Notes under the pieces: model-generated | What the model was told of the DNA's origin: nothing | Seen by the model: only the letters and a program-made list of their open reading frames with translations | The model's database searches: none | Made by a program: the position numbers and the translations under genes | Part shown: one piece after another, positions 1-64,000 of the stretch | Position numbering within the stretch: position 1 is the stretch's first letter | Layout: each line of letters starts with the position of its first letter | Assembly: GCF_010470675.1 (NCBI RefSeq) | Contig: NZ_VOIQ01000018.1 | Coordinates: forward strand, 1-64,000 | Source: Desulfovibrio sp. JC010 | Lineage (GTDB): Bacteria; Desulfobacterota; Desulfovibrionia; Desulfovibrionales; Desulfovibrionaceae | Direction of reading: 5' to 3' | DNA length: 64,000 nt

Positions 1-91
1 TTATCTTTCGAAGTAAATGGTTCTCAGGAACCAATTCTTCAATCGTAACCAACTCAACAGTGACTTGCTTTTGCTCAGGCTTTTTTAACAT
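1..91 (-). CDS. IS transposase, N-terminal 30 residues, cut by window edge
   Basis: An ATG at 89-91 on the minus strand opens a frame that is uninterrupted to base 1. The peptide begins MLKKPEQKQ and contains VELVTIEELVPENHLLRK. This matches the opening of IS1182/IS5-type DDE transposases, whose N-terminus typically reads 'V.LEELVP.DHLLRKID'. Only the N-terminal segment is visible; the catalytic DDE domain lies outside. The frame is preceded by two strong hairpins at 103-170, as often seen at IS ends. The family assignment rests on recall of that opening motif and is moderately sure. Whether the element is intact cannot be seen. Confidence 0.65.
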   Translation of the reverse strand, partial: MLKKPEQKQVTVELVTIEELVPENHLLRKI

Positions 92-102
92 GCAAACAAT
101 AT

Positions 103-133
103 AAAAAAGTCCTCACCAAAAGGCGAGGACTTT
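103..133 (-). terminator. Hairpin and T-run ahead of the transposase
   Basis: The arms 106-117 and 122-133 pair over 12 bp with one A.C mismatch around an AAAA loop. Read on the minus strand the stem is followed by six T's. It lies upstream of the transposase start, so it would stop outside transcripts from entering the transposase gene. Such insulation is common in insertion sequences. Confidence 0.55.
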
Positions 134-145
134 GTCAGCAATCTG

Positions 146-170
146 AGCTGAATTCATAATGAATTCAGCT
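146..170. repeat. Perfect palindrome at presumed IS end
   Basis: Bases 146-157 and 159-170 are exact reverse complements (12 bp arms, one central base) and contain two EcoRI-like GAATTC words. It lies between the transposase and pgpA and may belong to the IS terminus. The real IS boundary and target duplication cannot be fixed because the other end is outside the window. Confidence 0.5.
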
Positions 171-215
171 TTGTCATTTCTGGACATTTAACCGCTTTAG
201 CCCGATACTGCGCGC

Positions 216-680
216 ATGAAAAAATTCAACATCAACCTTACGCATGTGGCGACTCTCGGCCCGGTTGGGCACCTTCCCAAGGCTCCTGGGACCTGGGGTT
301 CTGCCGCTGCCCTTATTACCGCACCATTTTTATTTCTGCCCTTTCAGCTCCCGGTCAGAATACTGATTCTGGGGTTGATTTTTTACTTCGGCGCTAAAGC
401 CTGCACAGCAGCGGAAAAGCAGCTGGGCAAAAAAGATCCCGGAAGTGTCGTTATTGATGAACTGCTGGGCCAATGGCTGGTTTTCCTGCCCTTCCCGGCT
501 GTAGTGGACTGGCACCTGCTGGTCGGATTTGTCCTGTTCAGAATTTTCGATATCACCAAACCTTTCCCCATCAAGCAGTCCGAAAAGTGGTTGAAAGACG
601 GGTACGGCGTCATGATTGATGATGCCCTTGCCGGACTTTACGCCATGCTCGGTCTCTGGCTGATCCGCTATCTGACCTGA
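216..680 (+). CDS. pgpA: Phosphatidylglycerophosphatase A
   Basis: PgpA dephosphorylates phosphatidylglycerol phosphate to phosphatidylglycerol in the inner membrane. The 154-residue product has the family's usual length and its conserved blocks: KAPGTWGS near residues 22-29, IDELLGQW near 79-86 and FDITKPFPI in the middle third. Hydrophobic helices alternate with these cytoplasmic loops. No strong Shine-Dalgarno is visible before the ATG at 216. The gene stands alone, with an IS on one side and a convergent pal on the other; a shared hairpin terminator separates it from pal. Confidence 0.93.
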   Translation: MKKFNINLTHVATLGPVGHLPKAPGTWGSAAALITAPFLFLPFQLPVRILILGLIFYFGAKACTAAEKQLGKKDPGSVVIDELLGQWLVFLPFPAVVDWHLLVGFVLFRIFDITKPFPIKQSEKWLKDGYGVMIDDALAGLYAMLGLWLIRYLT

Positions 681-707
681 TCAATCTGATTTGCTCTACA
701 AAAAAAG

Positions 708-740
708 AAATCCCCGTTTTTCATTGAAAAACGGGGATTT
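708..740. terminator. Bidirectional terminator between pgpA and pal
   Basis: A perfect 14-bp stem (708-721 with 727-740) and a 5-base loop lie between the convergent genes. The stem ends are A/T-rich on both sides, so it can serve both strands. Confidence 0.85.
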
Positions 741-759
741 TGCTTGTTCTGTGCTGAAA

Positions 760-1350
760 CTAATAAGTCAAACGGAACTGATCTCTTCTGTTCTTGGCCC
801 ATGCGGTTTCGTTGTGGGCGGGATCAACAGGTTCTTCTTCGCCGAAGCTGACGATGCTCAGTCTTTCGGGGGCCACGCCAAGCAGGATGAGAAACTCATA
901 CGCTGCACGGGCACGACGCTCACCAAGAGCGAGATTGTATTCTTCAGTACCGCGCTCATCGCAGTAACCTTCGATGACCATGGTCACGTTGTCATATTTC
1001 TTCAGAATTTCGGCTTTCTGCTGCAGCAGGGGACGATACTCTTCCTTGATTTCAAAAGAATCGAAATCAAAATGGATCATATTGCCAAGCTCTACAACAG
1101 CTTCATTAAATTCTTTTTTAGCGGCAGCAACCTTGCGCTCATCTTCAAGAGCCTGTTCCTGAAGGGCTCTTTCCCTTTCCAGACGGGCCTGTTCTTCTTT
1201 ATCGAGCTGCTCCTTGTTCTGCTGCTCGGCCATTCTTTCCTCTACAGCGGGGCTGGCGGGGGAAGATTCGACCTGCTTCTTTGAACATCCGGTACCAAGT
1301 CCGGCTATCAACATGAATACTACACACAAAATTATCGCTCTAGCTCTCAT
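760..1350 (-). CDS. pal: Peptidoglycan-associated lipoprotein Pal
   Basis: Pal is an outer-membrane lipoprotein that binds peptidoglycan and TolB. I chose the ATG at 1350 because GGAGGG lies just upstream and the peptide then begins with a typical lipoprotein signal (MRARAIILCVV..) ending in the lipobox LGTGC. An upstream in-frame start at 1395 would put 15 extra residues before the signal. A charged coiled stretch (residues about 35-75) leads to the OmpA-like domain with the Pal hallmark GYCDERGTEEYN and the C-terminal NRRDQFRL. It is the last gene of tolQRAB-pal, about 190 bases downstream of tolB. Confidence 0.95.
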   Translation of the reverse strand: MRARAIILCVVFMLIAGLGTGCSKKQVESSPASPAVEERMAEQQNKEQLDKEEQARLERERALQEQALEDERKVAAAKKEFNEAVVELGNMIHFDFDSFEIKEEYRPLLQQKAEILKKYDNVTMVIEGYCDERGTEEYNLALGERRARAAYEFLILLGVAPERLSIVSFGEEEPVDPAHNETAWAKNRRDQFRLTY

Positions 1351-1539
1351 TTGCCCTCCAGAATAAGGAACTTTTAAGGTCAGGAGTTTGTCCATGCCAA
1401 TATAACACTACATTAAATTAGACTTACAATATTACGACCCTAAAGTGTTTTGTAAAAAAATCAAGTCGCGGTTGCAACAAAACTGTTAAACCGCTACTTC
1501 ACTGTGGCCCCCTTAAAAAAATCCACCCCACATTACCAA

Positions 1540-2913
1540 TTACGACTTATGTGCCTTACCCCATGCCGGGGCCTTGGCAACTCCGCTTCCTGTAGGCACC
1601 AGCATGGCCGGATCGCCATGACGGGTGGTCAGGTAAATCTTGTACTTTCCGCTTCTGCTGGAAGAAAAAGCAATGTAATAACCATCCGGCCCAAAAGCAG
1701 GCTCTTCATCATTTCCAGGCCCGAAGGTAAGCTGCCGTTCCCGTCCATTTGTCAGGTCATGCACGAAAATACGGTGCCCCATGGGAGTCTGGCGGGAGAA
1801 AGCCACAAAGCGGCCGTCCGGGCTGATGGTCGGGTTGGTGTTGTATTTTCCTTTCGTGGTTACACGGGTAACAACACCGCTCTTCATATCCAGCAGAAAA
1901 ATATGGGGATTTCCGAACCGGGCGGAGGTAAAAACCATCTTCTGCCCGGTGCTGTCAAAATCTGGCGAAACCTCAATGGCCCAGCTTTTGGCCAAGGCCT
2001 TTTTAGGCTTGTAATTCCCGTTGATCAGAAAAATATCTGAATTGCCGTTCATGGTCAGGGTGGCGGCCATGTTACCGTCCGGAAGAAAATCCGGGCCGAT
2101 CACGGTGTTTCCGGGAAAACTCTTCTGGTCAATCTTTCCGGTGGCCCGGTCCCAGACACAAAGCAGGTGCTGCCGTGATCCCAGCCGGGTAAAAACCAGC
2201 CTGTTGCCGTCCGGCGACCAGTTGGGACTCAGGTTAATACCGCCAAGGGAACTGATCTGCCTGAGATTTCGACCCTGCGGGCTGACCGTATAAATTTCCT
2301 TGGTCTTGCCTATCTTACGCACAAAAGCGATGGAAGACTCAAAAAATCCGTCCCGTCCGGTCAAAATACGCATCAGGTGAGAGCTGAAGCGGTCCGCAAT
2401 ACGGGGCAGCATCTCTTCGGTGACCATGGAATATTTCTTACCGAGAATGGTCCGCCCGTTAAAAGTACCGATACAGCGGACAAGCAGGTTCTTCTCCCCG
2501 TTAGGGCGTATTTCCCAACCCGTAGTCAACGCGAGGTCAACCTTGGACAGGCGCAACGGTTTGATATCGATATCACCGGGGCGCACACCGCGTGACGGAT
2601 CACCGCCCAGAATATCGGTAAGAGGGACGATGTTCAGAAACGGAAGGTAGCCGAGATCCTTGGCAAGATCCTTACTGAAAGTCCCGGCCTCAGCAGGCAG
2701 GGGCAGATCCTTATCCTTGGAACCTTCGTACTTTCCGGCAGGCACGGTTTTCGGCGGCAGCAGGATGATATTCACCTTGCGCTGGCCGGGACCGTAAATA
2801 TCCACAGTCAGGGTATCCGCCGCAAAAACATTGGCAGCAGCCAGTACCAGCAGCAACATTGCCGCCAGCATCGCGTAAGCGGATTTCATTATCTTCAACT
2901 TAATTTTTCTCAT
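1540..2913 (-). CDS. tolB: Tol-Pal translocation protein TolB
   Basis: TolB is the periplasmic beta-propeller that links the TolQRA motor to Pal during outer-membrane constriction at division. The 457-residue product has an N-terminal signal peptide ending near VFA-AD (about residue 31), then the TolB N-terminal alpha/beta domain. A C-terminal propeller follows, with repeated blades of the form 'LSPNWSPDGNRLVF', 'VSPDFDSTGQKMVFTS' and 'ISPDGRFVAFSR'. The start at 2913 has GGCAGG upstream; a second Met at residue 9 is possible. It follows tolA by 15 bases, in the standard order. Confidence 0.95.
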   Translation of the reverse strand: MRKIKLKIMKSAYAMLAAMLLLVLAAANVFAADTLTVDIYGPGQRKVNIILLPPKTVPAGKYEGSKDKDLPLPAEAGTFSKDLAKDLGYLPFLNIVPLTDILGGDPSRGVRPGDIDIKPLRLSKVDLALTTGWEIRPNGEKNLLVRCIGTFNGRTILGKKYSMVTEEMLPRIADRFSSHLMRILTGRDGFFESSIAFVRKIGKTKEIYTVSPQGRNLRQISSLGGINLSPNWSPDGNRLVFTRLGSRQHLLCVWDRATGKIDQKSFPGNTVIGPDFLPDGNMAATLTMNGNSDIFLINGNYKPKKALAKSWAIEVSPDFDSTGQKMVFTSARFGNPHIFLLDMKSGVVTRVTTKGKYNTNPTISPDGRFVAFSRQTPMGHRIFVHDLTNGRERQLTFGPGNDEEPAFGPDGYYIAFSSSRSGKYKIYLTTRHGDPAMLVPTGSGVAKAPAWGKAHKS

Positions 2914-2928
2914 AAATTTAAACCTGCC

Positions 2929-3885
2929 CTACTGATCAAGATCATGCAGGTTGAAGTTTACAACGAGAGTCCTGATGGATGTTCCCGGAGGTTCGGGAAG
3001 CACTTCGGTATCACGCAGCGCGGTCATTACCGAATCATCAAAATCAACATTGCCCGATGAATCCAGCAGTTTGATATCGCTGATTTCACCGTTGGATTTC
3101 AACTGGATCTGCACCCGGGCCATGAGGTTCTGCTTCTGACCGAAGACCGGGTAACGCCAGTTTTTACGCACCGCTTCCTTCACAATGGAAGCATAAACCT
3201 GAACCAGCCCGGAAGCTCCGGCAGTGCCGTCAGCGGAACCGGTTACAGCTGTGGCCTTTGCACTCTTGCTGAGTGAGGCCAGATCGCTGGCAACAGCCTG
3301 TCGCTCAGCTTTTTCCTGTTTCTCCACCATTTTGGTGAGAGCAGCAAGGTCAGCGGCAAGGGCATCTTCCGCTGAAACTTCAGGTTTCTTTTCTACTTTT
3401 TTCTCAACTTTTTTGGGTGGTGTTTTCTTGGCCACCTTTTTGGTTTCAGGCTTCTTGGGCTCGGCCGTTTTAGGAGGAGCTTTCTTTTCAACCTTTTTAA
3501 CAGGCTTCTTCTTAGCCGTGGTCTTTACTTTTTTGGGTGAAATTTTCTTGGTGTCCGGCTTGGGCTTAGGCTTGGCTTTGGGCTTGGGAGCAGGCTTCGG
3601 GGCCGGAGCTTTAGTGGATTCGGGTTTGACTTTAGGGGCAGCTTTGGGTTTGGCCGCAGGAATGGCTACAGCATTGGGCTTGGAGAGCTTGGAAGCAGCT
3701 TTCGGAGCAGGGGCTTTTTTTACAGCGGGCGCAGCAGGCAGAGGGGCAAGGCTGACCAGATCAACCTTGTACACAGGCATATCAAGGGAAATCTTCACCG
3801 GAGGTGAGACTGTCCATGTCAGAGCCAAAAGTATCAGACCCGCATGAAGCAGTAAAGATATGAAAAGGCCGATGATTTTCATCAA
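2929..3885 (-). CDS. tolA: TolA/TonB-family energy-transducing protein
   Basis: This spans the periplasm between the TolQR motor and outer-membrane partners. One N-terminal membrane helix (residues about 4-25) is followed by a long Lys/Pro/Ala-rich segment (residues about 50-170) with many PKPKPK- and KKVEKK-type repeats. A short Ala/Glu helical stretch and a C-terminal TonB/TolA domain follow (residues about 228-318, containing NWRYPVFGQKQNLMARVQI and DDSVMTALRDTEVLPEPP). The Lys/Pro spacer is more TonB-like than the Ala-rich helix of enteric TolA. Position between tolR and tolB makes TolA the right role. Confidence 0.9.
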   Translation of the reverse strand: MMKIIGLFISLLLHAGLILLALTWTVSPPVKISLDMPVYKVDLVSLAPLPAAPAVKKAPAPKAASKLSKPNAVAIPAAKPKAAPKVKPESTKAPAPKPAPKPKAKPKPKPDTKKISPKKVKTTAKKKPVKKVEKKAPPKTAEPKKPETKKVAKKTPPKKVEKKVEKKPEVSAEDALAADLAALTKMVEKQEKAERQAVASDLASLSKSAKATAVTGSADGTAGASGLVQVYASIVKEAVRKNWRYPVFGQKQNLMARVQIQLKSNGEISDIKLLDSSGNVDFDDSVMTALRDTEVLPEPPGTSIRTLVVNFNLHDLDQ

Positions 3886-3905
3886 TAAATTCGCCTGTCC
3901 CTAAA

Positions 3906-4322
<417 letters not shown>

Positions 4323-4325
4323 GGT

Positions 4326-5045
4326 CTACTCCTCTGCTACGGAGCTTTTGCCGGAAGGCTCAACCCATGAAACTTCGCGTTCCACACGGTTGAGGAAAGT
4401 ACCTGCAAAGTTGACCAGTTCGGTCTCGATTCCGTTCAGCACGCCAAGGAAAAAGTTGTAGAAAATGGTTGCCGGAATCGCTACACCGAGGCCAATGGCA
4501 GTGGCAACCAACGCTTCGGAAATACCGGGTGCAACAGCAGCCAAAGCGGCGGACTTTGCAGAACCGATGGCGTGGAAAGAATTCATGATCCCCCAGACAG
4601 TACCGAACAGCCCGATAAACGGGGCACCGTTGGCGCAGGTTGCCAGAAAAGAAAGGGAGGTGGTCAGCTTTTTCATTTCAGAGCTGACTTTACGGCGCAG
4701 GATACGGCGCAGGGTATCTTTGATCAGCCTGCGCTTATGGCTGGCACTGACCGCAGATTTCTCCAACACACGGTATTCCTTCACCGCCGCGGTTCCGATA
4801 CGGTTCAGGGGAGAAGCTTCGGTTTTGCTGATCTCAGTCAGGCCGGAAGAAAGAGAATCAGCCTCTTCCATGATCTCATTGCCTTTGAGGATAAGAGTCC
4901 GTGCCCGGCCGAGGGAAATCAGTTTCCAGAAAATGATTGTCCAGCTCCAGAGAGACATGGCAGCCAGCAGGCCAAGCACACATTTGACCACAATGGTGGC
5001 CTGATCGAGCATCGCAAAAATTCCGCCCTGAGGTAAGAAATCCAT
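4326..5045 (-). CDS. tolQ: Proton channel protein TolQ (MotA/ExbB family)
   Basis: TolQ forms the multimeric channel around TolR. I place the start at the ATG at 5045 (MDFLPQGGIF..) because AAGGTG lies about 9 bases upstream. The GTG at 5057 overlaps that Shine-Dalgarno. The protein has an N-terminal helix (residues about 15-40), a cytoplasmic domain, and the MotA/ExbB core with APFIGLFGTVWGIMNSF and the helix EALVATAIGLGVAIPATIFYN. It is first in the tol operon; the sirtuin gene lies about 30 bases upstream on the same strand, so the operon could start earlier. Confidence 0.94.
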   Translation of the reverse strand: MDFLPQGGIFAMLDQATIVVKCVLGLLAAMSLWSWTIIFWKLISLGRARTLILKGNEIMEEADSLSSGLTEISKTEASPLNRIGTAAVKEYRVLEKSAVSASHKRRLIKDTLRRILRRKVSSEMKKLTTSLSFLATCANGAPFIGLFGTVWGIMNSFHAIGSAKSAALAAVAPGISEALVATAIGLGVAIPATIFYNFFLGVLNGIETELVNFAGTFLNRVEREVSWVEPSGKSSVAEE

Positions 5046-5073
5046 AATGCACCGCACCTTTTAAATAATTATT

Positions 5074-5820
5074 TCAGCTCAAGTTCTGCACAATGGCAGG
5101 CAGAACATCTTCCGCCGCGCCCTGAATAAACACATCACTGAATGATGTGTAGGCGGACGGAGCCTTGTTTATCTCAATAATTTTTCCCCCGGCACCCTGA
5201 ATCCTCGGCGGGATCAGACTGGCGGGCACAACGCCCCCGGAGGTTCCGGCCACAATGACCAGATCGGACTGGTCCGCAAGCTCAAACGCCGAAGCGTAAG
5301 CTTCAGACGGAATCTGCTCGCCGAAAAAGACCAGGTCGGGCCTGACGACCCCGGAACATTCAGGACAGCGCACCGGGAGTTCCGTCCCCGGCTTTATCTT
5401 CTCCGCCGCATAGGGGGAAAAGCATTCCATGCAGTAAAATTCACTGCAATTGCCATGAAATTCAATTACATTCCGCGATCCGGACCGCTGGTGCAACCCG
5501 TCGATATTCTGGGTGATCACACCGTGTATGTAGCCGTCTTTCTCCAGCTGCGCCAAACCCTTATGACCTGCATTAGGTTCGGCACTTTTAAGCATGGAGT
5601 CAGCTTCCAGTAGAAACTTCCAGACCGTAACCGGATCACTCTGCAAGGCCCGGATGGAAGCGACCTTCTCCGGATCATGCTTGGACCACAGCCCGCCCGG
5701 ACTGCGGAAATCCGGTATACCGCTGGCAACGGACATCCCGGCCCCGGTCAAAGCAACGGCGCAACGCGCTCTGCTGATCAGCTGCGCTGCTTCTTTTATT
5801 CCGGCACTGAGTTTATCCAT
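5074..5820 (-). CDS. cobB: NAD-dependent protein deacylase, Sir2 family
   Basis: Sirtuins remove acyl groups from lysines using NAD+. Visible motifs are the NAD-binding GAGMSVASGIPDFRSP (residues about 26-41), TQNIDGLH with its catalytic neighbour HG (EFHGNC), and two CxxC zinc knuckles (CMEC and CPEC). VRPDLVFFGE and the GTSGG loop are also present. At 248 residues it is a normal class III/U bacterial sirtuin. The substrate-specificity Tyr/Arg pair of desuccinylases is not obvious, so a deacetylase is the safer reading. It lies between the PHP gene (14 bases upstream) and tolQ. Confidence 0.92.
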   Translation of the reverse strand: MDKLSAGIKEAAQLISRARCAVALTGAGMSVASGIPDFRSPGGLWSKHDPEKVASIRALQSDPVTVWKFLLEADSMLKSAEPNAGHKGLAQLEKDGYIHGVITQNIDGLHQRSGSRNVIEFHGNCSEFYCMECFSPYAAEKIKPGTELPVRCPECSGVVRPDLVFFGEQIPSEAYASAFELADQSDLVIVAGTSGGVVPASLIPPRIQGAGGKIIEINKAPSAYTSFSDVFIQGAAEDVLPAIVQNLS

Positions 5821-5834
5821 CGGCGACCTTTAAT

Positions 5835-6488
5835 CTACCGCTTCATGATTTTCTGAACCAGTTCGCGGGAGTTTTCCTCAGCCTGTGCGTATTCTTCAAG
5901 AGCAAGCCCGGCACCAAGAGCAACCTTGCGGCGCATATCCAGCCCCACCAGATCACCGGGCGCGTGGGCATCGTTATTGATAACCAGCTTGGCCCCGTGC
6001 TTGCGGGCCAGCGCGGCCACATGACCGTTGGTCAGACTGTGCCCCTTGCGGGTGGTAATCTCCAGACAGACCCCGTACTCGGCGGCCAGCTTCACTTCCA
6101 CATCGGTAATCATGCCCGGATGGGCCAGCACGTCCACTTTAGCCTCGATAGCGGCGAGGTTGGTGCCTTCCGCCACAGGCTCCACAACGGTTTCACCGTG
6201 GCAGACCACAATCTGTGCTCCGGCTTTACGGGCGTACTCGGTCATTTCCCCGATGAGTCCCGGAGGAACGTGGGTCAGCTCCACTCCGGCGAAGACGTCA
6301 ATATCAAAATAATGGCCATGGTTCTTTGCAAATCTGCGAACATTTTCAAGAATTATATCAATGTTGCTGGAATCGGCATGGTCGGTCATGGCCAGAGCAC
6401 GGTAGCCCGCCACTTTGGCCCGCCTTGCCAGTTCCGCAGGAATAAGTTCGCCGTCGCTGAAAACTGTGTGGGTATGGAAATCAATCAT
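5835..6488 (-). CDS. PHP-domain phosphoesterase, histidinol-phosphatase-like
   Basis: The protein is a metal-dependent phosphoesterase of the PHP superfamily. It opens with the metal motif DFHTHTVFSDGE (residues 3-14), followed by MTDHAD, GVELTH and VCHGE, then VLAHPGMI and the C-terminal INNDAHAPGD. All four PHP motifs are intact at 217 residues. This short stand-alone form resembles PHP proteins annotated as histidinol phosphatase-like or DNA-PolX-type PHP; the substrate cannot be read. It sits 9 bases after the bifunctional-nuclease gene in the miaB-led run. Confidence 0.85.
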   Translation of the reverse strand: MIDFHTHTVFSDGELIPAELARRAKVAGYRALAMTDHADSSNIDIILENVRRFAKNHGHYFDIDVFAGVELTHVPPGLIGEMTEYARKAGAQIVVCHGETVVEPVAEGTNLAAIEAKVDVLAHPGMITDVEVKLAAEYGVCLEITTRKGHSLTNGHVAALARKHGAKLVINNDAHAPGDLVGLDMRRKVALGAGLALEEYAQAEENSRELVQKIMKR

Positions 6489-6497
6489 CGGATTACT

Positions 6498-6977
6498 CTA
6501 CATTTTATATTTAAAGTCATCAGGGGAAAGCCCTTCAAGCTCGTCATCCCAGCCGGACTTCTCTTCTACTTTTTCTTCAATATCCTTGGTGCCGGCAACG
6601 TCGAGCACTTTCTGAGAGACCCGCACCGGACAGTCCGCACGCACGGCAAGGGCAACGGCATCGGAAGGACGGGAATCAATAGCCACCAGATCACCATCCT
6701 TACGGACCATGATCTCGGCATAAAAAGTGCCCTTATCAATATCAACGATATCTACGGACACAACTTCCCCGTCAAAAGTGGCAATGGTGGACAAAAGCAG
6801 GTCATGGGTCATGGGCCGGGGAAATGAAACTTCATTAAGCACCATGGAAATCGCCATAGCCTCCATGGCCCCGATCCAGATAGGCAGCATTATGCCCAAA
6901 TCATCACTTTTCAAGACCAGAACCGGGGTCTCGGTATCACTTTCCACCGCCAGACCGTAAACCTGCATTTCTACCAT
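6498..6977 (-). CDS. Bifunctional nuclease family protein (DUF151)
   Basis: The 159-residue product matches the BFN/DUF151 family, described with RNase and DNase activity in plants and found widely in bacteria. It has the family's opening (MVEMQVYGLAVES..PVLVLK), the block LPIWIGAMEAMAISM, and the centre RPMTHDLL..DGEVVSVDI. The conserved SRPSDAVALAVRADCPV follows at residues about 101-117. A short acidic tail follows. Its start overlaps the end of miaB by 7 bases, pointing to translational coupling. The cellular role is unknown. Confidence 0.88.
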   Translation of the reverse strand: MVEMQVYGLAVESDTETPVLVLKSDDLGIMLPIWIGAMEAMAISMVLNEVSFPRPMTHDLLLSTIATFDGEVVSVDIVDIDKGTFYAEIMVRKDGDLVAIDSRPSDAVALAVRADCPVRVSQKVLDVAGTKDIEEKVEEKSGWDDELEGLSPDDFKYKM

Positions 6978-8347
6978 GGTTCGCCTACCTTCGCTCCCAC
7001 AAGGGAATGATTCTTGGCTTCGGTGATCTTCACCTTGACCAGTTTGCCTCCGAGCTTCTGCTCTTCACCATAACCCGCAAAGTGAACATTGACCACCCGC
7101 CCGCCGGGATCTTTGCCCCGCCATGACATTCCGCCGGCTTCCTGCCGTTTACTGGGACGCTCCAGCAGAACCACGGTATCGCGACCGACTAAAGCTTCTA
7201 GACTTTCTCTAGTAATACGGTTTTGCCTTTCCTGCAAGCGGGCAAGTCTGGCCTGCGCAACATCTTCGGGAACTTTGGGCTTCATCTTAACTGCCGCAAC
7301 GCCCGGACGGTCTGAATATTTAAAGGAAAAACTGCTTTCATAACGCACCCGTTCCAGCATATCCATGGTCTGCTCAAAATCTTCGTCAGTCTCACCGGGG
7401 AAGCCCACAATCAGGTCCGTGGTCAAAGAAATATCAGGGCAGGCTTCTTTCAGCCCGGCAACTATTCCCAGATAACGTTCACTATCATATTTGCGGCCCA
7501 TCTTCTTGAGCATGTTATCCGATCCGGACTGCACCGGCAGATGCAGGCTGGGGCAGAGGTTAGGCAATTCACCGAAAGCCTTGATCACTTCCGGCGCAAT
7601 ATCTTTGGGATGGGAGGTGGTAAAGCGGATGCGCTCCAGCCCTTCAATGGCGGAAATCTTGTAGAGCAACTCCGCGAAGGTGATGTCCTCACCCTTTTTA
7701 TCCATGCCGAAACTGTTCACATTCTGACCCAGCAGACAGATTTCGCGGATACCGGATTTAACCAGATGTTCACATTCCTTAATCACAGCTTCCGAAGAGC
7801 GGGATTTCTGGCGGCCACGGGTATAAGGAACGATGCAGTAAGCGCAGAAGTTATCGCAGCCCTGCATGATATTCACAAAAGCCTGACCGGGAATGGTCCC
7901 GATGCCCGGAGGAATCAAATCCGCATTAGGCTGCACTTCGCCGCCCTCGCGTTCCGGGTAATCCCCCAGAAAATCGGTCAGCACCAGCCGCTTTTCATGA
8001 TCAGCAGCCAGCTCAACCAAAGCGTCCGGGACCTGCGCAATACCGTCACTGCCGAAAACAAGACGCACGTGGGGGAATTTCTCCAGAAAGCCGTCCCCGA
8101 TCTGCTGCGCAACACAACCGCCCACAGCCGCAAAGCTGCCCGGCTTCTTGCACAAGGGTGCCAAGCGGCCCAGCACGCTGTAGACCTTCTGTTCCGGTTT
8201 TTCACGCACGGAACAGGTGTTAAGAATAAATATATCTGCTTCAGATTCTTTGACAGCTGTCCAGCCACGGCTCTCCATGGCCCGGATCAGCCAGTCTGAA
8301 TCGTGAACGTTCATCTGACATCCGAATGTTAGTACTGTAAATTTCAT
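6971..8347 (-). CDS. miaB: tRNA-2-methylthio-N6-dimethylallyladenosine synthase MiaB
   Basis: MiaB is a radical-SAM methylthiotransferase that modifies A37 of tRNAs reading UNN codons. The N-terminal UPF0004 domain has the three auxiliary-cluster cysteines (TFGCQMN, LNTCSVRE, GGCVAQ). The radical-SAM core has CDNFCAYCIVPYTRG (CxxxCxxC). A C-terminal TRAM domain follows. Length (458) is typical. It heads the minus-strand run to DUF151, PHP, sirtuin and perhaps tol. The block just upstream is the Rhs locus, separated by a G/C-rich terminator. Confidence 0.95.
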   Translation of the reverse strand: MKFTVLTFGCQMNVHDSDWLIRAMESRGWTAVKESEADIFILNTCSVREKPEQKVYSVLGRLAPLCKKPGSFAAVGGCVAQQIGDGFLEKFPHVRLVFGSDGIAQVPDALVELAADHEKRLVLTDFLGDYPEREGGEVQPNADLIPPGIGTIPGQAFVNIMQGCDNFCAYCIVPYTRGRQKSRSSEAVIKECEHLVKSGIREICLLGQNVNSFGMDKKGEDITFAELLYKISAIEGLERIRFTTSHPKDIAPEVIKAFGELPNLCPSLHLPVQSGSDNMLKKMGRKYDSERYLGIVAGLKEACPDISLTTDLIVGFPGETDEDFEQTMDMLERVRYESSFSFKYSDRPGVAAVKMKPKVPEDVAQARLARLQERQNRITRESLEALVGRDTVVLLERPSKRQEAGGMSWRGKDPGGRVVNVHFAGYGEEQKLGGKLVKVKITEAKNHSLVGAKVGEPW

Positions 8348-8421
8348 ACCCGGCTCATACGCTATATATATATGATGGTAAAGGATGATGGGGGGGGCTT
8401 GAAGCGAGGTGGGGTGAGGGG

Positions 8422-8455
8422 AAAAATTAGCCCCCGGACCGGGGGCCGGGGGCTT
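8422..8455 (-). terminator. Terminator of displaced Rhs cassette (3' cassette repeat)
   Basis: A G/C-rich hairpin (8429-8437 with 8446-8454) is followed on the minus strand by A/T sequence AATTTTT. The 34 bases differ at only two positions from 9388-9421, which ends the other immunity gene. The two copies thus form a downstream homology arm shared by both cassettes. Confidence 0.75.
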
Positions 8456-8458
8456 TAA

Positions 8459-8773
8459 TTATTTGATGATCTCTACGCTATCTAAAGGGATCCCCTTCAT
8501 GCAATGCCTACAATAAAATTTAGGTTCAGACGCAAGATAGTAAAAAGCAGGAGAAAGAAACAACAACTCAGTATAGTAATTAACATTATCTCCAGTAATA
8601 AGGTCATAAACAAAAAAAGACATTCGCCCTAATAACCATGACAACCCCAATTCTCTATAAGAAAATGTTTTTAATTCATTATTACATTCTAGACATTTTA
8701 ATTTTGTCCTAAAGAAAATGTAATAAAAAACAAAAACGCCACATACAATCAATAACAATTCATTATGAGTCAT
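8459..8773 (-). CDS. Putative immunity protein of displaced Rhs cassette (membrane, two CxxC)
   Basis: No family is recognised. The 104-residue product has an N-terminal membrane helix (residues about 5-21), a CLEC knuckle at 27-30, a central hydrophobic part (about 50-82) and a second knuckle CRHC at 88-91. The gene begins one base after the stop of the displaced tip, as expected for a cognate immunity gene. Its layout mirrors the protein at 9432-9734 (knuckles at 30-33 and 90-93), suggesting a shared origin despite low sequence likeness. It is AT-rich compared with core genes. Function is inferred from position only. Confidence 0.6.
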   Translation of the reverse strand: MTHNELLLIVCGVFVFYYIFFRTKLKCLECNNELKTFSYRELGLSWLLGRMSFFVYDLITGDNVNYYTELLFLSPAFYYLASEPKFYCRHCMKGIPLDSVEIIK

Positions 8774-8774
8774 C

Positions 8775-9363
8775 TTATCTCTTATTTTTGCTTTTCATTT
8801 GACTAAAATAATCACCATTCACATTTTGCCTCTGCTCCAGCAGACCTTTCTCAACATCATATTCATAATTGTCTTTAATTGCTTTACCAAGCCCTTCCGC
8901 CATTCCGAAAGACCCAGTGACTAGTCCCCATGCAGCACCGACTGGACCATATTTAGCAGCTCCATCTTTTGCACCATCTATCGCTAGTCTCTTTTGCATT
9001 TTTCATCATTGTATTACACATCCCCCGCTTCTTATCAGTCACATATTCCGCATATTTCATTGCATTCTTCTCATCACCTCGAAAAGTATCAATAGTCTTA
9101 GCTATAGCTTTATTTGTTGCCTTATAACCTCTTTTAGCTGCCTTCCCAGCGGCATCATAAATATCTCCAAGACTATCCCATACACCGTCGCCATCTTTAT
9201 CTTGCTCCGTAGCATTTGGCGTACCCGGCTTGGAAGCTGGCTGCCCATTAGGATCAACAGTATTCGTCAAAGGACTGGACAAAGCATTGGCTTTTTCCAT
9301 ACCCGCACGCCGCTGATTATCCCTCTTATCCGCTGCGGCAGCACGGTCCCTTTTCGCCTGCTC
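8775..9363 (-). pseudogene. Displaced Rhs C-terminal tip, frameshifted, no start signal
   Basis: The frame opens right after an in-frame TAA (9364-9366). It encodes KRDNQRRAGMEKANALSS and on to DPNGQ, identical to the active Rhs protein, then a different tip (DKDGDGVWDSLGDIYDAAGK..). It hits a stop near 8953. The second half lies in another frame (8775-8999: RLAIDGAKDGAAKYGPVG.., ending SQMKSKNKR). Removing one base from the T5 tract at 8999-9003 joins the two into one frame. There is no Shine-Dalgarno before the internal ATG. I read it as a silent spare tip, probably inactivated. The tip has a Gly-rich hydrophobic part (YGPVGAAWGLVTGSFG). Confidence 0.7.
9248..9327. repeat. 80-bp direct repeat, displaced copy
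   Basis: This stretch is identical, base for base, to 10224-10303. In both places it encodes the same junction peptide just before the variable tip. The sequences diverge at once on either side. It can act as the upstream homology arm for swapping the displaced cassette into the rhs gene. Confidence 0.9.
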
Positions 9364-9387
9364 TTATAATTCGCATTGATTTGAAAT

Positions 9388-9421
9388 AAAAATTTGCCCC
9401 CGGACCGGGGTCCGGGGGCTT
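9388..9421 (-). terminator. Terminator of active Rhs cassette (3' cassette repeat)
   Basis: The hairpin arms are 9396-9404 and 9411-9419, followed by AATTTTTAT on the minus strand. It lies 11 bases beyond the stop of the immunity gene at 9432. The 34 bases match 8422-8455 with two differences. Confidence 0.75.
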
Positions 9422-9431
9422 GCTGATTAAT

Positions 9432-9734
9432 TTATGGGAGTTGGTTTATCGTTTTGCAGTTGTAGCACTTGTATCCTTCTTCTTTGAAAAGATAATAACA
9501 CCCTGCAATGGCGAGAAGGATGCTAACCGTAAAATCATCAAAATCAAAAAAAGCTACAACTATTGCTAACCCCAAAGCAGCCAATAAATACATATACGCC
9601 AAAGATCTTTTTGGAGTTGCCAAATATTTATGTCCGCAGTTTGAACAAATAATTTCTTTATTTGTACGAACAGTATAAAAAAGCAAGATCGCAGTATAGC
9701 AAATAAGAGCAATTGTTATGATTGCAAATTCCAT
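9432..9734 (-). CDS. Putative immunity protein of active Rhs tip (membrane, two CxxC)
   Basis: No named family is recognised. The 100-residue product has an N-terminal membrane helix (residues 3-22), the knuckle CSNC at 30-33 (CSNCGHKY, zinc-ribbon-like), two close hydrophobic helices (about 47-63 and 68-83) and a second knuckle CYNC at 90-93. Its ATG overlaps the stop codon of rhs (TAATG), so it is translationally coupled to the toxin, the normal place for an immunity gene. The facing CxxC pairs could bind one zinc on the cytoplasmic side. A membrane-inserted antidote would fit a membrane-acting tip; this is inference. Confidence 0.65.
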   Translation of the reverse strand: MEFAIITIALICYTAILLFYTVRTNKEIICSNCGHKYLATPKRSLAYMYLLAALGLAIVVAFFDFDDFTVSILLAIAGCYYLFKEEGYKCYNCKTINQLP

Positions 9735-11707
9735 TATGTAAAATCCCTTTTGTGTGTATTGGGTTTGGCTGTTCCAAGAATTCCGAAGGCATCTTCCATT
9801 TCTTTTCTGTCTACACCAAATTTGTCAGAGAGAGCCTTAAATCCTACTTTCTTGAGTCCGCCCCATGCAGAACCATAAAAACCACCAGCTATAGCTCCTG
9901 CGAGCACACCCGGAGGGCCAAAAACACTTCCCGCGTAAGCACCTAACCCAATTGCTCCTCCAACTCCCCCGATTAACGCCCCTTCACCTAAATCCGTAAG
10001 ACCAAAGTCATCTTTATCCTTCTTACCTTTATTGGCACGAGCATCCCCACGCAACCGAGCTTCCCGAAGCTCTGAACCAGCACGAGCTATATTATCCTTC
10101 CTCGCCTTTTCATCAGCACGTTGCTTTTTAGCCACCTCTTTATAGGTTTTCTCCATCTCCCGAGCATGTTGTGCGCTAGTTTTAGCCGGATCATTTTGAG
10201 TTGTATTCGGCTTAGCTTGCCCGTTAGGATCAACAGTATTCGTCAAAGGACTGGACAAAGCATTGGCTTTTTCCATACCCGCACGCCGCTGATTATCCCT
10301 CTTCGCCGCAGCAGCAAGAGCCTTATTATCTTTTGCAAGCTGCTGAGCATCAAACTTAGCCTGCTTATCCGCTAATTCGGCAGCACTTTGCGCCACTGCC
10401 TTACCTTTTTGAGCACCGGATTGATTTAGGGCAGTTAAAGCTGTTGCGTTCCCTTGGGTGTAATTCGTATTATTGGCCGCGTTTTGGCCACCGTTTGTAA
10501 TATTTCGATTCTGCCCTTCACCGCCGAAGCCGCCGCTCCCAAAAGAAGCACTACCCCTTGCCCCTGCATGCGCTGAACCTGACACACCTAAGCCTAATGA
10601 GTCCCCTCCAAGACTTCCACCAAAGGAAGCACTACCGTGTGCTCCCGCATGTCCCGACCCCGAAACATCAAACAACCCCACCCGATCAATAAAATTAACC
10701 GGATCATCAGCACAATACCCGTATACATCCACGTCCCCGCCAGCAAGCCCCAGCGGATCGGGCTGGATGAACCTGCCGATGGTTGGGTTGTATTCGCGAT
10801 AGCCGAAATGGACCAGCCTGGTATCCTTGTCGTACAGCCCGGCAGCGAATCCAAGGGGGATTTCCATCTGCTTATTGGTATCGACAATCACATTTCCGAA
10901 CGAATCACGGATAATACGCTTTACCTCATTTCCCTCACCGTTTGCAACCATATAAATAGTCCCCACCTGATCAGCAGCAAAATAATACACGTTTTCTTTG
11001 AATCGCATGGCAATGGGATCGCCGTCTTCATCGTAAGCAAACTCCCGGCTATTGCCGAAACGGTCTACCACAGCGGACAGGGTGGTGAAATCATGCCAGT
11101 GGTATGTTTCCACTTTATGGCTGTTGATTGATTTGGAGATACGCTTGCCTTCGGAATCAATTTCGTAGCTGATACGGGTGCCGTCCGACAGCTTAACCAG
11201 CTGTAATTGCCCGGAATCATCATAGCTGTAACGGGTTGTTTCCGGTCCATGCTGCTTCAGAATCAGACGGCCCTGCCCGTCATAGGAATATTTCACATTC
11301 CCGGCCTTTTCCAGCCGCAAGCCCGGACCGTAACGAAAAGAACGTTGCGGAATCCGTGAGGTCACGCCGAAATAGCGTTCCCCGGATTTTCCGTACAAAT
11401 ACTCCTCGATCAGGTCTTCGTTGCTCCAGACCTTATGCAGCCTGCCCCCGGCGTCATATTCGTAGCGCAACCTCTGGGTAAAATTATCAAATGCCACCAG
11501 CCGCCCGGCAATGCGTCCGTTTTCATCGCGCATGGTTGCCAGCATGGAAAAAGGTTCCGATGTTCCCGGCACGATAAATGGAGTTACCCGCACCGCATCT
11601 TCGGGATTGTACTCCACATTGTCGCGCTCAAATTCATCAAACAAATCTACGCCTGTCCCGCTCTGGGGTACACGGGGATTGCCTTCCCCCTTAAAATCGT
11701 AAGACAT
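9734..11707 (-). CDS. Rhs/YD-repeat polymorphic toxin with C-terminal tip
   Basis: The protein is a short Rhs protein of 657 residues. GGAGG stands 6 bases before the ATG at 11707. About eight YD-type repeats (for example RLRYEYDAGGRL, YSYDGQGRL, RYSYDDSGQL) lead to the Rhs core at residues about 285-345 (FGYREYNPTIGRFIQPDPLGL). A twofold Gly/Ser/His repeat follows (HAGAHGSASFGG, HAGARGSASFG), then the 80-bp-repeat junction (to residue about 494), and the variable tip. The tip carries a basic helix and a Gly-rich hydrophobic segment (ALIGGVGGAIGLGAYAG and FGPPGVLAGAIAGGFYG). No signal peptide or PAAR domain is present, so delivery needs other parts outside the window. Confidence 0.88.
   Translation of the reverse strand: MSYDFKGEGNPRVPQSGTGVDLFDEFERDNVEYNPEDAVRVTPFIVPGTSEPFSMLATMRDENGRIAGRLVAFDNFTQRLRYEYDAGGRLHKVWSNEDLIEEYLYGKSGERYFGVTSRIPQRSFRYGPGLRLEKAGNVKYSYDGQGRLILKQHGPETTRYSYDDSGQLQLVKLSDGTRISYEIDSEGKRISKSINSHKVETYHWHDFTTLSAVVDRFGNSREFAYDEDGDPIAMRFKENVYYFAADQVGTIYMVANGEGNEVKRIIRDSFGNVIVDTNKQMEIPLGFAAGLYDKDTRLVHFGYREYNPTIGRFIQPDPLGLAGGDVDVYGYCADDPVNFIDRVGLFDVSGSGHAGAHGSASFGGSLGGDSLGLGVSGSAHAGARGSASFGSGGFGGEGQNRNITNGGQNAANNTNYTQGNATALTALNQSGAQKGKAVAQSAAELADKQAKFDAQQLAKDNKALAAAAKRDNQRRAGMEKANALSSPLTNTVDPNGQAKPNTTQNDPAKTSAQHAREMEKTYKEVAKKQRADEKARKDNIARAGSELREARLRGDARANKGKKDKDDFGLTDLGEGALIGGVGGAIGLGAYAGSVFGPPGVLAGAIAGGFYGSAWGGLKKVGFKALSDKFGVDRKEMEDAFGILGTAKPNTHKRDFT
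10224..10303. repeat. 80-bp direct repeat, copy within active rhs
   Basis: Identical to 9248-9327. It encodes the junction peptide ending in TNTVDPNGQ, after which the active tip begins. The exactness of the copy, against complete divergence of the flanking tips, suggests recent duplication or gene conversion. Confidence 0.9.
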
Positions 11708-11802
11708 AAAAGGCCTCCAAGATTAGAAATTTCAGGAGCTGCCATGAATCCCTGTGATCCACAGCTATATTCTCCCGGATATTTCTAATTTAGCGGACAA
11801 CC

Positions 11803-11830
11803 CGGACCTGAATCAGGCGGTTCAGGTCCG
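11803..11830. repeat. Perfect 10-bp hairpin upstream of rhs
   Basis: Arms 11803-11812 and 11821-11830 are exact reverse complements with an 8-base loop. It stands between rhs and the terminator of the gpmI run. A second inverted repeat (11722-11730 with 11781-11789) brackets the rhs leader. Role unknown; possibly remnants of an earlier insertion or mRNA structure. Confidence 0.5.
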
Positions 11831-11834
11831 CCCA

Positions 11835-11870
11835 AAAAAAAGAGCCTCCCGCACACGCGGAAGACTCTTT
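11835..11870 (-). terminator. Terminator of the rsfS-gpmI run
   Basis: Stem 11839-11852 with 11857-11870 pairs at 12 of 14 positions. On the minus strand it is followed by a run of eight T's. It lies about 25 bases beyond the stop of the zinc-ribbon gene. Confidence 0.8.
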
Positions 11871-11895
11871 CTCTCAATATATATTTTACTTCAAC

Positions 11896-12135
11896 CTAGA
11901 AAAAATCAGGATCAACAGCAGCCTTGCCGTTCTCAAGCATGACCTTGTAAAATCTGACCACTTTTTCATCAACCGGAACTATCGGGAAATTTTTCCGGCA
12001 GGCATCGCAGGTAGCCATGGCTGGCTGTGTGGGTGCGATGTAGGGCACTTCCCGGCCGCAGAACGGGCAGGGAAACATGAAAATTATCTCCATTCCGCTG
12101 GGCTTTACCGGAGACAAAGGTCTTGATCCAGACAT
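11896..12135 (-). CDS. Small zinc-ribbon protein
   Basis: The 79-residue product has one zinc-ribbon made of CPFC (in MFPCPFCGREVPY) and CDAC (ATCDACRKNFPIVPVDE). This is followed by a short helix. The start at 12135 comes 3 bases after the gpmI stop; a later Met (MEIIFMFPCPF) is also possible. Tight packing behind gpmI and the shared terminator show it is the last gene of that transcript. No enzyme motif is seen; a nucleic-acid or metal-binding role is a guess. Confidence 0.65.
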   Translation of the reverse strand: MSGSRPLSPVKPSGMEIIFMFPCPFCGREVPYIAPTQPAMATCDACRKNFPIVPVDEKVVRFYKVMLENGKAAVDPDFF

Positions 12136-12138
12136 TAA

Positions 12139-13671
12139 TTATCCTTTTAAGAGGTCTTTTCCGGTCATTTCTTCAGGAACGGAAATACCCATGTGATTCA
12201 AAATTGTGGGTGCGATGTCGCAAAGTGCGCCTTCTACAGGTGCCTTGCCCTCGAATGCGTCGCCGATGAAGACCAGCGGTACGTTGTTCAGGCTGTGCGC
12301 GGTTTGCGGGCCGCCGTTACCGTCAATCATTTCCTCGGCGTTGCCGTGGTCGGCAGTGAGGAAAATGGATCCGCCCTGCGCTTTCACCGCTTCTACGATT
12401 TTGCCGACACATTCGTCAACAGTTTCGCAGGCTTTGATTGCAGCCGGGATAATGCCTGAATGGCCGACCATGTCAAGGTTGGCGAGGTTGCAGATGCACA
12501 GCGGGTAATCGGGCAGGGCATCGATCAGCTTGTCGGTTACTTCCTCGGCACTCATCTGCGGTTTAAGATCGTAGGTGGCCACATCACGCGGAGAAGGAAC
12601 AAGAATGCGGTCTTCGCCCTCGAAAGGCTCTTCGCGTCCGCCGTTCATGAAATAGGTTACGTGGGCGTACTTCTCGGTCTCGGCAATACGCAGCTGCTTC
12701 AGCCCCTTATCCGCCACAACTTCCCCGATGGGATTGCTGATGTTCAGCGGAGGAAAAGCATTGGGAAAATCAAAATCAGACTCGTACTGGGTCATGGTTA
12801 CGAAACCGCTCAATTCAGGAGTCTTCGAACGATCAAATTCGCTGAAATCCTTCACCGCAAGCACGCGGCAGATCTGGCGTGCACGGTCAGCACGGAAATT
12901 GAAGAAAAAGACACCGTCACCGTCTTTCAGGGTTCCGTCTACACCGGAAACAAGACGCGGCTTGATGAATTCGTCAGTTTCGCCAGCAGCGTAGGCATCT
13001 TCAACACCCTTGACCGGATTAGAGACTTCCTGACCTTCACCGAGAACCAGTGCTTTGTAGGAAAGCTCGTTGCGCTCGTAGTGCTTATCACGGTCCATGG
13101 AGTAATAACGACCGGAAATGGAAGCCACTTTACCGGCTCCGATTTCAGCCATCTTGTCCACCAACTGCTGCATGTAGCCCTTACCGCTGGTGGGAGAGGT
13201 ATCACGGCCGTCCATAAAAGCATGAACAAGAATTTCCTTGATCCCGGCATCCCTGGCAACTTCAATCAGCGCGTAAAGATGATTGATGTGCGAGTGTACG
13301 CCGCCGTCGGAAAGAAGGCCCATGTAGTGCAGACGCCCGTCCGCAGCTTTGACATCTTCCATGAGCTTGCTGATGGCTGCGTTGGAAGCCAGTTCGTGCT
13401 TCTCAATGGAAATATCAATGCGGGTCATGTCCTGATAAACAACACGTCCGGCACCGATGTTGGTATGACCGACTTCGGAGTTACCCATGAATCCGTCAGG
13501 CAGCCCCACTGCGCGGCCTGCGCATTTGAGCTGGGTCTGCGGACAGCTTTCAAGCAGCCCGTCCAGAACGGGAGTGTTGGCAAGTGATACTGCGTTGCCT
13601 TTACCTTCAGGGGCAATTCCCCAACCGTCCAGAATAAGCAGGACGGAAGGAGCACCGGTTTGCTGAGACAT
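12139..13671 (-). CDS. gpmI: 2,3-bisphosphoglycerate-independent phosphoglycerate mutase
   Basis: GpmI interconverts 3- and 2-phosphoglycerate in glycolysis/gluconeogenesis using two Mn ions. The 510-residue product is of standard length. It has LLILDGWG near the start, the catalytic Ser in GFMGNSEVGHTNIG, DGRDTSP, the Arg-rich NFRADRARQ, and the metal ligands in LANLDMVGHSG and TADHGNAE. It lies 21 bases downstream of rsfS in the same direction. No second phosphoglycerate mutase is in the window. Confidence 0.97.
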   Translation of the reverse strand: MSQQTGAPSVLLILDGWGIAPEGKGNAVSLANTPVLDGLLESCPQTQLKCAGRAVGLPDGFMGNSEVGHTNIGAGRVVYQDMTRIDISIEKHELASNAAISKLMEDVKAADGRLHYMGLLSDGGVHSHINHLYALIEVARDAGIKEILVHAFMDGRDTSPTSGKGYMQQLVDKMAEIGAGKVASISGRYYSMDRDKHYERNELSYKALVLGEGQEVSNPVKGVEDAYAAGETDEFIKPRLVSGVDGTLKDGDGVFFFNFRADRARQICRVLAVKDFSEFDRSKTPELSGFVTMTQYESDFDFPNAFPPLNISNPIGEVVADKGLKQLRIAETEKYAHVTYFMNGGREEPFEGEDRILVPSPRDVATYDLKPQMSAEEVTDKLIDALPDYPLCICNLANLDMVGHSGIIPAAIKACETVDECVGKIVEAVKAQGGSIFLTADHGNAEEMIDGNGGPQTAHSLNNVPLVFIGDAFEGKAPVEGALCDIAPTILNHMGISVPEEMTGKDLLKG

Positions 13672-13692
13672 GTTTCTATTCCTTGCGCAGGC

Positions 13693-14079
13693 TTAGTCCT
13701 GCGGCTTTAGTTTTAAATCCATTCTGGTACCTTCGGACCAGAGACCTTCCACGTTATAAAATCCGCGGTTTTCTTCCTGGAAAATGTGTACGATAATATC
13801 GTTCAGATCGAGCAGGATCCAGTCTCCGGTCTTGTAGCCTTCCATACCGAGATATTCGATATTATCCTTGGAAAGCTGCTCCAGTACGAAATCAGCCAGA
13901 GCCTGTGCATGGCGCACACCCTTTGCACCGGCAACCATCACAACTTCGGCGATGGGGCAGATTCCCTGTACGTCTACAGCGGAAACCTCGCTGGCCTGTT
14001 TTTCGTCCAACCACTGCGCAACAAGCTGCACTTTATCCTTAGTATCGATCTGTTTAAATTTCTTTTCTTTAGTTTTCAT
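13693..14079 (-). CDS. rsfS: Ribosomal silencing factor RsfS
   Basis: RsfS (Iojap family) binds ribosomal protein L14 and blocks subunit joining when nutrients are scarce. The 128-residue product has the family core from KDKVQLVAQWLDEKQASEVSAVDV through to GDWILLDLNDIIVHIFQEENRGFYNVEGLW, which is highly conserved. The Lys-rich N-terminus precedes it. It leads the run rsfS-gpmI-zinc ribbon. Confidence 0.95.
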   Translation of the reverse strand: MKTKEKKFKQIDTKDKVQLVAQWLDEKQASEVSAVDVQGICPIAEVVMVAGAKGVRHAQALADFVLEQLSKDNIEYLGMEGYKTGDWILLDLNDIIVHIFQEENRGFYNVEGLWSEGTRMDLKLKPQD

Positions 14080-14353
14080 TCTTTTGGTTGAATTCGGACC
14101 GCAAACAGCGAGAATAAAGGGTTTAACACCCCTGCGTGCCGGAGGTCCGATACTCCCGGTCAGACGCAGTTCTCACATTTCGTCCAAAGTACAATATGAT
14201 TATATAGAGAATTTACGTCCGCTACGCAATCAAACTATAGCGGACTTTTAAAATATTTTCAATTGTGAAAATAATTTTCGAAAACGAAAAAAGAACCCCG
14301 AAAATTCAATGAATTATTGACGGTGGGTGATTACTTATGCGATAGAAATCTTT
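14080..14353. other. Divergent intergenic region between rsfS and the paaK leader
   Basis: No gene is seen. It holds a hairpin (14217-14224 with 14238-14245) followed by TTTTA, and an AT-rich stretch from 14246. A possible sigma-70 promoter for the leader is TTGACG (14317-14322) with GATAGA (14341-14346) at an 18-base spacing. That would leave the leader peptide almost leaderless, so the true promoter may lie further upstream. Confidence 0.4.
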
Positions 14354-14413
14354 ATGCATAGCCACGACCTATTTTCCTTTTTCTTTTTTTTCTTTTTTAG
14401 GACTGAAATATAG
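14354..14413 (+). CDS. Phe-rich attenuator leader peptide
   Basis: This 19-codon frame reads MHSHDLFSFFFFFFFRTEI and stops at TAG 14411-14413. Eight of the 19 residues are Phe (TTT/TTC at 14372-14398), seven of them in a row. It is the counterpart in design of the enteric pheA and pheST leader peptides. No clear Shine-Dalgarno precedes the ATG; a GTG at 14327 is in frame and could be an alternative start. The Phe run lies between RNA segments 1 and 2 of the attenuator, where a stalled ribosome would decide the fold. Confidence 0.8.
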   Translation: MHSHDLFSFFFFFFFRTEI

Positions 14414-14488
14414 TCATCCCGTGGTTATGGGCAAACACACTGATCGAGAGTTTACCGGGCCACGGGCGAATAACCCGTGGCTTTTTTT
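14361..14488 (+). promoter_or_regulatory. Phenylalanine transcription attenuator ahead of paaK
   Basis: Four segments can pair in the classical pattern. Segment 1 is GCCACG (14361-14366) inside the leader peptide. Segment 2 is CCCGTGG (14418-14424), just after its stop codon. Segment 3 is CCACGGG (14460-14466). Segment 4 is CCCGTGG (14474-14480). Pair 3:4, extended to 8 bp (14459-14466 with 14474-14481) and followed by seven T's, is the terminator; 2:3 is a 7-bp antiterminator; 1:2 is 6 bp. A ribosome stalled on the Phe codons covers segment 1 and frees 2 to pair with 3; one at the stop codon covers 2 and lets 3:4 form. The terminator lies about 50 bases before paaK. Confidence 0.8.
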
Positions 14489-14539
14489 ATTTTGTAACTT
14501 AAACCCTGTACCGGGATCAGCCATATCAGGAGGCAAGCG

Positions 14540-15847
14540 ATGATCTTCGATGTAGACAAGGAAACAATGCCGAGGGAAGAGCTGGAAGAATTACAGCTCA
14601 GCCGCCTTAAGCAGCTTTGCGAGCGCGTTTACGCCAACGTTCCTTTTTACGCCAACAAGTTTAAGGAAATGGGCATTGAGCCCAAGGATATCAATTCCCT
14701 TTCCGATCTTACAAAACTGCCTTTCACCGAAAAGCAGGACCTGCGTAACCACTACCCCTTCGGCCTGTTTGCTGTTTCCCGTGAGAACATCGTACGTGTC
14801 CACTCTTCTTCCGGTACCACCGGCAAGGCTACCGTTGTCGGCTACACCAAGCGCGACATCAAGAACTGGGCGGACATGATGGCCCGCTCCTTCGCCATTG
14901 CCGGGGCAACCCCTGAAGACAGCATTCACAATGCTTACGGTTACGGCCTGTTCACCGGAGGCCTCGGCGCGCATTACGGTGCGGAAGCCCTCGGCGCGAC
15001 CATCATCCCGGTTTCCGGCGGCGGCACCAGACGCCAGATCATGCTGCTCAAGGATTTCGAAGCGGACGTAATCTGCTGTACCCCCTCCTATGCCCTGTTC
15101 CTGTACGAAACAGGCAAGGAAATGGGCGTTGATTTCAGCAGACTGCCCCTGCGCATCGGTATTTTCGGTGCCGAGCCGTGGACCGAATCCATGCGCCGCG
15201 AAATTGAGAATAAGCTGCACATCAAAGCCCTCGACATCTACGGCCTGTCCGAGATCATGGGCCCCGGTGTAGCCATGGAATGTGCTGAAGAGCAAAACGG
15301 CCTGCACATCATGGAAGACCATTTCCTGCCTGAGATCATCAACCCCGAAACCGGCGAACACGTTGCACCCGGCGAAACCGGCGAGCTGGTCATCACCACC
15401 CTGACCAAGGAAGGCATTCCGCTCATCCGTTACCGCACCCGCGACCTGACCCGGCTCAATTACACCTCCTGCCGCTGCGGCCGCACTTTCGCCCGCATGC
15501 ATCGCGTAATGGGACGCAGTGACGACATGCTCATCATCCGCGGCGTAAACGTCTTCCCGTCCCAGATCGAGTCCATCCTCATCGAAACCGAAGGCATCTC
15601 CCCGCACTACCAGCTGGTAGTTGAACGTGACGGCAACCTCGACATCCTGACCGTTAAAGTCGAAATTTCCGGTGCGTCCTTCTCCGATGAAATTAAAAAT
15701 TTACAGCGTCTCGAAAGAAAGATACAAAAAACTATTAAGGAATTCCTTGGCGTAACCGCACGGGTTCAGCTTGTGGAGCCCAAATCCATTGAGCGTTCCG
15801 TCGGTAAGGCCCAGAGAATAATCGACCTGCGTAATCAGGATCAGTAA
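14540..15847 (+). CDS. paaK: Phenylacetate-CoA ligase (AMP-forming)
   Basis: The enzyme activates arylacetates with ATP and CoA. GGAGG stands 7 bases before the ATG. The 435-residue product has the PaaK family's phosphate-binding loop SSSGTTGK (residues 89-96). Further motifs are YGYGLFTGG, the adenylate motif [18 protein letters not shown], and a C-terminal lid with [17 protein letters not shown]. In anaerobes such ligases often sit with indolepyruvate ferredoxin oxidoreductase; here the partner is the ACT-domain gene downstream. The phenylalanine attenuator upstream suggests expression rises when charged tRNA-Phe is short. That points to salvage of phenylacetate into Phe rather than breakdown. 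Confidence 0.9.
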
Positions 15848-15967
15848 CGGCTGTTGAAAAACGGCGATCTGCGTCGTTGCTTCAAAAAGTTCAAACCCTC
15901 ACGTACCCGGAGTACGCTTCGGTCTTGAACTTTTTTCGCGCCTAGCATCTCACCATTTTTGAACAGC
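15848..15967. repeat. Dispersed 120-bp palindromic repeat, family A copy 1
   Basis: The ends 15848-15860 and 15955-15967 are inverted repeats with one mismatch. An inner stem pairs AAAAAGTTCAA (15883-15893) with TTGAACTTTTT (15924-15934). A related copy in opposite orientation lies at 23866-23985; shared words include ATCTGC, CGTTGC, CTCACGTA and GCATCT. The inner stem followed by T's may also end paaK transcripts or act as an intercistronic structure before the ACT gene. It resembles a non-coding MITE- or REP-like family. Confidence 0.75.
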
Positions 15968-16006
15968 CTTCAAGAAGATGTTAACCAATAAAAGCGAGGA
16001 AACACC

Positions 16007-16438
16007 ATGAAATGTGACCAGCTATCCATATTCTTAGAGAACCGTGCCGGAAGACTCGCCGAAGTAACCCGTCTGCTCACCGAAAACAAAGTCAACATCC
16101 GCGCCCTTTCTCTGGCCGATACTTCCGATTTCGGTATCCTGAGACTCATTGTGTCCGACTTTGAAACCGCACAGAAAGTGCTCAAAGACGCAGGCTTCAC
16201 CGTGGGTAAAACCTCTGTCGTAGCAGTAGAAGTAGACGACCAGCCCGGCGGACTGCACAACCTGCTCGAAATGCTGCGCGGGTCCGGTATCAATGTGGAA
16301 TATATGTACGCCTTCGTACACCAGTCCGGTGCCAATGCCGTGATCATTTTCCGCTTCGACCGCACCGATCAGGCAATTGAACTGCTCACTGAAAAGAAAA
16401 TCAAAATGCTTCCCAGCGACGAACTTTGTAAGCTTTAA
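16007..16438 (+). CDS. Tandem ACT-domain amino-acid-binding protein
   Basis: The 143-residue product consists of two ACT domains and nothing else: residues about 3-70 ([20 protein letters not shown].., a canonical ligand-binding first strand and helix) and 72-140 ([34 protein letters not shown]). Stand-alone ACT pairs of this type sense amino acids. The gene is the usual partner of paaK in anaerobes. With a Phe attenuator controlling the pair, an aromatic amino acid is the likely ligand (inference). A terminator follows at 16551-16580. Confidence 0.88.
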
Positions 16439-16450
16439 TGCCTCCGGCGG

Positions 16451-16486
16451 CTGGGGAAGGAAACTTTGCAAAGTTTCCTTCCCCAG
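16451..16486. repeat. 36-bp perfect palindrome (family B variant)
   Basis: The 18-bp arms 16451-16468 and 16469-16486 are exact reverse complements with no loop. It is flanked by GCCTCCGGCGGC on the left and AAACCTTTTATTAAGCTTCGC-type sequence on the right, both of which recur in the family B repeats at 16609 and 37284. Confidence 0.75.
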
Positions 16487-16550
16487 ACCCCATCCTTCAA
16501 ACCTTTTATTAAGCTTCGCATATAGCGCGTTTAGGCGGCGTAGAATTGAT

Positions 16551-16580
16551 CGCAGTATCTTTGAAGATATTGCGGTTTTT
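16551..16580 (+). terminator. Terminator of paaK-ACT
   Basis: An 11-bp stem with one mismatch (16551-16561 with 16564-16574) is followed by GTTTTTT. It closes the paaK-ACT transcript. Confidence 0.7.
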
Positions 16581-16608
16581 TATTACAATTGCATTTTTAC
16601 AAATTAAA

Positions 16609-16693
16609 CAGCGAAGCCCTACTAAAACGTTTTGGGATTCTTAAACCCTTTTGGAAAAGGGTTTAAGGCCCCCGGCAGGGTCGCCGAAGGCAA
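16609..16693. repeat. Dispersed repeat, family B copy 1
   Basis: It holds GCGAAGCCCTA, TTTTGGGATTCTTAAACCC, an AAACCCTTTT/AAAAGGGTTT hairpin and GGCCCCCGGCAGGG. The reverse complement of 37284-37391 carries the same blocks in the same order. It abuts the rtcB start codon. Confidence 0.8.
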
Positions 16694-16694
16694 A

Positions 16695-18122
16695 ATGAAC
16701 ATCAAACTCCTCAAACAAACATCCCCCTGCATCTGGCGCATGGAAAAATACGGCCCCATGCGTGTGGATGCTCTGTTCTTCGGCAACAAGGACATAATCC
16801 TTGAGCTGGACGACACCACTGTTGCGCAGGTGCGTGATGTGGCCTCCCTTCCGGGCGTGGTCAGTCCGGTATGCGCTATGCCGGACGCCCATTCGGGCTA
16901 CGGCTTCCCCATCGGCGGCGTGGGTGCTTTTGATGAGAAACACGGGGTAATTTCTGCGGGCGGCGTGGGCTTTGATATTTCCTGCGGTGTACGCACCCTG
17001 ATCACTGGATTAAAACGACAGGACTTGATCACCTGTGATGCCAAGCTGGCGGATTTACTTTTTAAACAGGTTCCCTCCGGTACCGGAGTCGGCGGAAATA
17101 TTATTCTTGAGGGCGACAAACTTGATGAGATGCTGCTGGGCGGGGCTTCATGGGCTGTAGGTCAAGGTTTCGGTAAACCGCAGGACCTCGGCAGGATTGA
17201 GGGTAACGGACGTAGCGGTTTTGCCGACCCGGCCAAGGTTCCGCAAAAAGCCAAACAGCGCATGAAAAGCCAGATGGGATCGCTGGGATCGGGCAACCAT
17301 TATCTGGAAGTGCAGTATGTGGAAGAAATTTACGACAAGGCCAAAGCAGCGGCCTTCGGCATTGGCATGGATGATATTGTGGTCAGCATTCATTGCGGTT
17401 CCCGGGGACTGGGCCACCAGATCGCCAAAGACTACCTGCCCATGATGGCCGAAGCCGCGCCGGGCTTCGGCATCAAGCTGCCCCACCGCGACATTGCCTG
17501 CGCGCCCATCAACTCCGAACTTGGCCGGGATTACCTCGGAGCCATGGGCGCGGGTATCAATTGCGCCCTTGCCAACCGCCAGACCATCACCCATCTGGTG
17601 CGTGAATGTTTTGCTGAAATCCTGCCGCAAGCGGACTTAAGTCTGCTCTACGATGTCAGCCACAACACCTGTCAGCGCGAAGAATTCAAGGTGAACGGCA
17701 AAAAGAAAAATCTCTGGGTGCATCGCAAAGGAGCCACCCGCGCACTCGGTCCGGGACACCCTAAACTCCCCCGCGAGTTCAAAAAACACGGCCAGCCGGT
17801 CATCATCGGCGGGAGCATGGGCACGGCATCATACATTCTGGCCGGTACAAAACAAGGAGCGGAAATATCATTTTCTTCCTGCTGCCACGGTGCCGGAAGG
17901 CTCATGAGCCGGGCCAAAGCCCGCAAATCATTCAAGGGTAATAAAATTCAGAAGGAATTGAGCAGGCGCGGGATCATCATCCGCAGCGGTTCCATCAAAG
18001 GGATCGCCGAAGAAGCCCCCCTTGCATACAAAGATGTGGATGCGATAATTGAATCGACCCGGACAGCCGGAATTGCGGAAAAGGTTGCCCGGCTGCGCCC
18101 GGTTATATGCGTGAAAGGCTGA
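16695..18122 (+). CDS. rtcB: RNA-splicing ligase RtcB
   Basis: RtcB joins 2',3'-cyclic-phosphate or 3'-phosphate RNA ends to 5'-OH ends using GTP and Mn. I start it at the ATG at 16695 (GAAGG just upstream). An in-frame TTG at 16632 would add 21 residues encoded by the family B repeat and not by the family. Hallmarks are MPDAHSGYGFPIGGV, GGVGFDISCGVRTL (metal Cys), SLGSGNHYLEVQ, HCGSRGLGHQ, DVSHNTCQRE and the guanylylated His in SCCHGAGRLMSR. The length of 475 residues is standard. No archease, RtcA or RtcR gene is adjacent. Confidence 0.95.
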   Translation: MNIKLLKQTSPCIWRMEKYGPMRVDALFFGNKDIILELDDTTVAQVRDVASLPGVVSPVCAMPDAHSGYGFPIGGVGAFDEKHGVISAGGVGFDISCGVRTLITGLKRQDLITCDAKLADLLFKQVPSGTGVGGNIILEGDKLDEMLLGGASWAVGQGFGKPQDLGRIEGNGRSGFADPAKVPQKAKQRMKSQMGSLGSGNHYLEVQYVEEIYDKAKAAAFGIGMDDIVVSIHCGSRGLGHQIAKDYLPMMAEAAPGFGIKLPHRDIACAPINSELGRDYLGAMGAGINCALANRQTITHLVRECFAEILPQADLSLLYDVSHNTCQREEFKVNGKKKNLWVHRKGATRALGPGHPKLPREFKKHGQPVIIGGSMGTASYILAGTKQGAEISFSSCCHGAGRLMSRAKARKSFKGNKIQKELSRRGIIIRSGSIKGIAEEAPLAYKDVDAIIESTRTAGIAEKVARLRPVICVKG

Positions 18123-18128
18123 TCAGAA

Positions 18129-19130
18129 TTAGACCAGCCGAGCCTCAAAAAGGCAGATCTGCGCCTTATCAAGACTGCTGATCAGCGGCGAAGACAGGAC
18201 CTGCCCCGCACTCACCTGACCGGAACTGAGTCCATGTTCGAAAACAGAAATCCAACGCTGGGCCAGTTCAAAATCAAAGCTGCGCGGCGGGATGTATCCG
18301 GCTTTATTGTTGGCCTGCTGCAAACGCATAAGCCATGCTTCGACTCTCTGCTGCACTGAAATGTCAGCAATATCCGGGATTGAATTGATAGCGACGGCAT
18401 CGTGCAGGCTGAAATCATCGGCAGAAAAAGCCATGCCGATATGCTGCAGTAATTTACCTCTCAATATTGAACACGAACGAAGCTGGTCCTCATAGCGCAG
18501 ATGGGAAATATTCTCGCCCTTGTTTTCAAACTTGTAGACCAGCGGTTCAGGGATATTTGCAAAAAAAATAGTCTCATCCATGGACATCTCAACCCAGAGT
18601 CCGTAATCCTCGCAATATCTGTACTCATCACTGTACTTATGTTTCTGCAAGGCTTCACGCCTGAAAATCATTGAAGGATGCACAAAAGGATTATTGAAAA
18701 ACAGCCGGGCCTTCAGGTCGTCATTCCCGGTGGGAACCTGCTGAATCCGTTTCTGCTGTTTGCGATCGATTATATGGCACCATGTGCCGGAAAGGCTGAC
18801 GGATTCATTTTCTTCCATAAATCGGACCTGCCTGCCGATCCTGTCTTCATGGCAGACATCATCAGCATCGAGCCTGAGGACATAATCTGCGTCAATCTTA
18901 TCAATGCCGATATTCAACGCGCTGACCAGTCCGGCATTTTCATCCAATGTATGGATTTTTATCCTTGGATCAGAAAACCGGGAAAGCACATCAAGGGTCC
19001 CGTCAGTGGAACCGTCGTTGATGATGCAGATTTCAAAATCAGTATAAGTCTGGCGCAGCAGGGATTTCAAAGAACGCGCAATACTCTGTTGACCATTATA
19101 GACAGGTAGTAGGACTGAAGCTTTGGGCAT
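18129..19130 (-). CDS. Family 2 glycosyltransferase
   Basis: The 333-residue product has a GT-A fold. It opens with SVLLPVYNGQQSIARSL, then INDGSTDGT, and LRLDADDVCHEDRIGRQ with the DxD metal motif (residues about 86-94). The acceptor half contains FVHPSMIFRREAL and YCEDYGLWVEMS. It ends with a long helical tail. Sugar donor and acceptor cannot be told. It converges with rtcB, 6 bases apart, and has no polysaccharide genes near it. Confidence 0.88.
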   Translation of the reverse strand: MPKASVLLPVYNGQQSIARSLKSLLRQTYTDFEICIINDGSTDGTLDVLSRFSDPRIKIHTLDENAGLVSALNIGIDKIDADYVLRLDADDVCHEDRIGRQVRFMEENESVSLSGTWCHIIDRKQQKRIQQVPTGNDDLKARLFFNNPFVHPSMIFRREALQKHKYSDEYRYCEDYGLWVEMSMDETIFFANIPEPLVYKFENKGENISHLRYEDQLRSCSILRGKLLQHIGMAFSADDFSLHDAVAINSIPDIADISVQQRVEAWLMRLQQANNKAGYIPPRSFDFELAQRWISVFEHGLSSGQVSAGQVLSSPLISSLDKAQICLFEARLV

Positions 19131-19224
19131 TGGTTTTCCTGCTGCAATTGTTGATTATGAATGTTTTGATCGTGCTGAAATTTATCCACTTATTCCTGCA
19201 AAGTAAACACTGTCCACTTATTTC

Positions 19225-19626
19225 ATGCCTCAAGAACCGAAAACGGTAGAAATAGATTATGATTTGGATTATGTTGGTCCGATGGAAAATATCGAAGTAA
19301 TAAACAAGGATTGGCTGGCTTCCATGGCCTCTACCAAAAAGGAATTCCTGACTAAATTATTCGGGGTATTCCTGCGCGATGAACCCGCACGGGTCACCAA
19401 GATAAGGGAAGCCTTTGAAGCCGAAGAAATGGACGAACTGAAATACCTTGCCCACTCCCTGAAAGGCGCAGCAGCCACCATGGGAGCCGATAGGGTCCGC
19501 GAAGCCTGCCTGAGACTGGAATACAGTGCCCGTGACGGAGATAAGGAGCTTTCAGAAAAAAACCTGCATGTTCTGGAAGATGAAATGAAACTTGTGTACG
19601 ATTTCATGAGCGAATTTATCCAGTAA
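19225..19626 (+). CDS. Stand-alone Hpt (histidine phosphotransfer) protein
   Basis: A 133-residue four-helix protein with the Hpt motif LAHSLKGAAATMGADRVREA. The His lies in AHSLKG, near residue 77. About 30 acidic residues precede the domain. Hpt proteins relay phosphoryl groups between response regulators and hybrid kinases. No kinase or regulator is adjacent, so the partners lie elsewhere. The start has no clear Shine-Dalgarno; ATG 19282 is an alternative. Confidence 0.85.
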   Translation: MPQEPKTVEIDYDLDYVGPMENIEVINKDWLASMASTKKEFLTKLFGVFLRDEPARVTKIREAFEAEEMDELKYLAHSLKGAAATMGADRVREACLRLEYSARDGDKELSEKNLHVLEDEMKLVYDFMSEFIQ

Positions 19627-19665
19627 CAAGGCTTGGGCTTATTGTGCTCAACTCTCTAAATGAAG

Positions 19666-19700
19666 GAAGGTCCGGGACTGACTGCCCCGGACCTTCTTTT
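19666..19700. terminator. Terminator between Hpt gene and kup
   Basis: A strong 11-bp stem (19666-19676 with 19686-19696) followed by TTTTT lies between the convergent Hpt and kup genes, touching the kup stop codon. Confidence 0.85.
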
Positions 19701-21568
19701 TATACTTTTACCGCCGTGCCGATACTGATCACCTTCTCTGCCGGAATACGCAGGTAATCAAGGGGATCTTCTGCTACCGAACTGAGCAGGATAAAAATTT
19801 TTCTGCGTAACAGGTGTTTTTGATTTTCCTTGTCAAAACGCAATTGCATACGCCCGATATAAAAATAGCTGTCTGTACTGCTAAGCCCCAGTTGATTCCA
19901 GGTCTGCACCAGAATCAGCGAGAGATTCGGCTTTTCCATGAATCCGTAATTCACGGTCATCCAATAGATATTCTTATCAATACTTTTCAGGGAAATACGA
20001 TTGTGCGCATCCAGATAGGGTTCGCTGGAGGTATTCACCCGCAGGAAAACCAGTTTTTCGTGCACCACCCGGTTGTTACGCAGATGCTGCAGAAAGGCAT
20101 GGGGGACGAACTCTGAAGCAGACAGAAACACCGCCTCCCCCGGAACTTTGGCCAGCATGTACTTTTCAATTTCCGGTTCCAGATCGGAAACTTCCAGCCC
20201 GCGGGCCTGCAACTGTTCACGAAGCTTGGCCCGGCCCCATATCCATACAGTCATGCCGTAAGCAATAAGTCCGGCCAAGAGCAGCGGAAACCAGCCGCCC
20301 CCGGCAAGCTTGGTGAAATTCACAATAAAAAAGCCAAGATCAAAAACCGCGAAAAAAGCGGTCAGCACGGCAGCCAGTATCCACGGACAATTTCGCACCC
20401 TGCGCAGGTAGAACCAGAACAGGTAGGTGGTAATCACCATGGTTCCGGTAATGGCAATCCCGTAGGCTCCGGCCAGATGTTCCGATCCTTTAAAATAGAG
20501 CACCAGAAAAATACACAGCGCGGCCATAATCCAATTCACAGAACGCACGTAAACCTGCCCCGGATTATCTTTCGAGGTCTGCAAAATACGGATGCGGGGA
20601 ACAAAGCCGAGATGTACGGCCTGAGCGGTAAGGGAAAAAGCCCCGGAAATAATGGCCTGTGAGGCGATGATCGCCGCAAAAGTTGCCAGTACGACCATGG
20701 GCAGGGTCAGGAATTTGGGAAAAATACTGAAGAACGGATTGAGAATTGCCTGTGGGTCACGAATCAGCATGGCCCCCTGCCCCAGATAGTTGAGCAGCAG
20801 GCTGGGCAGAGCAATACAGTACCACGCAAGAGTAATCGGCCTGCGCCCGAAATGCCCCATGTCTGCAAAAAGAGCCTCGCCTCCGGTAACGCAGAGCACG
20901 ACAGCCCCTAGAACCATACACCCGGCCAGACCGTTTTCAGCAAAAAAACGCACCGCGTAATAGGGCCTGAAAGCCTGTAGAACTTCAGGATTACCTACAG
21001 CGGAGAGCAGCCCGAAGGCACCGATAACCGTAAACCAGACCAGCATAACCGGACCGAACAACCGTCCGATCTTATCTGTGCCGCTGCTTTGAAAAGCAAA
21101 AAGGGCCAGCAGAATGGTGCAGGCGATATGCGGAGTGTACCGGTCTGCGGCAGTGGTGACCACATCCAGCCCTTCAATGGCTGAAAGAACGGAAATGGCC
21201 GGGGTTATCACCCCGTCTCCATAGAGCAGTGCCCCGCCGATCATGGCTGCGAAAAGCATAAAGGAAGCGGACCTGCGTCGGCCCTTATGGCTGACCAGCT
21301 CATAAAGGGCGAAAATTCCGCCCTCGCCCTCGTTATCCGCGGCCATGACAAAGGTTACATATTTCAGACAGATAACAATCAGCAGGGACCAGATGATCAG
21401 CGAAAGCACGCCCAGCACATTGGCCGGATTCAGCGCAATGGCATGATGCCCGCTGAAACAGGCTTTCATGGCGTAAAGAGGACTGGTGCCGATATCGCCG
21501 AAAACAACACCCAATGCCCCAAGAGCAAGGACCGCCTGCCTGTTTTTATTACTCTGCTTTGCGGCCAT
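19700..21568 (-). CDS. kup: Low-affinity potassium uptake protein Kup
   Basis: KUP/HAK transporters import K+ with protons. The 622-residue product shows GALGVVFGDIGTSPLYAM at the N-terminus, about 12 membrane helices over the first 430 residues, the conserved NEGEGGIFALY and YGDGVITPAISVLSA motifs, and a cytoplasmic C-terminal part. The start overlaps the end of the small secreted protein gene upstream by 20 bases, an unusual pairing. Confidence 0.95.
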   Translation of the reverse strand: MAAKQSNKNRQAVLALGALGVVFGDIGTSPLYAMKACFSGHHAIALNPANVLGVLSLIIWSLLIVICLKYVTFVMAADNEGEGGIFALYELVSHKGRRRSASFMLFAAMIGGALLYGDGVITPAISVLSAIEGLDVVTTAADRYTPHIACTILLALFAFQSSGTDKIGRLFGPVMLVWFTVIGAFGLLSAVGNPEVLQAFRPYYAVRFFAENGLAGCMVLGAVVLCVTGGEALFADMGHFGRRPITLAWYCIALPSLLLNYLGQGAMLIRDPQAILNPFFSIFPKFLTLPMVVLATFAAIIASQAIISGAFSLTAQAVHLGFVPRIRILQTSKDNPGQVYVRSVNWIMAALCIFLVLYFKGSEHLAGAYGIAITGTMVITTYLFWFYLRRVRNCPWILAAVLTAFFAVFDLGFFIVNFTKLAGGGWFPLLLAGLIAYGMTVWIWGRAKLREQLQARGLEVSDLEPEIEKYMLAKVPGEAVFLSASEFVPHAFLQHLRNNRVVHEKLVFLRVNTSSEPYLDAHNRISLKSIDKNIYWMTVNYGFMEKPNLSLILVQTWNQLGLSSTDSYFYIGRMQLRFDKENQKHLLRRKIFILLSSVAEDPLDYLRIPAEKVISIGTAVKV

Positions 21569-22019
21569 AGGTTTCTTTTACGATCAGCCACCTGCCGTCT
21601 TTGCGCAGGAATTCAAAGGAAGGGGTGAATTTGCCGCGTCCGTCATTGCTGCGGTAATCCCATTTCAACCGGACACAGCACTTGTCGCCATCCATCTTAA
21701 AAGAAGTAATATTGAACAGACGCAGCTTAAAAGAACTTTCCAGCCAGTAGGATGAGCATTGGGGCAGACTGGCACTGAAATCGGAGAACTGACGCAGTTC
21801 TTTTGATTTGCAGGGAAAGGACATGACCACCGCATTATCTGCATAAAGAGCCCTGACGGCATCAAAACCACGCAGATTGTATGCATCCTTGTACTCAAAA
21901 AGAACATCTTCGATCTGATCCCGAACCTCTTCCTCCCCGGCAGCCCCGGCGGAAACAGCAGCAGAAACAACGACCAGCAACATCAACATTGAAAGTAGAA
22001 TTTTTCTCACAGCAAACAC
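21549..22019 (-). CDS. Secreted NTF2/SnoaL-like protein
   Basis: A signal peptide (MFAVRKILLSMLMLLVVVSAAVSAGAAG) is followed by about 125 residues with the NTF2-like pattern. This includes an N-terminal helix pair (VRDQIEDVLFEYKDAYNLRGFDAVRALYADNAVVMSF) and curved strands ending in FLRKDGRWLIVKE. Such DUF4440-type domains bind small ligands or act as periplasmic helpers. The function is unknown. It overlaps kup by 20 bases and may be co-transcribed with it. Confidence 0.7.
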   Translation of the reverse strand: MFAVRKILLSMLMLLVVVSAAVSAGAAGEEEVRDQIEDVLFEYKDAYNLRGFDAVRALYADNAVVMSFPCKSKELRQFSDFSASLPQCSSYWLESSFKLRLFNITSFKMDGDKCCVRLKWDYRSNDGRGKFTPSFEFLRKDGRWLIVKETYGRKAE

Positions 22020-22075
22020 CTTCTAAAAATTATTTATTGCAACCAAGTCCCCAGTAAAACATTTTGAAATAAAAA

Positions 22076-22684
22076 TCAGCAAATCCCGTTCATCCTGCGC
22101 CACTTTTGCAGACAATTAATAACAGCTTCAAAAACTTCATCAGGATTTTTCCCGGCTGTATCCACAATACACTCGGCATTGTGATCTTCCTGAAACTTCA
22201 CATCCACGCCGATAACCTCGCCGAGATTTTCATACTGCTTTCCGGTGCGCTGCCGCTCAAGCGCCTTTTCATAGAGCCCGGCCATGACCAGCCCCTGCTG
22301 CCGTCCGGCTTCACGTTTCATGGCCATATCCATGGGACAACGCAGGTAGACTTCGGCAAAATAGCCGATCTTCTCGCGGGCATCATTTCGCCAGCAACGT
22401 TCATGGGCCACACCATCCATGATGACACACCGCCCGGATTCCATAATGGATACGGCATCCTCAACAAAGAGGTTATAGGCCCGCTGCCGTTCATCGCAGG
22501 TATATTCAGGATTCGGAGTATAAAGTTTGCGCCGTTCATCCATACTGAGCAGGAAAACCTTCACCCCTTCCTCACGCAACTGCTCATAGAGCTTTTCGGC
22601 AATGGTGCTCTTGCCGCATCCGGGCAATCCAGTAATCCAGACGGCCCAGTTTCTGTTAACGCATATACCGTTCAAATTGGACAT
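22076..22684 (-). CDS. Adenylylsulfate-kinase-like P-loop kinase
   Basis: I use the start at 22684 (MSNLNGICVNRNWAVWITG..). The product has a Walker A GLPGCGKST, then FLLSMDERRK, the CysC-like YTCDERQRAYNLFVEDAVSIMESG and MDGVAHERCWRNDAREKI. The CysC resemblance is clear in the first 140 residues. However, typical APS kinases have GLSGAGKST and 'LDGDNVR', here changed to GLPGCGKST and LSMDERR, so the substrate may not be APS. The start lies within the last 29 bases of the APH-fold gene, so the two are coupled. Confidence 0.7.
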   Translation of the reverse strand: MSNLNGICVNRNWAVWITGLPGCGKSTIAEKLYEQLREEGVKVFLLSMDERRKLYTPNPEYTCDERQRAYNLFVEDAVSIMESGRCVIMDGVAHERCWRNDAREKIGYFAEVYLRCPMDMAMKREAGRQQGLVMAGLYEKALERQRTGKQYENLGEVIGVDVKFQEDHNAECIVDTAGKNPDEVFEAVINCLQKWRRMNGIC

Positions 22685-23738
22685 AATCGAAGACCTCATC
22701 TTCAAGAACATTTTCAATGAAACGCATCAATGCATCACGCACTTCCTGAGGATGGTCCGGATACCAGACCGGGGAAGCAATGACCAAACCCCGGAAGACA
22801 AAAAACGGGGCCATGACCTGCAATACCTCGATATCCCCGGTACTTTCAAGGTAAGTTTCCATATAGCTCATATACATTTTACGGAATTTGCTGGAAAAAC
22901 GGCCGTCAGCATAGAGGCCGAACAAAATATAATTGGTCGCCATGCAACAGAGGTCCCCGGCGGGTTCGCCCCACTCCCCCCGGCTGCGGTCCAGCACACT
23001 GAACCCTTCCGGCCCGGCCATAAGCACATTCCAGGGATGGAAATCGCCATGTACCGCACAAAGGCGGTGAGTGTAATGAAAAAGCTTCCAACGCCAGTCG
23101 ATGAGCTTCTTCTCCAGATTCACAAAACGGTCCTGAGAAAAAAAGTCGCAAGGGTGGTCAAATGCCTCATCCACCAGCCCCATGATGCATTCACTGGAAC
23201 CGATCAGATCACGGATACGCCGTTTATAGAGATGCGGATCATTGTGCTTCACTGAATGAATGTCCGCCAGCCATGTAGCTAGATCAACACTGTTCTGCTC
23301 GTCCTGCTTTTGAAAATCACCTTTGCGGATACGGTCAAGGTCGTGAAAGTAATCATAGCCCTGCAGCTTTTCATTGAGGATGAAAAACTCCCTTGGTTCA
23401 CTAAGGGGACGCATATTACCTCCACCGGTAATGTAGCCGATGCCCATGGGCTTGACATGTCGCTCCAGCCGGGCAGAAGTTTCATACTGAAACATGAGCA
23501 CAGCCGCCCTGTCCCAATAAAACTGGTGCCCGTAATTATCCCCTTTCATGACTGAAATAACGGTCTCGCGCTCCTCACCGTCCACTTTAAAGACAACCAG
23601 CAGCGGCTTGCCGTAGCCGAACTTTTTCATGCCCTGTTTATCCAGCGATCCGATATCCCCGTAATCCACAAGGGACGCACCGGGACCGTAAGCTTCCCTC
23701 AGATATTCTTCAAGCATGGCGGCGGTGATTTCAATCAT
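22656..23738 (-). CDS. APH/choline-kinase-fold phosphotransferase
   Basis: A 360-residue kinase-like protein with the catalytic loop VHGDFHPWNVLM (residues about 230-241) and a metal-binding segment VLDRSRGEWGEPAGDLCCM, where the usual D-x-D/E order is kept loosely. The N-lobe is less conserved. Such enzymes phosphorylate small hydroxylated molecules. Tight coupling with the CysC-like kinase suggests a joint pathway, but the substrate cannot be read from sequence. Antibiotic resistance is unlikely given this chromosomal context. Confidence 0.75.
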   Translation of the reverse strand: MIEITAAMLEEYLREAYGPGASLVDYGDIGSLDKQGMKKFGYGKPLLVVFKVDGEERETVISVMKGDNYGHQFYWDRAAVLMFQYETSARLERHVKPMGIGYITGGGNMRPLSEPREFFILNEKLQGYDYFHDLDRIRKGDFQKQDEQNSVDLATWLADIHSVKHNDPHLYKRRIRDLIGSSECIMGLVDEAFDHPCDFFSQDRFVNLEKKLIDWRWKLFHYTHRLCAVHGDFHPWNVLMAGPEGFSVLDRSRGEWGEPAGDLCCMATNYILFGLYADGRFSSKFRKMYMSYMETYLESTGDIEVLQVMAPFFVFRGLVIASPVWYPDHPQEVRDALMRFIENVLEDEVFDYVQFERYMR

Positions 23739-23810
23739 GATCCATCCTCCGGATTTTAAATTAAGGATACAGGATCAGGGCGATTACTTACAGCTGTTTT
23801 TGGCAAAAAA

Positions 23811-23844
23811 AAAGACCGGAACCCTGTAAACAGGATTCCGGCTT
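23811..23844 (-). terminator. Hairpin terminator downstream of the PfkB gene
   Basis: The stem pairs ACCGGAA.CCTG (about 23815-23826) with CAGG.TTCCGGC (23831-23842). Read on the minus strand it is followed by nine T's. It lies beyond the family A repeat that overlaps the gene end. Confidence 0.8.
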
Positions 23845-23865
23845 GATAACACTAAGCTTCTCAGG

Positions 23866-23985
23866 CAGTCGAGAAAGTGCCAGATGCAAGGCGCAAGAAA
23901 AAGACTGGAACGATGCGTATTACGCATACGTGAGTTTCAGACTTTTTCGCAGCAACGAAGCAGATGGTGCTTTATCGGCTGACTG
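23866..23985. repeat. Dispersed palindromic repeat, family A copy 2
   Basis: Opposite in orientation to 15848-15967 and alike across its length. The outer ends CAGTC (23866-23870) and GACTG (23981-23985) and the inner blocks AAAAAGACTG / CAGACTTTTT and GATGCGTA / TACGCAT form a long imperfect hairpin. The end of the PfkB gene (stop at 23972-23974) lies inside it, so the last four or five codons come from the repeat. Confidence 0.7.
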
Positions 23986-24910
23986 AGCCAAAATTGGTTT
24001 CGTAACGCGCCCAGAACTCTTCCTCGGTGTAGGAGTGTTCCTGAGTGCCCAGTTTTTCAACGCAGTAAACTGCGCTGACCGCACCCACGTGAGCGGCTTC
24101 AACCAGATTTTTACCCATGGCAAGGCCTTTGATCAGTCCGGCGCGAAATGCATCGCCTGCTCCGGTGGGATCTTCTACAACTTCAGCCTTGGCAGCGGGA
24201 ACCTTGGTTTCGCCGTCTTTTTCAACCACGAGGCAGCCATGTTCGCCGAGGGTAACGATGATGGAATCGCAGATTTCCATAAGCTCGTCACGGGTCTTGC
24301 CTGTGGACTTCATGATCATTTCCAGCTCGTAGTCATTGGAAACAAGAATCTTGCAGCCGCCAATCATTTCCAGCAGCTGTTCACCGCTGAATGCAGGAAT
24401 GTTCTGGCCCGGATCGTAGATGTAAGAAACACCCTTTTCACGGTAAACCTTGGGGAAATTCTGCATATCGTCAAGGTTTCCGGGGGAGACGATAGCCAGT
24501 GCGTCTGCAGGGTTCACGCCTGAAAAATCGTAATCGCAACCGTATTTCATGGCACCGGGGTTGAATCCGGTAATCTGGTTGTCAGACTTGTCAGTGGTGA
24601 TGTAAGCACCGGCGGTGAATTCGTCATCAACGCGCTTGATGCCTTCGCGGGTGATCTTGTTATCGTCCAGCCATTTTTCATAGCCGTCAAAATCCTTACC
24701 GGCAGTACCGAGAATAACAGGCTTTTCATCAAGCATGGAAAGGGCATAAGCGATGTTTCCGGCTGTACCTCCGAAACGTTCATCAAGGCCGTCCACCAGA
24801 AAGCACACATTCAGCATGTGGATTTTATCGGGCAGGATATGATCGGCGAAGCTGCCGGGAAAACTCATAATTCTGTCATAGGCCAAAGAACCGGAAACCA
24901 ATATCTGCAT
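23972..24910 (-). CDS. PfkB-family carbohydrate/nucleoside kinase
   Basis: A 312-residue ribokinase-fold enzyme. The N-terminal motif is LDERFGGTAGNIAYALSML (GG-x-x-N-A type, residues about 40-58). The C-terminal signature is VEDPTGAGDAFRAGLIKGL with the catalytic Asp in GAGDAF. It also contains LVSNDYELEMI. The pattern fits adenosine-kinase/ribokinase-like members; the sugar cannot be named. It is followed by the family A repeat overlapping its stop codon, and by a terminator. Confidence 0.85.
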   Translation of the reverse strand: MQILVSGSLAYDRIMSFPGSFADHILPDKIHMLNVCFLVDGLDERFGGTAGNIAYALSMLDEKPVILGTAGKDFDGYEKWLDDNKITREGIKRVDDEFTAGAYITTDKSDNQITGFNPGAMKYGCDYDFSGVNPADALAIVSPGNLDDMQNFPKVYREKGVSYIYDPGQNIPAFSGEQLLEMIGGCKILVSNDYELEMIMKSTGKTRDELMEICDSIIVTLGEHGCLVVEKDGETKVPAAKAEVVEDPTGAGDAFRAGLIKGLAMGKNLVEAAHVGAVSAVYCVEKLGTQEHSYTEEEFWARYETNFGSVSR

Positions 24911-24950
24911 TTGTATGAACTCCTGAATAGAATTTGGATAAGGCAGAAAA

Positions 24951-24982
24951 GAACTCTGCCCGCTTAAGTTTAGCGGGCAGAG
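24951..24982 (-). terminator. Terminator downstream of cutA
   Basis: A perfect 11-bp stem (24954-24964 with 24972-24982) is followed on the minus strand by TTCTTTTC. It lies between cutA and the PfkB gene. Confidence 0.75.
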
Positions 24983-25017
24983 GGTAAGCTTTCTTGTATG
25001 AGAAAGTCAATTAAAGG

Positions 25018-25332
25018 CTACTTGGTATGGCTCTTTATCCATTCAAAAAAGTCTTCATTGCCCTGCTTTGCCTCAAGAGCCACAATGGCCGGGCAATCAT
25101 AGCTATGAATACTTTTTACCGTCTCAATCAACTTTTCAACCAGCTCAGGAGTGGTCTTGGCAATCAGCACAGCTTCAGCGGAACGTTCCAGCTTGCCTTC
25201 CCACCAGTACATGGACTCCATTTTCTCCAAGATATTCACACAGGCGGCCAAATGGCGCATGAGCAGCTCGCCGCCTATTTCACGTGCTTCTTCCACATCA
25301 CCTGCGGTAATGTAAACCAGCATTACGGACAT
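25018..25332 (-). CDS. cutA: Divalent-cation tolerance protein CutA
   Basis: CutA1 is a small trimeric PII-like protein linked with copper tolerance. I start at ATG 25332 (MSVMLVYITAGDVEEAREIG) because GGGAGGACA stands just before it; an upstream Met at 25353 lacks this. The family block LAACVNILEKMESMYWWEGKLE and KSIHSYDCPAIVALEA are intact. It lies about 20 bases after the small cytochrome gene and is probably co-transcribed. Confidence 0.92.
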   Translation of the reverse strand: MSVMLVYITAGDVEEAREIGGELLMRHLAACVNILEKMESMYWWEGKLERSAEAVLIAKTTPELVEKLIETVKSIHSYDCPAIVALEAKQGNEDFFEWIKSHTK

Positions 25333-25352
25333 ATTGTCCTCCCGACAAATCA

Positions 25353-25640
25353 TTATTTACATACAGGACTTTCACCGGGCTTGGCGTTTGCAAGGTAATT
25401 GCTGATACCGTCCAGCTCGTCGGCAGTTACGGTCATGCCCATTTCAGCCATGCGCTGGGTAGTTTTCTCCCATGCAGCAAGATCTTTTTTGCCTAAGCCC
25501 CGGCAGACACGCTTCAGGCTGTGACAGCCGGAACATTTAGCAAAAACAAGATCGGAACCGTCCACGGCGCCGGAAACAGAAAGACCGAGACCGGATACGG
25601 TAAAAATAACCGCAACTATCAGACTTAATACTATTTTCAT
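25353..25640 (-). CDS. Small secreted c-type cytochrome
   Basis: The start at 25640 has GGAGG 8 bases upstream; it gives a signal peptide (MKIVLSLIVAVIFTVSGLGLSVSG) and about 70 mature residues. One haem-binding CSGCH motif follows shortly after. A Met-rich segment (MAEMGMTVTADELDGISNYLA) may supply the sixth ligand, as in class I cytochromes c. Two further Cys (VCRGLG and PVCK) are unusual. The electron partner is unknown. Confidence 0.82.
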   Translation of the reverse strand: MKIVLSLIVAVIFTVSGLGLSVSGAVDGSDLVFAKCSGCHSLKRVCRGLGKKDLAAWEKTTQRMAEMGMTVTADELDGISNYLANAKPGESPVCK

Positions 25641-25754
25641 TTTCAGTTCCTCCATTCTGGATTTATATTAAATGATACATGATTTGACATGAACGGCAAC
25701 ATTTATCAGGCTGTTGAAAACCACATAAAGAAATGATAGCCCACAGCAGACATT

Positions 25755-26417
25755 ATGAAATTGAAAACCCCGGATAAAAAAACTCTGCAAAGAGCAACGG
25801 AAATTTATGACCGCTTGATCAAACGGTACCCCAACCCGGAACCGGAACTGGACTGGAGCAACGCATGGGAACTGATGGTTGCCACGGCTCTGGCCGCCCA
25901 GTGCACTGATGTGCGGGTCAACAAGGTTACCCCGGAGCTTTTTCGCAGATGGCCCGGTCCGGCGGAAATGAATGAAGCGGACCTTTCCGAAGTTGAAGAG
26001 GTCATCCGCTCCACCGGACTTTTCCGCAACAAGGCCAAAAACCTTAAAGGCGCGGCGGATTTGGTCATGAATGAATTCGGCGGTGAAATGCCCCGGACCA
26101 TGAAAGATATGATCAAGCTGCCCGGTGTAGCCCGCAAGACCGCCAACATTGTACTTTCCAACGCCATGGACGTACACGAAGGGGTGGCCGTGGATACCCA
26201 TGTGAAACGGCTTTCATTCAGGATGGGTCTGACCGAATCCACCAATCCCAATGTCATTGAAAAAGACCTGATGCCGCTTTTTAAACGCGAAAACTGGGGC
26301 GATGCCAACCATGTCCTTGTGCTCTACGGCCGGGAAATATGTTCGGCCCGCAGTCCCAAATGCAACATCTGTGAACTTAACGATATCTGTCCGCAAAACG
26401 GAATTGAGAAAAAATAA
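25755..26417 (+). CDS. nth: Endonuclease III
   Basis: Nth is a base-excision DNA glycosylase/AP lyase for oxidised pyrimidines. The helix-hairpin-helix [16 protein letters not shown] (with the catalytic Lys in RKTAN) and the Asp of [11 protein letters not shown] are present. The C-terminal [4Fe-4S] ligands are in [17 protein letters not shown]. The length of 220 residues is normal. Its stop overlaps the start of tgt (TAATG). Confidence 0.95.
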
Positions 26418-27553
26418 TGAGTGAAGAAAAAAAGAAACCCGGAACTTTTACCGTACATGCCACCGACGGCCATGCCCGCCGCGGAACCCTTATGACCGCC
26501 CATGGTGAAATCCAGACCCCGGTCTACATGCCTGTGGGAACACAGGGAGCGGTTAAAGCTGTTTCACCGCGTGACCTGAAAGAGATCAACTCCCAGATCA
26601 TCCTCGGCAACACCTACCACCTCTACCTGCGTCCCGGTGACGACCTCATTGCCCGCCGTGGCGGTCTGCACAAATTTGCCAACTGGGATAAGCCCATCCT
26701 CACCGACAGCGGTGGATTTCAGGTCTTCAGCCTTGAATCGATTCGTAAGATCACCGAGCAGGGCGTGGAATTCCGTTCCTACCTGGACGGCTCAAAACAT
26801 TTCTTTTCTCCGGAAAAAGTCATTTCCATCCAGAACAACATCGGTTCCGATATTATGATGGTACTAGATGAATGCGTGGGCTACGGACATGACCGCGATT
26901 ACACCGCCAAATCCCTTGAAATGACCACCCGCTGGGCCAAACGCTGTCGCGATGCCTATCCCGTAGGCTCCGGCGACCAGCTCATGTTCGGTATCGTGCA
27001 GGGCGGATTCCACAAGGACCTGCGTGAAGTATCACTTGAGCAGCTGCGCGAGATTCCCTTTGAAGGATTCGCCATCGGCGGCCTGAGTGTAGGTGAACCC
27101 ATCCCGGACATGTACGACATCCTGCAGCACATCGGTCCCAAACTGCCGGAAGAAAAGCCCCGCTACCTCATGGGCGTGGGCACTCCGCTGGATATCCTCG
27201 AAGGCATCGCCAACGGTGTAGATATGTTCGACTGCGTACTGCCCACACGAAACGCACGCAACGGCACCCTGTACACCAGCCTCGGCAAGGTCAATATCAA
27301 ACGCGCCCAGTACCGCGAAGATGACTCCCCGCTGGACCCCAACTGCGACTGCTACACCTGCCGCACCTTCAGCAAAGCCTACCTGCGCCACCTCTACGCG
27401 GCCAAGGAACTGCTTTCCTATCAGCTGAACTCAATCCACAACCTGCGCTTCTTCCTCAAACTCACCGAAGAAGCACGGGATGCCATTGAGAATGGTACAT
27501 TCGCCGATCTCAGGAAAAAGTACGAAGCTGTTTACGAATCCCCGGTTAAATAA
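26417..27553 (+). CDS. tgt: Queuine tRNA-ribosyltransferase
   Basis: Tgt inserts preQ1 in place of G34 in tRNAs for Asn, Asp, His and Tyr. The 378-residue product has the catalytic Asp in [23 protein letters not shown], the base-recognition GGLSVGEP, and [14 protein letters not shown] with the second active-site Asp. The zinc site [17 protein letters not shown] is present. It overlaps nth by one base and ydcF by one base. The tRNA-Asn genes in this window would be its substrates (GUU anticodon). Confidence 0.96.
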
Positions 27554-28197
27554 TGAAAATTATCAGACCGTTATTAACGCTGATTGGAGCACTGACCGTT
27601 GCCGGGATACTGGCGGCGGCAGTGCTTTTTTTCTATGCCCCCACCCTGCTCCATAAAGAGGACCAGCTTGAAAAGGCGGATGCCATCGTGGTGCTGGCGG
27701 GCAATTACTATCGGCCCATTTACGCTGCGGAATTATATAACAAAGGCTATGCCCCCAGATTACTGATCAGCAAACCTGTGGTGGCCCCGGAAAAAAAGGC
27801 AGTCAAGGAATTGGGCATCAGCTTCCCTTTCCAGTGGGAAATATTTGAACAAATTTTGCAAAAACAGGGTGTAAAGTCCGGTGATTACGTTTTTTTCGGC
27901 AATGCCAATGTCAGCACAATTGAAGAAGCGGAAGAACTCAAAAAAGCACTTCCGTCCGGTATAAAATCGCTGATTCTGGTGACCTCGCGCCTGCACACAC
28001 GCCGGGCCGGGACCATATTCCGGGAAACACTTCCGCCCGGCATAAAAATATGCGTAGTTTCAACACCATACAATCCCCCAAAAACAGAATGGTGGAAGAA
28101 TTACCGCATAGCTCCATATGTAATTCTGGAAGTGGCCAAGACCCTCTATTATGAACTGGGCGGCGGGTTCAGGAGTACGGAGCAGATTGAGAATTAA
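27553..28197 (+). CDS. YdcF/SanA-like membrane-anchored protein (DUF218)
   Basis: An N-terminal membrane helix (residues about 8-30) is followed by a DUF218 domain. This has ADAIVVLAGN near residue 40, RPIYAAELYNKGYAPRLLIS, a SxxT-like STIEEAEELKK, and SLILVTSRLHTRRAGTIF. These proteins, including SanA and ElyC, are linked to envelope or lipid-carrier maintenance; the reaction here is unknown. The ATG overlaps the tgt stop. Confidence 0.82.
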   Translation: MKIIRPLLTLIGALTVAGILAAAVLFFYAPTLLHKEDQLEKADAIVVLAGNYYRPIYAAELYNKGYAPRLLISKPVVAPEKKAVKELGISFPFQWEIFEQILQKQGVKSGDYVFFGNANVSTIEEAEELKKALPSGIKSLILVTSRLHTRRAGTIFRETLPPGIKICVVSTPYNPPKTEWWKNYRIAPYVILEVAKTLYYELGGGFRSTEQIEN

Positions 28198-28202
28198 AAA
28201 AT

Positions 28203-28370
28203 GAGCGCATGACCGTTGAAGCAATTTACCGTAAAATAAAGAAAAGCCCCGGTCGAGCAAAAGTCCTCGCAAGTACTGTTGTCACGATGAACAATGGCAG
28301 CCCTGCCCGATGCCGATGTCTTCCGCATCTATGGGAATCTACAACTCCGAAAGTCGAGTGATTAATTGGT
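28203..28370 (+). pseudogene. Remnant of an IS4-type transposase
   Basis: From 28209 a frame reads MTVEAIYRKIKKSPGRAKV and then LASTVVTMNNGSPAR, like the middle of IS4-family transposases of Desulfovibrio-like genomes ('GRAKILASV..'). It then shifts: in the next frame DADVFRIYGN follows, recalling their 'DEEVIRIYGKRW'. A stretch between the two appears deleted, and nothing of either end remains. No Shine-Dalgarno is seen. The match is from memory and rather short, so the call is tentative. Confidence 0.45.
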
Positions 28371-28395
28371 TTCTTCTGGAGTAGGAGAGATCAGT

Positions 28396-28701
28396 CTACT
28401 CGGCGCACTTGAACCAGCCGGTATTCCGGTCCAGGTCGATCTTGTAGTTGCAATCAAGGACTTCCTTGCATGAGATATAGGGCCAATGCCGCACAAGTTT
28501 CCCGGTGCAAAGGCCTTTGAACCGGCGTTCATCGCCGTATTTTTCCCAATTTGCCGAAGTGCAGTACTTGCTCCAGTTTCCACTCGGCATTCGCGTGCAG
28601 TCCAGCCAGTGCCATTCGGCTTTTTTTTGAGCGAGGCAGGGGGTAGCCAAGGCGACACTCAACAGCAAGGCAGCGGTTGTGATCAGAATCGACAGCTTCA
28701 T
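28396..28701 (-). CDS. Small secreted cysteine-rich protein
   Basis: No family is recognised. A clear signal peptide (MKLSILITTAALLLSVALATPCLA) is followed by about 76 residues with six Cys (in LDCTR, KYCTS, GLCTG, ISCKE, LDCNY and FKCAE) and five Trp, suggesting three disulfides. The gene stands alone between a transposase remnant and yihY. About 275 bases upstream to the yihY stop show no other gene. It could be acquired cargo. Confidence 0.65.
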   Translation of the reverse strand: MKLSILITTAALLLSVALATPCLAQKKAEWHWLDCTRMPSGNWSKYCTSANWEKYGDERRFKGLCTGKLVRHWPYISCKEVLDCNYKIDLDRNTGWFKCAE

Positions 28702-28977
28702 TGGTATCTCCCAAACTAGAGGTTTCGCATGGAAAGTGCATTTCGCAGTGAAGCACTATTTGAGTTGTCTGCGGCACGTGTTTTTTCTTCCGCAAGGATT
28801 ATACCGCTGTTCAACCTGTTGAGATTAAGAGTAAGCGCAAATATTTTGCCTTCTTCCAATCTTCACCATACCGATATCACGCCAGATCTTCAGAAACAAG
28901 GTGCTGTGGCAACAAAAATGACACCGTCAGTTAACGCTTCCAATACATCTTTATAAAAGACCTGATCCATTCTCTCC

Positions 28978-30369
28978 TCACAACTCAACACTATCTTCAG
29001 CTTGCACCGGATTAGCAGGCAGTCTCTTCAAAAACTTATCCATATTCTCCGCACACTGGTACAGGGAAACATCACATCCGCTTTCCCGGATAACCGTCTT
29101 GATGTCATCAATCATTTTGGAGACAAAAAGCATGCCCGGATTCTCCACCACCGTACTGGCTCCCTTGCCGGTACCGGAAAGAATTCCCATGACCTGCAGC
29201 ATGGTCACATGTTTCGGCGAAACAGCAAAAATATAAATTTCACTGCTCTCATCCGCCCCTTTGACCAGAATACCGCCCTCCACAAACTTATCCATCAGCG
29301 GAGAAATAAAACGTACCGGAACCCCGACCTCCCCGGCCAGTTCCTCAACATCGTACGGAGCTTCGGAACGCTCAAACCGCAGAGCCATCAGGCTTAGGGC
29401 CAGCAGGGAGAATTTCTGCATATCCTCCACCCCGGCATCGGGCATGAACCGTTGCTGGCGATAAAGCATCACATTCTGCACCGCATAACTTATCTCCGAA
29501 CCGAGCAGGACGATGACCCAGCTGGCATAAAGCCAGACCAAAAAGAGCGGCAACTGCGCAAAACTGCCGTAAATAGCATTATACTTGCTGACCCCGATCT
29601 GCCAGTTGATATAAGCCCACTGGGCCATCTGCCAGACTGTCCCGGCAACAACTCCCCCAGCCAGCGCACTGGTAATGCGCACCCGGGTGTTGGGCATGAA
29701 AGCATAGATGAAAGTGAACGCAAGCCAGATCAGCACCAGCGGAGCCAGACTGATCAGAAAACTCTCCAGCTCCGTAACTCCGTAAATATTTTCAAACTGC
29801 TGCAACACAGCCTGCTTCTTAATGGAAACACTGACACTGGTAGCAACAATCACCGCCACCGGGCAGATAAAAATAACCGAGAAAAAATCTGTGAATTTGC
29901 GCCAGAAGGTTCGGCCATGACGAACCTTCCAGATAATGTTGAAAGCCTTCTCAACCGTACCGACGGTGGAAAGAACGGTAAAAAGCAGGGTTGCCACCCC
30001 GATCCAGCCCAGAGTCTGCACATTGGTGTTATCCACATACTCAAGTATCTTACCGACCACTTCCTCCCTTCCGGCAGAGACCTTGAGCAGCATGTCGTGA
30101 ATATAGTTGGAATCCTGAAAGCCCATACCCTTCATCAAAGAAAAGGCAACCGCAAGAAACGGGACAATGGAAAGCATGGTGGTGAATGTAAGCGCAGAAG
30201 CACGGATGATGCACTGGTCCTTAAGGAATCCCACTGTCACCAGATAGCCGATACGGGCCATGGTGAGCAGAAACCTGAGCGGTCCTCTGTCGTGGGAAGA
30301 ACCCCAGTCCCAGATTTCATTTATAAAAAAGTCTGAAATCCGCTGTCCTACTTTTCCGCCGGTCATCAC
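28978..30369 (-). CDS. YihY/BrkB-family membrane protein with C-terminal extension
   Basis: The first 300 residues match the YihY/UPF0761 family (once called RNase BN) with six helices. They include IIRASALTFTTMLSIVPFLAV, TLLFTVLSTVGTVEKAFNIIWKVR, and YGSFAQLPLFLVWLYASWVIVLLG. A cytoplasmic extension of about 140 residues follows, with a winged-helix-like part (APYDVEELAGEVGVPVRFISPLMDKFVEGGIL). Transport or envelope role is unproven. It is followed 68 bases upstream by the AsmA gene on the same strand. Confidence 0.87.
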   Translation of the reverse strand: MMTGGKVGQRISDFFINEIWDWGSSHDRGPLRFLLTMARIGYLVTVGFLKDQCIIRASALTFTTMLSIVPFLAVAFSLMKGMGFQDSNYIHDMLLKVSAGREEVVGKILEYVDNTNVQTLGWIGVATLLFTVLSTVGTVEKAFNIIWKVRHGRTFWRKFTDFFSVIFICPVAVIVATSVSVSIKKQAVLQQFENIYGVTELESFLISLAPLVLIWLAFTFIYAFMPNTRVRITSALAGGVVAGTVWQMAQWAYINWQIGVSKYNAIYGSFAQLPLFLVWLYASWVIVLLGSEISYAVQNVMLYRQQRFMPDAGVEDMQKFSLLALSLMALRFERSEAPYDVEELAGEVGVPVRFISPLMDKFVEGGILVKGADESSEIYIFAVSPKHVTMLQVMGILSGTGKGASTVVENPGMLFVSKMIDDIKTVIRESGCDVSLYQCAENMDKFLKRLPANPVQAEDSVEL

Positions 30370-30437
30370 GTCCCCCTGAAGGATAATGGGATATTACAGG
30401 ATCAACAGCAAATAACTGTCCGATTTAGTGGACCATA

Positions 30438-33400
30438 TCAGAATATCAGCTTCCTGAAAAACATAAAAGACTGCTCCGGCAGACCGAGCACATCATTCAG
30501 GACATCGCCCCAACGCTCCAGCCCTTTCACTTCGACCTTGGGGTTGCTCAGCCTTCCGGTCACAGTCACGTTGACCCCGGTCATGGCATCAAGAAAAGCA
30601 TTGACCAGCTTAAGGTAAAGGTTGGGAAGCTTAATGATATCAGCATTTACCCGCAGGTTGATTGAATCATCCGGGAAACTGAACCCGCCTGAGGCTGTGG
30701 CGGTCAGGTAGTTGGTTTTGAGCAGATAGTCAGCGACCTGGAATCTCCCGTCCTTACCGTTAATCGCACCCTTCATAATTGAAAATCCGGTCGGACTGGG
30801 TGCTTTCTGCTCCTTGACGTCTTTTTCAGCAGTAGCGGCAAAAAGATAGGAGCCGTCAACAATCTTGAAGGCCAGTCCTCCGGTCAGGGTATCCACAAAA
30901 TCAATATTGGCAGTGGAACGGCCATTGATCTTCAGGGAGGCGTCGGTTTTACCCTTCACGTAATCACGGCCCACGTAATCCACAAAAAACAACCCGGCCT
31001 GAAATCCCCGGACCTCTATATCCGTACCAAGGGAAACCGTTCCGTTCTTAAGCCCCAGATCAAGTTTTCCGGCCAGATTGCCTTCATGAAAATTCGCTTT
31101 CATATTGTGGATATCGATGACAGCATCCTGCATATCCACATCCGCGCTGACCTTGCTGGCCCCGAAATCAAAAATACGAAAATAATTACACTCCACCTTT
31201 CCGGTGGCATTTATCGCGCCGATCAATTCATCCGGGAACTGCCATTCCGGCAGCTTGAATTTCTGAACCTTATCCAATTCGCCTTCTTTGCCGGAACTGC
31301 TCTCATCGCTGTCCTTGCTGAGCTTTTGCATGCTCGGCGGGAGAAAGTGGTCCACGTCCACATTATCAGCCTTGATGACGAAGTTCAGGAACGGATTTTT
31401 AAAATCCGAAACCTGAAAAGTGGCCTCTGCCGCGGCATTATCAAGGCTGCATTTGTTCACCCGAAGAGTCAGGTTCTCACCATTGAGCTGGAAGGAACTG
31501 TCCAGCTCAACCGTATCAAAGGCATCAGGATCATTGGTTTCAGGTTTTTCCACCCCGAAGAGTTCAAAAAAACCGGAACACCCGGTTTTGGGCAGCTTGA
31601 GCTCGCCTTTTGCGGTAGCTGTTTCAGTGCCCAGCCGTAGAGCATAGATGTTGCCGTGCAGATTTATATCGCCGCTTTTTAAAGCAAAATTATCCAGCAT
31701 CAACTTGCCGGACTTCACTGCCCCGCCACCTGCAACGCTCAAGGAAACTTCTTTTTTAATGACCGGAACACCTTTGCCGCCGATGGAAAAATCAAACTTC
31801 GCATCCTTGATCTCAACATTTGCCGGATCATTTCTGCTGCACAGCAACCCGCCGTTGAAAGCTCCCTTAAAGGCTCCGTCCGGTTCAAGAAAAGAGCCGG
31901 AAAACTGCAGGTCGATTTTGCGGCCCACCAGATTTTGCGCAACATTCGCGCCCAAAGGAGAAAACTTCAAAGCAAGACCGACCAGCTCCGCACGCAGCTT
32001 CTGTAATTCAGCAGGCAGCCCCTTGAACTTCAGGTCCGCCACTACGCCTTTACCTTCAAGGCTGGAATCAAGCCTGAGATTACGGACCAGATCTCCCGGG
32101 GTACGTCCGTTTGAAGTCAGCCCGGCAAGATTGAAAGCGGCCTTCCCGGCATGAAATTTCAAACCCTTTACATCGAGAGGCAGCCGGGCCAGCGAAAAAG
32201 GAGAAATCTTGCCCCGGCTATTCAGGTATACGACTCCTGATTCGCGTTTTTCATCAAAGGCCAGATCTGCGGAAAGAATAAAATCCCCATCCAGATACGA
32301 CCCCTTGCCGATACTGAGGTCCACGATTTTCGGTCCCGGTGAAACAGCAAGGGCCACATCATCAAGCTTTATGCCGTCATAGGAAAAATGATCCACGGCC
32401 AGCTTGCCGTTGCAGGGGATTTTGCGCACCAGATCAGCAATGACCATATGTCGCAGAGGGTTTTCCTGCGGTTTGCTTTCGCTTGCAGCAGTACCGTTTC
32501 CATTGATCTGCTTTTCAAGATCATAGAGCTTCTCGTAGGGATCAAAGATGACAGAATCCGCCCGCACGTCAAATTCCAACCACGGGCTGCGGTAATCTTT
32601 GAGCGAAAAATCACCTTTGATTACGGTTTTATCAACCGCCAGAACCATGTTGGAAAGTTCAGTCTTTTCAAGGGTGGAATGGAAATCCATCGCAAAGGAA
32701 GCCTGATTCAGGATATCCTTGTACTCTTCCGGAATAGGAATGGGGGTGAATCTGGAAAAAACTTTTTTGGGATCAAACTTCGTTGATTTCAACCTGCCCC
32801 TGAAATCCGGGTCATGATAAATATCAGTACAATTGGCCGCGCCGGACAAACGGATTCCCGCCCCCTGAAGAACCAATCCCTTTACATCCACCCGTCCCTC
32901 AACGAGGTTGAAATCAAGTGAAGCTATGCCTTCCACGGTTTCCCCGGCACCAAGCAGTTCATCACTTTCAAGTTTAAGTGCGAGGGAAGTCTCGGAAAGT
33001 GAAAACCGTTTTTCCTGCACGGAAAAATCAATCAGCCCCTTAAGGTCCGTTTTAGCCTTGATGTTGAACAGCTCGGCATCGAGCACGGCACTGAGATCAA
33101 AGGCCAGCGGAGTATCCTTGCGCAACAGCCCGGTACGAATATTAACCCCGGAAACCTTGAAGGAATTACCGCTGCCCCGATCATTGTAGGCACAGGTGGC
33201 ATTGAGAACACTGACCCCGCGCACGCTGAAGCAATCGAAATACCGACTCCCGTCATTTTCGGCCCCGGCCTCGTCAGCAGCATTGAGCAGAGGCAGATTA
33301 AGCGAACCGTCCTTGCGTCGGTCCACATGCAGTGAAGGGGAATCCACAATAATGGTATCCACTTCCAACTCGCCGCTTAAAAGAGGCAGGAGCCGGACCT

Positions 33401-33692
33401 TGAAATCAATATCATGCACGGTCAGCTGATGGGGATAAGACTCTCCCTGCGGAGCGGAAACAGTAACCGGGCCGGTATCCACGCCCAGCCAGGGGTAAAA
33501 AATCAGCTTGAAATTTTCATGAAAATGAACTTCCCGGTCCAGCTTGGCACTGAGAAATTTCTCCAGTTCAAGACGCGGCTCATCTGATTCCAGATAATAC
33601 ACTCCCCCAACAACCGCCGCCAGAATGCAGAGATCGAAAAGGATAAACAGAATCCAGAAAAGTTTTTTTACCCGCAGAAGCACTGAGAACAC
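30438..33692 (-). CDS. AsmA-family protein
   Basis: A 1084-residue envelope protein with an N-terminal membrane helix (FWILFILFDLCILAAVVGGVYYL) and the AsmA opening LEKFLSAKLDREVHF..LIFYPWLGVDTGPVTV. Long repetitive beta-strand periplasmic sequence follows, and the C-terminal AsmA_2 domain ends in NVTVTGRLSNPKVEVKGL. AsmA/TamB-like proteins form periplasmic lipid bridges to the outer membrane. It probably shares a transcript with yihY. Confidence 0.88.
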   Translation of the reverse strand: MFSVLLRVKKLFWILFILFDLCILAAVVGGVYYLESDEPRLELEKFLSAKLDREVHFHENFKLIFYPWLGVDTGPVTVSAPQGESYPHQLTVHDIDFKVRLLPLLSGELEVDTIIVDSPSLHVDRRKDGSLNLPLLNAADEAGAENDGSRYFDCFSVRGVSVLNATCAYNDRGSGNSFKVSGVNIRTGLLRKDTPLAFDLSAVLDAELFNIKAKTDLKGLIDFSVQEKRFSLSETSLALKLESDELLGAGETVEGIASLDFNLVEGRVDVKGLVLQGAGIRLSGAANCTDIYHDPDFRGRLKSTKFDPKKVFSRFTPIPIPEEYKDILNQASFAMDFHSTLEKTELSNMVLAVDKTVIKGDFSLKDYRSPWLEFDVRADSVIFDPYEKLYDLEKQINGNGTAASESKPQENPLRHMVIADLVRKIPCNGKLAVDHFSYDGIKLDDVALAVSPGPKIVDLSIGKGSYLDGDFILSADLAFDEKRESGVVYLNSRGKISPFSLARLPLDVKGLKFHAGKAAFNLAGLTSNGRTPGDLVRNLRLDSSLEGKGVVADLKFKGLPAELQKLRAELVGLALKFSPLGANVAQNLVGRKIDLQFSGSFLEPDGAFKGAFNGGLLCSRNDPANVEIKDAKFDFSIGGKGVPVIKKEVSLSVAGGGAVKSGKLMLDNFALKSGDINLHGNIYALRLGTETATAKGELKLPKTGCSGFFELFGVEKPETNDPDAFDTVELDSSFQLNGENLTLRVNKCSLDNAAAEATFQVSDFKNPFLNFVIKADNVDVDHFLPPSMQKLSKDSDESSSGKEGELDKVQKFKLPEWQFPDELIGAINATGKVECNYFRIFDFGASKVSADVDMQDAVIDIHNMKANFHEGNLAGKLDLGLKNGTVSLGTDIEVRGFQAGLFFVDYVGRDYVKGKTDASLKINGRSTANIDFVDTLTGGLAFKIVDGSYLFAATAEKDVKEQKAPSPTGFSIMKGAINGKDGRFQVADYLLKTNYLTATASGGFSFPDDSINLRVNADIIKLPNLYLKLVNAFLDAMTGVNVTVTGRLSNPKVEVKGLERWGDVLNDVLGLPEQSFMFFRKLIF

Positions 33693-33781
33693 CTGTGTTG
33701 AACATTTGCCGCCAATCTATAATCTATACGGCATAAGACTGAAAAAAGTAAGGGAACAGCCGGGCTATTTCTCCTGACAAA

Positions 33782-34633
33782 TTATTTTTCCTGACAAAAA
33801 AGAGACGTTTTAACCGGATGCCCGGTAACATCGGCCACCACCGGACATTTCACCTTGAAAGCATAATAAACATCAGGTTTTACGCCCCAGAGAGATTCGA
33901 AATTACCCTGCCCCTTACTGAGTATCACCGGGGATTTATCCAGCCGGGTGCGGAATTCCGGGCTGCAGCGATTGAGCACGGTACCGGGAGTATCAACCCC
34001 GGAAGTAACCACCTCGCAAAGATCGGTCATACCCACAACTCTGGCATCTACCATGGTGGCATCATTAAGGATATTTTTTCCGCGCACGGCATAAGTCACA
34101 TTAATGCCTTCATCGCGCAGCAATCCGGTTAAAATTGTATCCAGCCCAATCTCCCCGGCATTATCTCCGAGAACAAGCAGGGACTTATGGCTGCGCACAT
34201 TATCAAGAAATTTCGCAAAAGCTTCACGGTCCAGTCCATGCTCCAGATTCTCCAGCTCATCCTCCCAGTCATATTCGCCCATTACCGCACAATCCATATA
34301 GTTGCCGATGATGGACAGCCCCATGGCTGCCAGCAGAGGGTCCGCACTGCCTAAAACCTTGGCTTTCATCTCAGGCAATAATTCCAGAACCCGCGCATTG
34401 GCTTCTTCCTTCTGGGCCTTAAAAATATCAACATCACCCACATATTCGGCTGTTTCGCGAAAAAGCCTTCCCGCAAGGGATGGCGGAGATTCGTTCAGGT
34501 CAGCATCAGCAAACCCGGCAGCCCAGTGCTTAACAACTTTTTCATGTATATCTTCCCGTCCGGGGCAGGTCTCCCTGATCCCGGCTATGGCCATCTTCAA
34601 AAAACATGGCAGACAATCCAGATGAGTTCTCAT
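33782..34633 (-). CDS. DUF89/ARMT1-like protein
   Basis: I choose ATG 34633 (MRTHLDCLPCFLKMAIAGIRE) because GGGGAAGG precedes it and the N-terminal DCLPC motif is where the family begins. A longer frame reaches 34741. The core shows LLVLGDNAGEIGLDTIL, YAVRGKNILNDATMVDA, and SKGQGNFESLW, all DUF89 hallmarks: the metal-binding Asp/Asn and a Cys-rich N-terminus typical of archaeal and anaerobe members. Related proteins are metal-dependent phosphatases acting on damaged sugar phosphates. It diverges from the sigma-54-driven operon. Confidence 0.85.
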   Translation of the reverse strand: MRTHLDCLPCFLKMAIAGIRETCPGREDIHEKVVKHWAAGFADADLNESPPSLAGRLFRETAEYVGDVDIFKAQKEEANARVLELLPEMKAKVLGSADPLLAAMGLSIIGNYMDCAVMGEYDWEDELENLEHGLDREAFAKFLDNVRSHKSLLVLGDNAGEIGLDTILTGLLRDEGINVTYAVRGKNILNDATMVDARVVGMTDLCEVVTSGVDTPGTVLNRCSPEFRTRLDKSPVILSKGQGNFESLWGVKPDVYYAFKVKCPVVADVTGHPVKTSLFCQEK

Positions 34634-34773
34634 GACACAACCTTCCCCTGCCCACAAAAGCAGGGCTAATTTTGATCCTATTTTCTTGAAATGTGGGCGA
34701 AATATAAGCCCGAAACAAATCCCAAAACATTCCTGCCGCATGACAACACATTGAATTTAAAGCACTTACAAGC

Positions 34774-34790
34774 AAGGCACGGCAGTTGCT
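34774..34790 (+). promoter_or_regulatory. Sigma-54 (-24/-12) promoter of the Orp-like operon
   Basis: The stretch AAGGCACGGCAGTTGCT has GG at 34776-34777 and GC at 34788-34789 with exactly ten bases between them. It fits the RpoN consensus TGGCACG-N4-TTGC at all but the first base. It would start transcription near 34801, about 28 bases before the small gene at 34829. Known orp operons of Desulfovibrio are sigma-54 dependent, which agrees. Confidence 0.82.
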
Positions 34791-34828
34791 AATCTCAAAA
34801 TGACAATAACTTAAACAGAGGAGCAACA

Positions 34829-34915
34829 ATGCCATTTACCAACAGAAATAACAATAGCTCCCCAAGGGCGGGTCGAGGACAAGGTCCTTGCAAAGCCGGA
34901 ATGGCCAGAGGATAA
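34829..34915 (+). CDS. 28-residue Gly/Arg-rich microprotein (DUF5320-like)
   Basis: A strong Shine-Dalgarno (GAGGAG, 6 bases upstream) precedes ATG at 34829. The short product begins MPFTNRNN and ends RGQGPCKAGMARG, one Cys, before TAA at 34913. The ending resembles the 'GRGxGPCGxG' tails of small DUF5320-type proteins that often precede MinD/ferredoxin ATPases and NifX-like proteins in anaerobes. It lies 5 bases before the first ATPase. Its place right behind the sigma-54 promoter supports it being a real gene. Confidence 0.7.
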   Translation: MPFTNRNNNSSPRAGRGQGPCKAGMARG

Positions 34916-34920
34916 AATAC

Positions 34921-35781
34921 ATGAAAATAGCAATTGCCAGCGGCAAGGGCGGCACCGGAAAAACTACTGTTGCCGTTAACTTCGCCGCCTATCTTGATTC
35001 TATGGGCACAAGCGTAAGCTTCACCGACTGTGATGTGGAAGAACCCAATGCCCACTTTTTCCTGAACCCTGATTTAGGACCTGAAAAACAGGAATTCCTC
35101 ACCGTCCCTGACATTGACGAAGACAAATGTATCGGCGAATCCTGCCGTAAATGCATTGAACTCTGCCGTTTTAAATCCCTGATCTGGATGGTGGATTCCG
35201 TGCTCTGTTTTTCCGAACTCTGCCACGGCTGCGGTCTCTGTGAACTGGCCTGCCCGGCTGATGCCATCGGCAAAGGCAAAAGGGAAATCGGAACCACATC
35301 CACCGGAAAAGCCGGCAACATAGATTTTTCAAGAGGGCTGATGCGCATCGGCGAAGCAATGGCCCCGCCGCTGATCGGTGCGGTAAAAGAGCTTTCCCCC
35401 CGGGCGGAAGTGAATATTCTGGATTGTCCCCCCGGTACTTCCTGCCCGGTGGTGGAATCCATCGACGGCACCGACTTTGTAGTGCTGGTCACCGAACCCA
35501 CCCCCTTCGGCCTGCACGACCTCAATCTGGCCGTGCAGCTCATGCAGACCCTGAACAAGCCCTGCGGTGTGGTCATCAACCGCGCCGGAATGGGCGATGA
35601 CCGGGTGGAAAAATATCTTGCTGAAAAGAATGTCCCCCTGCTCGGCTCGCTCCCGCACAGCCGTGAAGCCGCGTCTGAATATTCCGAGGGCAAACTGCTC
35701 TACGACACAATCCCCGGATTCAAGGACGAATTTGCAAAAATATGGTCTTCAATTCAGGAACAAGTGAGCGGAGCAAAATAA
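34921..35781 (+). CDS. MinD/Mrp-type ATPase with inserted ferredoxin domain (first of pair)
   Basis: The start at 34921 gives MKIAIASGKGGTGKTTVAVNFAAYL, with the deviant Walker A KGGTGKTT at residues 9-16. After the switch I DCDVEEPNAH, an insert carries cysteines in CIGESCRKCIELCRF and CHGCGLCELACPADAIG; the second is a [4Fe-4S] ferredoxin motif and the first is incomplete in spacing. Then come LDCPPGTSCPV and VVINRAG. Such pairs are Orp4/Orp5-like proteins in Desulfovibrio (orange-protein complex). Electron or cluster transfer is likely; exact role unknown. Confidence 0.88.
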   Translation: MKIAIASGKGGTGKTTVAVNFAAYLDSMGTSVSFTDCDVEEPNAHFFLNPDLGPEKQEFLTVPDIDEDKCIGESCRKCIELCRFKSLIWMVDSVLCFSELCHGCGLCELACPADAIGKGKREIGTTSTGKAGNIDFSRGLMRIGEAMAPPLIGAVKELSPRAEVNILDCPPGTSCPVVESIDGTDFVVLVTEPTPFGLHDLNLAVQLMQTLNKPCGVVINRAGMGDDRVEKYLAEKNVPLLGSLPHSREAASEYSEGKLLYDTIPGFKDEFAKIWSSIQEQVSGAK

Positions 35782-35782
35782 A

Positions 35783-36640
35783 ATGAAACAGTTAGTAGTA
35801 ATCAGCGGAAAAGGCGGCACCGGAAAGACCAGCGTGGTTTCCGGTCTGGCTTCCATCGGACCCAAAAAAGTGCTCGCCGACTGCGACGTGGATGCCGCAG
35901 ACCTGCACCTGATCCTGCATCCTGAGGTAAAAGATAAACACGATTTCCTCAGCGGAGAGCGTCCGGAAATCAATCCCGACCTCTGCACCCGGTGCGGACT
36001 CTGCGCCGAGCATTGTAAATTCGACGCCATATCCGATGACTTCGCCGTTATTTCCGAAAAATGCGAGGGCTGCGGCGTGTGCTCGTACGTCTGCCCGGTT
36101 GAAGCGGTATCCGTCTCCCCGCGCCTCTGCGGCCAGTGGTTTCGTTCCGAAACCCGTTTCGGACAGATGATTCATGCGGAACTCGGCATCGGAGAAGAGA
36201 ACTCCGGCAAACTGGTCACCACCGTGCGCAACGCATCCGCCGAGGTAGGCGAAGAAATCGGTGCAGAAATAGTGCTGGTGGACGGCTCTCCCGGTGTTGG
36301 TTGTCCGGTTATCGCCTCCCTGACCAATGCGGATCTCGCCGTATTTGTCGCTGAACCAACCATCTCCGCCGTGCACGACCTGAAAAGAGTCCACAAACTC
36401 TGTGAACATTTCAAGATTCCCTCCATGGCGATCATCAACAAATGCGGCATCAATGCCGAACAGGAAAACGAAATCCGCTCTTTCTGCGCCGAGAAGGACA
36501 TTCTTCTTGCCGGAGAACTGCCTTACGATACCATTTTTTCAAAAGCTCAACTGGCGGGACAATCCGTAGTTGAATACGATCCGGACGGCATGGGGAAAAA
36601 GATTGAAGCCATCTGGGCCAAAATGGAAGCAAACCTTTAA
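35783..36640 (+). CDS. MinD/Mrp-type ATPase with inserted ferredoxin domain (second of pair)
   Basis: Paralogue of the upstream gene, starting 1 base after it ends. It has KGGTGKTSVVSGLASI, CDVDAADLHL, and a ferredoxin insert with two clear clusters: CTRCGLCAEHCKFDAI and CEGCGVCSYVCPVEAV. VDGSPGVGCPVIASLTNADL and a closing VEYDPDGMGKKI follow. The two ATPases probably form a heterodimer. A Shine-Dalgarno lies within the end of the first gene, so translation is coupled. Confidence 0.88.
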   Translation: MKQLVVISGKGGTGKTSVVSGLASIGPKKVLADCDVDAADLHLILHPEVKDKHDFLSGERPEINPDLCTRCGLCAEHCKFDAISDDFAVISEKCEGCGVCSYVCPVEAVSVSPRLCGQWFRSETRFGQMIHAELGIGEENSGKLVTTVRNASAEVGEEIGAEIVLVDGSPGVGCPVIASLTNADLAVFVAEPTISAVHDLKRVHKLCEHFKIPSMAIINKCGINAEQENEIRSFCAEKDILLAGELPYDTIFSKAQLAGQSVVEYDPDGMGKKIEAIWAKMEANL

Positions 36641-36653
36641 AAGGAGAGAAAGC

Positions 36654-37022
36654 ATGGGTAAGGAAAAAATTGTCATCCTCGGATGCAGCATGGCAATGGA
36701 TGACATCTGTATCGGCTGTTCCCGTTGCATGGTCGGTTTCAACCGCCGCGACGGTGAATTCAAAAACTGTTCTGAAGACGCTGAACTGGTCGGTATTGTC
36801 GGCTGTGGCGGATGCCCCGGTGCAGGCATTGTTACCAGAATGGCTCACATGAAGCTCTGGAACGGACCTATGGACGAAGTTCCCAACAAAGTTTATGTTG
36901 CCCCATGCATTACCATGCACTGTCCCCACAAGGACATTCTCCTGAAAAAGGTAAAAGCCAAGGCCGGATGTGAAGTCATTGAAGGAACACATCCCTACAT
37001 TCCTGAAAACATTTTTGGTTAA
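36654..37022 (+). CDS. CGGC-domain protein
   Basis: GGAGAG precedes ATG 36654. The 122-residue product carries at least ten Cys in a short space: VILGCSMAMDDICIGCSRCMVGF, VGIVGCGGCPGAGIV (the CGGC signature), and VAPCITMHCPHKDILL. This matches the CGGC domain family, found in anaerobes and presumed to bind metal or Fe-S clusters. It follows the ATPase pair by 13 bases and is probably in the same sigma-54 operon, where it may receive or supply iron-sulfur clusters. Confidence 0.82.
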   Translation: MGKEKIVILGCSMAMDDICIGCSRCMVGFNRRDGEFKNCSEDAELVGIVGCGGCPGAGIVTRMAHMKLWNGPMDEVPNKVYVAPCITMHCPHKDILLKKVKAKAGCEVIEGTHPYIPENIFG

Positions 37023-37034
37023 TAGTTTCTAATT

Positions 37035-37280
37035 ATGCCGATTTATGAATACAAATGCCGCGAATGCGGAGCCGTTTACGAAGAGCTCGTCAGTGCCGGA
37101 GCTGAATCCGCCCCCTGCCCGTCCTGTGGGAAAAACAGCGGAGAAAAACTCATGTCCTCCACATCATCACTGACCGGGAAAGACACACCCAACGTCCCCG
37201 ACGCAACCGGAACAGGATGCTGCGGAGGCAACCCCTCATCGCAAGGCTGCGTACCCGGCTCCTGCTGCGGCAAAGCATAA
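37035..37280 (+). CDS. FmdB-type zinc-ribbon protein
   Basis: The opening MPIYEYKCRECGAVYEELV with a second CPSC pair is the FmdB/CxxC_CxxC_SSSS putative regulatory domain. The C-terminal third is Gly/Cys-rich (TGCCGGNP, QGCVPGSCCGKA), with six more Cys. It is the last gene of the operon, 12 bases after the CGGC gene and before a family B repeat and a terminator. The job is unknown. Confidence 0.82.
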   Translation: MPIYEYKCRECGAVYEELVSAGAESAPCPSCGKNSGEKLMSSTSSLTGKDTPNVPDATGTGCCGGNPSSQGCVPGSCCGKA

Positions 37281-37283
37281 AGG

Positions 37284-37391
37284 CATGCCTCCGGCGGCCC
37301 TTCGGGGAGTCTACCGACGGTCCCTCCGGGGGCTTAAACCCTTTTACAAAAGGGTTTAAGAATCCCAAAACCTTTTGTTAGGGCTTCGCCG
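37284..37391. repeat. Dispersed repeat, family B copy 2
   Basis: It begins GCATGCCTCCGGCGGCC, holds GGGGGCTTAAACCC and the hairpin CCCTTTT-acaa-AAAGGG, then TTAAGAATCCCAAAACC and TTAGGGCTTCGC. Reverse-complemented, these blocks are in the same order as at 16609-16693. Confidence 0.8.
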
Positions 37392-37417
37392 CTTCGCGCA
37401 TTAAGACTGCAAACTAA

Positions 37418-37457
37418 AAAAGACCGTAATATCTTGCGAGATATTACGGTCTTTTTG
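37418..37457. terminator. Bidirectional terminator between the Orp-like operon and lpxI
   Basis: A perfect 14-bp stem (37421-37434 with 37439-37452) with loop TGCG, preceded by AAAAA and followed by TTTTT. It serves the converging FmdB and lpxI transcripts. Confidence 0.9.
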
Positions 37458-37486
37458 GTGGTAAATTTTAATAACTAACTAAAAGT

Positions 37487-38320
37487 CTAAATTTCATCAA
37501 TCAATTCTTCAGTCAAACCTACTATGGTAATGCCATGCTTGTCGGCGAATTTGACGGACTCATCAAGATCGAAAAACAGGCTCTTCCCGGCTTCTACGCC
37601 GAGGCAGGTCGCACCGAGATCCTTCATACCCTGAACGGTCTTCAAACCGATTGAAGGCATATCGACCCGCTTTTCCTGACCGGGCTTGAAAACTTTCACG
37701 ATAGAACAGCCTTTGCCGCCCAGTTCGCAGCCGCGTTTCACTGCCGCATCGGTTCCTTCAATGGCCTCAACTGCGGTAATAACACCGTCGCGGACAACTA
37801 CACATTGGCCGATATCCATACGGCCCAGTTCGCGGGCGATCTTCCAGCCGAATGCTATATCAGTGCTTTCCACTTCGTTCGGCTTGCGTTTGGTTAAATA
37901 TCCGGGAGGAGTCAGCAGGTCAGGTGCATATTCATGCGGTCCGACCACCTGCATACCCTCGCCTTCAAATTCACTGGCGATTGCCCGGAGCAGGACGTCA
38001 TCACCCTTTGAAGCCAGCTTGAAAAGAAGCTTTGCAGCGCGCCAGTCAGGGCGAATATCAAAGGCTTTTGGTTTGTTGATAGTTCCGGCCATAACCACTT
38101 TGCTGACACCATTCTCTTTAAAAAAAGAAACCAGCTTGTTCAGCTGACCGAGCTTGAGTTCAACAGAGGCATCAACATGCTCATCAACTTCTAAATTTGA
38201 ATGGCCCTTAAAAAAAACAGCCACAACACGATTGCCCTGTGCTGCGGCTCCTTTTGCGACCAGAAGGGGGAATTGTCCCCCTCCGGCTATAAGACCTATT
38301 GTCTCAGTATTACTTGTCAT
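37487..38320 (-). CDS. lpxI: UDP-2,3-diacylglucosamine pyrophosphatase LpxI
   Basis: LpxI cuts UDP-2,3-diacylglucosamine to lipid X in lipid A synthesis, replacing LpxH in many non-enteric bacteria. The 277-residue product has the family's N-terminal IGLIAGGGQFPLLVAKGA, VVMAGTINKPK and the C-terminal GQCVVVRDGVITAVEAIEGTDA and MPSIGLKTV motifs with the catalytic Asp. It overlaps lpxA by 4 bases and ends the big envelope operon. Confidence 0.94.
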   Translation of the reverse strand: MTSNTETIGLIAGGGQFPLLVAKGAAAQGNRVVAVFFKGHSNLEVDEHVDASVELKLGQLNKLVSFFKENGVSKVVMAGTINKPKAFDIRPDWRAAKLLFKLASKGDDVLLRAIASEFEGEGMQVVGPHEYAPDLLTPPGYLTKRKPNEVESTDIAFGWKIARELGRMDIGQCVVVRDGVITAVEAIEGTDAAVKRGCELGGKGCSIVKVFKPGQEKRVDMPSIGLKTVQGMKDLGATCLGVEAGKSLFFDLDESVKFADKHGITIVGLTEELIDEI

Positions 38321-39126
38321 ATTTCTTTAGAACCGTGCCCGGCAGAGGTAACCCCCCGCTTACTGGACCGGATAAATTCAATAAGATTCTGCACTTCGGG
38401 AACGTCTGCAAATTCCTGCTCAGCCTGATCCAGAGCCTCTTTACGAGGTGTCTCTGAACGAAAGATGAGCCTGTATGCTTTTTTGATAGAGTTGCAGGTT
38501 TTGGCTTTGAACCCGTTCCTGCGCAACCCGATGGAATTCGGCCCCTGAAGGACGCCACGCACTCCGGTTGCAATCATGTACGGAGGAATATCCTGACCGA
38601 AACCGGACATGGCCCCCACAAAAGCATAATCGCCGATACGTACAAACTGATGAAGACCGGCCATTCCACCGATGGTGACATAGTTGCCCACATCCACATG
38701 CCCGGCAATATTGGCAGCGTTTGCGATGATTACATGGTCACCGAGAGTGCAATCATGCGCCACATGTGCGTAGGCCATAATCATGCAGTTATTGCCGACA
38801 ATTGTGCTTTCGCGTCCGATATCAACGCCTGTTGCGCGATGAATGGTCACGTATTCACGCAGGATGTTATTGTCTCCGAGCACAACCCATGTTTCCTCGC
38901 CTTTAAAGCCGAGATGCTGAGGCAGGCCGCCGAGAACAACACCGCTGTCAAGGGTGTTTCCCTTACCCATGCGGGTAAATGACTTAATCTGAACATTCGC
39001 GCCAAGAGTGCAATCATCACCGATGACAGTGTTCCCCTCAATAATACAGAAAGGACCGATCTTGACATTTTCCCCCAGCTGCGCGCCGGAATCAACGATA
39101 GCAGAAGGATGAATCTCAGTAGCCAC
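38317..39126 (-). CDS. lpxA: UDP-N-acetylglucosamine acyltransferase LpxA
   Basis: LpxA performs the first lipid A step. The 269-residue product is a left-handed beta-helix of hexapeptide repeats (ATEIHPSAIVDSGAQLGENVKIGPFC..). Its catalytic His is in the NCMIMAYAHVAHDCTLGDH region, and the C-terminal helices include GLRRNGFKAKTCNSIKKAYRLIF. It overlaps the fabZ stop by one base. Confidence 0.95.
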   Translation of the reverse strand: MATEIHPSAIVDSGAQLGENVKIGPFCIIEGNTVIGDDCTLGANVQIKSFTRMGKGNTLDSGVVLGGLPQHLGFKGEETWVVLGDNNILREYVTIHRATGVDIGRESTIVGNNCMIMAYAHVAHDCTLGDHVIIANAANIAGHVDVGNYVTIGGMAGLHQFVRIGDYAFVGAMSGFGQDIPPYMIATGVRGVLQGPNSIGLRRNGFKAKTCNSIKKAYRLIFRSETPRKEALDQAEQEFADVPEVQNLIEFIRSSKRGVTSAGHGSKEI

Positions 39127-39590
39127 TACAAGGACTCCTTGTCGACGATCGCTGCGGAGACTTCACCCTGCGCAGCTACTTCGCCGTCAACGGTTGCAAC
39201 GCACTTCATTTTCCAGATATTCATCTTGCGTTTAACATCGCTGATTTCAAGCACAAGCTTATCGCCGGGAACAACCGGTCTGCGGAATTTAACCTTGTTG
39301 ATTCCGGTAAACAGGAAAACCTTGTCTTCAGTATCAATTTCATCAGTGCTGAGAACGATTATTCCACCGGCCTGAGCAAGAGCTTCCACAATCAGGACGC
39401 CGGGCATAACCGGGAGTCCGGGGAAATGGCCCTGAAAAAAAGGCTCGTTCATGGTTACGTTCTTATACGCCCTGATAGACTCACCGGGCTTGATCTCTTC
39501 CACCCTGTCAACGAGCAGAAAAGGATAACGATGGGGAAGCATCCCCATAATTTCTTTAATATCAATAATATCGGGAGTTGAATTACTCAC
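39126..39590 (-). CDS. fabZ: 3-hydroxyacyl-ACP dehydratase FabZ
   Basis: FabZ dehydrates hydroxyacyl-ACP in fatty-acid synthesis. The 154-residue product has LPHRYPFLLVDRVEEI and the active-site helix with His in FFQGHFPGLPVMPGVLIVEALAQAGG. It sits between lpxD and lpxA, the usual place that balances lipid A and phospholipid supply. Confidence 0.96.
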   Translation of the reverse strand: MSNSTPDIIDIKEIMGMLPHRYPFLLVDRVEEIKPGESIRAYKNVTMNEPFFQGHFPGLPVMPGVLIVEALAQAGGIIVLSTDEIDTEDKVFLFTGINKVKFRRPVVPGDKLVLEISDVKRKMNIWKMKCVATVDGEVAAQGEVSAAIVDKESL

Positions 39591-39591
39591 T

Positions 39592-40620
39592 TTAATCTTC
39601 CTTGCTTAACTCTGCTTCCAATGCCTTGATACGCTTTTCCAGCGCAGACATTTTCTTTGCCATATCAGGCAGCTTTCTATGGTAAATAGAGGAACGTAAA
39701 AAGTTCCCTTTTTCAAGCAACGGGGAACCTGCCCCCATAAATCCTGCGGGTACATCATTGGTAACCCCGGCCTGCGCTCCGATCACAGCTCCGTCGCCGA
39801 TCTTGATGTTATCCACAAGTCCGGCCTGAGCGGCAAGAACTACGCCCTTGCCGAGCTTTGTACTGCCCGCAACACCGGACTGCGAAATAACAAGACAGTC
39901 TTCACCGGTAGTCACGTTATGGGCAATCTGAACAAGGTTGTCGAGCTTGGACCCGGCACCGATTCTGGTAACATCAAGTGCTGCACGGTCAACACAGGCA
40001 TTGGCTCCGATCTCCACCTGATCCTGCAGTTCGACGGTCCCGATCTGGGGAATCTTCATATGCTTGCCGGAAACCTGCGCGTAGCCGAATCCATCTCCGC
40101 CGATGACCGCACCGGGCTGGACAATACCACCAGTACCGATAACAGTGCCTGCCATAATGGAACAATTGGGATAAATGGTACATCCCGGTCCCAGCACAAC
40201 ATCTTCCCCAATGTACGATCCGGGAAAAACCTTGCAGTTAGGTCCTACTTTAGCTCCCTTGCCCACAAAGGCGAAAGGATAAATGGTAGCGGACCCATCA
40301 ACTTCAGCTTCAGGATGGATAAAGGCCAGTTCATGGATTCCTTCCAGACACCCCTGAGGGCGGGAAAAAACATGCATGGCCTTAGCCAGATCCATATACG
40401 GATTCTCGCTTATAAGAGCGGACTCCACCTGATCGGCATATTTTTCCTCAAGCACGACCGCAGCGGCCTTGGTAACTTTGAGCGCGCTTTCGTACTTTGC
40501 ATTCGCCAGAAAGGACAGCTCAGAAGGTCCGGCCAATTCAAGTGTATTGACACCTGAGATTTCCTTATCCTTGCCTGCCATCTTCAGGCCGATAAGACCT
40601 GCAAGTTCTGAAAGAAGCAT
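39592..40620 (-). CDS. lpxD: UDP-3-O-acylglucosamine N-acyltransferase LpxD
   Basis: LpxD adds the N-linked acyl chain to UDP-3-O-acylglucosamine. The 342-residue product has an N-terminal uridine-binding domain ([22 protein letters not shown]). A long hexapeptide beta-helix follows ([20 protein letters not shown].., catalytic His in [13 protein letters not shown]). It ends with a C-terminal coiled helix. It starts 6 bases after ompH. Confidence 0.95.
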
Positions 40621-40626
40621 ATGGTC

Positions 40627-41154
40627 CTACTTCTTGCCGGCTCTGAAAGCGCGGTTCATTTCGAGCAGCAGCTGATTGGTGATATCTACAGTTTCGTCAA
40701 CATAAAGCAGACCGGAAGTTTTTTTATCATAAATGGCGGTGTAGCCGTTTTTCTTACCGTATTCGTTTACAACTTTCTGGATAAGCTGAAGTACGGGAGT
40801 ACCGGCCTTTTTCTCTTCAAGCTGCATTTTACGCTGCGTAGCCTGAGCAAGATCCTGATAATCCCTTACCTTACGCTTGAACTCAATCTCCTTGTCCTGC
40901 TTGGCTTCAAGAGAAAGTACAAGACTCTGTTTCTGCAGAGACTGTTTAAGCTTTTCCAGTTCCTTCTGCTTGCCCTCAAGCTGCTTTTTGGCAGTTTCGA
41001 ATTTCTTTTCCATTTTCTTCTGGGCATCCTGTCCAGCCTCTGATTCCTTGATCAGCTTCGCCATGGAGGCAATAGCGATTTTCTGGGAAGCGGCAAAAGC
41101 CGGAGCCTGAAAAGCAAAAACCAGAACCAGTACTGCAAAAAGAATTCTACGCAT
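40627..41154 (-). CDS. skp: Periplasmic chaperone OmpH/Skp
   Basis: Skp holds unfolded outer-membrane proteins for BamA. A signal peptide (MRRILFAVLVLVFAFQAPAFA) is followed by the family N-terminal strand KIAIASMAKLI and a long Lys/Glu/Gln coiled coil (residues about 40-125). The ending is TSGLLYVDETVDITNQLLLEMNRAF. A second, lipidated relative lies at 50698. Confidence 0.92.
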   Translation of the reverse strand: MRRILFAVLVLVFAFQAPAFAASQKIAIASMAKLIKESEAGQDAQKKMEKKFETAKKQLEGKQKELEKLKQSLQKQSLVLSLEAKQDKEIEFKRKVRDYQDLAQATQRKMQLEEKKAGTPVLQLIQKVVNEYGKKNGYTAIYDKKTSGLLYVDETVDITNQLLLEMNRAFRAGKK

Positions 41155-41198
41155 TTAAAATTACTCCTTATAATTCCTATCTTATAATCAGCCGAAAA

Positions 41199-41220
41199 GG
41201 CATGCCGAAATCGGCATGCC
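41199..41220 (-). terminator. Hairpin between bamA and ompH
   Basis: Arms 41199-41208 and 41211-41220 are perfectly complementary with a 2-base centre. On the minus strand they are followed by TTTT. It could dampen transcription from bamA into ompH-lpx or protect the bamA mRNA end. Confidence 0.55.
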
Positions 41221-41249
41221 CTTCATTTACATTAATATATCAAACTCTG

Positions 41250-43964
41250 CTAGAAGAACTGGCCCATGGAGAACTCAATCTTATGTCTTGAGCTGTCTTC
41301 GAGCTTATCAAGTCCGTAACCGTATTCAACCCTGATCGGACCCATGGGGGAGAACCAGCGCAGACCGGCACCGATACTCTTATACATACCGAGGAAAAGG
41401 TCTGTTCCGTCTTCCTGCTTGGTATCATAGAAGAAGTTCTGGCCATCATCCCAGGAGTTACCGATATCAAAGAAACCTACACCGATAAGACCGAGCTCCT
41501 CGTTGATGGGGAACAGTAACTCAAAGTTCATGTAGAGCATCTTGTTACCACCGATGCGGTCATTCGATTCGGAGTCACGAGGTGAAATCTCACGGCTGTC
41601 ATAACCGCGGACAGTGTTGATACCGCCGAGGTAAAATCTCTCAAACACCGGCATATCGCCGCCGCCGAAGTTGTCATGAATAAAACCGGCACTACCCTTC
41701 CAGTGGAAGACCAGATCCCAGAACACCGGAGTGAAGTAGTTGGAATCATATGTGTACTTCACATAAGAGTCATCACCAAGAAGGATACCGCCACCCATTT
41801 CAACAACCAGGTTGTTGACAGTACCGGTAGAGGGGTTGAAGGCCTTGTTGGTCGTATCGCGCTTAACACCTGCGGTAACGACACTGGACCAGTTATCACC
41901 CTCAATATCCTTGATGGAGTCTGCTGCATCATCTGCAACTTCAGAGATAGTATAAAAATCCAAACGATAATTGGTATAGAAATGGGTGTATTCACCAAGG
42001 GGATACCCGGCAGAGACAACGCCACCAATGGTCTGCTTGTCGTAATCTGTGAAGTCGTCATTACGCCAGTATGTGTTGAATCCACCGCCCCATTTGGTAT
42101 CATTAATGCGGGGGTTGTAGAATTCCAGTCCGTAACTGATGGTCTTGGAGCTCCAGCCGCCATTAAGACCGAACTCCCAGCCGCGTCCAAAGAGGTTGCG
42201 CTCGGTGATTCTGGCAGAAACAAACACACTGTCGGAAGTTGAGTAACCGATACCGCCACTCACCATACCGGTATTTTTATCCTTGACCTTGACCTTAAGA
42301 TCCATTTCACCGGGGTCACCGGTGGGTACCGGCTCAATATCTACTTCGCTGAAATAGTCGAGCTTATTCAGACGGACAATGGAACGCTGCAGCTTGGAGC
42401 CGCTGAACTGGTCGCCGTCAGTCAGACGCATTTCGCGCATGATTACGTTGTTTCTGGTCTTGGAGTTACCTTCAATAATAACCCTGCGGATATGCACCTT
42501 CTGGCGTTTGGAAACTATGAAGGCAATATCAACACTCTTCTCTTCCTTATGCTGGTCAAACTTGATGTTTGCTTCGGCATAGGCGTAGCCGTAGTTGGAA
42601 TAAAAATCCGAAATAGCCTTCATGTCCTCACGCAGCAGAGAACGGTCAAGATACTCGCCGCCGTCGGACATATCATCAGCGGAGATAAGTTCGCGCAATC
42701 TTGATTTTTTGACAATCAGATCGCCCTGAAAACTTACCTTGCCGACCTTATAACGGTCCCCTTCGGAAACCTTGAAGGTAACAAAAATTCCGTCTTCCTG
42801 GATATCCAGCTCCGGCTCACCGACTTTGGCATCGATAAAACCGCGGTTACCGTAGTAAGCGAGAATGGCAGCAGCATCACGCTCAAGCAGTTCTTCTTTG
42901 AGGACGCCGGTCTTGGTGAACCATGAGAGCCAGCCTCTTTCGGTCAGTGCCAGCTGTTCTTTCACATCATCAGGATCAAGCTGCTTGGCACCTTCAATCT
43001 TGATGCCTTCAATATAAAGCTTCTTGCCTTCATTAATATTGAGGTTCAAGCGCGCCTGAGCACCCTCACCTTCAACCTTGTAATCTACCTTAGCGTTGTA
43101 ATAACCTTCCTTGCGGTACATTTCGCGCAAGGTGTTCAGATCGTCAGAAAGAACTTTGGGGTTCATGACTGCGCCTTTCTTGGTATTTACCGCAGCCAGA
43201 ATATCATCGGCGTCAATAGCATCTTCACCCTTGACTGAAATGGCCTGAATACGCGGCCTTTCCTTCACGTCAAAAATGATCTTCTTACCGCCGGGAACGT
43301 CGGTTACTTTGACCTTTACATCGTCAAAGTAACCGAGGGCGTAAATATTTTTGAGGTCGGCGTTAATCTTGGAAGGAGTGTAGATGTCACCGGTCTTGAT
43401 GTTGGTCCGCATCAGGATAACGTCCTTATCAAGAACCCGGCATCCGCGAACTTCAACATCTGCTATCTTGTCCTGGCTGAGCAGCTCCAGTTTCACCTTG
43501 GAAACCAGCTCGTCCACAGCAGGCAACAGATTGATCAGCCCTTTCTTGGAAACAAAAAGCGGAACCGCCGGCTTCATGCCGAACGCTTCAACAAGTCTTA
43601 CATCCAGACTAAGATCTTCGCCGATCTGGCTGAAGCTTCCGTATATGGAATACCCCGATCCGGCAAGCAGGGCCATATCTTTAGCTGCCTGAATGTTCAG
43701 GTATTCAAAACCCTGCTCATCCACCAGCTGCATAACTTTCTTCTGGTCGACCACGCGAAATCCAACTTCGCGCAATCTGTCGGAAAGAAGAGTGGGTAAA
43801 CTGTCTTTAAGGTATTGGGTATCAGCGTCAGCATTAACTTCAAAAGGAAGTACGGCAATAATGACATTGGAGGCATCTTCTGCCTGTGCCTTGCCTGCTT
43901 CGAAATTGACAAAGAAAGCGAGAGTTGCCGCAATCAGTAAAAACAGAATTCTAGTTCTGGGCAT
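41250..43964 (-). CDS. bamA: Outer-membrane assembly factor BamA with extra N-terminal domain
   Basis: I place the start at ATG 43964 (MPRTRILFLLIAATLAF..), giving 904 residues. After the signal peptide comes an extra region of about 130 residues (NVIIAVLPFEVNADADTQY..VSKKGLINLL). This looks like a CsgG/TolB-N-type domain. Five POTRA domains follow (first begins IADVEVRGCRVLDKDVIL), then the 16-strand barrel with FYLGGINTVRGYDSRE (the VRGY/F loop) and a terminal Phe (MGQFF). BamA inserts beta-barrels into the outer membrane. The start overlaps lolD by 14 bases. Confidence 0.95.
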   Translation of the reverse strand: MPRTRILFLLIAATLAFFVNFEAGKAQAEDASNVIIAVLPFEVNADADTQYLKDSLPTLLSDRLREVGFRVVDQKKVMQLVDEQGFEYLNIQAAKDMALLAGSGYSIYGSFSQIGEDLSLDVRLVEAFGMKPAVPLFVSKKGLINLLPAVDELVSKVKLELLSQDKIADVEVRGCRVLDKDVILMRTNIKTGDIYTPSKINADLKNIYALGYFDDVKVKVTDVPGGKKIIFDVKERPRIQAISVKGEDAIDADDILAAVNTKKGAVMNPKVLSDDLNTLREMYRKEGYYNAKVDYKVEGEGAQARLNLNINEGKKLYIEGIKIEGAKQLDPDDVKEQLALTERGWLSWFTKTGVLKEELLERDAAAILAYYGNRGFIDAKVGEPELDIQEDGIFVTFKVSEGDRYKVGKVSFQGDLIVKKSRLRELISADDMSDGGEYLDRSLLREDMKAISDFYSNYGYAYAEANIKFDQHKEEKSVDIAFIVSKRQKVHIRRVIIEGNSKTRNNVIMREMRLTDGDQFSGSKLQRSIVRLNKLDYFSEVDIEPVPTGDPGEMDLKVKVKDKNTGMVSGGIGYSTSDSVFVSARITERNLFGRGWEFGLNGGWSSKTISYGLEFYNPRINDTKWGGGFNTYWRNDDFTDYDKQTIGGVVSAGYPLGEYTHFYTNYRLDFYTISEVADDAADSIKDIEGDNWSSVVTAGVKRDTTNKAFNPSTGTVNNLVVEMGGGILLGDDSYVKYTYDSNYFTPVFWDLVFHWKGSAGFIHDNFGGGDMPVFERFYLGGINTVRGYDSREISPRDSESNDRIGGNKMLYMNFELLFPINEELGLIGVGFFDIGNSWDDGQNFFYDTKQEDGTDLFLGMYKSIGAGLRWFSPMGPIRVEYGYGLDKLEDSSRHKIEFSMGQFF

Positions 43965-44634
43965 ACAGTTCTCCGGAACGCAACTCAAGCCGGCGTTTCA
44001 TAACCCCGGCAAGTTCCATGTTGTGGGTCACAACTATGAGCGTCATTCCAAGCTCTTCATTAAGGGAAGCCAGCATTTCGCCAACCATCTTCCCTGTCTT
44101 CTCATCCAAATTACCGGTAGGTTCATCTGCAAGCAGAACTTTAGGCTTAAGCAGAATAGCACGCGCTATAGCGGCCCTCTGCCTTTCTCCGCCGGACAAG
44201 GTGGTAACCCTGTGGTCAATCCTGTTCTGCAGCCCTACCAGCTCAAGGGCTTCACGGGCCATGTCAGAGGCTTCCCCCTGACCAATGCCTGCCATCATGG
44301 CAGGAAGAGCAACATTTTCCAGAGCGGTAAACTCCGGAAGAAGGTGATGAAACTGAAAAACAAAACCGATTCCCCTGTTCCTAACTTCGGCCCGCTTTTC
44401 AGGTGTCATATCATTAATATTCATTCCCGCAAAATGGATATTTCCACGCGATGCGGTATCCAGAGTGCCGAGAATATGAAGCAGCGTTGTTTTACCGGAC
44501 CCGGACGCCCCCAGAATAGCAAGGGACTCTCCGGCATCAACCGTAAGGTTGACGTGATCCAGAATCCGCACAGTCTCGGTCGGCCCTTCGTATTCTTTTA
44601 CGACGTCAGTAAGTTCGTAAAGCAAATTACTCAT
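43951..44634 (-). CDS. lolD: Lipoprotein-releasing ABC transporter ATPase LolD
   Basis: LolD powers release of outer-membrane lipoproteins. The 227-residue ATPase has Walker A GASGSGKTT, Q-loop FVFQFHHLLPEFTALENV (the LolD/MacB-type Q-loop), signature LSGGERQRAAIARA and Walker B VLLADEPTGNLD. It overlaps lolC by 8 bases. Confidence 0.95.
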   Translation of the reverse strand: MSNLLYELTDVVKEYEGPTETVRILDHVNLTVDAGESLAILGASGSGKTTLLHILGTLDTASRGNIHFAGMNINDMTPEKRAEVRNRGIGFVFQFHHLLPEFTALENVALPAMMAGIGQGEASDMAREALELVGLQNRIDHRVTTLSGGERQRAAIARAILLKPKVLLADEPTGNLDEKTGKMVGEMLASLNEELGMTLIVVTHNMELAGVMKRRLELRSGELYAQN

Positions 44635-45856
44635 ACCTTAAAGCCTGTGCCGGTTCCAGAGCCGCCGCCTGCCTTGCCGGATACAATGTAGCCAGAAAAC
44701 AAAGCAGAAACGCCGCAACACCGATTATTGTCATATCCATCCAGTCCATCCTGATGGGCAGATAGTCCACCGGATAAACATTGCTGGGCAGCTTGATAAA
44801 CTGGTATTTTTTCAGGAGCAATGCCACCGGAACCCCGATAAGGTATCCGATGCTGGTCCCGATCAACCCGATCAAAGTACCCTGCAGCATAAAAATTCTT
44901 CTGATGCTTCCGGATGTAGCCCCCATGGACATCAACACAGCAATATCCTTGGTTTTCTGCATTACCAGCATAACCAGGGTAGTAATGATGCTGAATGATC
45001 CGACCATGACGATCATGGCCAGAATGATGAACATGGCTGTCTTTTCAAGCTTGAGAGCTGCAAAAAGGTTGGCATTCATTTCCTGCCAGTTTTTGACCTG
45101 CACCGGGTATCCGGCAAGCTCTTTATCCAGAAGATCGCCTATCTTATCAACTGCATATACGTCAGCAAGTCTAATTTCAAGGCCGGAAACGAAATCCCGT
45201 TTGAAACCGAGCAGCTTCTGTGCAGCTGTATTGCTTATGTAAGCAAGTGAGGAATCATACTCGTACATACCGGTACGGAAGATTCCGCCGACCTTAAAAA
45301 CCCGAACTTTCGGGGTAAATCCTGCCGCAGTGCGGGTACCGGAAGGCGAAAGCAGATTCACTGTATCGCCGATAACCAGTCCCAGACGCTGAGCCAGCTG
45401 ATTTCCTATAACAATTTCAGGCAGTTTACTCTCTTTTATAAGACAGTCAACACTACCGGAAACCATATCTCCGGGCAGGCTGAGCACTCCTTTGGCGGTT
45501 TCAGCGTCCACACCCCGCAGGACAACGCCTTTCACTCCCCCGCCGCTGGAAAGCATCACTTCAGAATAGATAAAGGGCGTTACACCTGTAACGCCCGGAA
45601 TCTTTTCAATTCTGTCGGTCATGTGGTGATAATTCTCAAGCGTGCCGTCGTAAGCGGTCACGATGACATGGGCATTTACTCCGAGGATTTTATCCCGGAG
45701 GTCGGTTGAAAAACCGTTCATAACCCCGATCACCACAATAAGGGCTGCTACGCCCAGAGCAACGCCGCACACAGCAAAGAGCGAGATCACTGAGATGAAA
45801 TTATTCTTTCTCAGCGTAAAGAGGTACCTCAGTGCGACGAAGAGTTCAAACTTCAT
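44627..45856 (-). CDS. lolC: Lipoprotein-releasing system permease LolC/LolE
   Basis: A 409-residue FtsX-type permease with helix one near residues 20-45 (ISVISLFAVCGVALGVAALIVVIGVMNGF), a large periplasmic domain, and three C-terminal helices (MFIILAMIVMVGSFSIITTLVMLVM.. and two more). Only one LolC/E gene is present, so it probably forms a homodimer with LolD, as in many bacteria outside the enterics. Its start overlaps the lysS stop by 4 bases. Confidence 0.93.
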   Translation of the reverse strand: MKFELFVALRYLFTLRKNNFISVISLFAVCGVALGVAALIVVIGVMNGFSTDLRDKILGVNAHVIVTAYDGTLENYHHMTDRIEKIPGVTGVTPFIYSEVMLSSGGGVKGVVLRGVDAETAKGVLSLPGDMVSGSVDCLIKESKLPEIVIGNQLAQRLGLVIGDTVNLLSPSGTRTAAGFTPKVRVFKVGGIFRTGMYEYDSSLAYISNTAAQKLLGFKRDFVSGLEIRLADVYAVDKIGDLLDKELAGYPVQVKNWQEMNANLFAALKLEKTAMFIILAMIVMVGSFSIITTLVMLVMQKTKDIAVLMSMGATSGSIRRIFMLQGTLIGLIGTSIGYLIGVPVALLLKKYQFIKLPSNVYPVDYLPIRMDWMDMTIIGVAAFLLCFLATLYPARQAAALEPAQALRYE

Positions 45857-47448
45857 GAGCCACCATTGCCGGAAGCACCTTCGGTTCTAAGAAGCGGGAA
45901 CAGGATAACTTCCCTGATGGAAGCACTGTCGGTCAAAAGCATAACCAGACGGTCAATACCGATTCCCTGTCCTGCTGCCGGAGGCATGCCGTATTCAAGG
46001 GCGCGAACATAGTCCTCGTCCATGTTATGGGCTTCATCGTCCCCGGCATCCTTTTCCTCAACCTGCTCCATGAAGCGGCAACGCTGATCCACGGGGTCGT
46101 TGAGTTCGGAAAAGGCGTTAGCCAGTTCACGACCGTAAATGAACAATTCAAAACGGTCTGTAATATCGGGATTCTCTTCATTCCTTCTGGAAAGAGGAGA
46201 AATATCAGTGGGATAATGGTAGATAAAGTGGGGCTGGATCAGCTTGGGCTCAACCAGAGCATCGAAGAGTTTGGCCTGCAGCTTGCCGAGTTTTTCACCC
46301 TCAACAGCCTTTTCGCCGAGCTTCTTAACCAGCTCCTTACACTTATCATAGTCATTGTATACTTCAGGAGAAACACCACCGATAGTTTCAAGGGATTCGT
46401 GGAAAGCTACGCGATGCCACGCCCCTGGAGTCAGATCGATCTTCTCTTCCTGATATTCAATGACAGTGTCGCCGTTAACTTCCTTACAGACAGAGGAAAC
46501 CATCTCCTCGGTCAGGTCCATAAGGTCCTCGAAGTCGGCATAAGCCCAGTAGAACTCAAGCATGGTGAATTCCGGGTTATGCCGCACAGAGATACCTTCA
46601 TTACGGAAGTTACGGTTGATCTCGTAAACTTTCTCAAAACCGCCGACCAGCAGACGCTTGAGATAAAGCTCCGGCGCGATGCGCATGTAGAGCTGCATAT
46701 CAAGGGCGTTGTGGTGGGTGGTGAAAGGACGAGCCGCAGCACCGCCTGCGATGGGATGCATCATGGGAGTTTCAACTTCCATGAATCCCTTGGAATCCAG
46801 ATAGTTGCGAATAGCCCGAACAATAAGGGTACGCTTCTGGAAAATCTCGCGTGCGCGGGGGGTGACGATCAGGTCAACGTAACGCTGGCGGTATCTGGTC
46901 TCGACATCTTTCAGACCATGATACTTCTCAGGAAGCGGACGCATGGATTTGGTGATCAGTTCAACTTTGTCCGCCTTGACGGTCAGTTCATCAGTTTTAG
47001 TCCTGAAGAGCTCACCTTCAACCCCGACAATGTCACCGATGTCGAATTTCTTAAAAATTTTGTAAAGGTCGGCACCAAGGTCATCCCTTGCCACATAGAC
47101 CTGAATCCTGCCTGTCGGATCCTGAAGATGAAAGAATGCGACCTTACCGAAGGACCTGTGAGTGATAACCCTGCCTGCAAGCTTGAATTTCTTGCCCAGA
47201 GCTTCCAGCTCTTCGCCTCCGAGATTGTCATAATTGTCCCAGATATCCGAGACTTCTGTATCTTTACTGAAGTCGTTGGGGTAAAGTGCAATGCCTTCGT
47301 CGAGGAGGCCGCAGGCTTTTTCCACACGATTCTTCAGAACCTGATTGAGTTCGTTCTGAGCTTGCAGAGCCTCAAGCATGGGCATAAATGTCTGCACATG
47401 CTCTGATTTGGTTGCCAGCTTTATTTGCTTTTTCTTCTTGCCGCTCAA
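45853..47448 (-). CDS. lysS: Lysyl-tRNA synthetase, class II
   Basis: The 531-residue class II enzyme has an OB-fold anticodon domain (LAGRVITHRSFGKVAFFHLQDPTGRIQVYV). Motif 1 is near GFMEVETPMMHP, motif 2 is FRNEGISVRHNPEFTMLE and motif 3 is GIGIDRLVMLLTDSASIREVI. A Lys-rich N-terminal extension of about 55 residues is longer than in E. coli LysS. It heads the envelope operon, an arrangement seen in related genomes. Confidence 0.96.
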   Translation of the reverse strand: MSGKKKKQIKLATKSEHVQTFMPMLEALQAQNELNQVLKNRVEKACGLLDEGIALYPNDFSKDTEVSDIWDNYDNLGGEELEALGKKFKLAGRVITHRSFGKVAFFHLQDPTGRIQVYVARDDLGADLYKIFKKFDIGDIVGVEGELFRTKTDELTVKADKVELITKSMRPLPEKYHGLKDVETRYRQRYVDLIVTPRAREIFQKRTLIVRAIRNYLDSKGFMEVETPMMHPIAGGAAARPFTTHHNALDMQLYMRIAPELYLKRLLVGGFEKVYEINRNFRNEGISVRHNPEFTMLEFYWAYADFEDLMDLTEEMVSSVCKEVNGDTVIEYQEEKIDLTPGAWHRVAFHESLETIGGVSPEVYNDYDKCKELVKKLGEKAVEGEKLGKLQAKLFDALVEPKLIQPHFIYHYPTDISPLSRRNEENPDITDRFELFIYGRELANAFSELNDPVDQRCRFMEQVEEKDAGDDEAHNMDEDYVRALEYGMPPAAGQGIGIDRLVMLLTDSASIREVILFPLLRTEGASGNGGS

Positions 47449-47588
47449 GTTATTAATTCTCCGTAACCGAATAAAGTCTAGATAAATACAAGATCCGTTG
47501 ATTGCCTAAGCTAATTACCCTTTGTCGTCAAGAAAGTACATCTTTAATAGTTCACTTTCGCACACAAATATTTTTTTTAAAAAAGTGT

Positions 47589-47617
47589 TTGACAAGTGCG
47601 GGCCAAATCCGTAGAAA
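47589..47617 (+). promoter_or_regulatory. Promoter of tRNA-Asn copy 1
   Basis: TTGACA (47589-47594) and TAGAAA (47612-47617) are 17 bases apart. The same layout precedes copies 2 and 3. Confidence 0.8.
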
Positions 47618-47656
47618 CCATCTTCGTTGCAGCGGAAAACGTTGCGGCACCAATAT

Positions 47657-47732
47657 TCCTCGGTGGCTCAATCGGCAGAGCGGGTGACTGTTAATCACTA
47701 GGTTGGGGGTTCAAGTCCCTCCCGGGGAGCCA
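47657..47732 (+). tRNA. tRNA-Asn(GTT), copy 1
   Basis: 76 bases fold as a standard cloverleaf: acceptor TCCTCGG/CCGGGGA, D stem GCTC/GAGC, anticodon loop CTGTTAA (GTT, Asn) with stem GGTGA/TCACT, T stem GGGGG/CCCTC, and CCA encoded. It has its own promoter and terminator. Copies 2 and 3 have the same tRNA sequence. Confidence 0.97.
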
Positions 47733-47740
47733 GATAGCTC

Positions 47741-47777
47741 AAAGGCTGCTTTCTTTTGAAGGCAGCCTTTTTCTTTT
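47741..47777 (+). terminator. Terminator of tRNA-Asn copy 1
   Basis: AAAGGCTGC (47741-47749) pairs with GCAGCCTTT (47762-47770), followed by TTCTTTT. Confidence 0.8.
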
Positions 47778-47998
47778 AATTTCAAAAGCCTGCCTCGCTC
47801 TTTCCCCAAATCAGAATTCTTCAGCCGGTCTCTTTTCCTACATTAATTATATATGTCCTGAAAAAAGCCCCCGATCTTTCGGTCAATATGTATCCATCCA
47901 GAATCTGCCGGGAGAAGCTCAAAACCGTCATTTTCAAGCCTCCGGCCTTTGCCTGAAAGAAAGTCTAAAGAATTTTTAAATTAAATTAAAGATAATAT

Positions 47999-48027
47999 TT
48001 GACATGTCGGCAACAAATCCGTAGAAA
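47999..48027 (+). promoter_or_regulatory. Promoter of tRNA-Asn copy 2
   Basis: TTGACA (47999-48004) and TAGAAA (48022-48027), 17 bases apart. The region between copy 1's terminator and this promoter (47778-47998) shows no gene. Confidence 0.8.
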
Positions 48028-48066
48028 CCATCTTCGTTGCAGCGGAAAACGTTGCGGCACCAATAT

Positions 48067-48142
48067 TCCTCGGTGGCTCAATCGGCAGAGCGGGTGACTG
48101 TTAATCACTAGGTTGGGGGTTCAAGTCCCTCCCGGGGAGCCA
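48067..48142 (+). tRNA. tRNA-Asn(GTT), copy 2
   Basis: Identical in sequence to copy 1. The leader from the -10 box to the tRNA is also the same, so the duplicated unit covers about 45 bases upstream and the start of the trailer. Confidence 0.97.
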
Positions 48143-48150
48143 GATAGCTC

Positions 48151-48187
48151 AAAAGCTGCTTTCTTATGAAAGCAGCTTTTTTCTTTG
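48151..48187 (+). terminator. Terminator of tRNA-Asn copy 2
   Basis: AAAAGCTGC (48151-48159) pairs with GCAGCTTTT (48172-48180), then TTCTTT. It differs from copy 1 by compensating changes, so the hairpin is kept. Confidence 0.8.
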
Positions 48188-48295
48188 CATCCTGATTTTG
48201 TCTGATCAGGAACACTTAAACATAAGCTATCCAACGTATTTATCCCGGCGGATTCAGCATCAAACAAAAAAATCGAATTAATTTAAAGATAATGT

Positions 48296-48324
48296 TTGAC
48301 AACCTGAAGACAAATCCGTAAAAA
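48296..48324 (+). promoter_or_regulatory. Promoter of tRNA-Asn copy 3
   Basis: TTGACA (48296-48301) and TAAAAA (48319-48324), 17 bases apart. The leader is slightly diverged from copies 1 and 2. Confidence 0.75.
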
Positions 48325-48364
48325 CAATCTTCGTTGCAGCGGGGAACCGCGCAACACAAAATAT

Positions 48365-48440
48365 TCCTCGGTGGCTCAATCGGCAGAGCGGGTGACTGTT
48401 AATCACTAGGTTGGGGGTTCAAGTCCCTCCCGGGGAGCCA
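48365..48440 (+). tRNA. tRNA-Asn(GTT), copy 3
   Basis: Identical to the other two copies across all 76 bases, although the leader and trailer differ more. Confidence 0.97.
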
Positions 48441-48448
48441 GATAGCTC

Positions 48449-48482
48449 AAAGGCTGCTTTCTTTTGAAAGCAGCTTTTTTTT
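48449..48482 (+). terminator. Terminator of tRNA-Asn copy 3
   Basis: AAAGGCTGC (48449-48457) pairs with GCAGCTTTT (48470-48478) with one G.T pair, then TTTTT. Confidence 0.75.
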
Positions 48483-48558
48483 ATGCTTTTCCTCATCATT
48501 TTTGCAGCTATTAATTCTTCCCTTTACGATTTCCCTGTCTGCGAGTTATATTTAAACC

Positions 48559-48966
48559 ATGCAGACAATTTACACCCCACTCCCCTGCTCACTTCTGAAA
48601 ACAGCACCTCCCGGAGCTGACTCCGGCGTCGAAGTCGAAGATCAGGACTTGATGCTCGATTCAGAAAAAAAAATCACCTGCCGGGAGTGCGGAGCTGAAA
48701 TCACCGACAATTCTTTTGCAACTAAAATTAATGACAAGCACGAGCATTCCTTTTTCAATCCACATGGCTATGTTTTTCAAATAAAATGCTTTTCCACCGC
48801 TCCGGGCTGCACCATAGCCGGAAAGCCTTCCAATGAATTCTCATGGTTTGCAGGATACACATGGCAGGTCGCTGTCTGCCGCTCATGCATGGTCCATCTG
48901 GGCTGGCGTTTTCAGTCCGACTCAAGCTCCTTTTACGGCCTGATCAAAAACAACATTAAAGAATAA
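48559..48966 (+). CDS. Cereblon-like CULT-domain protein
   Basis: The 135-residue product matches the bacterial single-domain CULT proteins, the fold that binds thalidomide in human cereblon. It has two zinc knuckles, CREC (about 41-44) and CRSC (about 107-110). Between them lie HEHSFFNPHGYVFQIKCFS and NEFSWFAGYTW, and after them HLGWRF. The three Trp of FSWF, GYTW and HLGW form the aromatic cage, and FYGLIKNNI closes the domain. A 35-residue N-terminal tail is unassigned. It resembles the Magnetospirillum protein MsCI4 as I remember it. The natural ligand of bacterial CULT proteins is not settled; cyclic imide or uridine-like groups are candidates. Confidence 0.88.
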   Translation: MQTIYTPLPCSLLKTAPPGADSGVEVEDQDLMLDSEKKITCRECGAEITDNSFATKINDKHEHSFFNPHGYVFQIKCFSTAPGCTIAGKPSNEFSWFAGYTWQVAVCRSCMVHLGWRFQSDSSSFYGLIKNNIKE

Positions 48967-49002
48967 AAAAAGTCCCGGCACCTCAGGTACCGGGACTTTT
49001 TT
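48967..49002. terminator. Bidirectional terminator between the CULT gene and pyk
   Basis: Stem 48971-48982 with 48986-48997 (11 of 12 pairs), preceded by A's and followed by T's, lies between the convergent genes. Confidence 0.85.
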
Positions 49003-49021
49003 ATCGATATGGACAGCTGTA

Positions 49022-50449
49022 CTATTTGTAGTAGAGCTTAACTTCGTTGGTCTTGGGCATGGTCTGGCCGGGAGTAGGCTGACCGGAAACAAGAACAAAA
49101 CCCTCGCCTCTTTCAAACTTATCGTCGGCTTCAAGGAATTCCACCAGACGGTCCCTGTGGTTGGTGAGCTTGGACTCGGTCACAACAGGATTAATACCCC
49201 AGAAGAAGTTGAGGTATGCGGGAACGCTCTTATCCGGGGTCAGGCAATAGACTGTCTGCGCCGGTCTACGACTGCACACAAGTCTGGCGGAAGAACCGCT
49301 GGAGGAATGGCAGACGATGGCCGGACTGTCGATATCTTGAGCCAGCAGACATGCGGAGTAACTCAGATACTTGACCGGATTGGGAACCAACTCATCAGCA
49401 GGCTTGTAGGGCCCTTTGATGCGCTCAAGGTAGTAAGGCTCGGTACCTTCTGCGATCTCTTTAATGTACCCGACAGCTTCAACAGGATATGCACCGATGG
49501 CGGTTTCTTCGGAAAGCATGCAGCAGTCCGCACCGTCCATAATTGCGTTGGCAACATCGTTTGCTTCCGCACGGGTGGGGATGGGGTTCTTAACCATGGA
49601 AAGCATCATCTGGGTTGCAACGATAACCGGCTTCTGGGCATGACGGGCAGCACGGATGAGCTTTTTCTGGATAACCGGAACAGTTGAGAGCTTGCACTCA
49701 AGGCCGAGGTCACCACGGGCAACCATGATACCGCTGGCAAGCTCCAGAATGGATTCAATATTTTCAACTGCATTCTGGCGTTCAATCTTAGCGATGATGG
49801 GCAGCACAACGCCGTGCTTGTTCATTGCATCCAGAACGTCCTGGACATCCTGTGCAGTCTGGACAAAAGACATGGCAATGGAATCAACACCGATCTCGAT
49901 GCATCCAGCCAGATCAACTTTATCCTTCTCGGTAAAAGCGGGCAGCGCGATGTGCTTGCCGGGGAAGGTGATCCCTTTTTTGGAAGCAAGCAAACCGGCA
50001 TTCTGAGCCTGAAGCTTGTAGAGCTTATCCTTCTCAAGAGTTTCGGTTACGAAAAACTGAAGCATTCCGTCACTGAGGGAAACTTCCATTCCGTCTTCAA
50101 GCCCCTGCAGCAATTCGGGCTGATCAAGGGGAATAAACGGAAGATCTTTGGCCTTGTCGGCAACTTCGGGAAGCCCAAGATAAACATAAGCACGGGAGTC
50201 AATATCGTGCGGTGCGTCTTCAATTACGCCGACCCTGATCTTGGGTCCGCAAAGGTCGCCCATGATGGTCAGGGGAACAGAAAGGTCTTTTTCAACCTGA
50301 CGAATCATAGCAATGACGGGCTTAAAGCTCTCCGCGTCAGAGTGGGAAAAGTTCAGACGAAGAATTCTTACTCCGTTCTGAACCATTTTAGTAATGGTCT
50401 CAACATTACTGGACCCGGGGCCGAGGGTGGCAACAACTTTGGTTCTCAT
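49022..50449 (-). CDS. pyk: Pyruvate kinase
   Basis: Pyk makes pyruvate and ATP from PEP and ADP. The 475-residue product opens MRTKVVATLGPGSSN and has RLNFSHSD, the catalytic IAKIERQNAVENI, MVARGDLGLE, and ATQMMLSMVKNPIPTRAEANDVANAI. The C-terminal domain follows. All active-site motifs are present. It diverges from the Skp-like lipoprotein gene across 248 AT-rich bases that show no other gene. Confidence 0.95.
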   Translation of the reverse strand: MRTKVVATLGPGSSNVETITKMVQNGVRILRLNFSHSDAESFKPVIAMIRQVEKDLSVPLTIMGDLCGPKIRVGVIEDAPHDIDSRAYVYLGLPEVADKAKDLPFIPLDQPELLQGLEDGMEVSLSDGMLQFFVTETLEKDKLYKLQAQNAGLLASKKGITFPGKHIALPAFTEKDKVDLAGCIEIGVDSIAMSFVQTAQDVQDVLDAMNKHGVVLPIIAKIERQNAVENIESILELASGIMVARGDLGLECKLSTVPVIQKKLIRAARHAQKPVIVATQMMLSMVKNPIPTRAEANDVANAIMDGADCCMLSEETAIGAYPVEAVGYIKEIAEGTEPYYLERIKGPYKPADELVPNPVKYLSYSACLLAQDIDSPAIVCHSSSGSSARLVCSRRPAQTVYCLTPDKSVPAYLNFFWGINPVVTESKLTNHRDRLVEFLEADDKFERGEGFVLVSGQPTPGQTMPKTNEVKLYYK

Positions 50450-50603
50450 GATCTTGTCCTCAATATTTTATTTGGGTAAAAATTTTACTATCCCCAATTG
50501 ATTGGAAAAATACGGATCCACCACTATCCGATGTTCACTTTCGAAAATATTTGTAACATAATTTTCGGAAATGTACAAAATTTTAATTTCGTAGTCGCAT
50601 AAT

Positions 50604-50632
50604 TTGCTAATAATCATTTTTTTATTTTACAT
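50604..50632 (+). promoter_or_regulatory. Possible sigma-70 promoter of the Skp-like lipoprotein gene
   Basis: TTGCTA (50604-50609) and TTACAT (50627-50632) are 17 bases apart in AT-rich sequence, 66 bases before the start codon. Both boxes are imperfect. Confidence 0.35.
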
Positions 50633-50697
50633 GACACCTTTCCGAGTTTATACCGAATAACTCTAAATGAAAATAATTTTAACTCACGGAGAATTAA

Positions 50698-51174
50698 ATG
50701 TTTAAAAACGTACTCAAACTCGTACTGATTATTGCCATGGCCGCAGTTGTCGCAGGCTGTCAGCAGCAGTCCACTTCCGGTGCTAAAGTCGGTTTTGTTG
50801 ACACCAACAAAGTTTTCAAAGACTGCAAGGCCGGAGCTGAAGGCATGGAGTATCTTAAAACATCCAGCGAAGAATTCCAGACTAAATTTGCAGAACTGCA
50901 GAAATCCCTCGCCGGCAACCAGACCGAAGAAAACACCCGTAAAGTTCAGGAAGCCATCGGCGAATACCAGAACAAGATGGGTGCTGAGCAGAATCGTATA
51001 GTAGAAGCCCTGCAGAACGGCTTCACCAAAGCAGTTGACGAATACCGCAAGGCCAATGGCTACTCTGCAATTCTCGGCACCGAAACCGCCATCAGCTACG
51101 ATGAGTCCGCAGACATCAGCGACAAAATCATCGAAGCAATGAACAAAATGGACATTAAAATCAAGCCTGAATAA
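50698..51174 (+). CDS. OmpH/Skp-like lipoprotein
   Basis: A lipoprotein signal (MFKNVLKLVLIIAMAAVVAGC, lipobox VAGC) precedes a Skp-like domain. This has KVGFVDTNKVFKD, a charged coiled-coil helix (residues about 50-110), then YSAILGTETAISYDESADISDKIIEAMNKM, the OmpH ending. Being lipidated, it is membrane-tethered, unlike the soluble Skp of the lpx operon. It stands alone with its own terminator and a Shine-Dalgarno (ACGGAG). Confidence 0.85.
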   Translation: MFKNVLKLVLIIAMAAVVAGCQQQSTSGAKVGFVDTNKVFKDCKAGAEGMEYLKTSSEEFQTKFAELQKSLAGNQTEENTRKVQEAIGEYQNKMGAEQNRIVEALQNGFTKAVDEYRKANGYSAILGTETAISYDESADISDKIIEAMNKMDIKIKPE

Positions 51175-51200
51175 TTTCGGCTGATTTGCCTTTACACTGA

Positions 51201-51238
51201 AACGCCCTCCTCTGCTACAGCATTGGAGGGCGTTTTTG
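51201..51238 (+). terminator. Terminator of the Skp-like lipoprotein gene
   Basis: AACGCCCTCC (51201-51210) pairs perfectly with GGAGGGCGTT (51225-51234), followed by TTTG. Confidence 0.85.
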
Positions 51239-51350
51239 TTACAAAAGAACTTTTCTTAATCCCCACCTTTTCCTTGATTTTTCCCCGCGCACAAGAGATT
51301 ATGAAATCATATTTTCTCTCTTAATTTCAACAATCTACCAAACACCTGAT

Positions 51351-53009
51351 ATGAACTTAGCATTACTCGGCAATCTTTTCGGCGGACTGGGGCTTTTTTT
51401 GATCGGCATGCGCTTTATGACCACAGGCTTAAAGCAGGCAGCCGGAAAATCACTGAAAAAAATCCTCGGAGAATGGACCAAGAGTCCGGGCCGCGGCCTT
51501 TTTTCAGGCTTCCTGATCACTGCGCTGGTGCAATCATCAAGCGCGGTGACCGTTGCGGTTATCGGCTTTGTAAATGCCGGACTGATCACCCTTTCCCAGT
51601 CTATCGGGGTTATTTACGGCAGTAATATCGGGACAACCGTTACCGGCTGGATTGTCGCTGCTGTCGGCTTCAGCGTAAACATGAAAGCTTTTGCCCTGCC
51701 GGTCATCGCCCTTGGTGCCATGATGCGTTTAAGCGGCCCGACCACACGGCGGGCCTATTTCGGGGATGCTTTTGCCGGATTCGGTCTTTTTCTCATGGGC
51801 ATTTCCACCCTGCAGATGGCTTTTAAAGGTATAGAAGCATCCATCGATTTGAGCTCATTCGCGACTATGGGTGCCCTTTCCATTCCTGTTTTCATCGGTA
51901 TCGGACTGATGCTGACCCTGCTCATGCAGAGTTCCAGCGCGGCAATGGCCCTTGTGCTTACCGCCACAGTAAGCGGGCTGCTGGACCTCAACCAGGGTGC
52001 GGCCGCAGTAATCGGCACCAACATCGGCACCACTTCCACCGCGGCCCTCTCAGTCATCGGAGCGACCATCAACGCGAAAAAAGTCGCCACCGGACACATC
52101 ATCTTTAATATAATCACGGCCCTTGTCGCCCTGCTGCTTCTCCCGGTGCTGATCAAAGCCATCCTTTTCGGCCTGGATCTCATGGGTATGCACCACGAGC
52201 CTGCCGTAGTTCTGGCCCTGTTTCATACCGTTTTCAATTTCCTCGGTGTGCTGGTGCTCTGGCCATTCACCGACAAGCTGGTTTCATTTATTGAAAAAAG
52301 ATTCTCCTCAGTGGAGGACGAACGGGGGCGGCCCAAGTATCTGGATAACAATGTTATCACCACCCCCACACTGGCACTTGATGCCCTGACCCTTGAAATG
52401 ACACGTATCGGCGGACTTACCCGCAGGATAGTGCGCAAAGGTTTGAATTCCAACTTCAGCTACGGCGCGCTTCCGGCAGATAAGGCCGCACAGGAAAGTC
52501 TTATCGAAGCGGCCCGTTCCTTCTGCGCCCGGCTGCAGGCCCGCCCGCTGACCGAGAATCAGGGCCAGCAGGTAGCCACAGCCCTGCGCGTGCTGCAATA
52601 CTTCCGCACAGCAGGGGCACTGGCGGCTTCACTGGAAAAGAAAGGTTTGAAACCCGCGCTTGAATTGCTCGGAGCGGACGCCGACATGGTCACAGTCTTC
52701 CGCAACTCCTGCATCGGAGTGTTAAATGTTGCAGAAAATCCATATTCAGAGGAGTTCTGCAAAATCGACAACATGATACATGACATGTTATCAGCTTATC
52801 ACGACTTGAAGGCAAAACTGCTTTCCGCCGGAGGGAACGGTGACATTCCCGTCCCTGAAATGGTCGAACAGCTTGAACTTTTCTCAAAAATCAGGCGCAT
52901 TGCCCGGCAGGCTGCCAAGGGAGCCGTATATCTCGCGGCCATGAATCCTGATTCCGGCATATGCTGCCCGACCAATACCGTAAAATTCGCATGGAACCGC
53001 CACTGGTAA
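51351..53009 (+). CDS. Na/Pi-cotransporter II-related protein (NptA/YjbB type)
   Basis: The first 320 residues are two inverted Na/Pi-cotransport repeats marked by the QSSSAVTVAVIGFVNAG and MQSSSAAMALVLTATVSG motifs. GSNIGTTVTGW and GTNIGTTSTA are also present. A cytoplasmic PhoU-like helical part of about 210 residues follows. Such proteins move phosphate, often outward, coupled with sodium. The gene is probably co-transcribed with the secreted protein 16 bases downstream. Confidence 0.9.
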   Translation: MNLALLGNLFGGLGLFLIGMRFMTTGLKQAAGKSLKKILGEWTKSPGRGLFSGFLITALVQSSSAVTVAVIGFVNAGLITLSQSIGVIYGSNIGTTVTGWIVAAVGFSVNMKAFALPVIALGAMMRLSGPTTRRAYFGDAFAGFGLFLMGISTLQMAFKGIEASIDLSSFATMGALSIPVFIGIGLMLTLLMQSSSAAMALVLTATVSGLLDLNQGAAAVIGTNIGTTSTAALSVIGATINAKKVATGHIIFNIITALVALLLLPVLIKAILFGLDLMGMHHEPAVVLALFHTVFNFLGVLVLWPFTDKLVSFIEKRFSSVEDERGRPKYLDNNVITTPTLALDALTLEMTRIGGLTRRIVRKGLNSNFSYGALPADKAAQESLIEAARSFCARLQARPLTENQGQQVATALRVLQYFRTAGALAASLEKKGLKPALELLGADADMVTVFRNSCIGVLNVAENPYSEEFCKIDNMIHDMLSAYHDLKAKLLSAGGNGDIPVPEMVEQLELFSKIRRIARQAAKGAVYLAAMNPDSGICCPTNTVKFAWNRHW

Positions 53010-53025
53010 CCATTTGGAGCCGCTC

Positions 53026-54186
53026 ATGAATAAATTCAAAATACCCGCCCTCATTTTTGCAGCTGTATTTGTTGCCTCCGCAGCAGCCTTGTTTTTTTAC
53101 GTCAAAAAAGATCTGGGGGAAAAAACAGGGGTTGAAGTAGAAGCCCCTGCATGGGTCAATGAGGACGGGTCCAGCGGTAAAATGCCTGTCTCAGGAAAAG
53201 TGGCTAAATCCGGCAACAGCATAAAAACCACTCCGGAACAGCCCGCATCTGAGAAGAACAGCACAGCAGACGCAGCCCCCGCGGAGAGCAAGAGCAGCAA
53301 GGGCAAGGAAACCAACTCCGCAGACAAAACCGCACAGGCTCCGCTTGAAAAAGCAGTTGATAAGCTCAAGGCAAGCATTATCACTGAAGTTTTCCTTGAT
53401 AATCTCGCTCAGTACGTAGCCGACAGCTACCATCCCACAGGTTCCCTGCCCTACAAGGCAAAACAGGGATTCAGCTCCGCATCCCTAAAAGGGATCAACA
53501 TGCACTTCGGCCTGAATCTGCGCGGTCTTATGCCGGAAGCCCAGAATCTCGTTACTGCCCGCAAATCAATCTGGGACTATCTGCTTGCTCCCGGAAAGAT
53601 GGAAGAACTCTCCAAAGCAGACACCGGAACAATCCTTGATCTTATCGAAGAAAAGGGCGTTCTGGCGGAACGCAAATTCGTTGAGGGAGATTCATTCTCG
53701 GTAAGGGAACTTACCCGTAAGCAAAGGGCGGAAATGTTCAGGGTAAGCGCACAGCCCCTGCGTCACGTAGCAGCTGTGCTCAAGGCCGTGGCAGACAACC
53801 CGGACCTGATTCAGGCACTGGACAGCTTCGCGAAAGCTGAAAAAAGAGTCGACTCCGCAAATGGAATCTTCCAGCTGGACCTCGACAACTCACATAATTC
53901 AAAATCAGAATCCACACGCAGTAAAGCGGCCCATTCCGGGAAATTACTTAAGGAAGCCATCACCATACGTGAAAAGATCAAAACCGGTATCACCCAAAAA
54001 ATCAACGCATACTGCGCCGGGCAATGCGATAAGCCCGACGATGCATTTTACATTGCGCAGTGGGTTTTCCGCAGGGTGGGAAATGATGAAAAGAGACTTA
54101 AATCCATTGCCGCAGGAAGCGACACTCTGGTAAACATAGCCGACCAGATGAAACGCAGGGCAGATGCAATTGAAAAATCAATGTGA
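53026..54186 (+). CDS. Membrane-anchored periplasmic protein of unknown function
   Basis: No family is recognised. ATG 53026 has TTGGAG upstream. One N-terminal helix (FKIPALIFAAVFVASAAALFFYV) is followed by a low-complexity Ser/Lys/Ala linker (residues about 45-105). Then a mostly helical domain of about 270 residues follows with two Cys (YCAGQC). The motif YVADSYHPTGSLPYKAKQGF opens the domain. It follows the Na/Pi transporter gene closely. A periplasmic role with that transporter is possible but unsupported. Confidence 0.7.
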   Translation: MNKFKIPALIFAAVFVASAAALFFYVKKDLGEKTGVEVEAPAWVNEDGSSGKMPVSGKVAKSGNSIKTTPEQPASEKNSTADAAPAESKSSKGKETNSADKTAQAPLEKAVDKLKASIITEVFLDNLAQYVADSYHPTGSLPYKAKQGFSSASLKGINMHFGLNLRGLMPEAQNLVTARKSIWDYLLAPGKMEELSKADTGTILDLIEEKGVLAERKFVEGDSFSVRELTRKQRAEMFRVSAQPLRHVAAVLKAVADNPDLIQALDSFAKAEKRVDSANGIFQLDLDNSHNSKSESTRSKAAHSGKLLKEAITIREKIKTGITQKINAYCAGQCDKPDDAFYIAQWVFRRVGNDEKRLKSIAAGSDTLVNIADQMKRRADAIEKSM

Positions 54187-54190
54187 CTAA

Positions 54191-55837
54191 TCAACACTCA
54201 ACCGGAATCCTGATCACAACCTTCATGCCTTCGCCGGGACTGGTTTCGATATCAAAGGTTCCGCCATGCTTCTGAGTGATGATGAAATAAGAAACAAAAA
54301 GCCCAAGCCCGGTCCCCTCGCCAGCAGGCTTGGTGGTGAAGAAGGGCTCCAATGCCATTTTGCGTGTTTTAGCATCCATGCCCGGACCGTTATCTTCAAT
54401 TACCAGCCGCACATAATCGTTGTCCGGCATTAAACGGACGATTATCCGGGCGACATGATTATCTTTTCTGGAGGGATCAGCCAGAATTGCCTGCACGGAA
54501 TTTTTAAGCAGGTTGATCAGAACCTGTTCAATTTCAGAAGGAGAGCAGAGCAAGCACGGTGTGTTCTCATCCAGCTCACGGACAATTTCAAATCCCCCGC
54601 CCCCGGACTGACTGTAAAAATCATAGCCGCTGAAAGAAAGCTCGATGGCGGTTTCTACAATACTCTTTATGTCGGAGCAGGCCCTTTCCCCGCCGGACTG
54701 ACGGCTGAATTGAAGCATGTTTGAGACGATGCGGGCAGATCTTTCCCCCATTTCCTGCACAGATTCAAGCTTGGGAAGAATCCCCCTCTTCTCGCAATAC
54801 TCGTGGATTGCTTCAAAAGGAATCCCCAACTCTTCAGCCACAGCGCGGTTTTTAGGCAGATGCCCGGAAATCCTGCGCTGGATATTCTGCACCCCCTGCA
54901 GAATCCCGCCCAGCGGATTATTGATTTCATGGGCCATACCTGCGGCAAGTCCGCCCACAGTCATCATCTTTTCGGTCTGGACCATGACCTCTTCCATGCG
55001 CGTACGGGCGGTAATATCATCAATACGGATAACCGCTCCGGCCTCGTCGCCCTTAAATGGAAAAACGACAATTTCAAAAAAAACAGTATCCCCGTTCCGG
55101 TCCATATGAAAAATTTCCGTGCCCCCGTCAGCTTCTCCACGAATGGTTGCCGAGATCAAATGCTCGAAGCGGCGCAGCTCCGGCATAACCTCGTAAACAA
55201 AACGTTCTTCAGCCAGTTCAGCGGGAACCCCGGTCTCCTTATGTGCATGATCATTCCAGAGCACCACATTTGATCTTTCATCCACGCCCACCAGTACGGA
55301 CTGCATGGAATCAATGACATTTCCAAGATAGTTCCGGGTCCGGCGCAATTCACGCTGATCGGCCAGCCTGCGGCGCACATCACGGGCAACCATGACAATA
55401 TAAAGCCTGCCGCCCACATAATGCACGCGCAGGGTCATTTCCACCGGAATCTTTGAGCCGCCCTTGCCGAGCAGGTCGGTCATGGAAACATCTTCTTTGT
55501 CCCATGAGGAATGGACGTCATCATCAATAAGCACTTCGTGGAGCAAAAAGCAGGTATCCTCAGGAAAAACAAGTTCCGGAGGGCTGTCCAGCATTTCATC
55601 GCGGGTATAATTGGTCTTTTTCAGCGCGGTCTTGTTTACGTCTGCAAAGCTCCATGAGAATGCATCAAGCACAAATAATGCGTCATTTGCATTTTCCACC
55701 AATGCCCGGAAACGCTCCAGCTCGTTAATCCTTTCACGCAGTTCAGGATAATAACTTTTGCGCATGGAAGTCTCGCCAAGCCCGATAAGCTTGTTGCGGA
55801 CATTCTCACTGGGATTGGGTTTAGAGCGCCGCTTCAT
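54191..55837 (-). CDS. PAS-containing sensor histidine kinase
   Basis: The 548-residue soluble kinase has two PAS domains (residues about 40-150 and 170-280). The HisKA dimer helix carries the phospho-His in AAGMAHEINNPLGGILQGVQNI, with an unusual insert of about 40 residues (RAVAEELGIPFEAIHEYCEKRGILPK). The ATPase domain has N-box SEIEQVLINLLKNSVQAI and G-boxes DNGPGMD and GEGTGLGLFVS. No membrane helix is seen, so it senses a cytoplasmic signal. No response regulator is adjacent. The start overlaps the Fe-ADH stop by 17 bases. Confidence 0.9.
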   Translation of the reverse strand: MKRRSKPNPSENVRNKLIGLGETSMRKSYYPELRERINELERFRALVENANDALFVLDAFSWSFADVNKTALKKTNYTRDEMLDSPPELVFPEDTCFLLHEVLIDDDVHSSWDKEDVSMTDLLGKGGSKIPVEMTLRVHYVGGRLYIVMVARDVRRRLADQRELRRTRNYLGNVIDSMQSVLVGVDERSNVVLWNDHAHKETGVPAELAEERFVYEVMPELRRFEHLISATIRGEADGGTEIFHMDRNGDTVFFEIVVFPFKGDEAGAVIRIDDITARTRMEEVMVQTEKMMTVGGLAAGMAHEINNPLGGILQGVQNIQRRISGHLPKNRAVAEELGIPFEAIHEYCEKRGILPKLESVQEMGERSARIVSNMLQFSRQSGGERACSDIKSIVETAIELSFSGYDFYSQSGGGGFEIVRELDENTPCLLCSPSEIEQVLINLLKNSVQAILADPSRKDNHVARIIVRLMPDNDYVRLVIEDNGPGMDAKTRKMALEPFFTTKPAGEGTGLGLFVSYFIITQKHGGTFDIETSPGEGMKVVIRIPVEC

Positions 55838-56981
55838 AAATCTTCTCTACATCTTCCTGACTGAGTTCCACCGGGTTGGTTACCATACAGGCATCTTTCA
55901 AAGCCAGCTCCGCGAGCTTGGGGATATCTTTACGGTTTAAACCGAGATCACTAAGAGACTTTGTCACTCCACAGGATATACGCAGATCAATAATCGCCTG
56001 AACCAATTCTTCACAGACCTGATCATCACTTTTTCCGACAGTGACAACCCCGAGCTTCCCGGCAACCTTAAAATACCTTTCCACGGATGAAGGAAAATTC
56101 GTCTTGATTACATACGGAAGCAGAATGGCGTTGCATTCGCCATGAGGCAGGTCAAGGAGGCCGCCAAGGCTATGGGCCATGGCATGCACTGCGCCGAGAA
56201 TGGCATTGGAAAAAGCAAGTCCGGCTTCCATGGACCCAAGCATCACCAGACCACGCGATTCCAGATTTTTCGGATTGCTGATGGCTTCTGCAAGGTTCTT
56301 GGAAACAAGTTCTATGGCATCAAGGGCCAGCAGGTCAGTCAGGGCAGAATTGGCGTTTGAAACATAGGCCTCAATGGCGTGGGTTAAAGCATCCAATCCG
56401 GTTGCGGCTGTAAGCTGGGGATCCATAGTGGTGGTCAGCTCAGGGTCGATCAGTGCGGCATCGGGAACCATGGCCTTGCTGACGATACTTACTTTCACAT
56501 CGCGTTCAGTATCGGTAATGATTGCAAACTGGGAGACATCAGCGGAACTGCCCGCTGTGGAAGGAATGCAGATAAGAGGCGGACCGGGCACTTCAACCAT
56601 GTCCACGCCTTCAAAATTCAGGATATGCGAATTATTGGTGGTGACGATCCCGATTCCCTTGGCGCAATCCATGGGACTGCCGCCGCCCACCGCGATTATG
56701 CAGTCACATCTATTTTCGAGGTAAAGTTCAGCCCCGCGCATGACCTCCACATCACGTGGATTTTCGGAAACCTCGCTGAAAATAAAAACTTCAATTCCCG
56801 CATCTTCAAGACTGTGCTTTACAGCCTTTACCCAGCTGCAGCCCACAATCCCCGGATCGGTAACTATCAAAGCCCTGCTGACCCCGAAATTTTCAGCATA
56901 CTGCCCGGCAAGCTTTGAAGAGCCGACACCGAAAACCAGCTCCGGAGCCACAAACTTCCGCATCTCCAACACTTCTTTCAC
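55821..56981 (-). CDS. Iron-containing alcohol dehydrogenase
   Basis: A group III alcohol dehydrogenase of 386 residues. I start it at GTG 56981 (VKEVLEMRKFVAPEL), which has GGAGG 5 bases upstream and gives normal family length; a longer open frame reaches 57086. It shows the NAD motif VGGGSPMDCAKGIG, PSTAGSSADVS, the metal ligands in TGLDALTHAIEAYVS, and HAMAHSLGGLLDLPHGECNAILLP. Such enzymes feed ethanol or lactaldehyde metabolism. It is coupled with the histidine kinase gene. Confidence 0.93.
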   Translation of the reverse strand: MKEVLEMRKFVAPELVFGVGSSKLAGQYAENFGVSRALIVTDPGIVGCSWVKAVKHSLEDAGIEVFIFSEVSENPRDVEVMRGAELYLENRCDCIIAVGGGSPMDCAKGIGIVTTNNSHILNFEGVDMVEVPGPPLICIPSTAGSSADVSQFAIITDTERDVKVSIVSKAMVPDAALIDPELTTTMDPQLTAATGLDALTHAIEAYVSNANSALTDLLALDAIELVSKNLAEAISNPKNLESRGLVMLGSMEAGLAFSNAILGAVHAMAHSLGGLLDLPHGECNAILLPYVIKTNFPSSVERYFKVAGKLGVVTVGKSDDQVCEELVQAIIDLRISCGVTKSLSDLGLNRKDIPKLAELALKDACMVTNPVELSQEDVEKIYEAAL

Positions 56982-57154
56982 ACTGCCCTCCACCGTTAAA
57001 AGACCAATCCTCCCCCGCAAACACTCTAGAATCAGACCTTTTATCAAATATATCAAAAGATAACACAGAAAGTAACAAACCTGCAACAGCAGAAAATGAC
57101 AGCCACATACAAATTACAATTTTATCCGGATTATATCCGCTAAATACAAAAGCC

Positions 57155-57188
57155 GCCCCCCCATGTCACTGACATGAAGGTCGGCTTA
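57155..57188 (-). terminator. Probable terminator downstream of the DUF4301 gene
   Basis: On the minus strand AAGCCG..CATGTCA pairs with TGACATG..CGGCTT, with G.T pairs between, and ends in TTTTG. Confidence 0.55.
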
Positions 57189-57216
57189 TTGCTGCCCATA
57201 TGAATATATCTTTTTG

Positions 57217-58752
57217 TTACTGGCGGTGCTCTTCCTTCAACAGGTCATTAACAGTCTTCACCGGGGAGAAAGTGCTGAGCGGAACTTCCACAAAAACGGT
57301 GATCCAATCGGCCATGGAACCGTTCCACAGTCCGGGAAGCTCCATTGCCTTAAGCTTACGCCCGTCCTTGGACTTGGAGGAAATAAACCCGGTTTCAGGA
57401 TCAGTGAAGTTCTTGAGAGCATACCATTCACCGCGATGATTTCTCATTCCGCAAACCAGATCCACCGGATTGAAATGGGTGGAAGCCTGCACAATGAAAG
57501 CCTGTTCGGCATCATCCATATCCACCTGACTCTTTTCAACGATCTGCGGGGATACAAATCCGTCCGGTCCGTTAACCCAGAAAGGACCGCCACCGGGCTC
57601 ACCCTCATTCTTGACCATCCCGCAGACACGAATCGGCTTGGACAGCCGCACCCGCAGCAGGCTGATCTTGTCTTCAAGACTCATCTGCCCAAAATTCTCC
57701 GGCAGTTGCAAAGACAGATGGGAGACTGCGAAAATAGCCACAGCAGCCACTTCAAATTCACTGCAATGATGGTTTTCAAGCATATTCAAACATTCAAAAA
57801 TCTGGGCCTGCAATCTGACCAGTAGCCCGCCAAGCAGCTTCTTGTATTCAAGGGTGTCGCCCTTGACACTGTCGGGCACCACGTTATCAACATTCTTCAG
57901 AAAAACCAGATCACCACGCAGCTTGTGCAGGTTGTCCAGCAAAGCTCCGTGCCCGGCAGGACGGAAAAGAATCTTGCCGTCATCAGTGCGGAAAACTTCA
58001 TTATCCATATCCACGGCAACAGTATCGGACTTCCTGCTCTGCTGTGAAAAATTAATATCAAAGCGGGTATCAGGATATCTGCCGACCACCTCCTCAACAT
58101 GTTCGCGAATCTTCTGCTCATGAACAGGAGACACGGTGAAATGCAGCTTCACCTTGCCACGGCGATCCTTAATATGAGCTTCGGTCTCGGCAATATGTTC
58201 TTCAAAAGGAGTACGGTACCCTTGACCATAACTATGGAACGGGATCAATCCCTTAGGCATTGCCGCGTAATTGAGTCCCTTTTCGGTAAGCAGGAACTCA
58301 AGGATCAGATCATAATCCTGACTTTCATACGCTTCTTCCAGATTTAATCCCTGCTCGTTCATGACATCGTTCAAATCACCATAGAAGGGGAAGACCGGCA
58401 GCAGGTCCATAAAAGTCTGAACCATGTCAGCATCCTTTTCGGAAAGTTCTGCCCCGTTCAGCTTTGCCAGCAGATGCTTGAACATGCGCGTGGCAGCACC
58501 GGAGGCCGGAACAAACCTGCTGAAACGCCCTTCGTCTGCAGCCTCTTCAAAACAGCCCAGAAGTTCATCCTTTTCGTCCGGCTGAATACGGTAGATGCCG
58601 TCATTCAAAGTACAGGCCCGCTCAAGCCTTGTGGCGGGAAAACCTGTCTTGAACCGTTCGATCTGTTCAGCCAGCGCGGACGCGGTAATACCATCATCAA
58701 TAATATCAACTAAACCATTCTCAATTTCGCGGAGTTCATTTTCAGTAACCAT
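57217..58752 (-). CDS. DUF4301-family protein
   Basis: A 511-residue cytoplasmic protein matching DUF4301. It shows FVPASGAATRMFKHLLAKL near residue 80, MPKGLIPFHSYGQGYRTPFEEH, KLHFTVSPVH and ILFRPAGHGALLDNLHKL. The S-G-A-A-T-R-M motif resembles a phosphate-binding loop of nucleotidyltransferases (G-x-G-T-R-M type), so a sugar-nucleotidyl role is possible. This is inference; the family has no settled function. Confidence 0.82.
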   Translation of the reverse strand: MVTENELREIENGLVDIIDDGITASALAEQIERFKTGFPATRLERACTLNDGIYRIQPDEKDELLGCFEEAADEGRFSRFVPASGAATRMFKHLLAKLNGAELSEKDADMVQTFMDLLPVFPFYGDLNDVMNEQGLNLEEAYESQDYDLILEFLLTEKGLNYAAMPKGLIPFHSYGQGYRTPFEEHIAETEAHIKDRRGKVKLHFTVSPVHEQKIREHVEEVVGRYPDTRFDINFSQQSRKSDTVAVDMDNEVFRTDDGKILFRPAGHGALLDNLHKLRGDLVFLKNVDNVVPDSVKGDTLEYKKLLGGLLVRLQAQIFECLNMLENHHCSEFEVAAVAIFAVSHLSLQLPENFGQMSLEDKISLLRVRLSKPIRVCGMVKNEGEPGGGPFWVNGPDGFVSPQIVEKSQVDMDDAEQAFIVQASTHFNPVDLVCGMRNHRGEWYALKNFTDPETGFISSKSKDGRKLKAMELPGLWNGSMADWITVFVEVPLSTFSPVKTVNDLLKEEHRQ

Positions 58753-59106
58753 AAAGTACCTTCCCGTGCTTAAAATTGAAAAACAGCAGTAAATTCAAAA
58801 TGTTAATTCCACCTCATAGCCCCATCCTCAATGCACAACCCAGCACTGATAGATACCTACCCCTTAACACAGAATTTCGGCCGTGTTTAGTGTCAAAATA
58901 AATTAATTTGCAACTTTTTTGATTTTTCTTGAAAACTCATCAACTTACAGCAACACACTGTCATAACAGAACATTTTAATCAAAAAACTATCTAAGCAGG
59001 CTGAATAGCGGAAAAAACATGGCAAACCTGAAACAAACATCTTTCACGCATGTGACGCAAATTTTGCCTAATCGGAATGACGTTGCAAAAGAGAGGCCGA
59101 AAAAAA
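58753..59106. other. Intergenic region without a recognisable gene
   Basis: AT-rich for most of its length, with the divergence point of the DUF4301 gene at its left. Short frames at 59019-59132 (plus) and 58988-59176 (minus) lack ribosome-binding sites and run into the hairpin at 59107, so I do not call them. Confidence 0.5.
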
Positions 59107-59139
59107 ATCCCCACCAGCGTATTTTACGATGATGGGGAT
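59099..59139 (-). terminator. Terminator of the mntA/hepT pair
   Basis: Stem 59107-59120 with 59126-59139 pairs at 12 of 14 positions. On the minus strand it is followed by eight T's. Confidence 0.8.
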
Positions 59140-59160
59140 AAAAAATGTCTGAAATTGAAT

Positions 59161-59466
59161 TTAGATTAATTTCCACTCCACTCCAAATTCACGGATATGT
59201 TCCAGCAATTTCTCACTGCTGATGGTACGGTAAAGAACGATATCCACCCGCTGCGGAATGGAAGTCTGCTCAATGGCATCGATGATTGCGGCTTGATCTG
59301 TCATGGAAATTTTATCACCGATAAGCACCAGATCGATATCCGATTCAGTGGTATAACTGCCCATTGCCCTTGATCCGAAAAGAATTACTCTCTCAACCCG
59401 CTCATATGCGGATAGGATCTCAAGCAACTTTTGCTTATGGCGCAGGGCAATGCCGTCATCGTTCAC
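59161..59466 (-). CDS. mntA: MntA-type nucleotidyltransferase antitoxin
   Basis: A minimal nucleotidyltransferase with the signature GSRAMGSYTTESDIDLVL (GSx10DxD). I choose GTG 59466, which has GGAGA upstream and overlaps the hepT stop; an ATG at 59487 is the alternative. In known HEPN/MNT pairs the MNT protein adenylylates a Tyr of the HEPN toxin and so neutralises it. It is 101 residues, normal for the family. Confidence 0.87.
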   Translation of the reverse strand: MNDDGIALRHKQKLLEILSAYERVERVILFGSRAMGSYTTESDIDLVLIGDKISMTDQAAIIDAIEQTSIPQRVDIVLYRTISSEKLLEHIREFGVEWKLI

Positions 59467-59878
59467 CGGAATTCTCCAGCCTTGCACTTAAAGTACGACC
59501 TAATCCCTTTAGCAACGGCAGATATTCATTAATGATTGCCTGCTGCGCTTCGAGAGCCACCTTTTCCTCATAAACATGAACCAGAAGGTTGCGTTTAGTT
59601 AAAGCCTGCAGAAAAGATTCACACTCAGATTCACTCAAATATTTGGCTTCAAAAGCACCCCGAATTACCGAACGAGGGCTGTTGTAATCGAAGCCTTCAA
59701 AAAACAGTAAATCTTTAAGGGTTTTCCATGCCAGCTCGAAAGTAAATTCAAAGGTCTTGATCAGTCCGGAACGCTCAAGGTTACTGAAACTCTCTTGCGC
59801 GCAGCCCAGCTCAAGCTCATTTAAAGCCCTGCTGAAATTTTCAAAACGCTGCTGCCAGCGCACTTCCTGCCTGTTCAT
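59456..59878 (-). CDS. hepT: HepT-type HEPN RNase toxin (HI0074-like)
   Basis: A 140-residue helical HEPN protein of the HI0074 'nucleotidyltransferase substrate-binding' type (FEFTFELAWKTLKDLL.., SPRSVIRGAFEAK). The RX4HXY active motif is intact as RNLLVHVY, with the Tyr that MntA would modify. It is followed, overlapping by 11 bases, by mntA. The pair thus looks functional. It acts on RNA or tRNA in studied cases; the target here is unknown. Confidence 0.87.
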   Translation of the reverse strand: MNRQEVRWQQRFENFSRALNELELGCAQESFSNLERSGLIKTFEFTFELAWKTLKDLLFFEGFDYNSPRSVIRGAFEAKYLSESECESFLQALTKRNLLVHVYEEKVALEAQQAIINEYLPLLKGLGRTLSARLENSGER

Positions 59879-59948
59879 CGCAACTCATCCTCCGTATTAA
59901 CAGTTATAACATAGCTATGCTTTGCGATTCATTCAAGATGTTTGAAGA

Positions 59949-60788
59949 CTAATGAGACAAACGATAAACAATGTTATCAAGGGGGCCATAATCTTTATAA
60001 AGTATGCTTGAGGTAGGAATATTAATTTCACGACCTTTTACATTCAACAATATACCGTGCTTACTTTCAAAAAGAAGATCACCACATAAAACTTTATTAT
60101 TTGTGAGATGAACTACTACCGTAGATTTTGTTTTTTTAGGAGGAACTTTCCCTCTTACCCATACTACTTTCGAACTTTTATCACCGCTGTCTCGTAATAA
60201 AGGCAAACATAATAGATTAAAAAATAAATATAAAAAACAAAAAGCAACAGCTAATCTAATCAAAAAACGAGGACTTAAATAATAAAAATAACCACAAACA
60301 AAAGCGATAAAAATAAAACCAATGATAAATGACAACAAGTTAAAAACAAAAGATAAAAAATAAATAAGTAAAAAAACAAGTACGCAGATAACAAATATTT
60401 TTGTTTTTAACCTAAACACAACAATTTTCTTAATTGTTAACAGCATCCTTCCAAATAGATTAAAAAAATCATCAAAGACAACAAATAGAGATGACATCAC
60501 AAAAGTAAAAACAGTAAGAATCGACTTGGCAGGCAACAAACTATAATCAGCAGCATCTCTATCATACACTGAAAAAAAACCTTTATACCCCAAACCATCA
60601 ATGACTGCACGTAATACAAGTTTATCAACAATTAAATATGTAAATGTTGTAAGAGCTACAAATACTAAAACATCATTTGCAGTAATCATCTGAGCATTAT
60701 ATGGACGTAACTTTCTTCTAAAATCAAAATCCTTACAGGGAAGACTATTATCTTTAAATATTTCTATTATTTTTGAATATATATTCAT
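59949..60788 (-). CDS. AT-rich multi-pass membrane protein, unknown
   Basis: No family is recognised. I use ATG 60788 (AGGA upstream; an ATG 18 bases earlier lacks it). The 279-residue product has a polar N-terminus, then five or six hydrophobic helices (for example VLVFVALTTFTYLIVDKLVL and CVLVFLLIYFLSFVFNLLSF). It ends in a soluble C-terminal domain of about 75 residues (STVVVHLTNNKVLCGDLLFE..). Codon use is far more AT-rich than in core genes, and it sits between a toxin-antitoxin pair and a tRNA gene, all signs of acquired DNA. Confidence 0.7.
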   Translation of the reverse strand: MNIYSKIIEIFKDNSLPCKDFDFRRKLRPYNAQMITANDVLVFVALTTFTYLIVDKLVLRAVIDGLGYKGFFSVYDRDAADYSLLPAKSILTVFTFVMSSLFVVFDDFFNLFGRMLLTIKKIVVFRLKTKIFVICVLVFLLIYFLSFVFNLLSFIIGFIFIAFVCGYFYYLSPRFLIRLAVAFCFLYLFFNLLCLPLLRDSGDKSSKVVWVRGKVPPKKTKSTVVVHLTNNKVLCGDLLFESKHGILLNVKGREINIPTSSILYKDYGPLDNIVYRLSH

Positions 60789-60823
60789 TGAGAATCCTAT
60801 GGTCATTTTTTATATACAATCCA

Positions 60824-60856
60824 AAAAAAAGACCCAATCTTTCGATTGGGCCTTTC
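60824..60856 (-). terminator. Terminator of tRNA-fMet
   Basis: CCCAATC (60833-60839) pairs with GATTGGG (60844-60850). On the minus strand it is followed by CTTTTTTTT. Confidence 0.8.
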
Positions 60857-60869
60857 TGATGAAGCATGG

Positions 60870-60946
<77 letters not shown>

Positions 60947-61039
60947 TCACTGTGAGAGCATGTCTACATGTCCAGCCCTACCCTGTCAACAACAAATAAA
61001 ATTATTTTTAAATTATTTTAACTATTATTCTTTTTTGCT

Positions 61040-61924
61040 TTATTTCCGACGCTTAAAATACTGAATGAGCGTTCGGCGCAATCCTTCCAGCAGTTCCGTA
61101 TCCACATTCCACGAATGCCAATATAACGAAACAGGAACCCTCCCCTGCGGCACAACCTCCACCAATTGTCCGGATTTCAATTTGTCTTCCACCTGAAATT
61201 CGGGAACCATACCGTAAGCAAGCTCCCGGCAGATAATATCCACGAATGACTCTGTTGACGGAACATAAAATATAGGATGCGTCACTGTTTCACCCGGAAA
61301 AACCTTTGCCAGCATCTGAGACTGGGTTTCATCCTTACGGTTAAAAACAGCTGCCGGGGCTTTCTCCACTGTCTCATGATTAAATCCATCTTTGAACCAT
61401 CGTTCGCAAAAGTCCGGGGTAGCCAGACACAGGTAGTCAAATGTGGCCAGATAGTCACTGCGGCAACCTTTAACCGATCTCGCCCCGGTGCCGACACACC
61501 CGACCACCTCCCCGCGGCGGAGCATTTCATGGGTCCGGTTTTCATCATCCACATAAAGATCGAGCAGGACATTGTGCTCTTTCAAAAAATCTTCCAAAGC
61601 ATCCAGAAACCACGAGGCCAGACTGTCCGCATTCACCCCCACGGGCAGGGTCACAAATTCACCGCTTGGATTAAACCCCATGGAATCGCCGAGTTCGTGC
61701 TCCATAAGCCGGATTGTGCGCAGGTGTTTGATCAGCTTGCGCCCGTCTTCGGTGGGTTCCGGGGGCGTGGAACGCACCACCAGCACCCGGCCAAGCTGCT
61801 CCTCAAAATTTCGTATACGCTGGGATACTGCGGACTGGGAAATATTCAATTTCAAGGCGGCCTTATCAAAGCCGCCCTCTTCAATAACCGCTGCCAGTGC
61901 TTCCAGAAAAATATTATCAAGCAT
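61040..61924 (-). CDS. argP: LysR-type regulator ArgP (LysG)
   Basis: A 294-residue LysR regulator starting at ATG 61924 (MLDNIFLEALAAVIEEGGF) with AAGG upstream. The winged helix reads DKAALKLNISQSAVSQRIRNFEEQLGRVLVVR, close to ArgP/LysG, which switch on ArgO/LysE exporters in response to Arg or Lys. It is divergent from the LysE/ArgO-type exporter, the classical pairing, with a palindrome between. Confidence 0.9.
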   Translation of the reverse strand: MLDNIFLEALAAVIEEGGFDKAALKLNISQSAVSQRIRNFEEQLGRVLVVRSTPPEPTEDGRKLIKHLRTIRLMEHELGDSMGFNPSGEFVTLPVGVNADSLASWFLDALEDFLKEHNVLLDLYVDDENRTHEMLRRGEVVGCVGTGARSVKGCRSDYLATFDYLCLATPDFCERWFKDGFNHETVEKAPAAVFNRKDETQSQMLAKVFPGETVTHPIFYVPSTESFVDIICRELAYGMVPEFQVEDKLKSGQLVEVVPQGRVPVSLYWHSWNVDTELLEGLRRTLIQYFKRRK

Positions 61925-61933
61925 GACCTTACC

Positions 61934-61948
61934 ATAAGTCAAACTTAT
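61934..61948. promoter_or_regulatory. Probable ArgP operator
   Basis: ATAAGT-CAA-ACTTAT is a perfect 6-3-6 inverted repeat of the T-N11-A type bound by LysR regulators. It lies 10 bases ahead of argP and 75 bases ahead of the exporter, placed to control both. Confidence 0.6.
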
Positions 61949-62022
61949 CAGAAATGAAAATGTTTAATTTTACTAATTTCAATCAGCACCATATATTCCT
62001 GAAAAACAACACGGAGAAAACA

Positions 62023-62643
62023 ATGTCAGCACTTATTCCATATATGCAGGGATTCGGGACCGGAGCGGGATTGATTATTGCCATCGGGGCGCAGAATGCT
62101 TTTGTGCTCACCCAGAGCATTAGAAAGAACCATCACCTGACCGTCTGTCTGGTCTGTTCTATCTGTGATGCCTTATTGATCACCCTGGGTGTGTTGGGAA
62201 CCGGAGAATTAATCGCTTCCAATCCCATGCTGCTCAAACCTGCTGCATGGGGCGGGGCCGCCTTCCTTGCGTGGTATGGATTCGGTTCGTTCCGCTCTGC
62301 CCTGAAAGGCGGTCAGCTGGAAACCGGAGAAATTGCCAAGTCAGGAATAAAATCCATGATCCTGCTGACACTTTCCATCACCCTGCTCAACCCGCACGTT
62401 TATCTGGATACGGTGGTCATGCTCGGTTCCATCAGCGGGCAGTATGACGGTATGGAACGTTATATGTTCGGATTCGGTGCCATGTCCGCATCTTTTGCAT
62501 GGTTTTATACGCTCGGACTGGGAGGAAGGGCACTGGCTCCTTTATTCAAAAAACCGGGCACATGGCGGGTGCTGGATAGCGCGGTCTGCCTGACCATGTG
62601 GGTAATTGCATACCATCTGGCAGAAAAGGCCATGAGTGTGTAG
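62023..62643 (+). CDS. argO: LysE/ArgO-family basic amino-acid exporter
   Basis: ATG 62023 has CGGAGA upstream and starts MSALIPYMQGFGTGAGLIIAIGAQNAFVLTQSIRKN, the signature of ArgO/LysE. Six membrane helices fill the 206 residues, with LLTLSITLLNPHVYLDTVVMLGS in the centre. It exports arginine or lysine. An open frame begins upstream at 61954, but it overlaps the operator region and lacks a binding site. Confidence 0.92.
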   Translation: MSALIPYMQGFGTGAGLIIAIGAQNAFVLTQSIRKNHHLTVCLVCSICDALLITLGVLGTGELIASNPMLLKPAAWGGAAFLAWYGFGSFRSALKGGQLETGEIAKSGIKSMILLTLSITLLNPHVYLDTVVMLGSISGQYDGMERYMFGFGAMSASFAWFYTLGLGGRALAPLFKKPGTWRVLDSAVCLTMWVIAYHLAEKAMSV

Positions 62644-62751
62644 CACTTGATTTTGCTTTCCCGGTTGATATTTTTTCCCCTGTGCCGTAAATTTTAAAGA
62701 ATCGGATAATTCATTCCGAATTTTTAAATCCTGCCAGCAGGGGAGAAAAGT

Positions 62752-64000
62752 ATGTCAAATCCCGGTAAAAAGCGGCTCTCGGTGTTTACCCTTTCCATGA
62801 TGACCGTGGCCGCTGTCTGCAGCCTGCGCGGGCTGCCCATGATGGCCCGGGAAGGTCTTTCCATGATCTTCTACATTCTTTTCTCTACCCTGATATTCCT
62901 CATCCCGGCCTCACTGGTTGCAGCGGAGCTGGGCGGTGCATTCTCTAAAGAATCCGGGGGCGTGTATACATGGGTCAAAGCGGCCTTCGGCTCACGATGG
63001 GGATTTACGGCAATCTGGCTGCAGTGGATTCAGAATGTTGTCTGGTATCCCACGGTTCTGGGTTTCGGGGCCGGAGCACTGGCCTACCTGTTCATGGACC
63101 CCGGCATGGCCGACAGCGGAGTTTATACCGGCTCAGTCATCCTGATCGCTTATTGGGGGGCCACCTTCATCACCCTTGCAGGGACTGATCTGGTCAGCAA
63201 GGTCACCAAATACGGGGTACTGCTGGGAACCGTGCTTCCGGGATTGCTGGTCATTATCCTCGGTCTACTCTGGGTGAATATGGGCAACCCGCTGGAATTC
63301 ATGCAGGTCTCTCCTGCTCTTGAAGCAGCGGAAAAAGCCGCCGGAGAACTGCCCCACGCAAGGCTTTTCCCCAGCATAACCGGGCTGGGCAGCGTTGCCT
63401 TTCTGGCCGGGATCATACTTCTTTTTGCCGGGGTGGAAGTCCACGCCGTCCACGCCAACGAACTTGAAGACCCCGGCAAGCAATTCCCGGAATCCATGTT
63501 TCTGGCGGCGGCCATAATCTTCCTGCTCTTCACCCTTGGATCACTTTCCGTGGCAGCGGTAATTCCGGCCAGTGAAATCAGCCTGACCGCCGGACTCATG
63601 CAGGCTTTTGAAATGCTGCTTGCCAAATTCAACCTTGATTTCATAACCCCGCTGATCGGGCTTCTGGTGGCCTTCGGATCAATCGGCGGGGTCATGTCAT
63701 GGATCAGCGGTCCCAGCCGGGGACTGCTGCATACTGCGGATCAGGGCGAACTCCCGCCAATCATGGCAAAGACCAACAAGAACGGCATGCCCATCAACAT
63801 ACTCATGATTCAGGCTGTGATCGTCAGCCTGCTCGCCGGGCTTTATTTCATCATGGATAACGTCAGCGTGGCTTTTTTTATGATTTCGGCCATGACCGTC
63901 ACCCTCTATCTGGTCATGTACATCCTGATGTACGCCGCAGCAATAAAACTGCGCTACACCCGGCCGGACCTGCCGAGAACTTACAAGGTTCCGGGCGGAC
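62752..64000 (+). CDS. APC-family amino-acid transporter (GadC/YjeM-like), cut by window edge
   Basis: GGGGAGAAAAGT precedes ATG 62752, and the frame is open for 416 codons to the last base. It is an APC-superfamily protein with KKRLSVFTLSMMTVAAVCSL in helix 1, AAELGGAFSKESGGVYTWV (the conserved loop of the GadC group) in helix 2-3, and GVEVHAVHANELEDPGKQFP in helix 6. GSIGGVMSWISGPSRGLL follows. At least ten helices are visible. Glutamate/GABA or similar antiport is typical; the substrate is unproven. The C-terminus is outside the window. Confidence 0.85.
   Translation, partial: MSNPGKKRLSVFTLSMMTVAAVCSLRGLPMMAREGLSMIFYILFSTLIFLIPASLVAAELGGAFSKESGGVYTWVKAAFGSRWGFTAIWLQWIQNVVWYPTVLGFGAGALAYLFMDPGMADSGVYTGSVILIAYWGATFITLAGTDLVSKVTKYGVLLGTVLPGLLVIILGLLWVNMGNPLEFMQVSPALEAAEKAAGELPHARLFPSITGLGSVAFLAGIILLFAGVEVHAVHANELEDPGKQFPESMFLAAAIIFLLFTLGSLSVAAVIPASEISLTAGLMQAFEMLLAKFNLDFITPLIGLLVAFGSIGGVMSWISGPSRGLLHTADQGELPPIMAKTNKNGMPINILMIQAVIVSLLAGLYFIMDNVSVAFFMISAMTVTLYLVMYILMYAAAIKLRYTRPDLPRTYKVPGG

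Follow-up and report, generated by a model that had tools for sequence, protein, structure and literature searches.

A phenylalanine-rich, probably leaderless leader before paaK in Desulfovibrio sp. JC010, a strongly supported candidate for transcription attenuation

The paaK leader and its surroundings

The window analysed here is a stretch of 64,000 nucleotides from Desulfovibrio sp. JC010, whose genome (G000) measures 4.39 Mb. Within it, a leader of 135 nt sits between rsfS, which lies upstream and is divergent, and a gene for a phenylacetate-CoA ligase-like protein, paaK (Table 1). Behind paaK come an ACT-domain gene and then rtcB. An earlier note on this DNA, drawn from its letters, had pointed to a reading frame upstream of paaK with eight Phe in 19 residues, and the window sequence bears this out: the ATG stands at 14354, the TAG at 14411-14413, and the peptide holds neither Tyr nor Trp. 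The four segments proposed there as alternative pairing partners (GCCACG 14361-14366, CCCGTGG 14418-14424, CCACGGG 14460-14466 and CCCGTGG 14474-14480) lie where they were placed, the stop codon does precede segment 2 by 4 bases, and the 3:4 terminator is followed by the seven T's that were announced. Segment 1 had been correctly located but drawn too short, the real segment exceeding the one claimed. The terminator ends about 50 nt before paaK.

Table 1. Features of the paaK leader region (positions in the window)
Feature	Position	Strand	Description
Leader promoter (inferred)	14317..14345	+	TTGACG 14317-14322, 17 nt spacer, CGATAG 14340-14345
Leader peptide ORF, MHSHDLFSFFFFFFFRTEI	14354..14413	+	19 codons, 8 Phe; without Shine-Dalgarno sequence, probably leaderless
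Segment 1	14357..14366	+	CATAGCCACG; partner is 14420-14429, CGTGGTTATG
Small hairpin GACTG/TAGTC around the stop codon	14400..14414	+	Between segments 1 and 2
Segment 2	14418..14429	+	14418-14424 pairs with segment 3; 14420-14429 pairs with segment 1
Segment 3	14459..14466	+	Partner of segments 2 and 4
Segment 4 and T run (intrinsic terminator)	14474..14488	+	Segment 4 14474-14481, T run 14482-14488
paaK-like phenylacetate-CoA ligase gene	14540..15847	+	435 aa; Shine-Dalgarno AGGAGG just upstream
ACT-domain pair protein gene	16007..16438	+	PF19571 (ACT_8); probably cotranscribed with paaK

This leader is no accident. A search of the window for an ORF of 10-36 codons with at least six Phe, together with a 7-bp hairpin and a T run within 110 nt, returned one locus (with two nested starts), and the same combination was absent from all 60 dinucleotide-shuffled copies of the whole window. 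Without the hairpin criterion the window holds eight Phe-rich short ORFs against a mean of 2.6 in shuffles. No Rfam family matched the leader at the gathering threshold, and the ten weak matches obtained at E up to 10 across 14250-14560 include no amino-acid leader family.

The predicted start of transcription lies at about 14352-14354. Among 43 leaders of the family (the 44 described below minus G230, whose ORF has 28 aa and three scattered Phe), the first T of TTGAC stands about 36 nt before the leader ATG, a position that forms part of the criterion by which the leaders were selected, and a -10-like box occupies -13 to -8 (A at -12 in 34 of 43, T at -8 in 30 of 43). With TTGAC at this distance, a sigma-70-like promoter would start transcription about at the ATG. 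Shine-Dalgarno-like words occur within 20 nt 5' of the ATG in 6/43 leaders versus 43/43 paaK genes, a contrast that is independent of the selection. Because the start codon follows the TTGAC box by about 36 nt and lacks a Shine-Dalgarno sequence, the leader ORF is probably leaderless.

Two further observations concern the neighbourhood. A 657-aa protein with YD-type repeats, Rhs-like by reading of its translation, is encoded at 9734-11707 on the minus strand. A large inverted repeat, whose core occurs once in the window, lies between paaK and the ACT gene (15849-15966); the paaK and ACT matches are 163 nt apart in the window versus 28-51 nt in 16 relatives, so that the repeat has the look of a mobile palindrome inserted here. 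Another palindrome, similar to the eye, stands before paaK in L081.

Conservation of the leader among relatives

All 17 genomes of the genus (g1) have a paaK orthologue, with rsfS before it and the ACT gene behind. A Phe-rich leader ORF of 16, 19 or 21 codons (4-10 Phe in 16-21 residues) lies upstream in 11 of the 17. In each of these 11 a terminator is present and the distance from the stop codon to the GTGG of segment 2 is identical; ten have no Tyr or Trp and the other, G006, has a single Trp. The Phe leader ORF was not found in the remaining six genomes (G002, G003, G004, G005, G009 and G011), which implies that attenuator control is dispensable. Inspection by eye shows the start codon and the terminator lost from G004 and G011, and a hairpin and T run kept without a conserved Phe ORF in G002, G003, G005 and G009. 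The corresponding loci (L026, L027 and L029-L032, from G004, G011, G005, G009, G003 and G002) have no leader ATG and retain promoter-like and some terminator-like sequence. Genus members lacking the leader ATG are possibly a natural decay series of an attenuator. The closest named records with a paaK of the window type are from Desulfovibrio sp. (L001, 95% identity), and L001 alone of the nine paaK loci of the first similarity search has a Phe leader; L001 and L002 were treated as the same as L022 and L027 and not recounted, and L007, L008 and L009 lie outside the 96 upstream regions considered next.

A paaK match was found in at least 212 of 288 family genomes, 17 of them those of the genus. 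The 96 upstream regions comprise all 17 of the genus and 79 chosen from at least 195 other family genomes with a match, a choice that favoured at least one per genus and also the genus g37, from which G242 and G243, with listed matches, were left out. A leader was counted when an ATG lay 35-38 nt after TTGAC and its ORF had at least three Phe. By this criterion 44 of the 96 have one (g1 11/17, g37 28/32, g36 3/3, g4 2/3), and all 44 have a terminator-like hairpin behind the ORF. Four g37 genomes (G219, G220, G222 and G248) have the ATG and fewer than three Phe, and G224, found later with a g37 model, has an ORF with two Phe in 16 residues and was not counted. Among the 41 upstream regions of other genera, none has a Phe ORF with a terminator behind it; in G154 an ORF with four Phe in 45 residues has no terminator.

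Frame and codon-position tests were confined to the four genera with leaders. Phe codons in frame total 245 versus 121 and 130 in the other frames, and the Phe count is highest in frame in 43 of the 44 leaders; among ORFs 35-38 nt after TTGAC the one with most Phe had been taken, and this choice favours Phe. Phe codons have no clear third-position excess (positions 3/1/2: 53/44/26 in g1, 47/18/40 in g37), and their non-synonymous changes outnumber the synonymous ones. The peptides themselves differ greatly among relatives, as MKNFLVFRSFFFFMCPQ, MRNFLFARFFQFTNSL and MQNTISPLCFTRLFFGFFFKRPIQPVA illustrate, so it is Phe that is conserved and not a particular peptide. Since Trp or Tyr also occurs in several leaders of other genera, for example MQQFLFARFFWFTGSL, as in G006, the specificity for Phe is not universal.

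A covariance model built from g37 recovers the window leader at E 1.6e-6; of the 11 genus leaders it finds 10 and misses G016. Searched across the class (348 genomes, including the family), it also reached three genomes of another family. Two of these have paaK leaders, G334 with MQLLNYATDKFNFPFFAFFNFNKYYMSVA and G332 with MQSRNFPFLFSFYYFFYFCVKLGSGG, each 36 nt after TTGAC and containing Tyr as well as Phe; the third match precedes an ADTH synthase-like gene. A match of this model in G229:C20 was set aside.

Alternative pairings and a model of attenuation

In the window leader, 1:2 has 10 pairs (-10.8 kcal/mol including the loop), the 2:3 core has seven (-9.8 kcal/mol including the loop) and the 3:4 hairpin reaches -15.1 kcal/mol; positions 14407-14466 folded alone give an extended 2:3 hairpin of -19.0 kcal/mol. 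The RNA of the whole leader folds into 1:2 and 3:4 together, and does so better than shuffles (z -2.84; 3 of 200 equally good). When the stretch ahead of the terminator is compared with shuffles by itself, 5 of the 11 genus leaders show no folding advantage (z 0 or above), the g4 rows having been left out of this comparison. The small hairpin around the stop codon is fully paired, in the columns used, in 9 of the 11; of the exceptions, G016 has one mismatch and G001 is able to form it one column shifted. Its innermost pair is G-U or A-U, and C-G in the shifted form of G001.

Compensatory changes bear on these pairings. In G016, segments 2, 3 and 4 have changed together, and 2:3 and 3:4 both stay paired. 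Across the genus, 2:3 (seven pairs) has 98.7% of cells paired, with 51 of 500 shuffles as good, and 1:2 has 87.3% of cells paired with no clear, significant covariation. The structure made up of 1:2, the stop-codon hairpin and 3:4 is equalled by 21 to 122 of 500 shuffles, depending on the measure: 60 for the percentage paired and 21 for the covariation score. Changes on both sides rest on single sequences here, and the covariation statistics of the genus alone are weak. In g37, the unprompted consensus fold of 27 leaders (alignment A3, with G230 left out) is 2:3, now with nine pairs and 98.3% of cells paired. Cells changed on both sides number eight for 2:3 and six for 3:4, and none of 500 shuffles came as high, a control inflated by related sequences; a +1 slide of 3:4 likewise yields six. 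Counted by pairs instead of cells, both-sided changes are unremarkable (38 of 500 shuffles for 2:3, 423 of 500 for 3:4). The check that the earlier note had set beforehand, for a Phe run and covarying stems in relatives, was therefore borne out for the Phe run, 2:3 and 3:4 but not for covariation of 1:2, and six of the 17 genus genomes lack the ORF. Its attenuation reading gains support from the leaders in relatives and from the compensation in 2:3 and 3:4.

A Phe-rich ORF, a 3:4 hairpin with its T run, a competing 2:3 and a stop codon at which a ribosome would cover segment 2 are all present, and at the level of sequence an attenuator switch is strongly supported. We hold with high confidence that the paaK leader is a ribosome-mediated transcription attenuator that would start leaderless, read charged tRNA-Phe and turn on paaK and the ACT gene at Phe shortage. 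Transcription would begin at or beside the leader ATG, so that the peptide would be translated from leaderless RNA. At Phe shortage the ribosome would stall at the start of the Phe run (codon 7 onwards) and cover segment 1, which would allow 2:3 to pair and RNA polymerase to continue into paaK and the ACT-domain gene. With ample Phe the ribosome would reach the stop codon and cover segment 2, 3:4 would form and transcription would end at about 14488. With the usual ribosome footprint, all or most of segment 1 is hidden by a stall at any of codons 7 to 10; a late stall in the Phe run would leave it unhidden, and the first Phe codons should for this reason matter most.

Folding of the free RNA is consistent with these steps. 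If the RNA is hidden to 14388, as by a ribosome at codon 7, and transcription has just passed segment 3, the long 2:3 forms with the stop-codon hairpin (-22.2 kcal/mol); if it is hidden to 14427, as by a ribosome at the stop codon, 3:4 forms. For the complete leader with codon 7 occupied, the preferred equilibrium structure is 3:4, and a half-made leader without a ribosome is predicted to take 2:3 over 1:2, so the outcome must be kinetic. A strong state of "no translation, no expression" is doubtful.

Aromatic leaders and the direction of metabolism

PaaK scores 622.2 bits against the NCBIfam equivalog TIGR02155, below its cut-off of 646.3, which leaves its substrate uncertain; the nearest solved structures are of PaaK (2y27, 2y4o, 4r1l). 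The ACT protein gives a match to 2f06 (a hypothetical protein) and a weak one to the small subunit of acetolactate synthase, and may be a Phe-sensing partner of PaaK. Elsewhere in the genome lie IorA, the alpha subunit of indolepyruvate:ferredoxin oxidoreductase (IOR; 733.7 bits, cut-off 650.9), and a beta subunit that falls below its cut-off (163.4 versus 205.8 bits). No Phe leader was found before iorA in the 157 nt upstream, and none was seen in the next intergenic region. Phenylacetate ring degradation was searched for with two markers. TIGR03200, a hydrolase of anaerobic benzoyl-CoA breakdown, has no match in any of the 17 genus genomes, a search with no positive control as none of 14 control genomes passes its cut-off either. 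PF05138 (PaaA/PaaC) also has no match in the 17, and four of the 14 control genomes pass its cut-off.

Other aromatic leaders occur in the same genome. The first leader model gave a second, weak match (E 3.8e-4) at G000:C5:122606-122756 on the minus strand (also L138, L150), where an F/W-rich leader, MNINKALFFFFNFFSFTSPVVWRCSLA, is followed by a terminator and by genes for a small membrane protein, a sodium:solute symporter (PF00474), an unassigned protein and an AMP-dependent ligase. Equivalents of this symporter leader were found in 13 of the 17 genus genomes, including G002, G003, G004 and G011, which have no paaK leader; those four were kept at similar E-values because leader and gene agree. 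That model search gave no symporter-leader match in the remaining four genus genomes. At L154, L156 and L157, matched by that model at E 0.003 or worse, no Phe leader is present, and these matches were discounted as chance. An F/Y/W leader, MQTFNTLGTGLSYFFYFFYFWCTHACGRVEVCLYEK, precedes an ADTH synthase gene, upstream of G000:C20:39827 (also L170, L214), and the genes after it look from their sequences like what is presumably an aro-phe-tyr-trp operon. The identity of the synthase was checked on its g37 homologue (TIGR01949, 398 bits). Such F/Y/W leaders stand before ADTH synthase in 16 of the 17 genus genomes, the locus being unreadable there in G008; in g37 the ADTH synthase leaders are dominated by Phe, some with Tyr.

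On a rival reading the hairpin is no more than a partial terminator, or marks the 3' end of a small RNA, with a T-rich tract ahead of it; the ORF would be untranslated and Phe would not be sensed. The scarcity of Shine-Dalgarno-like words at leader ATGs would fit such an arrangement, as would the four genus genomes that keep hairpin and T run without a conserved Phe ORF, the lack of a third-position excess in the Phe codons and the excess of Phe-rich short ORFs in the window even without hairpins. It is nevertheless very unlikely, since the frame and Phe content survive length changes and very different peptides, the leader frame is the one richest in Phe in 43 of 44 leaders, the spacing of stop codon and segment 2 is fixed in 11 of 11, and a compensated competing 2:3 would be useless to a plain terminator. 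By analogy with rnTrpL/peTrpL of Sinorhizobium meliloti, the terminated leader RNA or its peptide might act in trans, with cis control secondary. The leaderless layout resembles that of rnTrpL, whose 5' end is the trpL ATG according to the accessible part of PMC7298713, but the trpLE(G) attenuator concerns Trp and not Phe, belongs to another operon and has had its trans roles shown for S. meliloti; as the wide variation of the peptides argues against a conserved peptide function, action in trans is in our view extremely unlikely here.

A more substantial objection accepts that the attenuator works and asks what PaaK does. Phenylacetate breakdown is the best-known role of PaaK enzymes, and here too the enzyme might be catabolic or detoxifying, the Phe signal then being an indirect gauge of general starvation. 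A ferredoxin oxidoreductase that makes aryl-acetyl-CoA is known in amino acid fermentation, acting on hydroxyphenylpyruvate and less well on phenylpyruvate and indolepyruvate (PMC13285125, as far as its accessible text goes), which would suit this reading. We consider it improbable all the same: a step of Phe breakdown turned on at Phe shortage would have the wrong sign, TIGR03200 (without a positive control) and PF05138 are unmatched in all 17 genus genomes, and the window paaK leader carries Phe alone versus F/Y/W before the aromatic operon. Induction of PaaK at Phe shortage would fit Phe synthesis and not the breakdown of Phe or phenylacetate.

Control that comes on at Phe shortage implies a PaaK that serves Phe synthesis, and we judge it rather likely that it does so from phenylacetate. 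PaaK would convert phenylacetate to phenylacetyl-CoA, IOR running in reverse would carboxylate this reductively to phenylpyruvate, and transamination would yield Phe. Synthesis of Phe from phenylacetate is the archaeal IOR route. More tentatively, and a little short of an even case, one may picture a Desulfovibrio-type Phe-starvation regulon run from leaderless leaders and including arylacetate salvage: the F/W symporter would import an aromatic acid, the Phe-attenuated PaaK would have the ACT protein as its feedback subunit, IOR would carboxylate to phenylpyruvate, and the switch would be older than the split of the two families.

Among known systems, the enteric pheL leader has a Phe-rich peptide and the 1:2, 2:3 and 3:4 layout, and enteric leaders place segment 1 differently from the leader described here. 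The earlier note saw the exact geometry of the enteric pheA and trp attenuators; the general layout stands, but the exactness does not, as segment 1 wholly precedes the Phe run in the window. In the g37 leaders the predicted 1:2 uses other sequence, with segment 1 partly within the Phe codons, a layout nearer to the enteric plan. Like enteric pheA, whose attenuation is named in the accessible part of PMC1183508, paaK would be attenuated through regulatory codons and turned on at shortage; unlike it, the target is an aryl-CoA ligase and not prephenate dehydratase, the leader looks leaderless, and segment 1 lies before the Phe run in this genus. A predicted attenuator before the aro-phe-tyr-trp supraoperon of Desulfovibrio vulgaris was listed in 2005 (Table 7 of PMC1173090, from Merino's database). 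The lineage is related, the metabolic theme is the same and the ADTH synthase leaders found here are of this sort, and thus known in kind, but the operon is another one and the accessible text of PMC1173090 makes no mention of paaK and leaves the leader peptide of that attenuator unstated. The accessible part of Rodionov 2004 (PMC545781) contains none of the terms "leader peptide", "paaK" and "phenylalanine". A literature search whose coverage excluded most subscription journals found no report of a paaK leader or attenuator, and none that links phenylacetate-CoA ligase and indolepyruvate with Phe biosynthesis or reductive carboxylation. The mechanism is therefore known and the target, paaK, apparently new.

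A gene named for phenylacetate degradation thus stands behind a switch that would turn on at Phe shortage, and the sharing of this leader by many relatives suggests that PaaK helps to make Phe rather than to degrade it. The sign of control is a cheap clue to the direction of a pathway, and here it suggests that phenylacetate would be a source of Phe in anaerobes that may meet it as the waste of other microbes. In one genome three aromatic leaders form a graded series (F; F/W; F/Y/W), and the family supplies a set of probable leaderless attenuators. If the regulon reading is true, the attenuator reveals a gene of Phe biosynthesis behind a catabolic annotation.
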